A DNA stretch of 37,521 nucleotides from Balneolales bacterium (GTDB taxonomy: Bacteria; Bacteroidota; Rhodothermia; Balneolales; Cyclonatronaceae), in contig SLDG01000085.1 of NCBI GenBank assembly GCA_007125355.1, positions 1 through 37,521 on the forward strand, in the 5' to 3' direction. The notes under the pieces are model-generated. The model was not told the DNA's origin. It saw only the letters and a list, made by a program, of their open reading frames with translations, and made no database searches. The translations under genes were made by a program, and so were the position numbers. Each line of letters begins with the position of its first letter. Position 1 is the first letter of the stretch. Positions 1 to 37,521 of the stretch are shown one piece after another.

Positions 1-79
1 AAAGAATGAGAGGTAAGGTGAGAGTTGTTAATAACCGTTATCAAAATAATTAGGGGTGAACCGATTTGGTTTTTGGCAA

Positions 80-105
80 TTTTTATTCTGCTTTCAGAAT
101 AAAAA
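80..105. terminator. AT-rich symmetric hairpin, possible bidirectional terminator
   Basis: An 11-bp perfect inverted repeat (TTTTTATTCTG / CAGAATAAAAA) closes a 4-base loop. It has A/T runs on both outer sides, so it could end transcription in either direction. No gene is visible to its left inside the window, so its role depends on sequence outside. The stem is A/T-rich and only moderately stable. Confidence 0.35.
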
Positions 106-468
106 CGGATACATTCAGCCATTTTTCAATGATGGCTGCGTCATACGAAGCTAATACAATAGCTTTATAAAAATATAAGGATATTATTAATTACTTGCGT
201 TACCCCCCCCATTTTTTACATTAATTAATATAGTGTTGGTTGTTTTCGGTCTAAGTGTATTACGAACAATAGAATAGTTAAACCCGAAGCCTGCATGTTC
301 AGCGCGTTCCTGCTGTAGTATTGAACACGGGATTCAAAGGTACTGCTCTTGAGGGAGCAAGTTCCGCACGTTCAGCGCGTCCTCGCGCGAACGGGATTTA
401 GAGCAGCGTCTTCGCTGCCGTGTAATTGAAGCTTTTGTAGTGAACACAGTTGGCTTTATCAGCTTCCA

Positions 469-499
469 AACCATCAGGGTTTTCGAAACCCTGATGGTT
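469..499. repeat. Nested palindromic repeat, AACC...GGTT type
   Basis: A 14-bp arm AACCATCAGGGTTT is followed by three bases and its exact reverse complement. Each arm is itself roughly palindromic (AACC at one end, GGTT at the other). The design resembles the repeats at 707-769, 2561-2627 and 34141-34208, though the core bases differ. Confidence 0.7.
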
Positions 500-536
500 G
501 CGCCTTGGTTCCGGTATGGGCTTTAAGCGGGGGCTT

Positions 537-584
537 GCCTGCCTGCATCGGTAGGCGGGCCTGCCTGACTGAGTCGGCAGGCGG
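537..584. repeat. Two tandem GCCTGCC/GGCAGGC hairpin units (degenerate)
   Basis: Two adjacent units (537-558 and 559-584) begin GCCTGCCTG and end GGCGG. Each can fold into a hairpin. They are diverged copies of the 26-base unit present twice, exactly, at 5252-5303. The first unit lacks three bases relative to those copies. This is a dispersed intergenic repeat; the open frames through it are not genes. Confidence 0.75.
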
Positions 585-706
585 GGACGCCATAAAATTC
601 CGCGCGTGCCGGGAGGCACTGCACGTGTGGATGGTGCAAAGCGCATCCGTTGGGGTTTTTAGTGCGGGCACCAATCAACCCTGAACATCGCACGTTATGG
701 CGGTTG

Positions 707-769
707 ACCCTTGGAGGGTTTGCATTGAAATGGAAGAAAAAGTCAAATTCGCGAAAACCCTCCAAGGGT
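707..769. repeat. Nested palindromic repeat, 15-bp arms
   Basis: Arms ACCCTTGGAGGGTTT (707-721) and AAACCCTCCAAGGGT (755-769) are perfect reverse complements separated by 33 bases. Each arm contains its own small palindrome (ACCCT/AGGGT). The geometry, about 15-bp arms around a 30-37-base loop, matches the repeats at 2561-2627 and 34141-34208. Confidence 0.75.
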
Positions 770-845
770 TTTATGGGTTTTTGTAAAGATCAGCATTCAA
801 TGCTGCCCATTAGGTGATTTCGTAGAGGCCAACACTGCATTGGCC

Positions 846-1457
846 TTATTCCAATTCAAGCCTGACCGTTTCCATCATTAATAGGTAAACCGTATCCCAG
901 GCAGGTTGAATGGGGTTGTTTTCTATGGGATATGACCTGTACCCTACAGACATGGCATATTGGCCATTGGTGATAAAAGTGCGTACAAAATCGTGATCGC
1001 CGGAAAAGAATGATGTCTGCCATGCCGGTTCTCCATGAACAACCAGTGGCCGGCCTGTAACTTGTTCTTCTTCGTTTACCGGCCAATATCCGGTGGGTTC
1101 ATCTTTTTCGATGGCATAGCGCCAGCTATTTTTTATTTTGGATGCAGCAAATTCTTCGGCGCTTAATTCATCTGAGTTATCATAAAACTCTACTATAACC
1201 TCAAAAGAAGGCATTGAGAACGTTGCTTCTCCTGCATTAATTTCTACTTCGGGGCCGGAAATTGTAAGTGTGCGTTCAGCCCATGCGTCTGACCCTTTTA
1301 AATCAAGGTTTGCATTTCCGGGATATTTAATCAAAAAACCATTGCCTATGTATTGTTTTAAACCGGTTGTTGGTGGCGAACCCGGCCTTTCGGCGCAAGA
1401 TGTAATCCCAAAAAAAGAAATAAACAGAACTAAAAAACAGCGATTAAACAGACTCAT
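846..1457 (-). CDS. Hypothetical lipoprotein
   Basis: A 203-residue protein of unknown function. The N-terminus is a clear lipoprotein signal peptide: a charged start (MSLFNR), a hydrophobic stretch (FLVLFISFFG) and an ITSC lipobox, so the mature protein should be lipid-anchored. The rest is soluble and of mixed charge, and I recognise no family. I chose the ATG at 1457 because the signal peptide then has normal proportions. An in-frame TTG at 1484 would add nine residues before it. It lies 43 bases after the amidinotransferase-family gene on the same strand, so the two may be co-transcribed, but nothing in the protein links it to that enzyme. Confidence 0.8.
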   Translation of the reverse strand: MSLFNRCFLVLFISFFGITSCAERPGSPPTTGLKQYIGNGFLIKYPGNANLDLKGSDAWAERTLTISGPEVEINAGEATFSMPSFEVIVEFYDNSDELSAEEFAASKIKNSWRYAIEKDEPTGYWPVNEEEQVTGRPLVVHGEPAWQTSFFSGDHDFVRTFITNGQYAMSVGYRSYPIENNPIQPAWDTVYLLMMETVRLELE

Positions 1458-1500
1458 CAAAAAAACAGGAAATTTAAGCGGCAATTTTTATTCAACGGTT

Positions 1501-2397
1501 TTACCAAAGCATCAACTTCATACAGAACACACTACCCCCACTTTTCAAAAATTCTTCTGTGTCCACTTCATGCACGTTAAATCCAGCTTCGGTTAATTCC
1601 TTTACTGTATTTGTGCTACCTCTTTGTATGATTACATCTTTACCATTTGGACAGGTAGCATTGCAGGCAAATAATTTTTCTGCCTCGTACTCCTCAGCTT
1701 CGATTACATTCGGGAAAACCGATTTAATCATAGCGAGACCTTTTTTCGTGAATGCTGCAGGATAAATAAGCACTGAGTCTTCATTTAGCATACACATGCA
1801 TGTATCAAGGTGATAAAATTCCGGGTGTGTTAATTTAAGCGCAATGACAGGAACACCCCATTGATCTGAAATATGCTCATATGCTTTTTTGCTGGTACGG
1901 AATCCATATCCACCCCAAAGCAGCCTTTTGCCGGGATGCCATACCGCATCACCCATTCCCTCAAAAATATCAACAGATTTGTAATTCAGGTGATGGATGG
2001 CATATCCGTTTTCTAAATACCATTCTTCGATATGAGCAACTTCAGGCTTTCTGTTTTCAGAATACATAATGCTCATAATTACTTCTTTATCGCCTTCTTC
2101 GGTAATACATGGCAGGCTTTGGTTTGCACAAAAGACCATGTCCGGCAATCCTTCAACACCTTCAAGCTCATAGACATCCATACCCGCTGCCTTAAACGCA
2201 TCGCGGACATTTTCCCATTCTGTCATGGCATTTTCTTTGTCAACTTTGCCAACATTACCCTCCATGTGTGGATTTATGACATAATCGACACTAAAATGAG
2301 TGGGTTTTACCATTAATATTTTGCCGGGCTTTTCCATTTCAGGAAGATCAGCCAATGAAAAATTAATTTGACTCTGAGAAATAATTACTTTTGACAT
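1501..2397 (-). CDS. DDAH/amidinotransferase-family hydrolase
   Basis: A 298-residue member of the guanidino-group-modifying superfamily (dimethylarginine dimethylaminohydrolase, arginine deiminase and relatives). These enzymes use a Cys nucleophile with a His and acidic residues on arginine-like substrates. Visible signatures are NPHMEGNVG (42-50), PDMVFCANQ near residue 85, FEGMGDAVW near 145, YHLDTC with the probable catalytic His196, and a C-terminal KSGGSVFC with the probable nucleophile Cys292. Length and motif order fit a complete single-domain enzyme. The ATG at 2397 gives the usual short N-terminus; an upstream in-frame start at 2445 would add 16 atypical residues. The substrate (methylarginine, arginine or another guanidine) cannot be told from sequence, and no arginine pathway genes are adjacent. 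Confidence 0.82.
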   Translation of the reverse strand: MSKVIISQSQINFSLADLPEMEKPGKILMVKPTHFSVDYVINPHMEGNVGKVDKENAMTEWENVRDAFKAAGMDVYELEGVEGLPDMVFCANQSLPCITEEGDKEVIMSIMYSENRKPEVAHIEEWYLENGYAIHHLNYKSVDIFEGMGDAVWHPGKRLLWGGYGFRTSKKAYEHISDQWGVPVIALKLTHPEFYHLDTCMCMLNEDSVLIYPAAFTKKGLAMIKSVFPNVIEAEEYEAEKLFACNATCPNGKDVIIQRGSTNTVKELTEAGFNVHEVDTEEFLKSGGSVFCMKLMLW

Positions 2398-2560
2398 GAA
2401 ATTTACTTTACTGATTTTTTTAAGAGCGGGGCTTTGGGAAAGCATACCCTTTTAATATGGTTTGTAATTTATAAAAGGATTTTCAGATCGTTAATAAGTC
2501 CTGTATAATTTCGAAAGTGTCGAAACTACTAATGATATGACAAAAATGAGTTATCCGGAA

Positions 2561-2627
2561 AGACCTGTCAGGTTTTTTCATTTCAATCGTATTTTTAAAC
2601 AATTTGACCTTTAAACCTGACAGGTCT
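2561..2627. repeat. Nested palindromic repeat (AGACCTGTCAGGTTT type), copy 1
   Basis: Perfect 15-bp arms AGACCTGTCAGGTTT (2561-2575) and AAACCTGACAGGTCT (2613-2627) flank a 37-base loop. Each arm contains the near-palindrome ACCTG-T-CAGGT. The same arms recur at 34141-34208 with a 36-base loop of different sequence. It lies between the divergent amidinotransferase-family and DUF58 genes, and dominates the 383-base gap between them. Confidence 0.85.
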
Positions 2628-2656
2628 GCGGTATATTTTCATTGACATACTACTTC

Positions 2657-2683
2657 TTGGTTTTCGCTAAGATATTATTTTTG
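2657..2683 (+). promoter_or_regulatory. Candidate Bacteroidota-type promoter for the DUF58 gene
   Basis: TATTTTTG at 2676-2683 fits the Bacteroidota -7 consensus TAnnTTTG, and a TTG at 2657-2659 lies 16 bases upstream as a possible -33 element. The start codon is about 98 bases downstream. A match by eye in A/T-rich DNA is weak evidence. Confidence 0.3.
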
Positions 2684-2780
2684 ATGATGCGGTCATCAAA
2701 TATACTTAAATTCATGAACGACTGTTATGATATTAACCTTTTTATTAACAAGCTACCGTAAATACACTTAATAGGAAAAA

Positions 2781-3695
2781 ATGCTGACTCCCGAAATTCT
2801 GAATCAAATAACCCCTTTTGAATTACGCGCAAGACAAATTGTTGAGGGATTTATTACCGGCTTACATAAAAGCCCGTACTATGGATTCAGCGTGGAGTTT
2901 GCAGAGCACCGCCCATATAACCCGGGAGATGAAATCAGGCATATCGACTGGAAAGTTTTCGGGAAGTCGGAGCGCTACTACATTAAACAGTACGAAGAAG
3001 AAACTAATTTGCGCTGCCACGTGGTGTTAGATACAAGCACCTCGATGTTGTATAAATACCATGCGCAGTGGACAAAACTCGGATACGGCACCCATTTTGC
3101 CGCTGCTTTGCTCTATTTGATGCACCGGCAACGTGATGCATGCGGGCTCGTGACTTTCGATGATAAAATCAACCAAATTTTACCGGCGAAATCCTCTTAT
3201 GTGCATCTGCGCTACCTTTTAACACAGCTTGAGCCGTTTACTATGGCCGAAGGAGATGACAAAACACTCAGAAAAACGGCCTCGGCAAAAGTACTACACG
3301 AAGTGGCCGAGCGTCTGGAACGCAGAAGTTTGGTGATTATCATCAGTGATTTATTTGAAAATATTGAAGAACGGGATGAACTTCTGAATGCACTCAAGCA
3401 TCTGAGGCACCGGCATCATGAAGTGGTATTATTCCACATGCTGGAAAAGCGAACAGAACGCGAGCTGGATTTCCCTGATGGCCGCTACCTCTTCCGTGAC
3501 CTGGAAACCGGCGAGGAAATGGATTTGATTCCATCCCAAATCAGAGAAGCATACAAGAAGGAAATCGAATCGTACACAAACGCGTTTAAAGTGGCTTGCA
3601 GCGAAGCCCACATCGATTATGAAGAAGTGGATACCGGTTCCCCGTTCGACCTCGCCCTGCTTGCATATCTGAATAAAAGAAAACGTTTGGGTTGA
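2781..3695 (+). CDS. DUF58 domain protein (von Willebrand-like)
   Basis: A 304-residue DUF58 protein. The family signature is clear: a YGFSVEF-AEHRPYNPGDEIRHIDW block (residues 34-57, DUF58 hallmark PGDEIRxIDW), then a metal-site-like DTSTS (84-88) at the start of a von Willebrand-like fold. There are no membrane segments, so it belongs to the shorter soluble DUF58 type. DUF58 proteins usually sit beside a MoxR AAA+ ATPase and VWA membrane proteins and are thought to work with them in protein maturation or envelope stress. Here there is no MoxR or VWA partner, so the gene is an orphan in this window. The start has an AATAGGA purine stretch upstream. It converges on dinB with one base between the stop codons. 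Confidence 0.9.
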   Translation: MLTPEILNQITPFELRARQIVEGFITGLHKSPYYGFSVEFAEHRPYNPGDEIRHIDWKVFGKSERYYIKQYEEETNLRCHVVLDTSTSMLYKYHAQWTKLGYGTHFAAALLYLMHRQRDACGLVTFDDKINQILPAKSSYVHLRYLLTQLEPFTMAEGDDKTLRKTASAKVLHEVAERLERRSLVIIISDLFENIEERDELLNALKHLRHRHHEVVLFHMLEKRTERELDFPDGRYLFRDLETGEEMDLIPSQIREAYKKEIESYTNAFKVACSEAHIDYEEVDTGSPFDLALLAYLNKRKRLG

Positions 3696-3696
3696 G

Positions 3697-4794
3697 TTAA
3701 TCTGCAACATAAGCCTCAAAAGGAAGCTCAAGTTGGTGTCCGCTTTGGGTTTCTTCCCTCGCGATATTCAGGTTCGAAACGGATATGCCAAGCAACCTTA
3801 CTTTTCGGTTTGGCACATCTGTAAATTCAAGCAACTGAAGCGCCGTGTTGAAAATGGTTTTTATGTCTGAAACTTCATCTGCCAACGTTTGGCTTCTGGT
3901 TACGGAATCAAAATTTTCATAGCGTACTTTCAGCGTAATAGTACGGCCTTTAGCTTCTATCCTGTTCATTCTTTGGGATACTTTTTCGGCAATTTCACAC
4001 AGATTTTCTCTTATTTCCGGCATATCCTCCAAATCTTTAGAAAAGGTATTTTCCGCTCCAACCGATTTCCGGATTCTGTCGGGCTGCACTTCCCGGTCAT
4101 CCTCTCCCCTTACAATCTTGTAGTAAAAAGAGCCAACTTTGCCGAAATGCTTTATCAATTCTTGTTCCGGTAGAGCCTTAAGCTCCACGCCGGTGAACAG
4201 CCCGAGCGAATGCATTTTTTTCTCTGTTGCGCGCCCTATTCCGTGGAATTTCCCCACCGGCAGTTCTTCTAAAAATTTAAACATTTTTTCAGGGGTGATG
4301 ACCGCAATCCCGTTTGGTTTATTGATATCAGAAGCCAGTTTAGCCAGAAATTTATTCACGGCAACTCCTGCAGATGCGGTGAGTCCGGTTTCTTCTAAAA
4401 TTTGTTTTCGGATACGCTCAGCGGCATTTCGGGCAGATTTTTCCCCTTTTTTATTTTCAGTTACATCAAGATACGCTTCATCGAGTGACAGCGGCTCAAC
4501 CAAATCTGTCCATTCTAAGAAAATATTTCGAATTTGGATGGAAACCTCTTTGTAGGCATCAAATCTGGGCTTTATAAAAACCGCATGCGGACAAAGCTTG
4601 AGCACTTTAAATGATGGCATGGCCGATTTTATCCCAAACTTCCTTGCCTCATAACTTGCGGCTGCAACCACACCCCTGCCACCCGGCGAGCCACCGACAA
4701 CAACCGGCTTGCCTTTCAATTCAGGATGGTCCCGTTGCTCCACAGAAGCATAAAAGGCATCCATATCGATATGCAGGATTTTTCGATAATTCAT
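3697..4794 (-). CDS. dinB: DNA polymerase IV (Y-family translesion polymerase)
   Basis: A 365-residue Y-family polymerase that copies past damaged template bases, at the cost of errors. The N-terminal ILHIDMDAFYASVEQ supplies catalytic Asp10, and PLSLDEAYLDVT near 101-112 supplies Asp105 and Glu106, the other metal-binding acidic residues. A helix-hairpin-helix region (PVGKFHGIGRATEKKMHSLG) and a little-finger domain follow. The C-terminus contains QLELPF, which fits the sliding-clamp-binding motif of bacterial Pol IV. Length is normal for the family. No LexA box was identified upstream, so damage induction is not shown. The gene ends one base from the convergent DUF58 gene, with no room for a separate terminator. 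Confidence 0.96.
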   Translation of the reverse strand: MNYRKILHIDMDAFYASVEQRDHPELKGKPVVVGGSPGGRGVVAAASYEARKFGIKSAMPSFKVLKLCPHAVFIKPRFDAYKEVSIQIRNIFLEWTDLVEPLSLDEAYLDVTENKKGEKSARNAAERIRKQILEETGLTASAGVAVNKFLAKLASDINKPNGIAVITPEKMFKFLEELPVGKFHGIGRATEKKMHSLGLFTGVELKALPEQELIKHFGKVGSFYYKIVRGEDDREVQPDRIRKSVGAENTFSKDLEDMPEIRENLCEIAEKVSQRMNRIEAKGRTITLKVRYENFDSVTRSQTLADEVSDIKTIFNTALQLLEFTDVPNRKVRLLGISVSNLNIAREETQSGHQLELPFEAYVAD

Positions 4795-4969
4795 ATATGT
4801 GTAATATATGGAAAGATGAGGTTATTTGTTTAGTTGTTTAGGGGTTGAGAGAGCTGAGAGTTGAAAGCCGGAAGCTCAAAGCCAAAAACTATCATTTCGA
4901 GGGTTGAGCGGTGGTAAGGTTCTGGATGTAATAAAAAGGCACCCTCACTTTTTCAGACAATGCATACCC

Positions 4970-5029
4970 GAGAAATCTCCCAAGGTTGCTCCAAACAGGA
5001 CTTGCCATGGCAGTCTTGGGAGATTTCTC
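4970..5029. repeat. Inverted repeat with 15-bp arms (GAGAAATCTCCCAAG)
   Basis: GAGAAATCTCCCAAG (4970-4984) and its exact reverse complement (5015-5029) surround a 30-base loop. The similarity continues outwards with mismatches to a GCAT on both sides. Each arm holds a small palindrome, GAGA-AA-TCTC. Arm and loop sizes match the other palindromic repeats in the window. Confidence 0.8.
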
Positions 5030-5128
5030 TCGCATGCTTATCCATAGCAAGATTTATATCTGTAATTTAGCTGTTTGACTTTATCGACTTTCTTGCGTTC
5101 GAAATGACAGTGGCTTTCTGGGGTTGCA

Positions 5129-5156
5129 CGCAGATTTCGCAGATATGCGCAGATTG
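5129..5156. repeat. Short tandem CGCAGATNN repeat
   Basis: Three near-identical 9-base units, CGCAGATTT, CGCAGATAT and CGCAGATTG, lie in a row with one extra base before the third. I associate similar degenerate CGCAGATTT strings with intergenic DNA of Bacteroidota-group genomes, but that is recollection, not a search result. Confidence 0.6.
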
Positions 5157-5251
5157 GTATAGGTAGTCTGTTTTTTAAACGCAGAATTTTTGATGGGGGA
5201 ACAATGACAGTGGCTACTCCCTTCCTTTCCTTCGTGTCTTCGTGACTTTGT

Positions 5252-5303
5252 GCCTGCCTGACTGCATCGGCAGGCAGGCCTGCCTGACTGCATCGGCAGG
5301 CAG
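5252..5303. repeat. Two exact tandem 26-base hairpin units
   Basis: Units 5252-5277 and 5278-5303 are identical. Each starts GCCTGCCTGACTG, ends CGGCAGGCAG, and can fold with a GCCTGCC/GGCAGGC stem. Degenerate versions lie at 537-584, so this is a dispersed element and not a one-off duplication. Confidence 0.85.
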
Positions 5304-5378
5304 GCAGGGTTCAAATCAAACTAAAATGAAATAACTTACTGATTTTAATTAATGCGAAATACAAGCTTTGTAATTCCT

Positions 5379-5386
5379 TATCTTTG
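5379..5386 (+). promoter_or_regulatory. Candidate -7 element of the guaA promoter
   Basis: TATCTTTG fits the Bacteroidota TAnnTTTG -7 consensus exactly, 38 bases before the guaA start codon. No good TTG -33 element lies at the expected distance, so this is a partial match only. Confidence 0.4.
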
Positions 5387-5424
5387 GCGGAGTTTATCGA
5401 AAAAAACACACAAATAGCAGATAC

Positions 5425-6972
5425 ATGATTACCCATCAACACGAGTGGATATTAATTCTCGATTTTGGTTCACAATACACGCAATTGATTGCCCGCAGGC
5501 TGCGTGAGCTTCATGTGTATTGCGAAATCCATCCGTTTAATGCAGACTTATCTGCTTTTCAGAATAAACCCGGTGGAATTGTCTTATCGGGTGGTCCGAT
5601 GAGTGTGAATGATGATGGCGCCCCTGAGTTAAATACCGAAATTTTTGATTGGGATGTGCCAATACTCGGTATTTGTTACGGTTTACAGGCTATTGCTCAT
5701 TCCCAAAATCCGGGTATTGTCGCTCGCTCAGATAAAAGAGAATTCGGACGCGCTTTTTTGATTATAGACGAAGAAAAAGGCCTGTTCGACGGCGTTTCCC
5801 AAAACTGTCAGGTTTGGATGAGTCATGGCGATAAACTGACTCAGCTCCCAAACGGCTACAAAATAATTGCTCACACCGAAAACGCACCGATTGCTGCAGT
5901 TGCACATACATCGAAGCCAATTTTCGGGGTGCAGTTTCATCCGGAAGTAGTTCATTCAGATTATGGCAGCACCATCCTCGCCAACTTCGCGCTTTCTATT
6001 TGTGGCTTGACCGGTAACTGGACGCCATCTTCTTTCATCGAAGAAACCATATCGGGAATAATAGAAAACGTCGGTGATAAAAAAGTAATCTGCGCGCTTT
6101 CCGGCGGGGTCGATTCTACCGTTACGGCAAGTTTAATCCACCGGGCAATCGGCGATCAATTGATGTGTGTGTTCGTAGATAACGGCTTGTTACGCAAAAA
6201 CGAGTTCAATGAAGTACTTACGATGTACAAAAATGTGCTCAAGTTGCCCGTAAAAGGTGTGGATGCAAGCAAGCTTTTCCTTGATCGGCTTGATGGCGTG
6301 AGTGATCCCGAAAAAAAGCGCAAAATTATAGGAAACGCGTTTATTGATGTCTTCGAAAAAGAAGTAGAAAGCGACAGTTCATTCACTTTTCTCGCTCAGG
6401 GCACACTCTATCCTGATGTAATCGAGAGCGTTAGCTTCAAAGGGCCATCGGCTACTATTAAATCACATCATAATGTAGGTGGATTACCGGAAAAGATGAA
6501 TCTAAAACTGTTAGAACCAATGCGCGAGCTGTTCAAAGATGAAGTTCGCATGGTGGGAAGGGAGCTTGGCATCCCCGAGTCATTCATTAAAAGACATCCT
6601 TTCCCCGGGCCTGGACTTGGAATACGTGTACTGGGACCATTAAGTGAAGAGCGGCTTAATTTATTGCGGGAGGCAGACGCTATTTTTGTTAATGAACTGA
6701 AACGAAGCGAATTATACGACGATGTCTGGCAGGCGCTGACGGTTTTGCTGCCGGTTCAAAGTGTGGGTGTTATGGGGGATGAAAGAACCTATGAGTTTAC
6801 TGTTGCCCTGCGTGCCGTTACGAGCGTCGACGGAATGACCGCCGATTGGGCGCATTTGCCTTATGATTTTTTATCTTCAGTATCCAATAAAATAATTAAT
6901 GAAATAAAAGGTATAAACAGAGTCGTTTATGATATAAGCTCAAAGCCCCCATCCACCATAGAATGGGAGTAA
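5425..6972 (+). CDS. guaA: GMP synthase (glutamine-hydrolysing)
   Basis: A complete 515-residue GMP synthase, which aminates XMP to GMP with ATP and glutamine in the last step of guanine nucleotide synthesis. The N-terminal class I glutamine amidotransferase carries nucleophile Cys84 in GICYGLQ and the His172/Glu174 pair in VQFHPEVV. The ATP pyrophosphatase domain has the PP-loop SGGVDS (226-231). The dimerisation domain ends in the typical KPPSTIEWE. Nothing is missing or altered. It leads a co-directional run with the LpoA-like protein 59 bases downstream. A TAnnTTTG-type element lies just upstream. Confidence 0.98.
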
Positions 6973-7031
6973 TTAGTTTCAATTTTTAATGAATGCGATT
7001 TTTTTAAGGTAAAAACTTTATTTTCTTACCT

Positions 7032-8804
7032 ATGATTAGATTTCCACAACTTTTTTTAAGCTTCTTCCTGATAATACTTCTTTCCGCTACCGAAGTATTC
7101 TCGGTTCAACCAAATACCGATGCTGTTTTCGCCTCGGGTTTGGAATATTATCAGGACAGAGACTTCAGGCAGGCTGCTGATATTTTTCTAACCCTGCGAA
7201 CCCCTGAGGGATATTTGATGGCGGGAAAAAGCCTTTTTGCGCTGGGTAATTTTAATGAGTCTGTTGAAATATTGCGTAATGTACGCTCCGATGCGCCACC
7301 TTTTATTCAACAGGAAGCAACATATACGCAGGCGTTAGCTTTTCTGAATGCCCGGTCGTATGCCAAAGCCCTCGATTTATTGAACGATTTGCGCGAAAAC
7401 GCGACAGAACCTCAACTCGCTCAGCTCTCTGAAGAAAAAATCACAGCGTATAACCGATTTTTCTTACCCGAGCTGCGACTTACTGTAGCCCGTAATGCTG
7501 AAAGCAATCGAATTCGGGAAGAAGTACTGATGTACGGCGTAAGAAATTCAAGCCGTGAAGATGGGCAACTTTTCGTAAATGAAGCGTTGCAATTGCAAAT
7601 GGCAGAACCTTTTATTGCTGCATTACGAAGAAATATGACCTATTTCATTGATGATGTCCATTTCGAGTCTCAAACGCCTGATAATTTTGTTTACAATATC
7701 GGGGTTTTACTCCCGCAACAGGAGCGTGGTACTGCCCCATTCAGAGTAAGCCGTGAACTTTATTTTGGATTACTGATGGCCGTTAACGAATACAATCAGG
7801 CCAATGAAAGGCACAAATTTTCTGTACTTGTAAGCAATGTCGGGAAAGATGACGAACCAGAAAATGGTGAAGAAGTTGACCGTGAAAAACTGCTCAGAAA
7901 AATGTTCCAAGACCTGATTGAAAATCAACATTCAGATATTATTTACGGGCCTTTATTCAGCGATGATGCCGAAATCGTTGCTCAGCTGGCAAACGAGTTC
8001 AATGTCCCGGTTATAGCGCCTTTAGCTAATGCAGAGCATTTATCAAATTCGGGAAGTTATTTTTTTCAGGCAAACCCAACATTTTCAATAAGAGGCCAAA
8101 AAATGGCCGATACTGCAGTAAAAACGTTGGGACACACAGATTTGGCTATTCTTGTAGACAGGAACTCAACCGGGGCGATTGAGGCACAAGCGTTCAGAGA
8201 AAAAGCCGAAAGTCTTGGCGCAAACATTGTCCATAATTTCAATATTGATTTCAGGCAGCAGCGATTTAATGTTTCACTTCAAACGCAGTATTTCGCTTCT
8301 TCAATGGAAGTTGTCGAGGACACGCTTATTACTCTCAGCAATGTTGATGCTGTTTTTCTGCCTTTTACCGGTAGTGCGGCAAATACCATGATTGATATTG
8401 TACTCACCGATTTAATTGCTTACCGAAGTAATGTTGATATTATTGGTACTGAAGACTGGGGCTTAGCTCCACTTTCAAGCGCTGCCATCAGAAGGTTTAA
8501 TATTTTCTACTCCGGTATTTTCAAGCGAAACAACAGCTCGGATGCAGCCATCGATTTTTCTGAAAGATATCGCAACCTATTTAGTAAAGAACCCGATATC
8601 TTTGGTAAGAATGGATATGATACCGGAAATTTCATAATGCAGTGCCTGCTTGATGCCGGAAATCCAGGACTTGTAGCCCGTGAAATCAGAAATCAGCCCT
8701 TTTTTGAAGGGATTGGCCAGAATATTTATTTTAATGGTGGACAGGTAAATACCGCTGTCGAACCTCGATTAGTCACAACAGATGGGCATTTGCCAATAGA
8801 GTGA
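7032..8804 (+). CDS. Periplasmic TPR-like plus type I ligand-binding protein (LpoA/LppC-like)
   Basis: A 590-residue exported protein with a signal peptide (hydrophobic LFLSFFLIILLSAT) but no lipobox Cys. Residues about 30-210 are helical and TPR-like, with repeated pairs such as LEYYQDRDFRQAADIFLTL and ALAFLNARSYAKALDLLNDL. From about residue 223 (NIGVLLP) a type I periplasmic ligand-binding fold follows, of the kind found in branched-chain amino-acid receptors. Helical repeats followed by this fold is the plan of E. coli LpoA (LppC), the lipoprotein activator of penicillin-binding protein 1A. It is also the plan of some ABC solute-binding proteins. No permease or ATPase genes are adjacent and ddl follows directly (54 bases), which favours a cell-wall role, but that is inference. 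Confidence 0.75.
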   Translation: MIRFPQLFLSFFLIILLSATEVFSVQPNTDAVFASGLEYYQDRDFRQAADIFLTLRTPEGYLMAGKSLFALGNFNESVEILRNVRSDAPPFIQQEATYTQALAFLNARSYAKALDLLNDLRENATEPQLAQLSEEKITAYNRFFLPELRLTVARNAESNRIREEVLMYGVRNSSREDGQLFVNEALQLQMAEPFIAALRRNMTYFIDDVHFESQTPDNFVYNIGVLLPQQERGTAPFRVSRELYFGLLMAVNEYNQANERHKFSVLVSNVGKDDEPENGEEVDREKLLRKMFQDLIENQHSDIIYGPLFSDDAEIVAQLANEFNVPVIAPLANAEHLSNSGSYFFQANPTFSIRGQKMADTAVKTLGHTDLAILVDRNSTGAIEAQAFREKAESLGANIVHNFNIDFRQQRFNVSLQTQYFASSMEVVEDTLITLSNVDAVFLPFTGSAANTMIDIVLTDLIAYRSNVDIIGTEDWGLAPLSSAAIRRFNIFYSGIFKRNNSSDAAIDFSERYRNLFSKEPDIFGKNGYDTGNFIMQCLLDAGNPGLVAREIRNQPFFEGIGQNIYFNGGQVNTAVEPRLVTTDGHLPIE

Positions 8805-8858
8805 TGTATCCAAAAAAAAATTTCTTAAGTAAAGTTTATTAGAAAGCCGCGATTTTAA

Positions 8859-10043
8859 ATGAGTATTCAAAATCTGATTATTGCCTTCGGTGGCGTATCC
8901 CCAGAACATGAAGTTTCCGTCATAACAGCCATTCAGGCAGCTATGGCGTTAGATAAAAATAAATACAACTTAACTCCACTCTATGTTTCTAAAAGCGGAC
9001 GATTTCTTACCGGGGCACATCTACTTGATCTCGAATCTTACAAAAATTTGAGTAAACTTGAGCAGGAATCCACCCCATGTACGTTCTCGTTTAACGCTTA
9101 CGGTGCTCCCGTTTTACTTGAAACAAAACCCACAGGCTTCTTTTCAAAGCCGAAAGAACACGCGATAGATGCCGTTTTGGTTGCATTCCATGGTTCAGAT
9201 GGTGAAAACGGACATTTTCAGGGGCTGTGCGAACAATATAATATCCCATATACCGGAAGCGGAGCTGCAGCATCAGCGGTAGGGATGGATAAGTACATGG
9301 CCAAACAATTTGCCCGCAGCCTGAATATTCCGGTCGCAAATGATGTTTTTATTCTCGAAACCGAGTGGATATCCAATAAAAAAGAAATTTTAAGTAGTAT
9401 TGCGAAACTTGGTAAAACTGTTTTCATCAAACCGGTACACCTCGGTAGCAGTATTGGCGTAACTAAAGCAGAAACTGAAAGAGAAATTGAAGAAGCTGTT
9501 GAAACAGGATTCAGATATGATGACCAATTGATTGCGGAAAAAGCAATATCGCCGCTTATAGAGGTGAATTGTTCGGTTTTGGGTGATTATAATGAAGCAA
9601 AAGCAAGTGTTTGCGAGCAGCCTGTTGGCAAAGAGGAAGCCTTAACGTTTGAAGACAAATACATGGGCGACAGCGGGAAAGGAATGGCTTCTGCATCGAG
9701 AATTATCCCCGCGCCGATAAGCCAGGCACTTACGCAACAAATACAGGCTACTTCGGTTAAACTCTTCAGGCTGCTTAATGCCGGTGGAGTTGCCCGTTTC
9801 GATTTTCTCGTGAATCCCAAAGAAGAAACGTTTTATTTTAATGAAATCAATACCATTCCGGGTTCGTTTTCTTTTTATTTATGGGATAAGTCAGATATGC
9901 CATTTGGCACACTGCTCGAATCGATGATTGGCCTGGCGCATAAAAAACACCGTATAAAAAACGGACGTGTACGTTCTTTCGAGACAAACCTTTTAAGCGA
10001 AAAAGCGGTTAAAGGTATAAAAGGTCTTAAAGGTAAAGGATAA
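8859..10043 (+). CDS. ddl: D-alanine--D-alanine ligase
   Basis: A 394-residue ATP-grasp ligase that joins two D-alanines for the peptidoglycan stem peptide. FGGVSPEHEVS (10-20) carries the conserved Glu, HGSDGENGHFQG (111-122) is the family motif, KPVHLGSSIG (191-200) holds the catalytic Ser, and ARFDFLV...FNEINTIPG (312-335) holds the metal-binding acids and Asn. Tyr268 in FEDKY matches the active-site Tyr typical of D-Ala-D-Ala rather than D-Ala-D-Lac enzymes, so I do not call it a Van-type ligase. The end is unusual: a short basic Lys-Gly tail (VKGIKGLKGKG) beyond the normal C-terminus. The solute-binding lipoprotein starts 25 bases downstream, so co-transcription is likely. Confidence 0.96.
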   Translation: MSIQNLIIAFGGVSPEHEVSVITAIQAAMALDKNKYNLTPLYVSKSGRFLTGAHLLDLESYKNLSKLEQESTPCTFSFNAYGAPVLLETKPTGFFSKPKEHAIDAVLVAFHGSDGENGHFQGLCEQYNIPYTGSGAAASAVGMDKYMAKQFARSLNIPVANDVFILETEWISNKKEILSSIAKLGKTVFIKPVHLGSSIGVTKAETEREIEEAVETGFRYDDQLIAEKAISPLIEVNCSVLGDYNEAKASVCEQPVGKEEALTFEDKYMGDSGKGMASASRIIPAPISQALTQQIQATSVKLFRLLNAGGVARFDFLVNPKEETFYFNEINTIPGSFSFYLWDKSDMPFGTLLESMIGLAHKKHRIKNGRVRSFETNLLSEKAVKGIKGLKGKG

Positions 10044-10068
10044 TTCCCCAATTCAATTCGGAGTTCAA

Positions 10069-11526
10069 ATGAATTTTGTTCGATCAAGTTTTTATTTCCT
10101 GCTTATTCTAAGCTTTGCGATGATTTCGTGTCGGTCAACTGAAACAACCACTGTCGTGTCTGACCCGATTACATTTCGGCCTGCTCCAACCGATGAAACT
10201 GACAAGCCTACAAGAGATGAACCACTTTCCGTTTCTCTGGGAGAATTACAACCTATTCAAAGCCTTGACCCTCTTTATGCTTTGAACAACGCTTCTAAAA
10301 GAGCCGTTTTTCTGATTTACGAGGGGCTTACCCGATTAGATGAGAATGGGGTACCACAACCGGCCATTGCTGAAAGCTGGAGTATCAGTGAGGATTCTCT
10401 GACCTATACATTCACATTGCGAGAAAATGCTATTTTCCATGATTCGCCGGTGTTTAGTGCCGGTTTTGGACGCCCTGTTGAAGCCAGGGATGTAATTAAC
10501 GTGTTCAACCGGATGGCAAATGCAAGTGTTCCTACCGGCGCAGCAGAATTATTCCGCCACTCTATTGTCGGATTTGATGCTTTCTTCCAGCAAAACCATT
10601 CTATTTTCTTTGTTGATCAGCGTCCTCTATCCGCTATCAGTGGCATTACTGAGGTAGATGAGAAGATAGTTGAATTCAAGCTCAACAAACCTGATAAACA
10701 TTTTCTTGCAGCACTTGCTCATCCATACGCTTCTATTTATCCGAGGGAATCTCTTCGTTCAGGTACAAGAAGCCTTCACGGGCATCCTGTTGGTACCGGT
10801 TTATTCAGAATGAGCTCTATGAGCGGCGACAGCCTGCTTACGCTGGAGAGGCATTTCAGACACTACATGCCTGAACTCGCTGATGAGCGTGTCACAAGCC
10901 TGAATATCAATGTGCATAAATCGGAAAGCATATTATTCAGAAAATTGGCAACAGAACAAATACATGCCCTGCCGGAACTCGGTCCTCAAACAACCGATAC
11001 CATGCTTAAAACCGCAGATACATTGATGCCAAACTACGAAGAAACCTATCGTCTATTTAACAGAGGGAGTCAGCATTTTTATCTGCATTTTTTCCCAAAC
11101 TCCACGCATCCGCTTGATGAATCACGCTTTCAGGAATTCAAAAACATTTTGAGTGAGACAGCATTTGAAGGAATCTATGATATGAAAAGCCCTGAACCTT
11201 CAATACAATTCGGAGATAGCACAGACAATAAGAAATTAATTATTGGTTATAATCCACATCCGTTCGTCTTTCACGCCTCAAGAGTGGCCGTATCTGATTT
11301 AATGGATACCTTTGACATAAAAATGTACCTTGCCAACCGCCCGAATATTGATTTAACATTTTTCTGGTCTGAAGATTCAAGTATTGCAGGCGCAGAAAGA
11401 ATTAAATCATTCAAACATTACAACTACGCGCTTACGCATTACAGAACAGGTGAAGTGTTATTCAACGAATACCCCTGGTGGATGTCTTTCAAAGAATACA
11501 GCAAAAACGATTCTTTCGAATTGTAA
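10069..11526 (+). CDS. Family 5 (peptide-type) solute-binding lipoprotein
   Basis: A 485-residue lipoprotein with signal peptide and SC lipobox (Cys21 in AMISCRST). The body reads as an OppA/DppA-type extracellular solute-binding protein: LDPLYALNNASKRAVFLIYEGL (about 65-85), AESWSISEDSLTYTFTLRENAIFHD and PVEARDVINVFNRM are the standard N-terminal landmarks. Such proteins deliver peptides, nickel or murein peptides to an ABC importer, but no permease or ATPase gene is present here, so the partner and ligand are unknown. Its place behind ddl would suit murein-peptide recovery, though that is a guess. It ends 12 bases from the convergent nucleotidyltransferase gene. Confidence 0.88.
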   Translation: MNFVRSSFYFLLILSFAMISCRSTETTTVVSDPITFRPAPTDETDKPTRDEPLSVSLGELQPIQSLDPLYALNNASKRAVFLIYEGLTRLDENGVPQPAIAESWSISEDSLTYTFTLRENAIFHDSPVFSAGFGRPVEARDVINVFNRMANASVPTGAAELFRHSIVGFDAFFQQNHSIFFVDQRPLSAISGITEVDEKIVEFKLNKPDKHFLAALAHPYASIYPRESLRSGTRSLHGHPVGTGLFRMSSMSGDSLLTLERHFRHYMPELADERVTSLNINVHKSESILFRKLATEQIHALPELGPQTTDTMLKTADTLMPNYEETYRLFNRGSQHFYLHFFPNSTHPLDESRFQEFKNILSETAFEGIYDMKSPEPSIQFGDSTDNKKLIIGYNPHPFVFHASRVAVSDLMDTFDIKMYLANRPNIDLTFFWSEDSSIAGAERIKSFKHYNYALTHYRTGEVLFNEYPWWMSFKEYSKNDSFEL

Positions 11527-11538
11527 GCCGGGTTTTGG

Positions 11539-12537
11539 CTAACACTTGAGCTGAGAATGATCACCGGTGTGGATTTGTCCACTCACGCCTTCTACGCGAT
11601 TAAATGCTCCGATTGTACTATTCTGCAAATTGCAGTCATTTAAAGTGGAGTTACTGTTTACGATAGTATTGGTTAATCTGCAATCAGAAATTTTAGCACC
11701 GTCTTCTATGCTTACAAAAGGCCCGATTTCCGAATCTGAGATTTCTACATCTTTACCGATATAAACCGGATGATTAATTTTCACATCAGAAAATTCTTGG
11801 AGCTTCGGAAGTTCTTTATCACTTTCAAGTATGGCATTTGTGGTATCTATCCACGATTGTAGGGTTCCACAATCCAGCCATGTATCTACTGTGGCAGGTT
11901 TGAAGACATTTTTTTTCTCAAGCAGCGCGTCTATGGCATCGGTAAGTTCGTATTCGCCACGAGGACTCTTAAGATCATTTTCAACAATATTTACCAATTC
12001 TTTTTTGAGGTCTTCGCCTATTTTGAAATAATAAACACCGATTATGGCAAGGTCAGAAACCGGTTCAGACGGCTTTTCTACAAAAGATATAATTTGGCCG
12101 GCTTCCATCACGGCAACGCCGAAACTTGATGGATTATCCACTTGCTTGAGCCAAATCACGCTGTCGGCATCCTCAATTTCAACTTTGTCTTTCACATCGA
12201 AAAGCGTATCTGCAAATGCCACGATAATTTCCCCCTGCATAGATTCTCTTGCGCAATACACTGCATGCGCCGTACCCATAGCAACATCCTGATGATAAAT
12301 ACTGCACTTTGCACCGAAATGCTCTGTCATCTCTTTTAATTTATTTTCAACTTCAGAACCGAAATCCCCCAAAACAAAAGCAATTTCTTCAATATCTTTA
12401 TCAAGTGTTCTCATAAACGTCTCTATGATGCGTTGTATCATCATTTTTCCCGCTATTGGGAGTAACGGTTTCGGAGTGGTATGTGTATGAGGCCTGAGTC
12501 TTGTGCCTCTGCCCGCCATAGGTATAATTAACTTCAT
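11539..12537 (-). CDS. Sugar-phosphate nucleotidyltransferase (RmlA/GlmU-like)
   Basis: A 332-residue nucleotidyltransferase that would activate a sugar phosphate with an NTP to make a nucleotide sugar. The N-terminus MKLIIPMAGRGTRLRPHT is the nucleotide-binding signature, followed by KPLLPIAGKMMIQRI. The C-terminal third is a left-handed beta-helix of hexapeptide-like repeats (VYIGKDVEISDSEIGPFVSI), as in GlmU and glucose-1-phosphate thymidylyltransferase relatives. Which sugar and base it uses is not visible. I chose the ATG at 12537 because the family motif starts there; an in-frame ATG at 12567 would add ten residues (MHNKSSDIKK) not expected in the family. It is divergent from the MurF-type gene. 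Confidence 0.87.
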   Translation of the reverse strand: MKLIIPMAGRGTRLRPHTHTTPKPLLPIAGKMMIQRIIETFMRTLDKDIEEIAFVLGDFGSEVENKLKEMTEHFGAKCSIYHQDVAMGTAHAVYCARESMQGEIIVAFADTLFDVKDKVEIEDADSVIWLKQVDNPSSFGVAVMEAGQIISFVEKPSEPVSDLAIIGVYYFKIGEDLKKELVNIVENDLKSPRGEYELTDAIDALLEKKNVFKPATVDTWLDCGTLQSWIDTTNAILESDKELPKLQEFSDVKINHPVYIGKDVEISDSEIGPFVSIEDGAKISDCRLTNTIVNSNSTLNDCNLQNSTIGAFNRVEGVSGQIHTGDHSQLKC

Positions 12538-12622
12538 TTTTTTGATATCAGATGATTTGTTATGCATTTTTTTATCGGGAAAAAAGATAACAGATGTTGG
12601 TATCTTATTCGAGTTTTAATCG

Positions 12623-12630
12623 CAAAAATA
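12623..12630 (-). promoter_or_regulatory. Candidate -7 element for the nucleotidyltransferase gene
   Basis: On the minus strand this reads TATTTTTG, fitting TAnnTTTG, in the divergent gap upstream of the nucleotidyltransferase. No convincing -33 partner is seen. Confidence 0.25.
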
Positions 12631-12652
12631 TAAAAATTACTGTCTCACTGCT

Positions 12653-14281
12653 TTGACCTATTTTCTGCTTATTGAAATCGCCATTATTTTATTGATTATC
12701 GTCATTTCCAGACACTCGTACTTCCGTGCCCGGTTATTTTTACAGATGTTTCAACAGAAAGGGTATAAATTAAATGAGTACAGAGCCTGGTTCAGGTCGC
12801 GCTTCTCCGACAACATAATTGCACCACCACACCTTTTCATTATTCCGCTTTTTTTAATGGAAATAAGCAGAAATGTTATTACAGATACGTCTGCGGCAAT
12901 AGCAATTTGCATATTTGGCCTTTTTAGTTTTTCGTGGACGTCCTACATGAGGCCAAAAAACGAGAAAAAGCCGCTGGTAATCACACCCAGAGTTAAGCGG
13001 TTAATTGTGGTACTTGGACTTTTGTATGCCGGACTGCTTTGGTTTGCGCTAAGTGCCGGTTATTCTTCGGTAAAATTTATTCCGGAGGTAACCATAATCG
13101 CATTGCTGCTTGTAGTTTACGATATGCTTATGCCTATTTTGGTTATACTTGCAGGATGGATTACCAAACCCATTGAAAATATAATTCAGGAAGGTTTCAA
13201 GAATAAAGCCCGAAAAAAACTTGCGGCAAGGAAAGACCTGAAAGTAATTGCCATTACCGGCAGTTACGGCAAGACATCCACAAAATTTGTTCTTAAAACA
13301 CTTCTTTCCGAGCGTTTCAATGTATGCTATACTCCGGGCAGTTTCAATACGCCTATGGGGATTTGCAAGGTAATAAACAACGACTTGCAGCCAAATCATC
13401 AAATATTGATACTCGAAATGGGCGCCCGCTACAAGGGTAATATCACCGAGCTCTGCAATATTGCGCGTCCGCATGTTTCTGTTATTACAAATGTTGGCAA
13501 AGCCCACCTCGAAACATTTGGCTCTGTAGAAGCAATTGCAGAAACCAAAGGCGAATTACTGCTTGGCCTTCATGCAAACGGTACCGCAGTTTTAAATTCT
13601 GATGATTCACGTGTTACATCAATGCCCCGAAGAACCGATACCAAAGTTATACCGGCAGGGTTAAAAACAGGCAAATTCAAAGCTGCGGATATTTCTTATG
13701 ACAAAAACGGCTGCTCTTTTTCTGTGATACAGGAAGGGAATTCACCTGTAAATGTTTCAACTCCTTTACTTGGCGAACATAACGTGCAGAATATTCTTTT
13801 GGGATTTGCAGTCGGCAGCCATTTTGGCCTCAGGCTTGAAACTATGGCACTTGCGGCTTCGAAACTGGAACCGGTAGAGCACCGGCTTGAACTGAAAAAA
13901 GGCCCGAATTATACGATTATTGATGACGCGTTTAATTCAAATCCAATTGGGGCCAGAAATGCAGTTGACGTTCTTTGCCAATTTAATGATGGAAGACGCA
14001 TTATCGTAACGCCAGGTATGATTGAACTGGGGGAGGAAGAATATGAAGAAAATAAAGCATGGGGTGCATACATTGGTGAACGGGATATAGATTTTATGCT
14101 GTTAGTAGGTGAGAAACAGACTAAACCCATTTATGAAGGTTTGATTTCAGCGGGATATCCGGAAAGTAATATTTTGGTTTTTGCCACTTTCTTTGATGCC
14201 CGTAAATGGCTGGAAGAGAACAGAAAAGACGGCGACGTAATTTTATATGAAAATGACTTGCCGGATAGTTATAATGAGTGA
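12653..14281 (+). CDS. Membrane-anchored MurF-type Mur ligase
   Basis: A 542-residue Mur ligase. The P-loop AITGSYGKTSTKF (around 200-212), the EMGARYKGNI motif with the acidic Mg-binding Glu, NVGKAHLETFG and the later DDAFNSNP and TPGMIELG blocks are MurF-like, so the likely reaction is ATP-dependent addition of D-Ala-D-Ala to UDP-MurNAc-tripeptide. Instead of the usual soluble MurF N-terminal domain, about 195 residues precede the P-loop and include some four to five hydrophobic segments (about 3-19, 58-97, 113-135, 143-170). The enzyme should therefore be membrane-bound with its catalytic part in the cytoplasm. The best start is TTG at 12653; the first ATG would delete the first membrane segment. 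Other Mur-like ligases (MurT, cyanophycin-type) cannot be wholly excluded. Confidence 0.85.
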   Translation: MTYFLLIEIAIILLIIVISRHSYFRARLFLQMFQQKGYKLNEYRAWFRSRFSDNIIAPPHLFIIPLFLMEISRNVITDTSAAIAICIFGLFSFSWTSYMRPKNEKKPLVITPRVKRLIVVLGLLYAGLLWFALSAGYSSVKFIPEVTIIALLLVVYDMLMPILVILAGWITKPIENIIQEGFKNKARKKLAARKDLKVIAITGSYGKTSTKFVLKTLLSERFNVCYTPGSFNTPMGICKVINNDLQPNHQILILEMGARYKGNITELCNIARPHVSVITNVGKAHLETFGSVEAIAETKGELLLGLHANGTAVLNSDDSRVTSMPRRTDTKVIPAGLKTGKFKAADISYDKNGCSFSVIQEGNSPVNVSTPLLGEHNVQNILLGFAVGSHFGLRLETMALAASKLEPVEHRLELKKGPNYTIIDDAFNSNPIGARNAVDVLCQFNDGRRIIVTPGMIELGEEEYEENKAWGAYIGERDIDFMLLVGEKQTKPIYEGLISAGYPESNILVFATFFDARKWLEENRKDGDVILYENDLPDSYNE

Positions 14282-14340
14282 TAAACTTTCATTTCATTAA
14301 ATTTAAACACTTCAATAGCTAAAGCGGCGTTTAACTAAAT

Positions 14341-15771
14341 ATGAAGGCCTCAACTTATATTACGACATTGCTCATCGGCATTCTGCTTGCGGCGCTGCTA
14401 TCATCCTGCAGAAGCACTTCCGAGAGTTTAAGAGATCCGGCAACTGCTCACATCTATAGAACCGGATATCCCGAGGTACAGGCAAGGGTTGCAGGACACT
14501 TTGACAAAAATAAGAATACCTACATTAAACTCTACTCAGAGTTTTCATTAAATAGCTTAATTTTTGTAACCAGAGATGGAGAATCTGAAGCCAGGTTAAA
14601 AATAAATATCTACATAAGGGATGTGAATGACAGCAATAATCTTGTTAAACGGATAACCGAAGACATATCAACAAGAGATGCGCAAAATATTGAAGCCAAT
14701 GCTCTGCTTTTTGATCGTGAAATGGCCATAGGTGCGGGTGATTACGAGATCAGTTTAATGGTGCAGGATTTAAGCTCTGACAAAACTACCCCCGCAACGC
14801 TGCTTGTGTCAGTTCCTGATCCAAAAGCTGACACACCATCCCTTACAGATATTTCCGTTTCTAACCGAATTGACGGATCAAATTATTTCATCCCCTCAAA
14901 TTTTATAGCTTCAAACGCAGACAGCCTGTCTTTCAATTTTCTGGTCAGTTCAAATTCAGACTCGTTCGATGAGCTTATTGTAACAAAAAGATTTATACGC
15001 ATTAACTCAGATACTGATTTCCCAAGGCCGATTAGTCATTTGAATATACCATCAGGTTCTATTGCTTACAGAGGCATAGATTACAATGACCAAAAGGAGC
15101 TCTACAAAATTGATAACAGCATTGAAGCCCGGAGTGGAATTCATACACTGGAACTCATCCACGAAACTCCGGCTCGTGGAGTCTACAGAATTGAAGCAGT
15201 TATTCATGGAAAACAGAACGATGAAAAAAAGGTAATTGAAAGAAAATTCCGGGATATCATTGTTTTGAGTCCCAATTTTCCGAATATCAGGACTACCAGA
15301 GACATGATTGACCCTTTGTATTACCTCATGGACAGAAGAGAATTTCAGCGGATTAGGGCAATAGAAAATCCTGATTCACTAAGAGCCGCCTTTGAAGCTT
15401 TCTGGTTGTCAAATATTCGCAATCCATCAAGAGCAGCAGAGGTTATAGAGCTGTACTATACAAGAGTAGAAGAAGCTAATCGTGCATTTACTACATTCAG
15501 AGAAGGCTGGATGACGGATATGGGGATGGTTTATATTCTTGTTGGGCCACCGGTTCATATAGAAAATACCATAGACAGTATGATCTGGTATTACGATTAC
15601 AACCGAATGGATGTACGTACTGTATTTAGATTTGAGCGAGCCCGCTACCACGGTGCCTCTTTCCCATTCCACCATTACATTTTAGTAAGACAACGATTCT
15701 ACCATGAAATCGAATTAAATCGAATTCAGGATTGGAGAACCGGACGTATTCTTAGTCGCAGAAGCTTATAA
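14341..15771 (+). CDS. GWxTD domain lipoprotein
   Basis: A 476-residue lipoprotein with a signal peptide and SSC lipobox (Cys23). The C-terminal domain carries the namesake GWMTD at 389-393 inside REGWMTDMGMVYILVGPP, the hallmark of the GWxTD domain family (function unknown, found mostly in Bacteroidota, Acidobacteria and relatives). The middle (about 60-330) looks like beta-sandwich material, with phrases such as YIRDVNDSNN and ELIHETPARGVYRIEAVI. It follows the MurF-type gene by 59 bases on the same strand and converges on the beta-barrel gene with a 27-base gap. No enzymatic residues are obvious. Confidence 0.9.
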   Translation: MKASTYITTLLIGILLAALLSSCRSTSESLRDPATAHIYRTGYPEVQARVAGHFDKNKNTYIKLYSEFSLNSLIFVTRDGESEARLKINIYIRDVNDSNNLVKRITEDISTRDAQNIEANALLFDREMAIGAGDYEISLMVQDLSSDKTTPATLLVSVPDPKADTPSLTDISVSNRIDGSNYFIPSNFIASNADSLSFNFLVSSNSDSFDELIVTKRFIRINSDTDFPRPISHLNIPSGSIAYRGIDYNDQKELYKIDNSIEARSGIHTLELIHETPARGVYRIEAVIHGKQNDEKKVIERKFRDIIVLSPNFPNIRTTRDMIDPLYYLMDRREFQRIRAIENPDSLRAAFEAFWLSNIRNPSRAAEVIELYYTRVEEANRAFTTFREGWMTDMGMVYILVGPPVHIENTIDSMIWYYDYNRMDVRTVFRFERARYHGASFPFHHYILVRQRFYHEIELNRIQDWRTGRILSRRSL

Positions 15772-15798
15772 TTTTGATCCGGATTCTCTTGAAGTCGT

Positions 15799-17328
15799 CT
15801 AAAACCTGAAAGTTAGCGCACTCACCCCGGCTGCAATCCACGTGCCGTTATTTTGTGAGTTCCCTACAAACATGACACCTATATTGAAGGAATAGTTATT
15901 TGTGATTATCCCGGATCCGGCTGTCCATGAAGCGGCATTTGCACCGCCGGTATTAAATCCAAATCGAACCGGCCACACATTGGCAACTCTGTATTCGAAA
16001 CCCATGCCAAGAGACATTAGCTTACTGTTAGTGCCTACATTATTGAATCCCGCGCCAAGATCAAGAGCAGCCATCATTTTACCCGCCTGAAGCTGAAAAC
16101 CAATATTCATATGAGCCGGCAGGCTGCCTGTAGTTCTGTCTCTGTCGTCTCTTTTTAAATCAAGATATACCTCTGTACCAATACTGTCCTGTACAACATA
16201 ATTGAAGTAGTCGCTCAGGTTCGAATCAAATTCGTCTCTAAGCCTGTCCTGATCAATGGCAACTCCGCGCCAAACTAATTCACCTGAATTCTGGAAAGTC
16301 GCGGCATCATCAGTGAATGATACTCTGCCGATATCGGTGATAGAAATTCCAAATCGGAAGAATCGTTTGCCATCCCCAAAAAAACCATAATCAAGAAATG
16401 CAGGAGATAACTCCAGTTCAGCTGTAGCACCAAGATCAAATCCCAGGCCAACCGAGTTGACAGAAAAAGCATCATTCGGGGTTTCAAGATAATCTGCCAG
16501 AGAAGGCATCTCATCCATAGTATTTCTGTCAGAGATATACTGATCTAACTGTTGGGATAAGTCACCGGCTGTGTGAATTCGGAAATTGTAATTATGCACA
16601 AGCAGAGAGTCGCCGCTTACGCGCAAATCAGATTCCATTCTGAAGGTGTTAGCATTAAAACCAAGCAATAGCTTTGGTGCCGCACCAACATAAATACGAA
16701 GCGGACGGTCAAAAAGCGGATCAGTTTGGGTATCGAAAACTTTCCGGGCATATCCTAAAGACAGCTCTGTTAGCGAAACTACCTGGGACTTAGCGTTTAC
16801 GCCTCTCGCTTCTTCAAACAATTCGCTGTTGAAACCGCCAATTGCGGCCTCCATTAAACCACGACTTACACCAAATTTGCCGTATGACCGAATTCTGGTG
16901 GCAAAACTAAATGCCTGATTCTCCATTCGATATGAAGCCCCAACGGGTACAAAACTTACATTGAATCCAGCATAGTGCAGTTCCCCCGGATTTGATGAAC
17001 TACCAACCCAGTTATCGAGCATAGATTTTTGGCGTGTGGCATCAAGGAGTTCTCCTGTTGTAAGGTAATCATTATACGTACGGATATCAGCTAAAGGCCC
17101 GCCAATTCCGCCACCTATTTGACCGATTGTCAAAGAAAATTGAGGTGTATAGTCATCTAACATTAAGTTTGCAGGATTGACAAAATTGGCAGAGTGTTCA
17201 CCTATAAACGTTACACCCGTTGCACCCATACCGGTTGAAATGGGATGTTCAAATCTATTTTGAGCTGAAACAATGTTTATTGAACTCAAAATCAGGACTA
17301 AAGCAGTAATAATAATTGTCTTTTTCAT
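15799..17328 (-). CDS. DUF5723-like outer-membrane beta-barrel protein
   Basis: A 509-residue exported protein. The signal peptide (MKKTIIITALVLILSS...VSAQ) is followed by a series of amphipathic strands with Gly and aromatic residues, for example GELHYAGFNVSFVPVGASYR and RFFRFGISITDIG, and the chain ends in LTFRF, a terminal Phe typical of outer-membrane barrels. The opening ISTGMGATGVTFIGEHSANFVNPANL resembles PorV/DUF5723-type barrels of Bacteroidota. DUF5723 is my best family guess, not a certain one. It begins at the base after the stop codon of the large lipoprotein gene, so the two are almost surely translated from one message and may act together at the outer membrane. Confidence 0.8.
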   Translation of the reverse strand: MKKTIIITALVLILSSINIVSAQNRFEHPISTGMGATGVTFIGEHSANFVNPANLMLDDYTPQFSLTIGQIGGGIGGPLADIRTYNDYLTTGELLDATRQKSMLDNWVGSSSNPGELHYAGFNVSFVPVGASYRMENQAFSFATRIRSYGKFGVSRGLMEAAIGGFNSELFEEARGVNAKSQVVSLTELSLGYARKVFDTQTDPLFDRPLRIYVGAAPKLLLGFNANTFRMESDLRVSGDSLLVHNYNFRIHTAGDLSQQLDQYISDRNTMDEMPSLADYLETPNDAFSVNSVGLGFDLGATAELELSPAFLDYGFFGDGKRFFRFGISITDIGRVSFTDDAATFQNSGELVWRGVAIDQDRLRDEFDSNLSDYFNYVVQDSIGTEVYLDLKRDDRDRTTGSLPAHMNIGFQLQAGKMMAALDLGAGFNNVGTNSKLMSLGMGFEYRVANVWPVRFGFNTGGANAASWTAGSGIITNNYSFNIGVMFVGNSQNNGTWIAAGVSALTFRF

Positions 17329-19584
17329 TTAATCCACCTTCAGTCTAATTTTAAAAGTTCCGTTTACCCCGAGTATAAGTGTATCATTAGACCTGATTGA
17401 CACACTTTCGTTTTCTCGAGTGAGTAATTCTCCGCTCAATTTTATCTGCTCGGTTCTGTGTAACTGCCTAAGTTGCTCTTCAGTAAGGCTAATCTGAATG
17501 ACTCCATTCTCAGGTTCTGTTGAGAATCCTGAATTATCTATTGTAGCGGCACTCATACGGATGGTAGCATCTCCGGCTTGTGGTAACCTTGTAATCACAT
17601 TTGATTCTTCATCTAAAAAATCTAAGTCTACATTAATATCAAGTGGGATAAGATTTGTGTAGCTAATGGTTAGCAATGCTTCAGAAATGAATGTGTCGTC
17701 GCCATCCTCCGGTAAATCAGACAAGGAAGCATCGAGCGTGTCGCTGAATGCAACAGGATCGCCATCAACTGTTCGCAGTGAGAACGGAATATGTACATTT
17801 AAACCTGAGTCAATATCAATTGGAGTAATTACCTCCCCTCGATTCCTGTCAGGGTTAACAAGTGCCTTTCCTACAAAATAAATTTCAACAGGCAGATTGC
17901 TTAAAAATTCGGCAATATTACTGTTATCAATATCAAACGTTATTGATTGGGTTGAACCCTGCAGGTCAGCAGCTTCAACATTAATGGCAATCAAATCAGC
18001 GTTACTGATTGGGGCACCTCTGCTCAGCAAACCACTCACAGTATCATTTGGAGCAACAAAGAAAGGTGTTCCCGCAGAACCACGTAGCATCACTTCATTA
18101 CCATCTTCACTAATTCCTACAATTGCAGCGTAAATACGGCTACCGACAGCTACATTTGAGGTGTAATCTAAAGTCAGGGCTGGATTTGTAAGCTGAAGGT
18201 TGGATATTCGCTCCGAAAGGCTTTCAAGATCAGAAACATCACTTTCAATGCGGACATTAGGGTCGAACAAATCAAGATTGTTGTCATCTGCGTCATTTAA
18301 ATTAAACACACGAGGCTCCAAAATCCCGGATGCACCGGCGGTTTCTACAATTTCAAATAATACAGTGCCGGTAACACCCTCTTCAGCTGTAATGGTTCGA
18401 ACCCTGTCTCCTGGGGGAGCATTAGATGTATCCTCGGTAGTACCTTTAACATTTACGGTTATGATGTTATCAGGAGCAAATATCCTGACATTGTTCAGCG
18501 GGATTTCGAAGTTTATACCATTGATGTTGTTGGGATGTGATCCGCGCCTTATTCGGTTATTTCCTTCTCTTATAATGACCAGAGAGTCGGCAGGGTTATA
18601 GACACCCGGAGCAGATTCGGTGATAATGGTTGGAAAAGAAATGACCAACTGATCGATATCAAGATCGATGGTATTCTGGATATTTTGGAAGATTACATTA
18701 GCTTCTTCAAGTTCAACAAAATCATTATCATCTTCGAAAGTAAACTCATCAGCTGAAATTTCAACAATATATGTGTCATTGATAGTTTGTGATTCAAAAA
18801 TTGCCTGTGCATTTATAAATGTAAGCCCACTATTCTCAATATCAGCAACTACCAGACTCCCCGGCTCACTTTTCATATCCTGATCTTGCCAGGTAACATC
18901 TACAACTACACTCAACGGTACCGATAAAATATCGCCATCGTTAAACTCAACCTGATTCACACTAACATCGCCGTGGTCAAAATCATTAATAATGGTCGAT
19001 TCGCTAATTTGATTTCCATCAGATTCAAAATAAAATTCCATCATTTGGATATCAAAGCCCATATTATTCACAAAGGTGAATTCAATTGCCCCACTTTCTA
19101 TCTGAGCCTGAACAAATTCATCTAGATCTATTGAGATTTGTATTCCTGTTGCGGTTGAACCAAAAATAGGTGAGCCTTCCGGGAACAATTCGGGATCAAG
19201 GCCGGTGACACTCTCGAAGTCTGTTTCACCACTACCGCTTAACTCTGGCCTTAAGTCTTCTATAATAGCATCGATTTCAAATTCTTCAACCTCCGGATCA
19301 GGAAGGGCGTTGTCGAAGTTACCGATGTCGAAATCGACTTCTACACCAAGTGTAACAAGGCCATTGGGCTCAACATTGAATAAATCTTCAAAATCTGCTG
19401 AGGTTGTATCTATTATGGCATCATTTTCTCCCAAAAAGATATAGGATATTTCCGAAATTAATGGAAGGCTGTATGTTTGTTCAACCTCAAATGAGGGATC
19501 CTTTGGAGTTTCACAAGCAAAGATGGTAAAAATTAATAGAAAAGATGCAATTGTGTATGTAGTACCTCGTATGAATAATTTCAT
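17329..19584 (-). CDS. Large acidic lipoprotein of unknown function
   Basis: A 751-residue protein I do not recognise. The ATG at 19584 gives MKLFIRGTT..., a hydrophobic core and a lipobox ending IFAC (Cys24); an alternative start at 19614 would add ten unlikely residues. The mature part is rich in Asp, Glu, Asn, Ile and Val, with few basic residues, and reads as successive beta-sandwich-like modules. Two stretches look related: TFVNNMGFDIQMMEFYF (near 170-190) and ISYTNLIPLDINVDLDF (near 640-670), suggesting internal duplication resembling water-stress/LEA2-type folds. No catalytic motif is seen. Its TAA stop is followed at once by the ATG of the beta-barrel gene (TAAATG), so the pair is translationally coupled. 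It could be a surface or periplasmic partner of that barrel. Confidence 0.8.
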   Translation of the reverse strand: MKLFIRGTTYTIASFLLIFTIFACETPKDPSFEVEQTYSLPLISEISYIFLGENDAIIDTTSADFEDLFNVEPNGLVTLGVEVDFDIGNFDNALPDPEVEEFEIDAIIEDLRPELSGSGETDFESVTGLDPELFPEGSPIFGSTATGIQISIDLDEFVQAQIESGAIEFTFVNNMGFDIQMMEFYFESDGNQISESTIINDFDHGDVSVNQVEFNDGDILSVPLSVVVDVTWQDQDMKSEPGSLVVADIENSGLTFINAQAIFESQTINDTYIVEISADEFTFEDDNDFVELEEANVIFQNIQNTIDLDIDQLVISFPTIITESAPGVYNPADSLVIIREGNNRIRRGSHPNNINGINFEIPLNNVRIFAPDNIITVNVKGTTEDTSNAPPGDRVRTITAEEGVTGTVLFEIVETAGASGILEPRVFNLNDADDNNLDLFDPNVRIESDVSDLESLSERISNLQLTNPALTLDYTSNVAVGSRIYAAIVGISEDGNEVMLRGSAGTPFFVAPNDTVSGLLSRGAPISNADLIAINVEAADLQGSTQSITFDIDNSNIAEFLSNLPVEIYFVGKALVNPDRNRGEVITPIDIDSGLNVHIPFSLRTVDGDPVAFSDTLDASLSDLPEDGDDTFISEALLTISYTNLIPLDINVDLDFLDEESNVITRLPQAGDATIRMSAATIDNSGFSTEPENGVIQISLTEEQLRQLHRTEQIKLSGELLTRENESVSIRSNDTLILGVNGTFKIRLKVD

Positions 19585-19784
19585 ATAGTTTTGCTTTAGA
19601 TTAAAATATAGCAACGCCTGTCTTGATAGCGTTTATTGACGCGACTTATTAGTCGTTTACCTAAACCTTTTATCAGGCTGTATAAAAGATGATTCGAACG
19701 ACTTATAGTATCATTATTTACTATTATAATAGATTAAAATAATGAATTAATTACAATATGGCAGGCAATTTATAAAGATTTATT

Positions 19785-19811
19785 AAAGCCTGACATAAAT
19801 CATCAGGCCTT
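19785..19811 (-). terminator. Probable terminator of the GH31 gene
   Basis: On the minus strand AAGGCCTGA and TCAGGCTTT form a 9-bp stem with one G-T wobble and a 9-base loop, followed by AATAAATCTTT. It begins five bases after the GH31 stop codon. The T-tract is weak. Confidence 0.5.
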
Positions 19812-19815
19812 AATC

Positions 19816-22224
19816 TCACAATCTAATTACGAGTTCCCCTGAACTATTTTGAAGTTGTACACGATCGACATGCAGCTTGCCTGTATCGGCGTCGAACTCG
19901 AAGGATACATCATTGCCATTAAATGAAATAGTTGACGGTGCTGCCGAAAAACCGTAGGCCAAAAATGAAATGTTGTTAAACTCAGGTGTGAAACTGTGTC
20001 CGGTTTCTGCTTTAAAGGATAACGTTACAACGTCTTGTGAGTTTTCAATATCAATATGCAGTTTTTCGTATGCGCCTGATTCGAAGGTAAATGTGCTAAG
20101 GCCATCGTCGTTAAATATTTTAGTTCGATGAGAAGCAACCGAAGCATCATAGAAATAGGTTAATGTCAGGTGATCAACGGAATAATCATCTGTGGTCTGT
20201 ACAAGGTCTGCTTTGGGAATTACTGCACCGCCTCTTACAAACACAGGAATGTGTTCTTCTACAGTGGGGATATCATAATGCGCCCCACCGGTGAATTCTT
20301 TGCCGGTATAGAAACAATACCAGTTAGAGCCAGCAGGCACATATACAGAAACGAAAGGCTCACCCTGACGAAGTACCGGAGCGACGAGCATGTCATCCCC
20401 GAATAAATAACTTTCGTCAATCAAATACGTTTTGAAATTATCGGGTTCTTCGAAAAATATTGGCCTCATAAACGGCACTCCGGTAGTCGAATGCTGGAAT
20501 GCAGCTGTGTAGATGTAGGGCAACAATCTGTATCTCAATTCAATGGCTTTTTTTGTTAGCTCGATGGTACGTTCATCCCAAAAAACAGGCTCAGAAGGCA
20601 CATCGTCCTGCGCATGCGGTCGGTACACGGGTTGAAAGACTCCGTATTGCATCCAACGGGTGTACAATTCTTCGTCTTTATTTGGCCACGCGAATCCACC
20701 AAGGTCAGAATGCATGTAAGCAAGACCCTGCATACCCATTTGCAGTGATATTTCCGGCTGTGACTTTAGTCCGCCCCAGCTTCGATCCACATCTCCGGTC
20801 CATGGAATCATCCCATATCTTTGGGAACCGGCGTACCCTGCTCTCATAAGATTAAACGGACGTGTATTTGGGAAATCTTCTCTGAAGCCTTCGTGCACCA
20901 TTCTTGCCCAGTGATGCCCATAAATATTATGAACCTCGCTTGCGGAACCCAACGAATGTTGAACCCACTCGGGATGGACTTCCGGCTCACCAAGGTCGCC
21001 CCACCACCCGTGTATGCCGTAGGTATTCATTAAATCTCTGTAAATACCCCAAAACCACTCTCTGGCTTCCGGTTTAAAAATGTCGATGAGTCCGGTGTTT
21101 CCAAAGAAGAAATCATACGTGGCAACATTGCCGAGGGAATCTCTTGCAAGCACTCCGGCCTCAACAGCCTCGTACCAACGGTTAGATGTGGTTAGAATAA
21201 ACGGTTCCGTAATTAACACAGTTTTCACGCCCATGTCTTCCAATTCCTGTACCATAGCTGCGGGGTCGGGCCAGTTGTCGGTATCGAAAGCTAAATTACC
21301 CATGTGCCCTTTCATGTCGGGACCAAACCAGTATAAATCGATGATTACAGCATCAACCGGAATATCAAGTTCACGAAATAAGCGGATTGTTTTTAGGACT
21401 TCATCCTGATCTCTGTAACCAAAGCGGCTTGAGAAATTGCCGAGAGCCCAAAGTGGCGGAAGCGATTGAAATCCGGTCAATGAGTTGTAACTGTAAAGGA
21501 TTTGCTCCCACGAGTCGCCGGCAATTATTTGGTACGTTTTTCTGCCGGAATACGCTTCAAACCCAAGTGAATTGTCATTTTCACTGTCTAAATCGAGATA
21601 ACCAATGGTTGGATTATCAAAATGCACGGCGTACATATTTGAGGATAGTACCATTGGCAATGTGTAGTTTTTGAGTTCAGAGCGCGTATTATAGCCATAG
21701 TGCGCCCTGTTGAAGAGCCTGAGATTATGGCCTCTTCGGTTCATGCCAAGTGCGCGCGAACCACCACCCATCAATAACTCTGTTTCTGTAATTCTGAAAT
21801 CTACCCGGTAGCCATCGTCTTCTTCGTTCATTACAAAGCCATTCGACTCTCTAAGTAAGCGCTTACTCTTATAATAAAAAGTAAATTGCGCCCTTTGCTT
21901 ATCAAATGATGCCCGTATTCCGGAGCTCGCGATTTCAATACGACTATCATCTTCAGATACTGTCACCGAAGTTTGTTGAGGCTCTTTAACTACTGCGTGT
22001 GATGGCGGCTGATGCCCAAGCTCAGAGCCTTCAATCAGAAAATTTACTTCCAAAATCTCCGGAGTATAAAACTGAAGGATGTATAAACCCTCTGTAGTTT
22101 GAAATTGAAACTCATCATTTTGAGCTTCAAAGCCAATAAAACGCGAATCCTGCGCTGTTAAACTTACAGAAAAACAAAATAATAAAATGAAACTGAGTAG
22201 AGCTTTTGAGATATAATTGATCAT
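19816..22224 (-). CDS. GH31 glycosidase/transglucosidase (Agd31B-like)
   Basis: An 802-residue exported glycoside hydrolase family 31 enzyme. After a signal peptide (FILLFCFSVSLTAQ) comes the N-terminal beta-sandwich, then the TIM barrel: VDAVIIDLYWFG (290-301), GWWGDLGEPE with probable nucleophile Asp410, and IPWTGDVDRSW with probable acid/base Asp478, then MHSDLGGFA and a C-terminal beta region. GH31 acts on alpha-glucosides and alpha-xylosides. The WGDLGEPE form of the nucleophile site and the 68-residue spacing of the two Asp recall the Cellvibrio japonicus alpha-transglucosylase Agd31B, as I remember it, so it may transfer glucose between malto-oligosaccharides rather than only hydrolyse. 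No SusC/SusD genes or regulator lie next to it. Its upstream gap carries a perfect 9-bp inverted repeat that might be an operator. Confidence 0.92.
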   Translation of the reverse strand: MINYISKALLSFILLFCFSVSLTAQDSRFIGFEAQNDEFQFQTTEGLYILQFYTPEILEVNFLIEGSELGHQPPSHAVVKEPQQTSVTVSEDDSRIEIASSGIRASFDKQRAQFTFYYKSKRLLRESNGFVMNEEDDGYRVDFRITETELLMGGGSRALGMNRRGHNLRLFNRAHYGYNTRSELKNYTLPMVLSSNMYAVHFDNPTIGYLDLDSENDNSLGFEAYSGRKTYQIIAGDSWEQILYSYNSLTGFQSLPPLWALGNFSSRFGYRDQDEVLKTIRLFRELDIPVDAVIIDLYWFGPDMKGHMGNLAFDTDNWPDPAAMVQELEDMGVKTVLITEPFILTTSNRWYEAVEAGVLARDSLGNVATYDFFFGNTGLIDIFKPEAREWFWGIYRDLMNTYGIHGWWGDLGEPEVHPEWVQHSLGSASEVHNIYGHHWARMVHEGFREDFPNTRPFNLMRAGYAGSQRYGMIPWTGDVDRSWGGLKSQPEISLQMGMQGLAYMHSDLGGFAWPNKDEELYTRWMQYGVFQPVYRPHAQDDVPSEPVFWDERTIELTKKAIELRYRLLPYIYTAAFQHSTTGVPFMRPIFFEEPDNFKTYLIDESYLFGDDMLVAPVLRQGEPFVSVYVPAGSNWYCFYTGKEFTGGAHYDIPTVEEHIPVFVRGGAVIPKADLVQTTDDYSVDHLTLTYFYDASVASHRTKIFNDDGLSTFTFESGAYEKLHIDIENSQDVVTLSFKAETGHSFTPEFNNISFLAYGFSAAPSTISFNGNDVSFEFDADTGKLHVDRVQLQNSSGELVIRL

Positions 22225-22398
22225 ATTGACATTCTCTTTTAACTAACTGAATTTTTTTGATTTTGGAGTTGAATTAGCAAGCCCCTTTAGATTCTTCCTT
22301 AATGTTTTAGAAACGTTTATTGGGGGATTTATATATGGGTTTACACTTCCAAAATTCCGTGATTGTAACTGCTTCCATATAATACAATAGAATTCTTT

Positions 22399-22428
22399 TT
22401 TATCCGAAAAAAACTGACATCGGATAAA
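22399..22428. promoter_or_regulatory. Perfect 9-bp inverted repeat, candidate operator
   Basis: TTTATCCGA (22399-22407) and TCGGATAAA (22420-22428) are exact reverse complements with 12 bases between. It sits about 175 bases upstream of GH31 on one side and 165 bases before the antitoxin on the other. It could bind a dimeric regulator or simply form a hairpin. Confidence 0.35.
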
Positions 22429-22463
22429 AGGCAGGTTTTTGTTTTGCAGCACGGGGTGTGGGA

Positions 22464-22507
22464 TTTGTTTATTTGTTTATTTGTTTATTTGTTTATTTGT
22501 TTATTTG
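22464..22507 (+). repeat. Octamer tandem repeat (TTTGTTTA) x5.5
   Basis: Five exact TTTGTTTA units plus a final TTTG give a 44-base uninterrupted simple-sequence tract. It ends 86 bases before the antitoxin start codon. Such tracts change length by polymerase slippage and can vary promoter spacing, but here it is not shown to lie in a promoter. Confidence 0.9.
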
Positions 22508-22593
22508 AATCTAAAAGTAATAATGAGAAATTCCATACAATTTTGTCCTAAATTACGTACATTTAACAGAACAGAAATTAACTCAATTATATC

Positions 22594-22875
22594 ATGCCAC
22601 AAATTCAACTTGATCAAGACATTCGATCACTCTCAGATTTCAGAGCTAATGCCGCCTCTTATATAGAGCGTGTAAAATCAAGTCGTCGGCCGCTTATTCT
22701 TACCCAACATGGTAAAAGCTCTGCGGTATTAATTGATGTTGAAGATTATCAAAAATTACTCGATAAGATTCAGTTATTGGAAGAATTGTCTACTGCCCGA
22801 AAGGAATTAGATAATGGAGAAGGTATTAGCCATGAAGAGTTTTTTAATGAACTGAGAGCCAAATATACCTCATGA
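22594..22875 (+). CDS. Phd/YefM-family antitoxin
   Basis: A 93-residue type II antitoxin. The N-terminal half has the Phd/YefM DNA-binding pattern: DIRSLSDFRANAASYIERVKSSRRPLILTQHGKSSAVLIDVEDYQKLL (residues 8-55), with the usual LTQHGKxxAVL strand. The acidic, probably flexible C-terminus (about 60-93) would wrap the toxin. Such antitoxins neutralise a RelE/ParE-type partner and repress their own operon. The toxin gene overlaps the stop by four bases (ATGA), the usual coupling. The antitoxin itself is intact, although its partner is frameshifted. Confidence 0.93.
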   Translation: MPQIQLDQDIRSLSDFRANAASYIERVKSSRRPLILTQHGKSSAVLIDVEDYQKLLDKIQLLEELSTARKELDNGEGISHEEFFNELRAKYTS

Positions 22876-23111
22876 AAATTGTTTGGTCACCAACCGCCAG
22901 ATCCAAAATTAAAGAAATTCTTGAGTATGTAGCCGGCGACAATCACTATGCCGCTTTAAACCTCATTGAACAGTTCGAATCTACCGTAGAAAGACTGAAA
23001 GTAAGTCCGGAATTAGGGAGAGTACTGCCGGAATTAGAGAATGTCAAAATCCGAGAGTTAGTTGTTCACAAAAACTATGGCGTAATTTATGAGATAAACC
23101 CGAGTCAATAG
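22872..23111 (+). CDS. RelE/ParE-family toxin, C-terminus lost by frameshift
   Basis: A RelE/ParE-superfamily toxin cut short at 79 residues. MKIVWSPTARSKIKEILEYV is the typical first strand and helix, and KIRELVVHKNYGVIYEI is the usual core strand pair. Family members normally run on to about 95-100 residues with a closing IEILTVRHxRQ-type strand. Exactly that tail is present immediately downstream in the -1 frame, so one base has been lost in the short C run at 23099-23101. The product lacks the last strand and is probably inactive. Genes of this superfamily inhibit gyrase (ParE) or cleave translated mRNA (RelE); which applies here is unknown. It overlaps the antitoxin by four bases. Confidence 0.88.
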   Translation: MKIVWSPTARSKIKEILEYVAGDNHYAALNLIEQFESTVERLKVSPELGRVLPELENVKIRELVVHKNYGVIYEINPSQ

Positions 23112-23164
23112 AAATATTGACAGTACGCCATTTTCGGCAAAACTTTTCTTCTCCTAAGCTTTAG
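23099..23164 (+). pseudogene. Out-of-frame C-terminal tail of the toxin
   Basis: Read from 23099 in the -1 frame the DNA encodes PESIEILTVRHFRQNFSSPKL then TAG at 23162-23164. IEILTVRHFRQ is the standard closing strand of RelE/ParE toxins. Restoring one base would give a toxin of 97 residues, the normal family length. A sequencing error in the C run would look the same. Confidence 0.85.
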
Positions 23165-23241
23165 TCATCATAAGCGTTCATAATCCGATTAAACCCATTA
23201 ATAAGCCTCTCGAAAAAAATCCTGATTACTTGCAATAATAA

Positions 23242-23263
23242 TAGTTGACTAATCAATAATTAA
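23242..23263 (+). promoter_or_regulatory. Candidate MarR operator overlapping the marR promoter
   Basis: The core TTGACTAATCAA (23245-23256) is a near-perfect palindrome, and 19 of 22 surrounding bases are shared with 23749-23770 before wrbA. The TTG could also serve as the -33 element of a promoter whose -7-like TATATTTA lies at 23268-23275, almost touching the marR start codon, so the message may be leaderless. Repressor binding here would block RNA polymerase. Confidence 0.6.
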
Positions 23264-23279
23264 TGTTTATATTTACAAA

Positions 23280-23732
23280 ATGACATCACTTAAACCACAT
23301 ACGCCAATTGCAGAGGCAAATTTAGATCATGATGAGAAGCTCATTATTTTGATGCTTCAGAAAGTTGATCGTATCAAATTCAGGCTTTCAAGCGTTACGA
23401 ATGCCGAAGGTGTTACACCTCAGCAATATAATATTCTGCGAATTTTGCGTGGTGCAGGCGAAAAAGGTTTACCAACGCTTGAAATTGGTAATCGGATGCT
23501 GGAACAGTCACCCGGAATTACGCGTTTAATAGACAGGTTAGAGCTAAAGAAATTGGTTGAGCGGAAGAGAACGAAAGAGGACAGGCGCATGGTTCATTGC
23601 ATAATAACCAAAAACGGAATTAAAGTTCTAAATAAACTCGAAAAACCAATTTCTGATTTCCACGCTGAAGTTACAGCAGACTTAACTGATAAAGAAATAG
23701 AACAGTTTATCTCCAACTTATCGAAGCTTTAG
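23280..23732 (+). CDS. MarR-family transcriptional regulator
   Basis: A 150-residue winged-helix regulator. The order is an N-terminal dimerisation helix (DEKLIILMLQKVDRIKFRL), a helix-turn-helix (LPTLEIGNRMLEQSPGITRLIDRLELKKLV, about 74-103), and a wing with the MarR hallmark KEDRRMVHCIITKNG (107-121), then a C-terminal helix. MarR proteins are dimeric repressors released by phenols, quinones or oxidants. wrbA follows in the same direction, 63 bases on, and both genes are preceded by nearly the same palindromic motif, so it most likely represses itself and wrbA. No Cys suitable for OhrR-type peroxide sensing lies near the N-terminus, so a ligand-sensing mode is more likely. Confidence 0.93.
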   Translation: MTSLKPHTPIAEANLDHDEKLIILMLQKVDRIKFRLSSVTNAEGVTPQQYNILRILRGAGEKGLPTLEIGNRMLEQSPGITRLIDRLELKKLVERKRTKEDRRMVHCIITKNGIKVLNKLEKPISDFHAEVTADLTDKEIEQFISNLSKL

Positions 23733-23748
23733 ATTTTTTTTAGAATAT

Positions 23749-23770
23749 TAGTTAATTAATCAATAAATAA
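23749..23770 (+). promoter_or_regulatory. Candidate MarR operator upstream of wrbA
   Basis: The core TTAATTAATCAA (23752-23763) and its flanks match 19 of 22 bases of the motif before marR. It ends 25 bases before the wrbA start codon. Two matching copies, one before the regulator and one before its neighbour, is the usual pattern of a local MarR regulon. Confidence 0.55.
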
Positions 23771-23795
23771 CCACTAAACCATAGATTACACAATT

Positions 23796-24392
23796 ATGTC
23801 AAACGTTAAATTATCCATTATTTATTACAGCTCAACAGGAACAAATTACCAGGTAGCTTTGGAAGCAAAGAAAGCTGCTGAAGAAGCTGGTGCTGAAGTA
23901 AGATTACGCAAAGTAGCAGAACTTGCTCCGGATGCAGCCATTGACAGCAATCCGGCGTGGCGTGAACACATAAACGCTACAAAAGATGTTCAAACCGCCA
24001 CAAACGATGACCTTGATTGGGCAGATGCCGTAATTTTCGGAACACCTACACGCTTTGGTAATGTCGCAGCGCAGCTGAAGCAATTTATGGACGGCACAGG
24101 CGGACTTTGGTTCGAAGGCAAGCTTGCAAACAAAGTGTATTCAGCTTTTACCAGCGCGCAAAACCCTCATGGTGGCCAGGAAAGCACATTACTTGCATTA
24201 TACAACTCCATTTACCACTGGGGCGGAATAATTGTAACTCCCGGCTACACCGATCAAAACCTGTTTAAGTCAGGTGGAAATCCTTATGGAACCAGCATTT
24301 CAGCCGACGGAAATGACATTCCCGAAGAAAAAGCAGAAGCCGCAAGAATTCAGGCCCGCAGAGTAGTAGAATTCGCAGCCAAACTGAAGTAA
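23796..24392 (+). CDS. wrbA: NAD(P)H:quinone oxidoreductase type IV, WrbA
   Basis: A 198-residue flavodoxin-like enzyme that reduces quinones by two electrons using FMN and NAD(P)H, avoiding semiquinone radicals. YYSSTGTNYQVA (10-21) is the FMN phosphate loop, GTPTRFGNVAAQLKQFMD (residues 80-98) and SAQNPHGGQESTLLALYNSIYHWGGIIVTPGYT are WrbA-specific, and the ending SADGNDIPEEKAEAARIQARRVVE is the family C-terminus. The length is complete. It lies behind a marR gene, shares its operator motif, and is closed by a strong hairpin terminator, so it forms a small quinone-stress unit. Confidence 0.96.
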   Translation: MSNVKLSIIYYSSTGTNYQVALEAKKAAEEAGAEVRLRKVAELAPDAAIDSNPAWREHINATKDVQTATNDDLDWADAVIFGTPTRFGNVAAQLKQFMDGTGGLWFEGKLANKVYSAFTSAQNPHGGQESTLLALYNSIYHWGGIIVTPGYTDQNLFKSGGNPYGTSISADGNDIPEEKAEAARIQARRVVEFAAKLK

Positions 24393-24411
24393 AAAGTAAC
24401 TTAAGAATGCA

Positions 24412-24442
24412 AAAAAAGCCCTGAAAAAATCAGGGCTTTTTT
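24412..24442 (+). terminator. Strong intrinsic terminator after wrbA
   Basis: AAAAAAGCCCTGA and TCAGGGCTTTTTT pair perfectly over a five-base A loop and end in a run of six T. It begins 20 bases after the wrbA stop codon. The A-run on the left makes it usable for the convergent barrel genes too. Confidence 0.92.
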
Positions 24443-24483
24443 AATAAACGAACTATTACAGCAACTTAAATTAGTGAAACTTT

Positions 24484-24498
24484 GTGTCTTCGTGACTT
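24484..24498. repeat. GTGTCTTCGTGACTT element, second copy
   Basis: Fifteen bases identical to 5234-5248, each within a longer degenerate TTYGTG-repeat string. It lies just past the 3' end of the barrel operon and marks another site of the dispersed repeat seen before guaA. Confidence 0.6.
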
Positions 24499-24548
24499 CG
24501 TGTTTCAACTAAAACTTTCCGACATTACCTCAAGTAATACTCGTTCCA

Positions 24549-25196
24549 TCAAAATATCCCCACACGAAAACCAAGTGAAGCATGGAATCCAGATAAATCC
24601 GCGTCGCTTGTGCCCTCAAGATTCACGTTTTGGACGAATCTATAGTGCGCGGCTGTGGTCATTTTCAGCCATCTGGTAATATTCAGGTTCAGAGTTAATC
24701 CCGGTTTTACAACAAAAAATGCGTCTTTGGTTGTTTGAACGGGGATATTTCGATTTTCATAACGGGCATCACCGGAGCCAATCAACACCATAGCGCCAAA
24801 ATGAATCAAATCGTTTGGCCTATGCAAATATTCGAGTTCAAATCCAGAATACTCAACTAAAATCTTTGGCTCAGGAATTGTCAGGTGCGACCAGCTTACA
24901 GGCTCAATATCCGACCGTACATTATAAGAGCCTAAGCCCACATTCAGTGTGTTCAATCTGTCGATATTAATAGCCAATGCTAGCCTGCGGCTTGTAATAT
25001 ATGCGGCATCTCCATGAATATCTGTAACTCCATAATTCCAGTTTCCGAAAAAACCAAATGTGCTTTTTCCTGAAATCAAGGTTTGTGGCTGCCGGTCTTT
25101 GGTAAATGATATTTCGCCTGTATGAAAAGAATGTTGTGCATTTGCTGATACAGCCAATGCAAAAAATGTGATTATAGTAATTACTGTATATCTCAT
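24549..25196 (-). CDS. Small outer-membrane barrel-like protein (paralogue 2)
   Basis: A 215-residue exported protein with a signal peptide (ITIITFFALAVSANAQ). The rest alternates polar and hydrophobic residues, as in transmembrane beta strands, and ends GFRVGIF with a terminal Phe, suggesting a small outer-membrane barrel of perhaps eight strands. It is a clear paralogue of the preceding gene: FELEYLHRPNDLIHFGAMVLIGSG here against LELEYTNRSSDLVHFTATTLIGAG there, and AFFVVKPGLTLNLNIT against AFFVFEPGIHLELNVT. The two genes overlap by four bases (ATGA). Function unknown. Confidence 0.8.
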   Translation of the reverse strand: MRYTVITIITFFALAVSANAQHSFHTGEISFTKDRQPQTLISGKSTFGFFGNWNYGVTDIHGDAAYITSRRLALAINIDRLNTLNVGLGSYNVRSDIEPVSWSHLTIPEPKILVEYSGFELEYLHRPNDLIHFGAMVLIGSGDARYENRNIPVQTTKDAFFVVKPGLTLNLNITRWLKMTTAAHYRFVQNVNLEGTSDADLSGFHASLGFRVGIF

Positions 25197-25810
25197 CTGA
25201 ATGATCCAAATTTAAAGGTTAATACGCCATTTACTCCAGAAAAATCGCTGTCTTTAAAGCCGGCTTTATCAATGCCGCTTGTAAGCCTGTAACTTATACC
25301 GGTACTGATACGGAAAAATGTTGTAACGTTAAGCTCGAGGTGTATTCCAGGTTCGAATACAAAAAATGCATCTCCATCATTGAAAAAAGTATCGTTGTCG
25401 TCTTCCCTTAAAGAAAATCCGCCGGCTCCGATAAGTGTTGTAGCCGTGAAGTGTACCAGGTCACTTGAGCGGTTAGTGTATTCGAGTTCCAATCCCCCAT
25501 AACCAATTGCAGCATAGAGTTGCACATTTGGATTAGCGAGGAAGTCCTGATCAGGAATACGATGTTGAGTGGTAAGGCCATAACCGCCACCGCCGATAGA
25601 AATAGAATGGTTTTTATCAAATCCAATAATCCATCCGCCACGTCCGCCGACCCAAACTCCAAGGTCGCCCTTTACGTCACTGAATTTAACAACCGGGCCA
25701 CCAAACCCACCATGGCTAACATCGCCGGTAATGAGCGTTTGCATAGTTTGGGAATGAGCCGGTGCAACAATAAGTAGTGTTAAAACACAAATAGTAGAAA
25801 TTATCTTCAT
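25193..25810 (-). CDS. Small outer-membrane barrel-like protein (paralogue 1)
   Basis: A 205-residue exported protein with signal peptide MKIISTICVLTLLIVAPAHSQ. It is glycine-rich in the first half (GDVSHGGFGGPVVKFSDV, WVGGRGGWIIG) and has repeated beta-strand pattern to the C-terminus (VNGVLTFKFGSFR). It is the first gene of a two-gene unit with the paralogue at 24549-25196, which it overlaps by four bases. The pair probably arose by tandem duplication. I do not recognise the family; an outer-membrane location is inferred from composition. Confidence 0.8.
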   Translation of the reverse strand: MKIISTICVLTLLIVAPAHSQTMQTLITGDVSHGGFGGPVVKFSDVKGDLGVWVGGRGGWIIGFDKNHSISIGGGGYGLTTQHRIPDQDFLANPNVQLYAAIGYGGLELEYTNRSSDLVHFTATTLIGAGGFSLREDDNDTFFNDGDAFFVFEPGIHLELNVTTFFRISTGISYRLTSGIDKAGFKDSDFSGVNGVLTFKFGSFR

Positions 25811-26024
25811 ACACGCATTTATTTTAGATGATTCAGGTCGCCAAAGGTTTTAATTCAGGGTACTGTCTTTGTTTCAGATAATATTTATCCCGGAAAGGTT
25901 ACAAATTATTTCTAAAGCGACCTGAGTTTTTTGATATGGTGATTTTTACGAGATGAAGATGAACTTTGTTCCGGCTGATTGGGAGATTTTTTTATTCTGT
26001 GATCGTACTCTTATAGTGCAAATC

Positions 26025-26074
26025 TGTAGAGATACACATGTGAACTACCCTAAAGCCGAAGATATATCTCTACA
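26025..26074. repeat. Inverted repeat (TGTAGAGATA) overlapping the CDGSH gene end
   Basis: TGTAGAGATA (26025-26034) and TATCTCTACA (26065-26074) are exact reverse complements around a 30-base loop; adding five outer bases gives 15-base arms with one mismatch. The right arm contains the TAG stop codon of the CDGSH protein on the minus strand. Arms and loop are of the same size class as the other palindromic repeats here. Confidence 0.75.
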
Positions 26075-26306
26075 AATTTCTATGCGAACCGTCACAAAAT
26101 GGGGCCGTTGATGAATGCTTGCAACCGCACCAGGCTACGTTTTTGGTTTCAGTAACTTTTTCAATTACGGGCTTATATTCTGTTGGTTTGTGGGAGCCAT
26201 CGCAGTAAGGCTGCTTAGAGGATAACCCGCAAGAGCACCAGGCGTATGTACCGGGCTCAATTTTTAAGACAAATGGTTTTTTTACCGGAATTTTTGGCAA
26301 TTTCAT
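26070..26306 (-). CDS. Double-CDGSH iron-sulfur protein
   Basis: A 78-residue protein with two complete CDGSH motifs, each CxC-X8-CDGSH: Cys24, Cys26, Cys35, His39 and Cys60, Cys62, Cys71, His75. Each should bind one [2Fe-2S] cluster with three Cys and one His, as in mitoNEET relatives. The two motifs are tandem copies joined by about 20 residues, as in MiNT-type small bacterial CDGSH proteins. There is no signal peptide or membrane segment, so it is cytoplasmic. Role unknown: electron or cluster transfer is typical. Oddly, the last codon and TAG stop lie in a dispersed inverted repeat (26025-26074). It is divergent from the HIT gene. Confidence 0.95.
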   Translation of the reverse strand: MKLPKIPVKKPFVLKIEPGTYAWCSCGLSSKQPYCDGSHKPTEYKPVIEKVTETKNVAWCGCKHSSTAPFCDGSHRNL

Positions 26307-26470
26307 GATAAACTTGTTGGGTTATGACGAAAATCCTGAGAAAACTGTTACTTTCGAGCATGTTTTCAAAGAATTCTGTCGGTAGATTTTGCTATTTTAA
26401 TTTTTATAACAATCAGGCTTTTCCCATAAACGGGTCTGTAAAGCCTTAACATTTTCGAATTAATATAATC

Positions 26471-26866
26471 ATGGCTTCCATTTTCACAAAAATAATTAAT
26501 GGGGAACTCCCCTGCTACAAAATAGCTGAAGATGAACATCATTTCGCTTTTCTGGATATCAATCCTGCCAGCGCGGGCCACACACTTGTGATACCGAAAG
26601 AAGAAACAGATTACATTTTTGATTTGGCGGATGAACGGCTTCAATCTCTCATTGCCTTCGCCAAACCTATTGCTAGAGCAATTGATAAAGCGACCGGATG
26701 CATCCGCACCGGCATAGTAGTAGAGGGCATGGAAGTTCCCCACGCGCATATCCACCTGATCCCCATTTACGACAAACATCAGAATTTTTCTTTGGGGAAG
26801 AAAACTAATTTGAGTTCTGAAGAAATGGAAGAGCTCGCGAACGAAATAAGGAGTTTTCTTACATGA
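26471..26866 (+). CDS. HIT-family nucleotide hydrolase
   Basis: A 131-residue histidine-triad protein of the Hint/HinT branch, which cleaves nucleoside phosphoramidates or related nucleotides. IFTKIINGELPCYKI (4-18) is the usual N-terminus, LDINPASAGHTLVIPK (28-43) the nucleotide-binding strand, and HAHIHL (91-96) the triad with His91, His93 and His95. Length is normal and the protein is cytoplasmic. It overlaps aroQ by four bases (ATGA), so the two are translated together, with no obvious metabolic link. Confidence 0.95.
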   Translation: MASIFTKIINGELPCYKIAEDEHHFAFLDINPASAGHTLVIPKEETDYIFDLADERLQSLIAFAKPIARAIDKATGCIRTGIVVEGMEVPHAHIHLIPIYDKHQNFSLGKKTNLSSEEMEELANEIRSFLT

Positions 26867-27297
26867 TTATAGGCGTTTTAGGCGGTCCCAACCTGAATAT
26901 GCTGGGAAAAAGAGAAACCAAATTTTATGGCTCAGAAAGCCTTGAGGAACTTCAGAGAAATCTGGAAGACGTATTCGACAAACATATTTTTATTTTCTTC
27001 CAAAGCAATCATGAGGGCGAATTAGTGGATTTCATCCAAAAGAGAGTACTTGAAAACGACTTACAGGCGCTTATAGTAAATTTTGGCGGGTTAACACACA
27101 CTTCAGTTGCTCTGCGCGATGCACTTGCTATGCTAAATGTTCCCAAAGTGGAAGTCCATTTGTCAAATATTCATGCGCGCGAAGAATTCAGGCATACCTC
27201 TCTCACTGCCGGCGCATGTAATGGAGTCATAGCGGGATTTGGTGCTCAGGGATATCACATGGCTGTAAATGCTATAGAAAAAATGGCTGAAGGATAA
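26863..27297 (+). CDS. aroQ: 3-dehydroquinate dehydratase, type II
   Basis: A 144-residue type II dehydroquinase of the shikimate pathway, converting 3-dehydroquinate to 3-dehydroshikimate. GPNLNMLGKRE (8-18) opens the protein, with catalytic Tyr22 in FYG. QSNHEGELVDFIQ (47-59), HTSVALRDAL (79-88) and VEVHLSNIHAREEFRHTS (97-113, His99 catalytic) follow, then GVIAGFGAQGYHMAV. The usual INPGA is VNFGG here, keeping the Asn. All active-site residues are present. It overlaps the HIT gene and is followed after 29 bases by a flippase gene. Confidence 0.96.
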   Translation: MIIGVLGGPNLNMLGKRETKFYGSESLEELQRNLEDVFDKHIFIFFQSNHEGELVDFIQKRVLENDLQALIVNFGGLTHTSVALRDALAMLNVPKVEVHLSNIHAREEFRHTSLTAGACNGVIAGFGAQGYHMAVNAIEKMAEG

Positions 27298-27326
27298 TTT
27301 TTTGAGCACACTATTCAATATGCTAC

Positions 27327-28796
27327 ATGAGTAGAATCAGGGAGCTTTTCTCAGACAGTCTGGTGTACGGACTCAGCAGTGTGGCCGCGCGTTTCATAAA
27401 CTATCTGCTCGTACCCTTTTACACTAAGTTTTTTACCCCGGCAGAGTACGGCGTTGTTGGGCTTATCTACGCTGCTATTGTATTTCTGAATGTGATTTTT
27501 CTATTTGGGATGGAGTCATCCTACATCAGATATGCAAATTCGCAAAAAGGAAAACAATCTACCGTTTTTACCACCATCCAGCTGAGTCTCCTCATAGCTG
27601 CCACAATACTCGCCGGACTCTTATACTGGGGAGGCGCTCCATATCTGATGCCGCTCATGAGTCTTGAGGGCGATTACGGATTGCAGCTTTTCGCCATGAT
27701 GCTCTCTATCGTCTGGTTAGATACGCTCTGCATTGTACCTTATGCTCATCTGAGAATTATTAGAAAAGCCTGGCTTTACGCTGTTATAAAGCTTGTTAAT
27801 GTCATCATAAACGTCGGGTTGAATCTATATTTGGTAATTGTGCTCGGCTGGGGCATTGAAGCCATTTTGGTGAGTAACATTATTGCTTCGGCAGCGGCGG
27901 TGTTGCTTTTGTTGCTTTTTACTTTGCCAATGTATAAATCCAGGCCTGACCTTGCCATTCTAAAAACCGCCTTGATTTTCGGTTTGCCATACGTACCAAA
28001 CGGTATCGGATTTGCCATAAACGAAGTCTTAGACCGCTTTTTCCTGAATCAAATGACACCGGAACAGATTTTGGCGGTATACCAGGTTCCGTGGTCGCCT
28101 GAGGAAATAACGGGTATTTATAACGCCTGCTACAAACTGGCGGTGTTCATGCTATTAATCATCCAAATGTTCCGATTGGCGTGGCAGCCCTTTTTCATGC
28201 GGTACGGATTTGAGAAAGACTCCCCCGAATTATTCGCGAGTGTTTTCTTCTATTTCAACCTTTTTTGTTGCGGCGTTTTTTTAACAGTGGGGATTTTCGC
28301 CGAGTCGATAGCCGCTATTCCCGTCCCTCTGCTCGATGGCACAATCATTGACGAGCGCTATTGGCCTGGATTACATATTGTGCCTGTATTACTGCTGGCA
28401 TATTGGTTTCAAGGATGGTTTATTAATTTTTCATCAGGCATTTTCATTAAAGAAAAAACCATCAAGTTCCCGTTAATTACGTTTATCGGGGTTATTTTCA
28501 CCATCAGTGGTAATATTTTCCTTGTACCGGTGGCCGGAATGATGGGGTCTGCTATTGCTACATTGGCATGTTATGCTATAATGAGTATATTTGCGTTATA
28601 CTATGCACTACAAGTTTTTCCGATTCGTTATCCACTTCTAAGGGTCAGCACTTTAATGCTAATTAGCGTGTTAATTGTGTACTTTGGTAATATTTTGCCA
28701 TTTGTTTTTATAAGCGAATTAACTACTCGGTTGGTGCTTTATTTTAGCGGTTTATTGCTAATCGCTTTATTTTATTATTTTTATAAAAAAAATTAG
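27327..28796 (+). CDS. Polysaccharide/lipid-linked oligosaccharide flippase (MOP family)
   Basis: A 489-residue integral membrane protein of the Wzx/RfbX branch of the MOP superfamily, which moves lipid-linked oligosaccharides across the inner membrane. SLVYGLSSVAARFINYLLVPFYTKFFTPAEYGVVGLIYA (about 10-48) is the standard first-helix signature. About twelve to fourteen hydrophobic segments follow to the end (LFYYFYKKN). No glycosyltransferase genes are adjacent, so the polymer (O-antigen, exopolysaccharide or other) is not shown. A possible sugar-nucleotide supplier is the nucleotidyltransferase at 11.5 kb. It is co-directional with aroQ and the NYN gene. Confidence 0.93.
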   Translation: MSRIRELFSDSLVYGLSSVAARFINYLLVPFYTKFFTPAEYGVVGLIYAAIVFLNVIFLFGMESSYIRYANSQKGKQSTVFTTIQLSLLIAATILAGLLYWGGAPYLMPLMSLEGDYGLQLFAMMLSIVWLDTLCIVPYAHLRIIRKAWLYAVIKLVNVIINVGLNLYLVIVLGWGIEAILVSNIIASAAAVLLLLLFTLPMYKSRPDLAILKTALIFGLPYVPNGIGFAINEVLDRFFLNQMTPEQILAVYQVPWSPEEITGIYNACYKLAVFMLLIIQMFRLAWQPFFMRYGFEKDSPELFASVFFYFNLFCCGVFLTVGIFAESIAAIPVPLLDGTIIDERYWPGLHIVPVLLLAYWFQGWFINFSSGIFIKEKTIKFPLITFIGVIFTISGNIFLVPVAGMMGSAIATLACYAIMSIFALYYALQVFPIRYPLLRVSTLMLISVLIVYFGNILPFVFISELTTRLVLYFSGLLLIALFYYFYKKN

Positions 28797-28890
28797 ATAA
28801 GTAATTCACTACGATAAATCGCGATGTTTTTCGGTTCAAGTATTATTACCTCTGCTTAGTTAAGCTACTATTAATAAAATTATTTTAGAT

Positions 28891-29706
28891 ATGAAAAGAA
28901 GCACAAAAGTGGGCATTTATATAGATGCTGTTGATGTTACCATGAATGGCGGATTTGGGTTGAGATATGATATTCTTAGAAAATTCGCCCTCCGCGACGG
29001 TTGCATGCCAAGCCGCTTAAATGTATACCTCGCTTATGATAAGTTCCGGGCGGACACTGATGAAAACTATCTCCAAAAAACGAACCGTTTCTGTGAAGTT
29101 TTAAGAGATTTTGAATTTAAAGTGGTTGAACGTCCTATTCAGAATTTCCAGGATCAGGATAATAAAGATGTCGTGAACAAGTCATTGATTGAAATGGAAA
29201 TGGCGGCTGACATTATCACCCAAAGTAAAGACCACGACCGAATTGTACTGCTTACCAATCAGGAGAACTACATTTATGTGGTCAATGCAGTGCAAAATTA
29301 TGGTAAACGAGTAGAGATCGTCGGTTTTGACAATGTTCCCTCCCACCTAAAGCGTGTTGCTGATTTATATATTTCAGGATATGTAATACCAGGGTTATTG
29401 CCGGTAAAATCTGCTTATGAATGGGGAACTGTTGGCTCAAGAGTACGAGGAGTGTGTTATGACTTTTCTCATAACGACGGTTATGGTTTTCTTAGATATC
29501 TGTATAAGATTGATGGAAATCTGTGGATTACAGATTCAAGAGCAGAAGAATCACCTTATAAAACTGTTTTCGCGCATGTATCTCAGTTTGAATCGGATTT
29601 TGATACGGCTTTTTTACCCAGTCGGGATTTAATTTTCGAGTTTAATCTGGTAAAAAACGAAAAAGGACTCGTAGCGCATGATATTGAGCTGGTATCGGCG
29701 CCTTAA
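28891..29706 (+). CDS. NYN domain plus cold-shock-like domain protein
   Basis: A 271-residue cytoplasmic protein with two parts. Residues 1-180 look like an NYN (PIN-like, LabA/DUF88) nuclease domain: VGIYIDAVDV (7-16) gives the first acidic site, KDVVNKSLIEMEMAADII (92-109) the second, and DHDRIVLLTNQENYIYVVNAV (114-134) the third. Residues about 185-268 look like a cold-shock domain: YDFSHNDGYGFL (190-201), VFAHVSQF (226-233) and KGLVAHDIEL (258-267). This suggests an RNA-binding enzyme. However, the usual SGDxDF of NYN proteins is replaced by TNQENY, removing both Asp, and site two has Asn in place of Asp, so nuclease activity is doubtful. It follows the flippase by 94 bases with no clear functional tie. 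Confidence 0.78.
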   Translation: MKRSTKVGIYIDAVDVTMNGGFGLRYDILRKFALRDGCMPSRLNVYLAYDKFRADTDENYLQKTNRFCEVLRDFEFKVVERPIQNFQDQDNKDVVNKSLIEMEMAADIITQSKDHDRIVLLTNQENYIYVVNAVQNYGKRVEIVGFDNVPSHLKRVADLYISGYVIPGLLPVKSAYEWGTVGSRVRGVCYDFSHNDGYGFLRYLYKIDGNLWITDSRAEESPYKTVFAHVSQFESDFDTAFLPSRDLIFEFNLVKNEKGLVAHDIELVSAP

Positions 29707-29795
29707 ATATTTATATTCTGTTATTTTGGCTGTGTAGACGTACAAATCCCATGATGTGTATTTCGTTCTAAAATTGTATCTTCAGATGCACAACT

Positions 29796-29814
29796 TTAGT
29801 CCAAAAAGGGCTAA
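29796..29814 (+). terminator. Weak hairpin after the NYN gene
   Basis: TTAGTCC and GGGCTAA pair over seven bases, with one G-T, around an AAAAA loop, followed by TTAATTCTTT. It lies 90 bases past the NYN stop codon. The T-tract is poor, so termination is only possible. Confidence 0.35.
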
Positions 29815-29854
29815 TTAATTCTTTGATCACTGAATAAAAAACCATGCAAAATCA

Positions 29855-29890
29855 AATCTGAATCGAAGTTAGTATTCTGAAATTCAGATT
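29855..29890 (+). promoter_or_regulatory. Inverted repeat upstream of frr
   Basis: AATCTGAAT (29855-29863) and ATTCAGATT (29882-29890) are exact reverse complements 18 bases apart, 39 bases before the frr start codon. ATGCA and TGCAT form a further outer pair. It may be an operator or a leader hairpin. No promoter consensus was found nearby. Confidence 0.35.
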
Positions 29891-29928
29891 CGCTGCATGC
29901 ATATATTAAACATAAATTATTTTCCGTC

Positions 29929-30495
29929 ATGTTTAAGGAACTACAAGAATTTTATGATACAGCAAGCCTCGAAATGGATGAGGCAATTGATTTCCTGAAA
30001 AGGGAGTTTAACCATATTCGAGCCGGAAAAGCTACACCCTCGTTACTCGATGGAATAAAAGTAGATTATTACGGGACTCTTTCGCCATTAAATCAGGTAG
30101 CGAATATATCTGCTCCCGAAGCACGTCTTTTGGTTATTCAGCCATGGGATAAAGGAATTATCCCGGCTGTGGAGAAAGCCATACACACTTCCAATCTCGG
30201 ACTTAACCCAAGCAATGACGGTAATCTTATCAGGATACCACTTCCCATATTATCAGAAGAACGCCGCCAGGAATTAGTAAAAGTTGCCAGAGATGTTGCT
30301 GAAAAAGCCAAAATAAGTATAAGAAATAGTCGTCGTGATGCTAATGATAATGTAAAAAAGGCAGTAAAAGACCTGTCACTACCGGAAGACTCACGCTTTG
30401 ATGCTGAATCTGAAATTCAGGAGCTAACCGACAAGCACATTCAAAAAATTGATGAAATGCTTGAACAAAAAGAACATGAAATCTTGAGCATTTAA
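29929..30495 (+). CDS. frr: Ribosome recycling factor
   Basis: A complete 188-residue ribosome recycling factor, which with EF-G splits the post-termination ribosome. FKREFNHIRAGKATPSLLDGIKVDYYG-type N-terminal region, ARLLVIQPWDK (105-115 region), LGLNPSNDGNLIRIPLPILSEERR and VRNSRRDAND-like IRNSRRDANDNVKK are all family hallmarks, and the length is standard. In many bacteria frr follows pyrH; here it stands alone behind a NYN gene and is closed by its own terminator. Confidence 0.97.
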   Translation: MFKELQEFYDTASLEMDEAIDFLKREFNHIRAGKATPSLLDGIKVDYYGTLSPLNQVANISAPEARLLVIQPWDKGIIPAVEKAIHTSNLGLNPSNDGNLIRIPLPILSEERRQELVKVARDVAEKAKISIRNSRRDANDNVKKAVKDLSLPEDSRFDAESEIQELTDKHIQKIDEMLEQKEHEILSI

Positions 30496-30515
30496 AACAC
30501 CCTTCTTTGTAACTC

Positions 30516-30545
30516 AGGCCGGTTTCGTTCGCCGGCCTTTTTCAT
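30516..30545 (+). terminator. Intrinsic terminator after frr
   Basis: AGGCCGG (30516-30522) and CCGGCCT (30532-30538) form a 7-bp GC-rich stem around a nine-base loop, followed by a T-run. It starts 20 bases after the frr stop codon and separates frr from smc. Confidence 0.88.
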
Positions 30546-30573
30546 TTTTCGTATTCACCACACCTGATGGCTG

Positions 30574-33500
30574 ATGTATCTGTCTCAGTTAGAACTGCAC
30601 GGTTTTAAGAGTTTTGCTAACAAAACCACTGTCTCCTTCGACAGTGGCATTACCGCTATTGTTGGCCCTAACGGGTGCGGTAAATCGAATATAGTTGATG
30701 CCCTGCGCTGGGTTTTGGGAGAGCAGCGTGCCAGTTTACTGCGTTCATCGGCCATGCAAAATGTAATTTTCAACGGAACGGCTTCAAAAAAAGCCCTCGG
30801 GATGGCAGAGGTATCCGTGACTGTTGAAAACAACCTCGGTATTCTTCCCCTTGAATATTCTGAAGTAACCATAACCCGACGCCTCTACCGCTCCGGTGAC
30901 AGCGAATACTTGATTAATGGTTCTGTTTGCCGGTTAAAAGATATTGTAGATTTATTTATGGATACCGGTATGGGGCCGGGGGCCTATTCGGTGATTGAAT
31001 TGAAAATGGTCGAGGAAATCCTGAATGACAAGAATAACGACCGCCTCCGACTTTTTGAAGAAGCCGCCGGAGTTACCAGATACAAAGAGAAGCGAAAGCA
31101 AACACTGCGCAAGCTCGACGAAACACTAAAAGACCTGATTCGTGTTGAAGATATTCTGATCGAGATTCGTAAGAAGGTGCGTTCGCTTCAACTTCAGGCG
31201 AAAAAGGCGAAACGCGCAAAAGAATATACCGACCAACTTTACAAACTGGACCTCGCGTGGAACAGTTATGAGTATAAGCGCATCCTAGAAGAACTAAAAC
31301 CGTTGCAGAATTCGCTTCTGGAAGCGGAAAAAGAGAAAAAAACACTCCAACAGAAATTAGCCGGACTTGAAGAGAGCGAAGTCCTGATAAAAAATGCACT
31401 CAGCGAAAAAGAGGCTCGCTTGAATGAAGCACGAAATCTGGCTTCATCGCTTGAAAGAAAAATAACAGAGACAATAACCTCGATAAAAATTAACGAGGGG
31501 AATATTGAGAATGAAAAACAAGTTATCCTCAATTTTGAAGCGGATATAAATCAGGCTGAACGAGATATAACTGATTTAAAAAAGAGCAAAACGATAGCCA
31601 CAAAAAGCCTGGAGGAACGCAAACAATCACTGGAACAGGCCAAAGGTGAACTGGAAAAATTCAGAGAAGCGTACGGGGCTTCCGAAAATGAAGTGTCGGA
31701 ACTCAGAAAAAACATCCGAAACCATACCAATGAGCAAGAAATGCTCAATCGCAAGATAGCTGATTTACGCTCTGCAAAAATCAGGCTCGATTCCCGCAAA
31801 GAAAATGCGCAGGAAGACCTCAGGCGAATTGAAAATCAGCAAAAAGAAACCAAAAGCCAGCTCATAGAAATTGATAAAGAATTAAGCGAGTTGCAAGAAA
31901 ACCTGACATCCCAAAAAACTAAACGCGATGATGCGCGGCTTGCACAGGATGAAATTCGCACCGCAAAAGAGCAAATTAGCGCTCAGTTGGATGAGTTACG
32001 AGACCGGCTTAGAAAAGAAACCAGCCGAATTGAGTCACTGCTTTCCGAGCGGGAGCTACTTAAACAAATTTCGCAATCTCATGATACTTTCCCGGGAAGT
32101 GTACAGCATCTTATGTTGGGGCAAAAGTCTTTTGGCTTACTTGAAGTGGTTACCGATGTACTTTCCACCGGTTCTGAATATGCAGTCGCGCTGGAAGCAT
32201 CGCTGGGTGAGGCTTGTAATTATTTGGTTGTGGAAAATGCCGCGGATGCTCAAAAAGCTTTTTCTGTACTTCAAAAAGACAAAAAAGGCCGCGCTGCAAT
32301 CATCCCGTTAGACATGCTTGAGAATCTTTCCGCACTGGTTCATAAAGATTCTTTGGCGCACCTCGTACAATGCGAACCCCGTTTCGAGAAATTGAAAAGA
32401 ATTCTGCTTGGTGATGTGTGCCTTGCCGATAGCATTGAAGATGGCATCCAAAAAGTGAAGGAAGACCAATTAACGCGCGTAACCAAAGAAGGCGATGTTA
32501 TTACGCGTGAAGGCATCCTGAAAAGCGGCAGCAAACAGAAAAATATTGGTATCAGAACGGGGCTTAAAGATCGTATTGAAACGATTGATAAAAAAGCGGA
32601 ACAATCTGATGCCGTTATAAAAGAAACCCGCGATCAAATTTCGGAAATAGAGCATAAGCGTGCTACACTCGACGAGGAACTAGCCAGAAAAGAATACGAA
32701 CTGGCTGAGTCGAAAGTAAGGGAAACCGAGCAACGTATAAACAGTTTAAAATCCAGAAATGAGTTACTTTCAAAGACGGTTCAGGATCTTGAGCAAAGGG
32801 AAAAAGACATAAACGAAAGCAACCTAAAGTCAGAAAGTGACCTTGCCGGACTGGAGCCCGAGATACATCAACTCAATGAGCGGCTCGAAAAAATTATTGA
32901 GGAATTACTGGGATTGCGGAATAAACTCCGGGATAAAGATGCCCAGCTGCGCAGGTCACAATCTTCGATGAATGATGCCCGTGTTACCGTGCAGCGACTA
33001 CAATCTGAAACAGAGCGCTTCGAGCAGGAAATCAGACAAGCTGAAAATGGTATCAACACGATTAAACAGCGGCTTGAACAACGTGCTGAGCAAGCAAAGA
33101 CAAGCCGGGAGAAAATCAAGCAGCTGACGGAGCAGACCGAATTGTTGCGCTCGGATGTTGAAGAAAAGGAGCAGGAAAAAACACAAGCCGATGCCGCACT
33201 CGAAGAAGCTGAGCAACAGGCGCAGCATCAACGAGGAAAACTAAGAGGAACAGAAGATGAAATTCGTCAGGTTCACCGCAAGCGCGAAATAAATTCTGAG
33301 CTCATCCATCAGCTTGAAATCAAACAAAACCGACTCGAAATGCAGTCGCAGGGTTTGCTTGATTATATCTGGGAAACCTACAGCATGGTAATTGAGCAAA
33401 TTGAAGAGACCTTCGACGAAGATACTGATCCGAATACAGCCAAAACTACCATCAGCAATCTCAAAGAGCGTTTAAAATCTATCGGGGAAGTAAACCATCT

Positions 33501-34092
33501 GGCGATTGAAGAGTACGAAGAAGAAGTGGAGCGGCTTGAGTTCTATGAATCACAAATTTCTGATCTGCGTGAAGCAGAGGAAAAGCTCAGAAATACCATT
33601 CGGGAAATAAATAAAACGGCGAATGAGCGGTTCAATAAAACTTTTATTGACATAAGAGACAATTTTAAGCGCGTATTCGGGATGCTCTTTAACCAAGATG
33701 ACCACTGTGATTTAGTGCTGCGGGATAAATCAGATGACCCGCTGGATAACAAAATTGAAATAATTGCGCGTCCGCGCGGTAAGCGTCCGTCAAATATTGA
33801 GCAATTGTCGGGTGGAGAGAAAACGCTGACCGCCATTGCGTTGTTATTTGCTATATATCTTGTTAAACCGTCGCCGTTTTGTATTCTCGATGAAGTAGAT
33901 GCTCCGCTTGACGATGCCAATATTGAGCGTTTCACTCATTTAATACGGCAGTTTAGCAACGAAACACAGTTTATTGTAATTACACACAACAAAAAAACGA
34001 TGGATAAATCTGAAGTCATGTATGGCGTAACCATGCAGGAAACCGGCGTGAGCCGTCTTGTAGGTGTACGGCTTGAGCAGGCTGAAGCCTGA
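30574..34092 (+). CDS. smc: Chromosome segregation protein SMC
   Basis: A full-length 1172-residue SMC ATPase, the core of the condensin that loads at the origin with ScpA/ScpB and aligns chromosome arms. LELHGFKSFA and the Walker A GPNGCGKSN (31-39) open the head. A long Glu/Lys/Gln-rich coiled coil spans about 170-500, the hinge about 505-650 (FPGSVQHLMLGQKSF...AAIIPLDML), and the returning coil about 660-1000. The signature LSGGEKTLTAIALLFA (from about 1078) and Walker B CILDEVDAPLDD close the head. Length is normal. No scpA or scpB lies in the window. Confidence 0.97.
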   Translation: MYLSQLELHGFKSFANKTTVSFDSGITAIVGPNGCGKSNIVDALRWVLGEQRASLLRSSAMQNVIFNGTASKKALGMAEVSVTVENNLGILPLEYSEVTITRRLYRSGDSEYLINGSVCRLKDIVDLFMDTGMGPGAYSVIELKMVEEILNDKNNDRLRLFEEAAGVTRYKEKRKQTLRKLDETLKDLIRVEDILIEIRKKVRSLQLQAKKAKRAKEYTDQLYKLDLAWNSYEYKRILEELKPLQNSLLEAEKEKKTLQQKLAGLEESEVLIKNALSEKEARLNEARNLASSLERKITETITSIKINEGNIENEKQVILNFEADINQAERDITDLKKSKTIATKSLEERKQSLEQAKGELEKFREAYGASENEVSELRKNIRNHTNEQEMLNRKIADLRSAKIRLDSRKENAQEDLRRIENQQKETKSQLIEIDKELSELQENLTSQKTKRDDARLAQDEIRTAKEQISAQLDELRDRLRKETSRIESLLSERELLKQISQSHDTFPGSVQHLMLGQKSFGLLEVVTDVLSTGSEYAVALEASLGEACNYLVVENAADAQKAFSVLQKDKKGRAAIIPLDMLENLSALVHKDSLAHLVQCEPRFEKLKRILLGDVCLADSIEDGIQKVKEDQLTRVTKEGDVITREGILKSGSKQKNIGIRTGLKDRIETIDKKAEQSDAVIKETRDQISEIEHKRATLDEELARKEYELAESKVRETEQRINSLKSRNELLSKTVQDLEQREKDINESNLKSESDLAGLEPEIHQLNERLEKIIEELLGLRNKLRDKDAQLRRSQSSMNDARVTVQRLQSETERFEQEIRQAENGINTIKQRLEQRAEQAKTSREKIKQLTEQTELLRSDVEEKEQEKTQADAALEEAEQQAQHQRGKLRGTEDEIRQVHRKREINSELIHQLEIKQNRLEMQSQGLLDYIWETYSMVIEQIEETFDEDTDPNTAKTTISNLKERLKSIGEVNHLAIEEYEEEVERLEFYESQISDLREAEEKLRNTIREINKTANERFNKTFIDIRDNFKRVFGMLFNQDDHCDLVLRDKSDDPLDNKIEIIARPRGKRPSNIEQLSGGEKTLTAIALLFAIYLVKPSPFCILDEVDAPLDDANIERFTHLIRQFSNETQFIVITHNKKTMDKSEVMYGVTMQETGVSRLVGVRLEQAEA

Positions 34093-34105
34093 TATTTCAA
34101 TGGAA

Positions 34106-34121
34106 TAAGCAATTTTGCTTA
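34106..34121 (+). terminator. Small hairpin after smc
   Basis: TAAGCA and TGCTTA pair around four bases, starting 14 bases after the smc stop codon. It is short and has no real T-tract, so it is a weak candidate; the larger palindrome at 34141-34208 follows at once. Confidence 0.3.
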
Positions 34122-34140
34122 ATTCATATTATTAAGACAC

Positions 34141-34208
34141 AGACCTGTCAGGTTTTGAAGATGTTAACTTTTTAATATTACAGCTGAAGTTGAAAACCTG
34201 ACAGGTCT
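34141..34208. repeat. Nested palindromic repeat (AGACCTGTCAGGTTT type), copy 2
   Basis: Perfect 16-bp arms AGACCTGTCAGGTTTT (34141-34156) and AAAACCTGACAGGTCT (34193-34208) surround a 36-base loop. The 15-base core of the arms is identical to 2561-2627, 31 kb away, while the loops are not alike. It fills most of the smc-ispH gap. Confidence 0.85.
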
Positions 34209-34283
34209 TTCAGGATAAATTCCCAGCGCAATGTCACTATTTCTAAATTCGCTTACAATCAACAGTAAACTTTAAGACGTCCA

Positions 34284-35519
34284 ATGGCAAAAAAATTTGA
34301 TATACCTGAAATCTATAAATCCGATATCATTCGCAGGGTTAAAGAATCACGTCAGATCTTAGATCCCAGAAAAAAAGACCTGGCTCCGGTTATGGTAGAT
34401 TTTGGCCCGGTTCGTTTTCTGGTTCCGCGGCATTTTGGATTTTGTTACGGTGTAGAAAATGCCATTGATATTGCATACCGCACCATTGCAGAAAATCCCG
34501 ATAAAAATATTTATCTCCTGAGTGAGATGATTCATAATCCAAATGTGAATCGTGATTTGATTAGCAGAGGCGTTCGATTCTTATTTGAAACCAGCGGGAA
34601 ACCCATTATCCAAATCAACAGCCTGAACCCGGACGATATCGTGATTGTCCCCGCTTTTGGAACAACACTTGAAATCCAGAAAGAGCTTGAATCAGTGGGG
34701 ATTAATCCCTACCAATACGACACCACATGTCCTTTTGTAGTGAAAGTTTGGAAAAGGGGAAGCCAACTGGGGAAAAAAGAAAACACGTTGGTTATACACG
34801 GAAAACACACGCATGAAGAAACGCGGGCAACGTTTTCACACAGTGCCAGTGTTGCGGCAGCAGTGGTAGTTCTAAACCCTGAGGAAGCAGGAATTCTTGC
34901 CGAAATCATGCTCGAAAAGCGTCCGCTTTCAGATTTTGATACCTATTTTGGTCACAAATCCACACCCGGATTCGACCCACTCAAAGATCTTGAGAAATTT
35001 GGTGTGATAAACCAAACCACCATGCTGGCTACTGAAACCAAAGAGGTTATGGAAATAATGCGGGCAGCCGTAGCAGAAAAATATGGGGAAGAAAAAGTTA
35101 AAGAACACTTTGCCGACACATCAGATACTCTTTGCTACGCAACAAATGAAAATCAGGGTGCCACATTAGGCCTGCTTGAAGCCAAAGCAGATATCGCTTT
35201 AATTGTGGGGGGATATAATTCCTCTAACACAATGCACCTGGTGGAGCTCCTGGAACAGAAATTTCCATCCTATCATGTAAAAGATGCTACTGAAATAAAA
35301 TCAGAGCTTGAAATTCACCATTTCGATCAGTGGCAGAAAAAGGTGCTGGTTTCAAACAACTGGCTTCCGGATGAACCAAGGCCCTTGACTGTTGCAATTA
35401 CATCCGGCGCTTCGTGTCCCGATGTACTTGTTGATGAGGTGATTTTGAAAGTGCTAAGCTATTTTGATGAAACGATTTCTGTAGAAAAAGCACTTGAGCC
35501 ATTCGCTGAAGCTGGATGA
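34284..35519 (+). CDS. ispH: 4-hydroxy-3-methylbut-2-enyl diphosphate reductase
   Basis: A 411-residue IspH (LytB), the last enzyme of the MEP isoprenoid pathway, making IPP and DMAPP from HMBPP with a [4Fe-4S] cluster. The three cluster Cys are in FGFCYG (about 52-57), TTCPF (about 148-152) and SGASCPD (about 374-380). LSEMIHNPNVNRDL, IVPAFGTT, HGKHTHEETRATF and LIVGGYNSSNTMHLVE are the other blocks. The length and the HEET and HNPNVN forms match the longer cyanobacterial and plant type, not the roughly 316-residue E. coli type. It abuts the convergent ybbR-like gene with no base between the stop codons. Confidence 0.96.
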   Translation: MAKKFDIPEIYKSDIIRRVKESRQILDPRKKDLAPVMVDFGPVRFLVPRHFGFCYGVENAIDIAYRTIAENPDKNIYLLSEMIHNPNVNRDLISRGVRFLFETSGKPIIQINSLNPDDIVIVPAFGTTLEIQKELESVGINPYQYDTTCPFVVKVWKRGSQLGKKENTLVIHGKHTHEETRATFSHSASVAAAVVVLNPEEAGILAEIMLEKRPLSDFDTYFGHKSTPGFDPLKDLEKFGVINQTTMLATETKEVMEIMRAAVAEKYGEEKVKEHFADTSDTLCYATNENQGATLGLLEAKADIALIVGGYNSSNTMHLVELLEQKFPSYHVKDATEIKSELEIHHFDQWQKKVLVSNNWLPDEPRPLTVAITSGASCPDVLVDEVILKVLSYFDETISVEKALEPFAEAG

Positions 35520-36512
35520 TTAGTTTTGTACGATTCGGAAGTAAGAAACTCTTCTGGGCTGAACTGAACGGATTCTGACTTCAAAATCTTTTTCGAGAAT
35601 AATAACATTCGGCTCAACAAAGCCTGTTTCATCTTCCAGGATTTCGTTGAAATTAACAAAGGCATCAAACAAAAGCTCATCCTGCGCGGCGCTGTACTGG
35701 CCAATAGGAACATCAAACCTGACCATTACCGACGAAGGCGACAACGAGTAATTCAGGCTTTCATCTCCACCTCTCAGAAGTACAGGAACCCGCATTTCAC
35801 CTTCTGTGAATTCAGACACTTGTAACCTGAATTGAACTTCATCAGTACTCAAACTGATGAGCTCATTAGCTGGTTCAAGCGCAAGCCTGATATCTAACGA
35901 CTGATTAAGATCGCTGAAATTTCGAGCACGGGTTGGCCAGTATTGAACCCCTTCAACCAAGCTCCTTGCACCGCTCACAGTAACACTATCAGGAATGATG
36001 CGTGTACTGCCAACCGGGCCAAATTGTCTTCTGAAATCAATACCAACCTCGGGTCGGACGGGGACTTTTCGGGTAATTCTTTCATCAAGTTGTATTCTTA
36101 TGGATGGCGGCCTTACTCTGGTAACATTTAACCCACTTACGCCGCTGAGTTGGTTCTGAACAGCCTGTGTCAGGTTCACCAAGTCTTCTTCATTCACATT
36201 TACAGGAACTCGTGGAGCTGACCCAAACAGGCTTAATAGTTTCCAGCCCTCGCCGTTTACAGATGCTTCAACAAACTCGGGTAATGGTTCTATAGGTGCC
36301 CTACCCTCCGGAAAATCACCATACATGAGCGGTATTTTCAAATTCATGCGATATTCGTTATCCAAATTGATAAGCATCCACATACCAATGGCAACTACAT
36401 AGGCCACACCAAATACAGCGATTTTTTCAGGACGAGGAATGTGCCCGTCTTCCCTTGCTTGAGAGGGCTCAGGCAACTTTAGTTTCCTTCGTATTTGATT
36501 AATCAGACCCAT
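35520..36512 (-). CDS. YbbR-like domain membrane protein (CdaR-like)
   Basis: A 330-residue protein with one N-terminal membrane segment (KIAVFGVAYVVAIGMWMLI, about 30-48) and a long extracytoplasmic part made of YbbR-like beta repeats, for example KIPLMYGDFPEGRAPIEPLPEFVEASVNG and RKVPVRPEV...IIPDSVTVSGARSLVE. YbbR proteins of Firmicutes (CdaR) regulate the diadenylate cyclase CdaA, but no cdaA is in the window; it could lie outside. The gene follows dciA-like and moaC on the same strand, 49 bases after the former. It overlaps nothing but ends flush against ispH. Confidence 0.85.
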   Translation of the reverse strand: MGLINQIRRKLKLPEPSQAREDGHIPRPEKIAVFGVAYVVAIGMWMLINLDNEYRMNLKIPLMYGDFPEGRAPIEPLPEFVEASVNGEGWKLLSLFGSAPRVPVNVNEEDLVNLTQAVQNQLSGVSGLNVTRVRPPSIRIQLDERITRKVPVRPEVGIDFRRQFGPVGSTRIIPDSVTVSGARSLVEGVQYWPTRARNFSDLNQSLDIRLALEPANELISLSTDEVQFRLQVSEFTEGEMRVPVLLRGGDESLNYSLSPSSVMVRFDVPIGQYSAAQDELLFDAFVNFNEILEDETGFVEPNVIILEKDFEVRIRSVQPRRVSYFRIVQN

Positions 36513-36561
36513 GAAAGAAAAATATAGAGGTTTTATGGATGGTTACAGTATGATGTATTTT

Positions 36562-36861
36562 TCAGCCGTAAATTACGATTTCCTTTACAACTTCTCCATT
36601 TACAGCTTCATTCAATTTTTTCATAAGACTGTATCGCTGCAAGTGAATTTCCTGACGCCACATTTGATTTTTTACTGTCAGAATTAGCTTGTCATTCCGA
36701 AAAGAAGCTCTGGAAATTTGCTCATATACTTTCTCTCCGGCAATCTTTTGCAAAACCGCCAGAACCATCCCCTGCTTTAATTCTTTCTTGCGGGGATATT
36801 TTTCGATGTAGTCTTTAATCAAATCGCCAATGGCGACCGGTTTCCCTGAAAATCCTGGCAT
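36562..36861 (-). CDS. DciA-like (DUF721) protein
   Basis: A 99-residue DUF721 protein. The pattern AIGDLIKDYIEKYPRKKELKQGMVLAVLQKIAGEKVYEQISRASF followed by KLILTVKNQMWRQEIHLQRYSLMKKLNEAV is typical: an initial helix, then a W-containing strand-helix unit. DUF721/DciA proteins load the replicative helicase DnaB in most bacteria that lack DnaC, so a replication role is likely. Size is near the short end of the family. It sits between moaC (60 bases upstream) and the ybbR-like gene. Confidence 0.85.
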   Translation of the reverse strand: MPGFSGKPVAIGDLIKDYIEKYPRKKELKQGMVLAVLQKIAGEKVYEQISRASFRNDKLILTVKNQMWRQEIHLQRYSLMKKLNEAVNGEVVKEIVIYG

Positions 36862-36921
36862 GTTATGCTTTCATAATTAAATCAATATCAATGGACACTA
36901 ACCAAATGTATAAAAAAAGTT

Positions 36922-37344
36922 TCACCCCTTAAAATCTGATTTTCCACCGGATTTTTCTTCGAGTTTAATATCACCCATAGTAATATTTTCCTGTAGCGGT
37001 TTTAGCATGTCATAGGCGTTCAACAAGGCACCGTGAACCGCCGTCATTACTTCCATCTCAAGGCCTGTTTTCCAAACAGTGCGTGCTTCTGCCGTAAATT
37101 TTAAGCCGTTTTCTTCGATGCTCATGGAAACTTCAATCCAATCCAAAGGAAGTGTATGGCTGAAGACCATCCATTCAGGTGTCCTTTTGCCTGCCATTAT
37201 TCCGGCTACACGTGTTACAGCAGCAATATCTCCTTTTGGTACTGTTTTATTTTTAACTCTGCTTATAGTTTCTTTATCCAGAAAAATTTTACCACTCGCA
37301 CGGGCATACCTGAGTGTGGATTTTTTATGGCTGATGTCGATCAT
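36922..37344 (-). CDS. moaC: Cyclic pyranopterin monophosphate synthase
   Basis: A 140-residue MoaC, which with MoaA turns GTP into cyclic pyranopterin monophosphate in molybdenum cofactor synthesis. MIDISHKKSTLRYARASG opens the protein, KGDIAAVTRVAGIMAGKRT (37-55) carries the catalytic Lys37, TGLEMEVMTAVHGALLNAYDMLKP (93-116) carries Asp112 and Lys115, and GGKS closes it. The usual LCHPL motif reads FSHTL: His63 is kept but Cys and Pro are replaced by Ser and Thr. It is probably active, but divergent. It heads a minus-strand group with dciA-like and ybbR-like. No other moa gene is inside the window. Confidence 0.92.
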   Translation of the reverse strand: MIDISHKKSTLRYARASGKIFLDKETISRVKNKTVPKGDIAAVTRVAGIMAGKRTPEWMVFSHTLPLDWIEVSMSIEENGLKFTAEARTVWKTGLEMEVMTAVHGALLNAYDMLKPLQENITMGDIKLEEKSGGKSDFKG

Positions 37345-37428
37345 AGAATGTGGAAAATAGATTATAAATATTGATGTAGTGAATATACGTGATTTAATTT
37401 TTGGGGAATAAACATAAAATAATTGTGA

Positions 37429-37521
37429 TTATTCAACAACGGTCCCGATTCTGCGTGCTTGTCGCATAGCGTTGCGGGATGTTACAGCCCAGGCGGGATT
37501 TACGGGTGCACCCGCTTCTCT
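37429..37521 (-). CDS. 3' end of an unidentified gene cut by the window edge
   Basis: On the minus strand the last 93 bases read without a stop to a TAA at 37429-37431, giving 30 residues that end NAMRQARRIGTVVE. The composition (Arg- and Ala-rich, amphipathic) is protein-like and the GC content is higher than the A/T-rich gap that follows it. The other frames are less protein-like by eye. I do not recognise the family. It lies 84 bases before moaC on the same strand, so it could be part of the same transcript. Confidence 0.5.
   Translation of the reverse strand, partial: REAGAPVNPAWAVTSRNAMRQARRIGTVVE

Follow-up and report, generated by a model that had tools for sequence, protein, structure and literature searches.

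The window analysed here, a 37,521-nucleotide stretch of DNA from a Balneolales bacterium, carries on its minus strand a pair of genes whose limits (15799-19584) were correctly given in a first-pass annotation made from the letters alone. The upstream gene encodes a putative lipoprotein (hereafter LP), and the downstream gene encodes a predicted outer-membrane barrel of the DUF5723 family (Table 1). The 751-residue length of LP and the zero-gap TAAATG junction noted earlier are both evident in the sequence, which reads TGGATTAAATGAAAAA where the two genes join. A hairpin located beyond the upstream GH31 gene might serve as a terminator, which would leave LP and the barrel as a separate two-gene unit. 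This reading is weak because terminator-like sites are no more numerous than in shuffled sequences (3 versus a mean of 3.5). A promoter scan upstream of LP yielded a single weak -7-like match at 19610 that has no -33 partner, and sigma-70-like promoter scores are not above those of shuffled sequences.

Table 1. Features of the LP-DUF5723 locus, in window coordinates.
Feature	Position	Strand	Description
Barrel gene	15799..17328	minus	DUF5723; 509 aa
LP/barrel junction	17326..17331	minus	stop TAA abuts ATG, no spacer
LP gene	17329..19584	minus	751 aa counted from ATG
LP C-terminal part	17332..17754	minus	residues about 611-751, common to ~180-aa lipoproteins
Variable LP module	18796..19242	minus	residues about 115-263 (alignment)
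Conserved stretch after LP cysteine	19471..19515	minus	residues 24-38, consensus CExPxxPDFT
Hairpin	19782..19814	minus	14 pairs, 4 G-C; 3′ of upstream GH31 gene; weak terminator candidate

LP appears to begin with a signal peptide (residues 1-23) that ends in a lipobox-like IFA preceding C24, as assigned by eye, and Cys24 is the likely site of lipidation judging from this sequence. The protein is indeed rich in Asp and Glu, as had been claimed (Asp plus Glu 18.5%, Lys plus Arg 4.3%, calculated pI 4.05; mature part). Among the 22 listed open reading frames (ORFs) of the window, LP has the lowest Lys plus Arg fraction (0.044) and the second highest Asp plus Glu fraction (0.180), the top value of 0.187 belonging to a 1172-aa ORF. 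The stretch that follows the cysteine is conserved, with C24, P27, P30 and F32 among the invariant columns of 46 sequences, and residues 24-61 hold 15 of the 152 highly conserved LP columns (hypergeometric p 0.006, where the threshold for ‘highly conserved’ was our own choice). A rule for surface lipoproteins, given in PMC12578637, calls for two or more acidic residues among the six that follow the cysteine; LP barely fits this rule, itself a weak one, with E25 and D29 of CETPKDP. LP is probably located on the cell surface.

Internally similar modules had also been proposed near LP residues 180 and 650, and this proposal gained no statistical support. Self-comparison of a 46-sequence LP profile gave no internal match, BLASTP between the two regions returned only 15-bit matches, and a forced profile comparison of residues 115-262 with 561-751 gave a best alignment of 158-189 with 629-659 at probability 4 over ~31 columns, so that the two regions have no more than a brief motif in common. 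The forced alignment peaks where the modules had been placed. LP relatives do differ in their modules: those of 566-567 aa are without the segment of about residues 115-263, and those of 1056-1096 aa carry ~300 additional residues. In several long forms, query residues about 100-320 were matched twice in searches, and the two halves of the long forms align at probability 65 in profile comparison; these forms may thus contain the module twice, with one copy diverged. The module profile did not confirm a second copy in the long forms, and self-comparison of 11 of these gave no match.

By sequence, LP matches nothing in Pfam or the PDB at E<=1, and its only NCBIfam row is at chance level (E 0.037, 13 bits; cut-off 475). 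The earlier description of LP as a protein of no known family nevertheless has to be amended, since the AF2 model of LP (all-beta, pLDDT 87.4, pTM 0.64) resembles 4h3w, a DUF4621 (PF15414) protein from Parabacteroides distasonis (BDI_1231), at Z 19.2 and rmsd 4.3 over 295 of 313 residues, where the runner-up among the matches listed reaches only Z 9.4. Foldseek also recovers 4h3w (4.4e-10, TM 0.55 by target length). LP falls short of the gathering cut-off for DUF4621, with no match at E<=1, and the DUF4621 protein is about half the size of LP. In one genome (G504), a DUF4621 gene lies 30 nt directly upstream of DUF5723, and a search of 356 ORFs with an iterated LP profile recovers this gene (E 9.5e-5). 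The LP profile missed DUF4621 at 1e-4 in a larger six-frame set, and just one genome of 395 has a DUF4621 match above the cut-off of that family. Membership of LP in a known but unrelated family, which the first-pass annotation had named as evidence against a two-part complex, was not found through Pfam, NCBIfam or the fold search.

The assignment of the second protein to DUF5723 is confirmed (PF18990, E 2.6e-23, 83.8 bits against a gathering cut-off of 26.8). A sequence search against the PDB returned nothing meaningful, and the AF2 model (pLDDT 86, pTM 0.82) matches TodX (Z 27.4), chain 8gl6_F (25.7), FadL (about 25) and BamG chains (19.9-20.6). Compared with FadL, TodX, TbuX and CymD, the model gives a VIA Z of 22.7-27.4 and an rmsd of 3.8-6.2 over 303-340 residues, at a sequence identity to FadL/TodX/TbuX-type matches of at most 18%. 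Foldseek likewise recovers the FadL-type fold (E 5.9e-9) and ranks BamG chains 4th to 6th, with modest TM-scores (<=0.45 by query length). An NPA motif is invariant in the N-terminal hatch region of DUF5723 barrels, another feature shared with FadL, TodX and TbuX. By Pfam family and predicted fold, the barrel is a FadL-family protein. We know of no lipoprotein partner for the FadL, TodX or TbuX channels, and some FadL-family barrels have roles that do not involve transport.

The two genes are coupled throughout the relatives examined, and the separation that had been named as evidence against a complex was not seen. An initial scan of named genomes with the barrel alone gave no matches. In all 45 named loci found via the barrel, the LP gene immediately precedes the barrel gene; by name, these loci comprise 39 from Balneolales, Balneolaceae or genera of that group, 4 Bacteroidetes, 1 Rhodothermia and 1 Chitinophagaceae. 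With each ORF taken from its first possible start, 44 of these loci have a spacing between -26 and +19 nt, and the remaining one (L087) has a split barrel whose first piece is at +10 nt. The same order was found in 18 of 18 loci read, out of 77 genomes that bear LP, a set found via LP that overlaps the 45. No other neighbor of the pair recurs in more than 9 of the 18 loci, and the surrounding genes offer no hint of a substrate. A wider shared operon was rejected on the same count, since the commonest further neighbor is present in only 9 of 18.

Inheritance of the pair is all or none. Among 128 genomes of the order, 76 carry both genes, 51 carry neither, none carries only the barrel (presence threshold E<=1e-80), and the sole genome with only LP has a contig that stops within the LP gene. 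LP homologues occur in 77 of these 128 genomes and in 106 of 244 genomes of the class (the 77 included). A weaker-scoring DUF5723 paralogue persists in many genomes that are without the pair, and in the six loci of this paralogue that were read, three from such genomes, no LP stands beside it. The coupling of LP to its barrel is therefore specific.

A dedicated exporter, in which the barrel carries its own LP to the surface in the manner of Slam, would fit this strict one-to-one coupling. However, a structural complex would account for the coupling equally well, Pfam (E<=1) finds only DUF5723 and no Slam barrel domain in the barrel, and FadL-type barrels are, to our knowledge, plugged in the lumen and without a role in protein export. 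We regard such an exporter as very unlikely. The SusC/SusD, Por and Slam systems had been offered as analogies; they share the pairing of a lipoprotein with a barrel, but the barrel here belongs to the FadL family, the pair holds no TonB-dependent barrel or SusD family (Pfam, E<=1), and BamH-BamG is the better precedent.

The search for the pair across Balneolota and Bacteroidota that had been suggested shows that it recurs over much of Bacteroidota. A profile of 46 LP sequences, built solely from this window and the named loci, gave 22 matches at E<1e-6 among 356 ORFs from 40 DUF5723 loci. Twenty of these are directly upstream of the barrel, and a six-frame search places the other two (L183 and L184) adjacent to it. 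Thirteen of the 22 are outside the class, among 30 loci selected there by DUF5723 alone. Beyond the named set, 70 loci were read, with 3 genomes counted double and 10 loci from within the class; the latter carry little information on the rate of adjacency because all had an LP match before selection. This left 57 distinct outside loci chosen by DUF5723, of which 30 were the best by the search tool (27 from one family) and 27 were hand-picked across families.

With wider profiles (iterated LP and ~180-aa), which were trained partly on upstream ORFs, LP is recognised upstream in 47 of these 57 loci: 27 of 27 in one family whose LPs are ~180 aa, and 20 of 30 elsewhere. Counts from the first search pass are free of such training. 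The 10 loci without a recognised LP comprise 1 with DUF4621, 2 with a long, unrecognised same-strand ORF directly upstream and 7 with no such gene; in three of these ten (L165, L166 and L189), the barrel was missed by our profiles and was placed by its Pfam match. The ~180-aa family aligns to LP residues 611-742 (hhalign probability 92.6, E 4.4e-7) and weakly through its N terminus to residues 4-42 (probability 44), a comparison that tests relatedness; the accompanying phylum set, in contrast, was picked by the iterated LP profile.

Because the genes are kept together across much of Bacteroidota, we consider it very likely that LP and DUF5723 form an undescribed two-subunit outer-membrane complex. 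In our preferred reading, to which we give an even chance, a surface LP would cap a FadL-type channel for the passage of a hydrophobic or amphipathic ligand. Two independent outer-membrane proteins that share only an operon would also explain the locus, given that physical contact between LP and the barrel is something we infer. However, this is highly improbable in view of the all-or-none inheritance over 128 genomes and a gene order kept in very diverged families while other neighbors change.

BamH-BamG is the nearest known arrangement to the LP-DUF5723 pair: here too, a lipoprotein gene directly precedes a FadL-family barrel gene, including in this genome (L034:9306-11986). Each of the 30 distinct loci examined from this order has a BamH-like gene before BamG, with order and spacing like those of LP and its barrel; both barrels are FadL-like, and the conserved peptide that follows the cysteine of LP has a counterpart after the lipidated cysteine of BamH (PMC12578637). 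These likenesses would fit a BamGH-like module, wherein the barrel would have an Omp85 protein (BamA, TamA or TamL) as its partner and LP would belong to an extracellular canopy that aids the folding of surface proteins. However, the barrel scores only 15.3 bits with the BamG model NF053685 (equivalog cut-off 250), which the BamG of this same genome narrowly misses at 240 bits. BamG matches are also found elsewhere in 59 of 59 sampled genomes (7 above the curated cut-off, a few only fragments).

Furthermore, PMC12611786 identifies the long N-terminal tail of BamG as the part that contacts BamA, and DUF5723 barrels are without such an extended tail. When cleavage is assigned by a crude rule, the median number of residues to the NPA motif is 28 for 44 DUF5723 sequences (4 of them at 52-62) and 47 for 29 BamG sequences (1 of 30 has no NPA and was omitted), a difference of about 19; in the barrel of this window the tail runs from Q23 to N51. 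Profile comparison by hhalign gives no support for LP as BamH (probability 12-18, with the BamH reference named by its position before BamG) and no clear relation of the barrel to BamG (probability 33-42 over 26-53 columns). PDB searches with the BamH reference gene found nothing, and no BamH chain is among the 50 LP fold matches listed, a result that does not by itself speak against BamH. DUF4270 (PF14092), considered as a possible BamH or LP family, has no match in this genome. The pair is also dispensable, as evident by its absence from 51 of 128 genomes and the absence of LP from 30 of 83 genomes that are at least 90% complete. Since the pair coexists with BamG and has the shorter tail, we consider it distinct from BamH-BamG and a BamGH-like role unlikely, although it retains an appreciable chance.

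An accessory role in type 9 secretion, with a PorV-like barrel that receives or holds a surface protein, is suggested by the match to 8gl6_F (Z 25.7), which we take to be PorV, and by a weak NCBIfam PorV_fam match (25.7 bits, against a PorV/PorQ NF033709 cut-off of 90). However, LP has its own lipid-anchor signal, and SprA, with matches in 127 of 128 genomes (125 above cut-off) as opposed to 76 for the pair, is retained without LP-DUF5723. We see very little chance for this role. Because SprA is nearly universal, co-occurrence tells nothing further about a type 9 link.

In the complex that we favor, LP would be exported to the cell surface, where the conserved peptide next to its lipid anchor may dock on the FadL-family barrel with its NPA-bearing hatch. 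The beta-sandwich core of LP, predicted to combine an N-terminal strand with the C-terminal part, would cap the extracellular side of the barrel, and the inserted modules of variable size would point outward. Its most likely job would be to capture a small hydrophobic or amphipathic ligand and pass it through the barrel. In weighing this channel reading, the closeness of the barrel fold to hydrocarbon and fatty-acid channels was counted for it, and the strong matches to BamG (about 20) and to 8gl6_F of type 9 secretion (25.7) were counted against it.

A neighboring lipoprotein and FadL homologue, Fjoh_4940 and Fjoh_4941 of Flavobacterium johnsoniae, offer a further likeness at the level of the FadL family. 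According to PMC12045153, one comparison has both proteins increased when TamL is depleted, Fjoh_4941 falls to 0.4 in another, and the authors suggest a functional link between the two. Among the open-licence PMC papers listed, PMC12853789 included, we found no description of the LP-DUF5723 pair itself, nor any experiment on it. Thus, of the undescribed two-part complex first proposed, the coupling stands and neither of the outcomes named against it was found, and the complex and the surface exposure of LP are what we infer from these data.

It is conceivable, but decidedly unlikely, that the pair represents a third general outer-membrane machine of Bacteroidota beside BAM and the type 9 translocon, one that is BamGH-like, docks on Omp85 or moves lipids or lipoproteins. 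Such a machine would span LP forms from ~180 aa in one family to ~1100 aa in Balneolales. The pairing would join two families without a known function, including DUF4621 with its orphan crystal structure, in one likely complex, and it provides a directly testable two-gene target that includes the small ~180-aa lipoprotein forms. The findings suggest that the Bacteroidota outer membrane follows a general design in which surface lipoproteins are combined with FadL-family barrels, rather than one specific to BAM.

Both genes described in the first-pass annotation are present in the window as claimed, with the lipoprotein size given there: an acidic lipoprotein (LP), a DUF5723 (PF18990) barrel (Pfam, E 2.6e-23) and zero spacing, as evident by an ATG that immediately follows the TAA of the LP gene. 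The N-terminus of LP reads MKLFIRGTTYTIASFLLIFTIFA, then Cys24, which by eye looks like a typical lipoprotein signal. The mature protein is strongly acidic (pI 4.05), and a Pfam search of LP yields no match. Repeats proposed near residues 180 and 650 lack statistical support: LP has no self-match, and the two regions, when forced into comparison, give their best alignment between 158-189 and 629-659, at probability 4.

Coordinates of the gene pair and of other features observed in the window, in its genome and in one related locus
Feature	Location	Strand	Remarks
LP	window 19584-17329	minus	751 aa
Barrel	window 17328-15799	minus	509 aa
GWxTD-domain lipoprotein gene (PF20094)	window 14341-15771		convergent with the barrel gene
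Two small overlapping genes	window 24549-25810		215 and 205 aa; products secreted-looking; possibly a second small envelope pair
BamG and preceding lipoprotein gene	L034:9306-11986, contig C94 of the window's genome		4-nt overlap
Secreted repeat protein clustered with two small barrels	L035:942-4579, contig C256 of the window's genome		barrels PorV/PorQ-like by eye; one of them exceeds the DUF5723 cut-off
Barrel split in two ORFs	L087:5992-7550		first piece starts 10 nt past LP

Scanning the contigs of named genomes with a barrel profile produced 45 loci, 39 of which bear the name Balneolales, Balneolaceae or a genus that we take to belong there. In this search across relatives the genes proved adjacent, not separated, with LP immediately upstream of the barrel in 45 of 45 loci and at a distance of -26 to +19 nucleotides in 44. 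The split barrel at L087 reflects either a frameshift or an assembly error, and at L098 the contig end cuts the barrel. For loci sampled by LP, from the 77 genomes that bear it, the barrel is the next gene in all 18 loci read, and any other neighbour occurs in at most 9.

Among 128 genomes of the order Balneolales, LP is present in 77 (53 of the 83 that are at least 90% complete) and the paired barrel in 76, with a clear score gap to a weaker DUF5723 paralogue. Both genes occur in 76 genomes, neither in 51 (part of which are incomplete), the barrel alone in none and LP alone in one, where the contig stops inside LP. The coupling is beyond chance; the Fisher p of 3e-35 is overstated, the genomes being related. 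Many pair-less genomes still carry the paralogue, and no LP lies alongside it in the six loci read (L229-L234, three from pair-less genomes). Genes named by eye from sequence as UvrD-type-helicase-like and Lon-protease-like flank the paralogue in five of these, and at the sixth only the Lon-protease-like gene adjoins. A match to SprA of the type 9 translocon is present in 127 of the 128 genomes and exceeds the cut-off in 125.

In the class Rhodothermia, 106 of 244 genomes (77 of them in the order) have a match to the LP profile; in the Bacteroidota sample, DUF5723 matches 234 of 395 genomes (221 over the cut-off). An initial profile built only from the window's LP and the 45 named LPs, run on 356 ORFs of 40 DUF5723 loci, gave 22 matches at E<1e-6; 20 lie immediately upstream of the barrel, the remaining two are also adjacent by six-frame search, and 13 of the 22 come from the 30 loci that lie outside the class. 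Of 67 distinct loci (from 70 read, three genomes being double), wider profiles place an adjacent LP in 57: 10 of 10 inside the class, all picked with an LP match already known, and 47 of 57 outside. One family with a lipoprotein of only ~180 residues contributes 27 of these 47, with a 4-nucleotide overlap with the barrel gene in 22; without this family, 20 of 30 outside loci have an adjacent LP. Ten loci lack a recognised LP: DUF4621 lies upstream in one, a long, profile-negative, same-strand ORF directly upstream in two, and seven have no such gene.

The predicted barrel structure (pLDDT 86) is FadL-like, with Z scores of 27.4 for TodX, 26.8 for TbuX, 25.7 for type 9 chain 8gl6_F, about 25 for FadL and 19.9-20.6 for BamG. 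Foldseek likewise ranks TodX first (5.9e-9; query-based TM 0.45), with BamG chains in fourth to sixth place. The LP model is all-beta (pLDDT 87.4, pTM 0.64) and matches 4h3w, the solved DUF4621 structure, with 295 of 313 residues aligned at Z 19.2 (Foldseek 4.4e-10), far ahead of the next best, PNGase F at 9.4. In sampled genome G504, the gene upstream of DUF5723 is itself DUF4621 (6.5e-102) and matches 4h3w at 5.2e-99. Thus, the same family is reached by two independent lines, fold search and, in one genome, gene order.

Other LPs of the phylum, collected by iterated profile, match LP over 639 columns (prob 100, E 1.2e-47), and comparison of one barrel group with the other reaches prob 96.7. 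The ~180-residue family matches the C-terminal part of LP (611-742, prob 92.6, E 4.4e-7) and, weakly, its N-terminal end (prob 44). Because these short forms match both ends, and the alignments to 4h3w and PNGase F extend across the model from residue 35 to 749, we infer that the LP core comprises its two ends with modules inserted between them. LP lengths of 566 to 1096 residues are compatible with this layout. Forms of 1056-1096 residues, with ~300 additional residues (L054, L055, L058, L061, L064, L071, L072, L075 and L097), hint that part of a module is present twice, the second copy diverged (prob 65); a module profile gave no confirmation of that copy.

A comparable pair exists in the BAM complex of Bacteroidota. 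As described in excerpts of two reports, BamG is a FadL-family barrel whose extracellular parts hold the surface lipoprotein BamH, the lipidated N-terminus of BamH packs onto this barrel, and BamG reaches BamA through an extended tail (PMC12611786, PMC12578637). The window's genome encodes a separate BamG (NF053685, 240 bits, slightly below the cut-off of 250; PDB 9n2d_B, E 5.6e-17). By its position, the lipoprotein gene before it is probably BamH; searches of its product against PDB, and against Pfam and NCBIfam at E<=0.1, returned nothing. This tandem recurs in 30 of 30 distinct loci examined from the 59 genomes searched (31 rows, two being the same locus). With cleavage sites set by a crude rule, the tail before the NPA motif has a median length of 28 residues in DUF5723 barrels, 4 of 44 being outliers, and of 47 in BamG. 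Profile comparisons are not significant for LP versus BamH (prob 12-18) or barrel versus BamG (prob 33-42, short). Therefore, the pair plausibly resembles BamGH in architecture, and we reject the possibility that it is BamGH itself. An assembly role like that of BamGH appears unlikely, ranking next after a lipoprotein-capped FadL-type channel, to which we give roughly even chances.

In such a capped channel, LP would cover the pore formed by the barrel, through which a hydrophobic ligand would pass; this transport is suggested by the fold. A putative contact between the two proteins is supported by the genetic data and by a modest enrichment of conserved LP columns immediately behind the lipid anchor, where 38 of the 728 positions contain 15 of the 152 conserved columns (p 0.006). 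That LP and barrel form a two-part complex of some kind is quite probable. The proposal of an undescribed two-part complex holds for the coupling and, probably, for the complex. An open-licence PMC literature search found no description of the LP-DUF5723 pair, which is a fresh version of the known pairing of a lipoprotein with a FadL barrel rather than a system of a new kind. The finding is real and deserves follow-up, in that it joins two DUF families in one probable outer-membrane complex.
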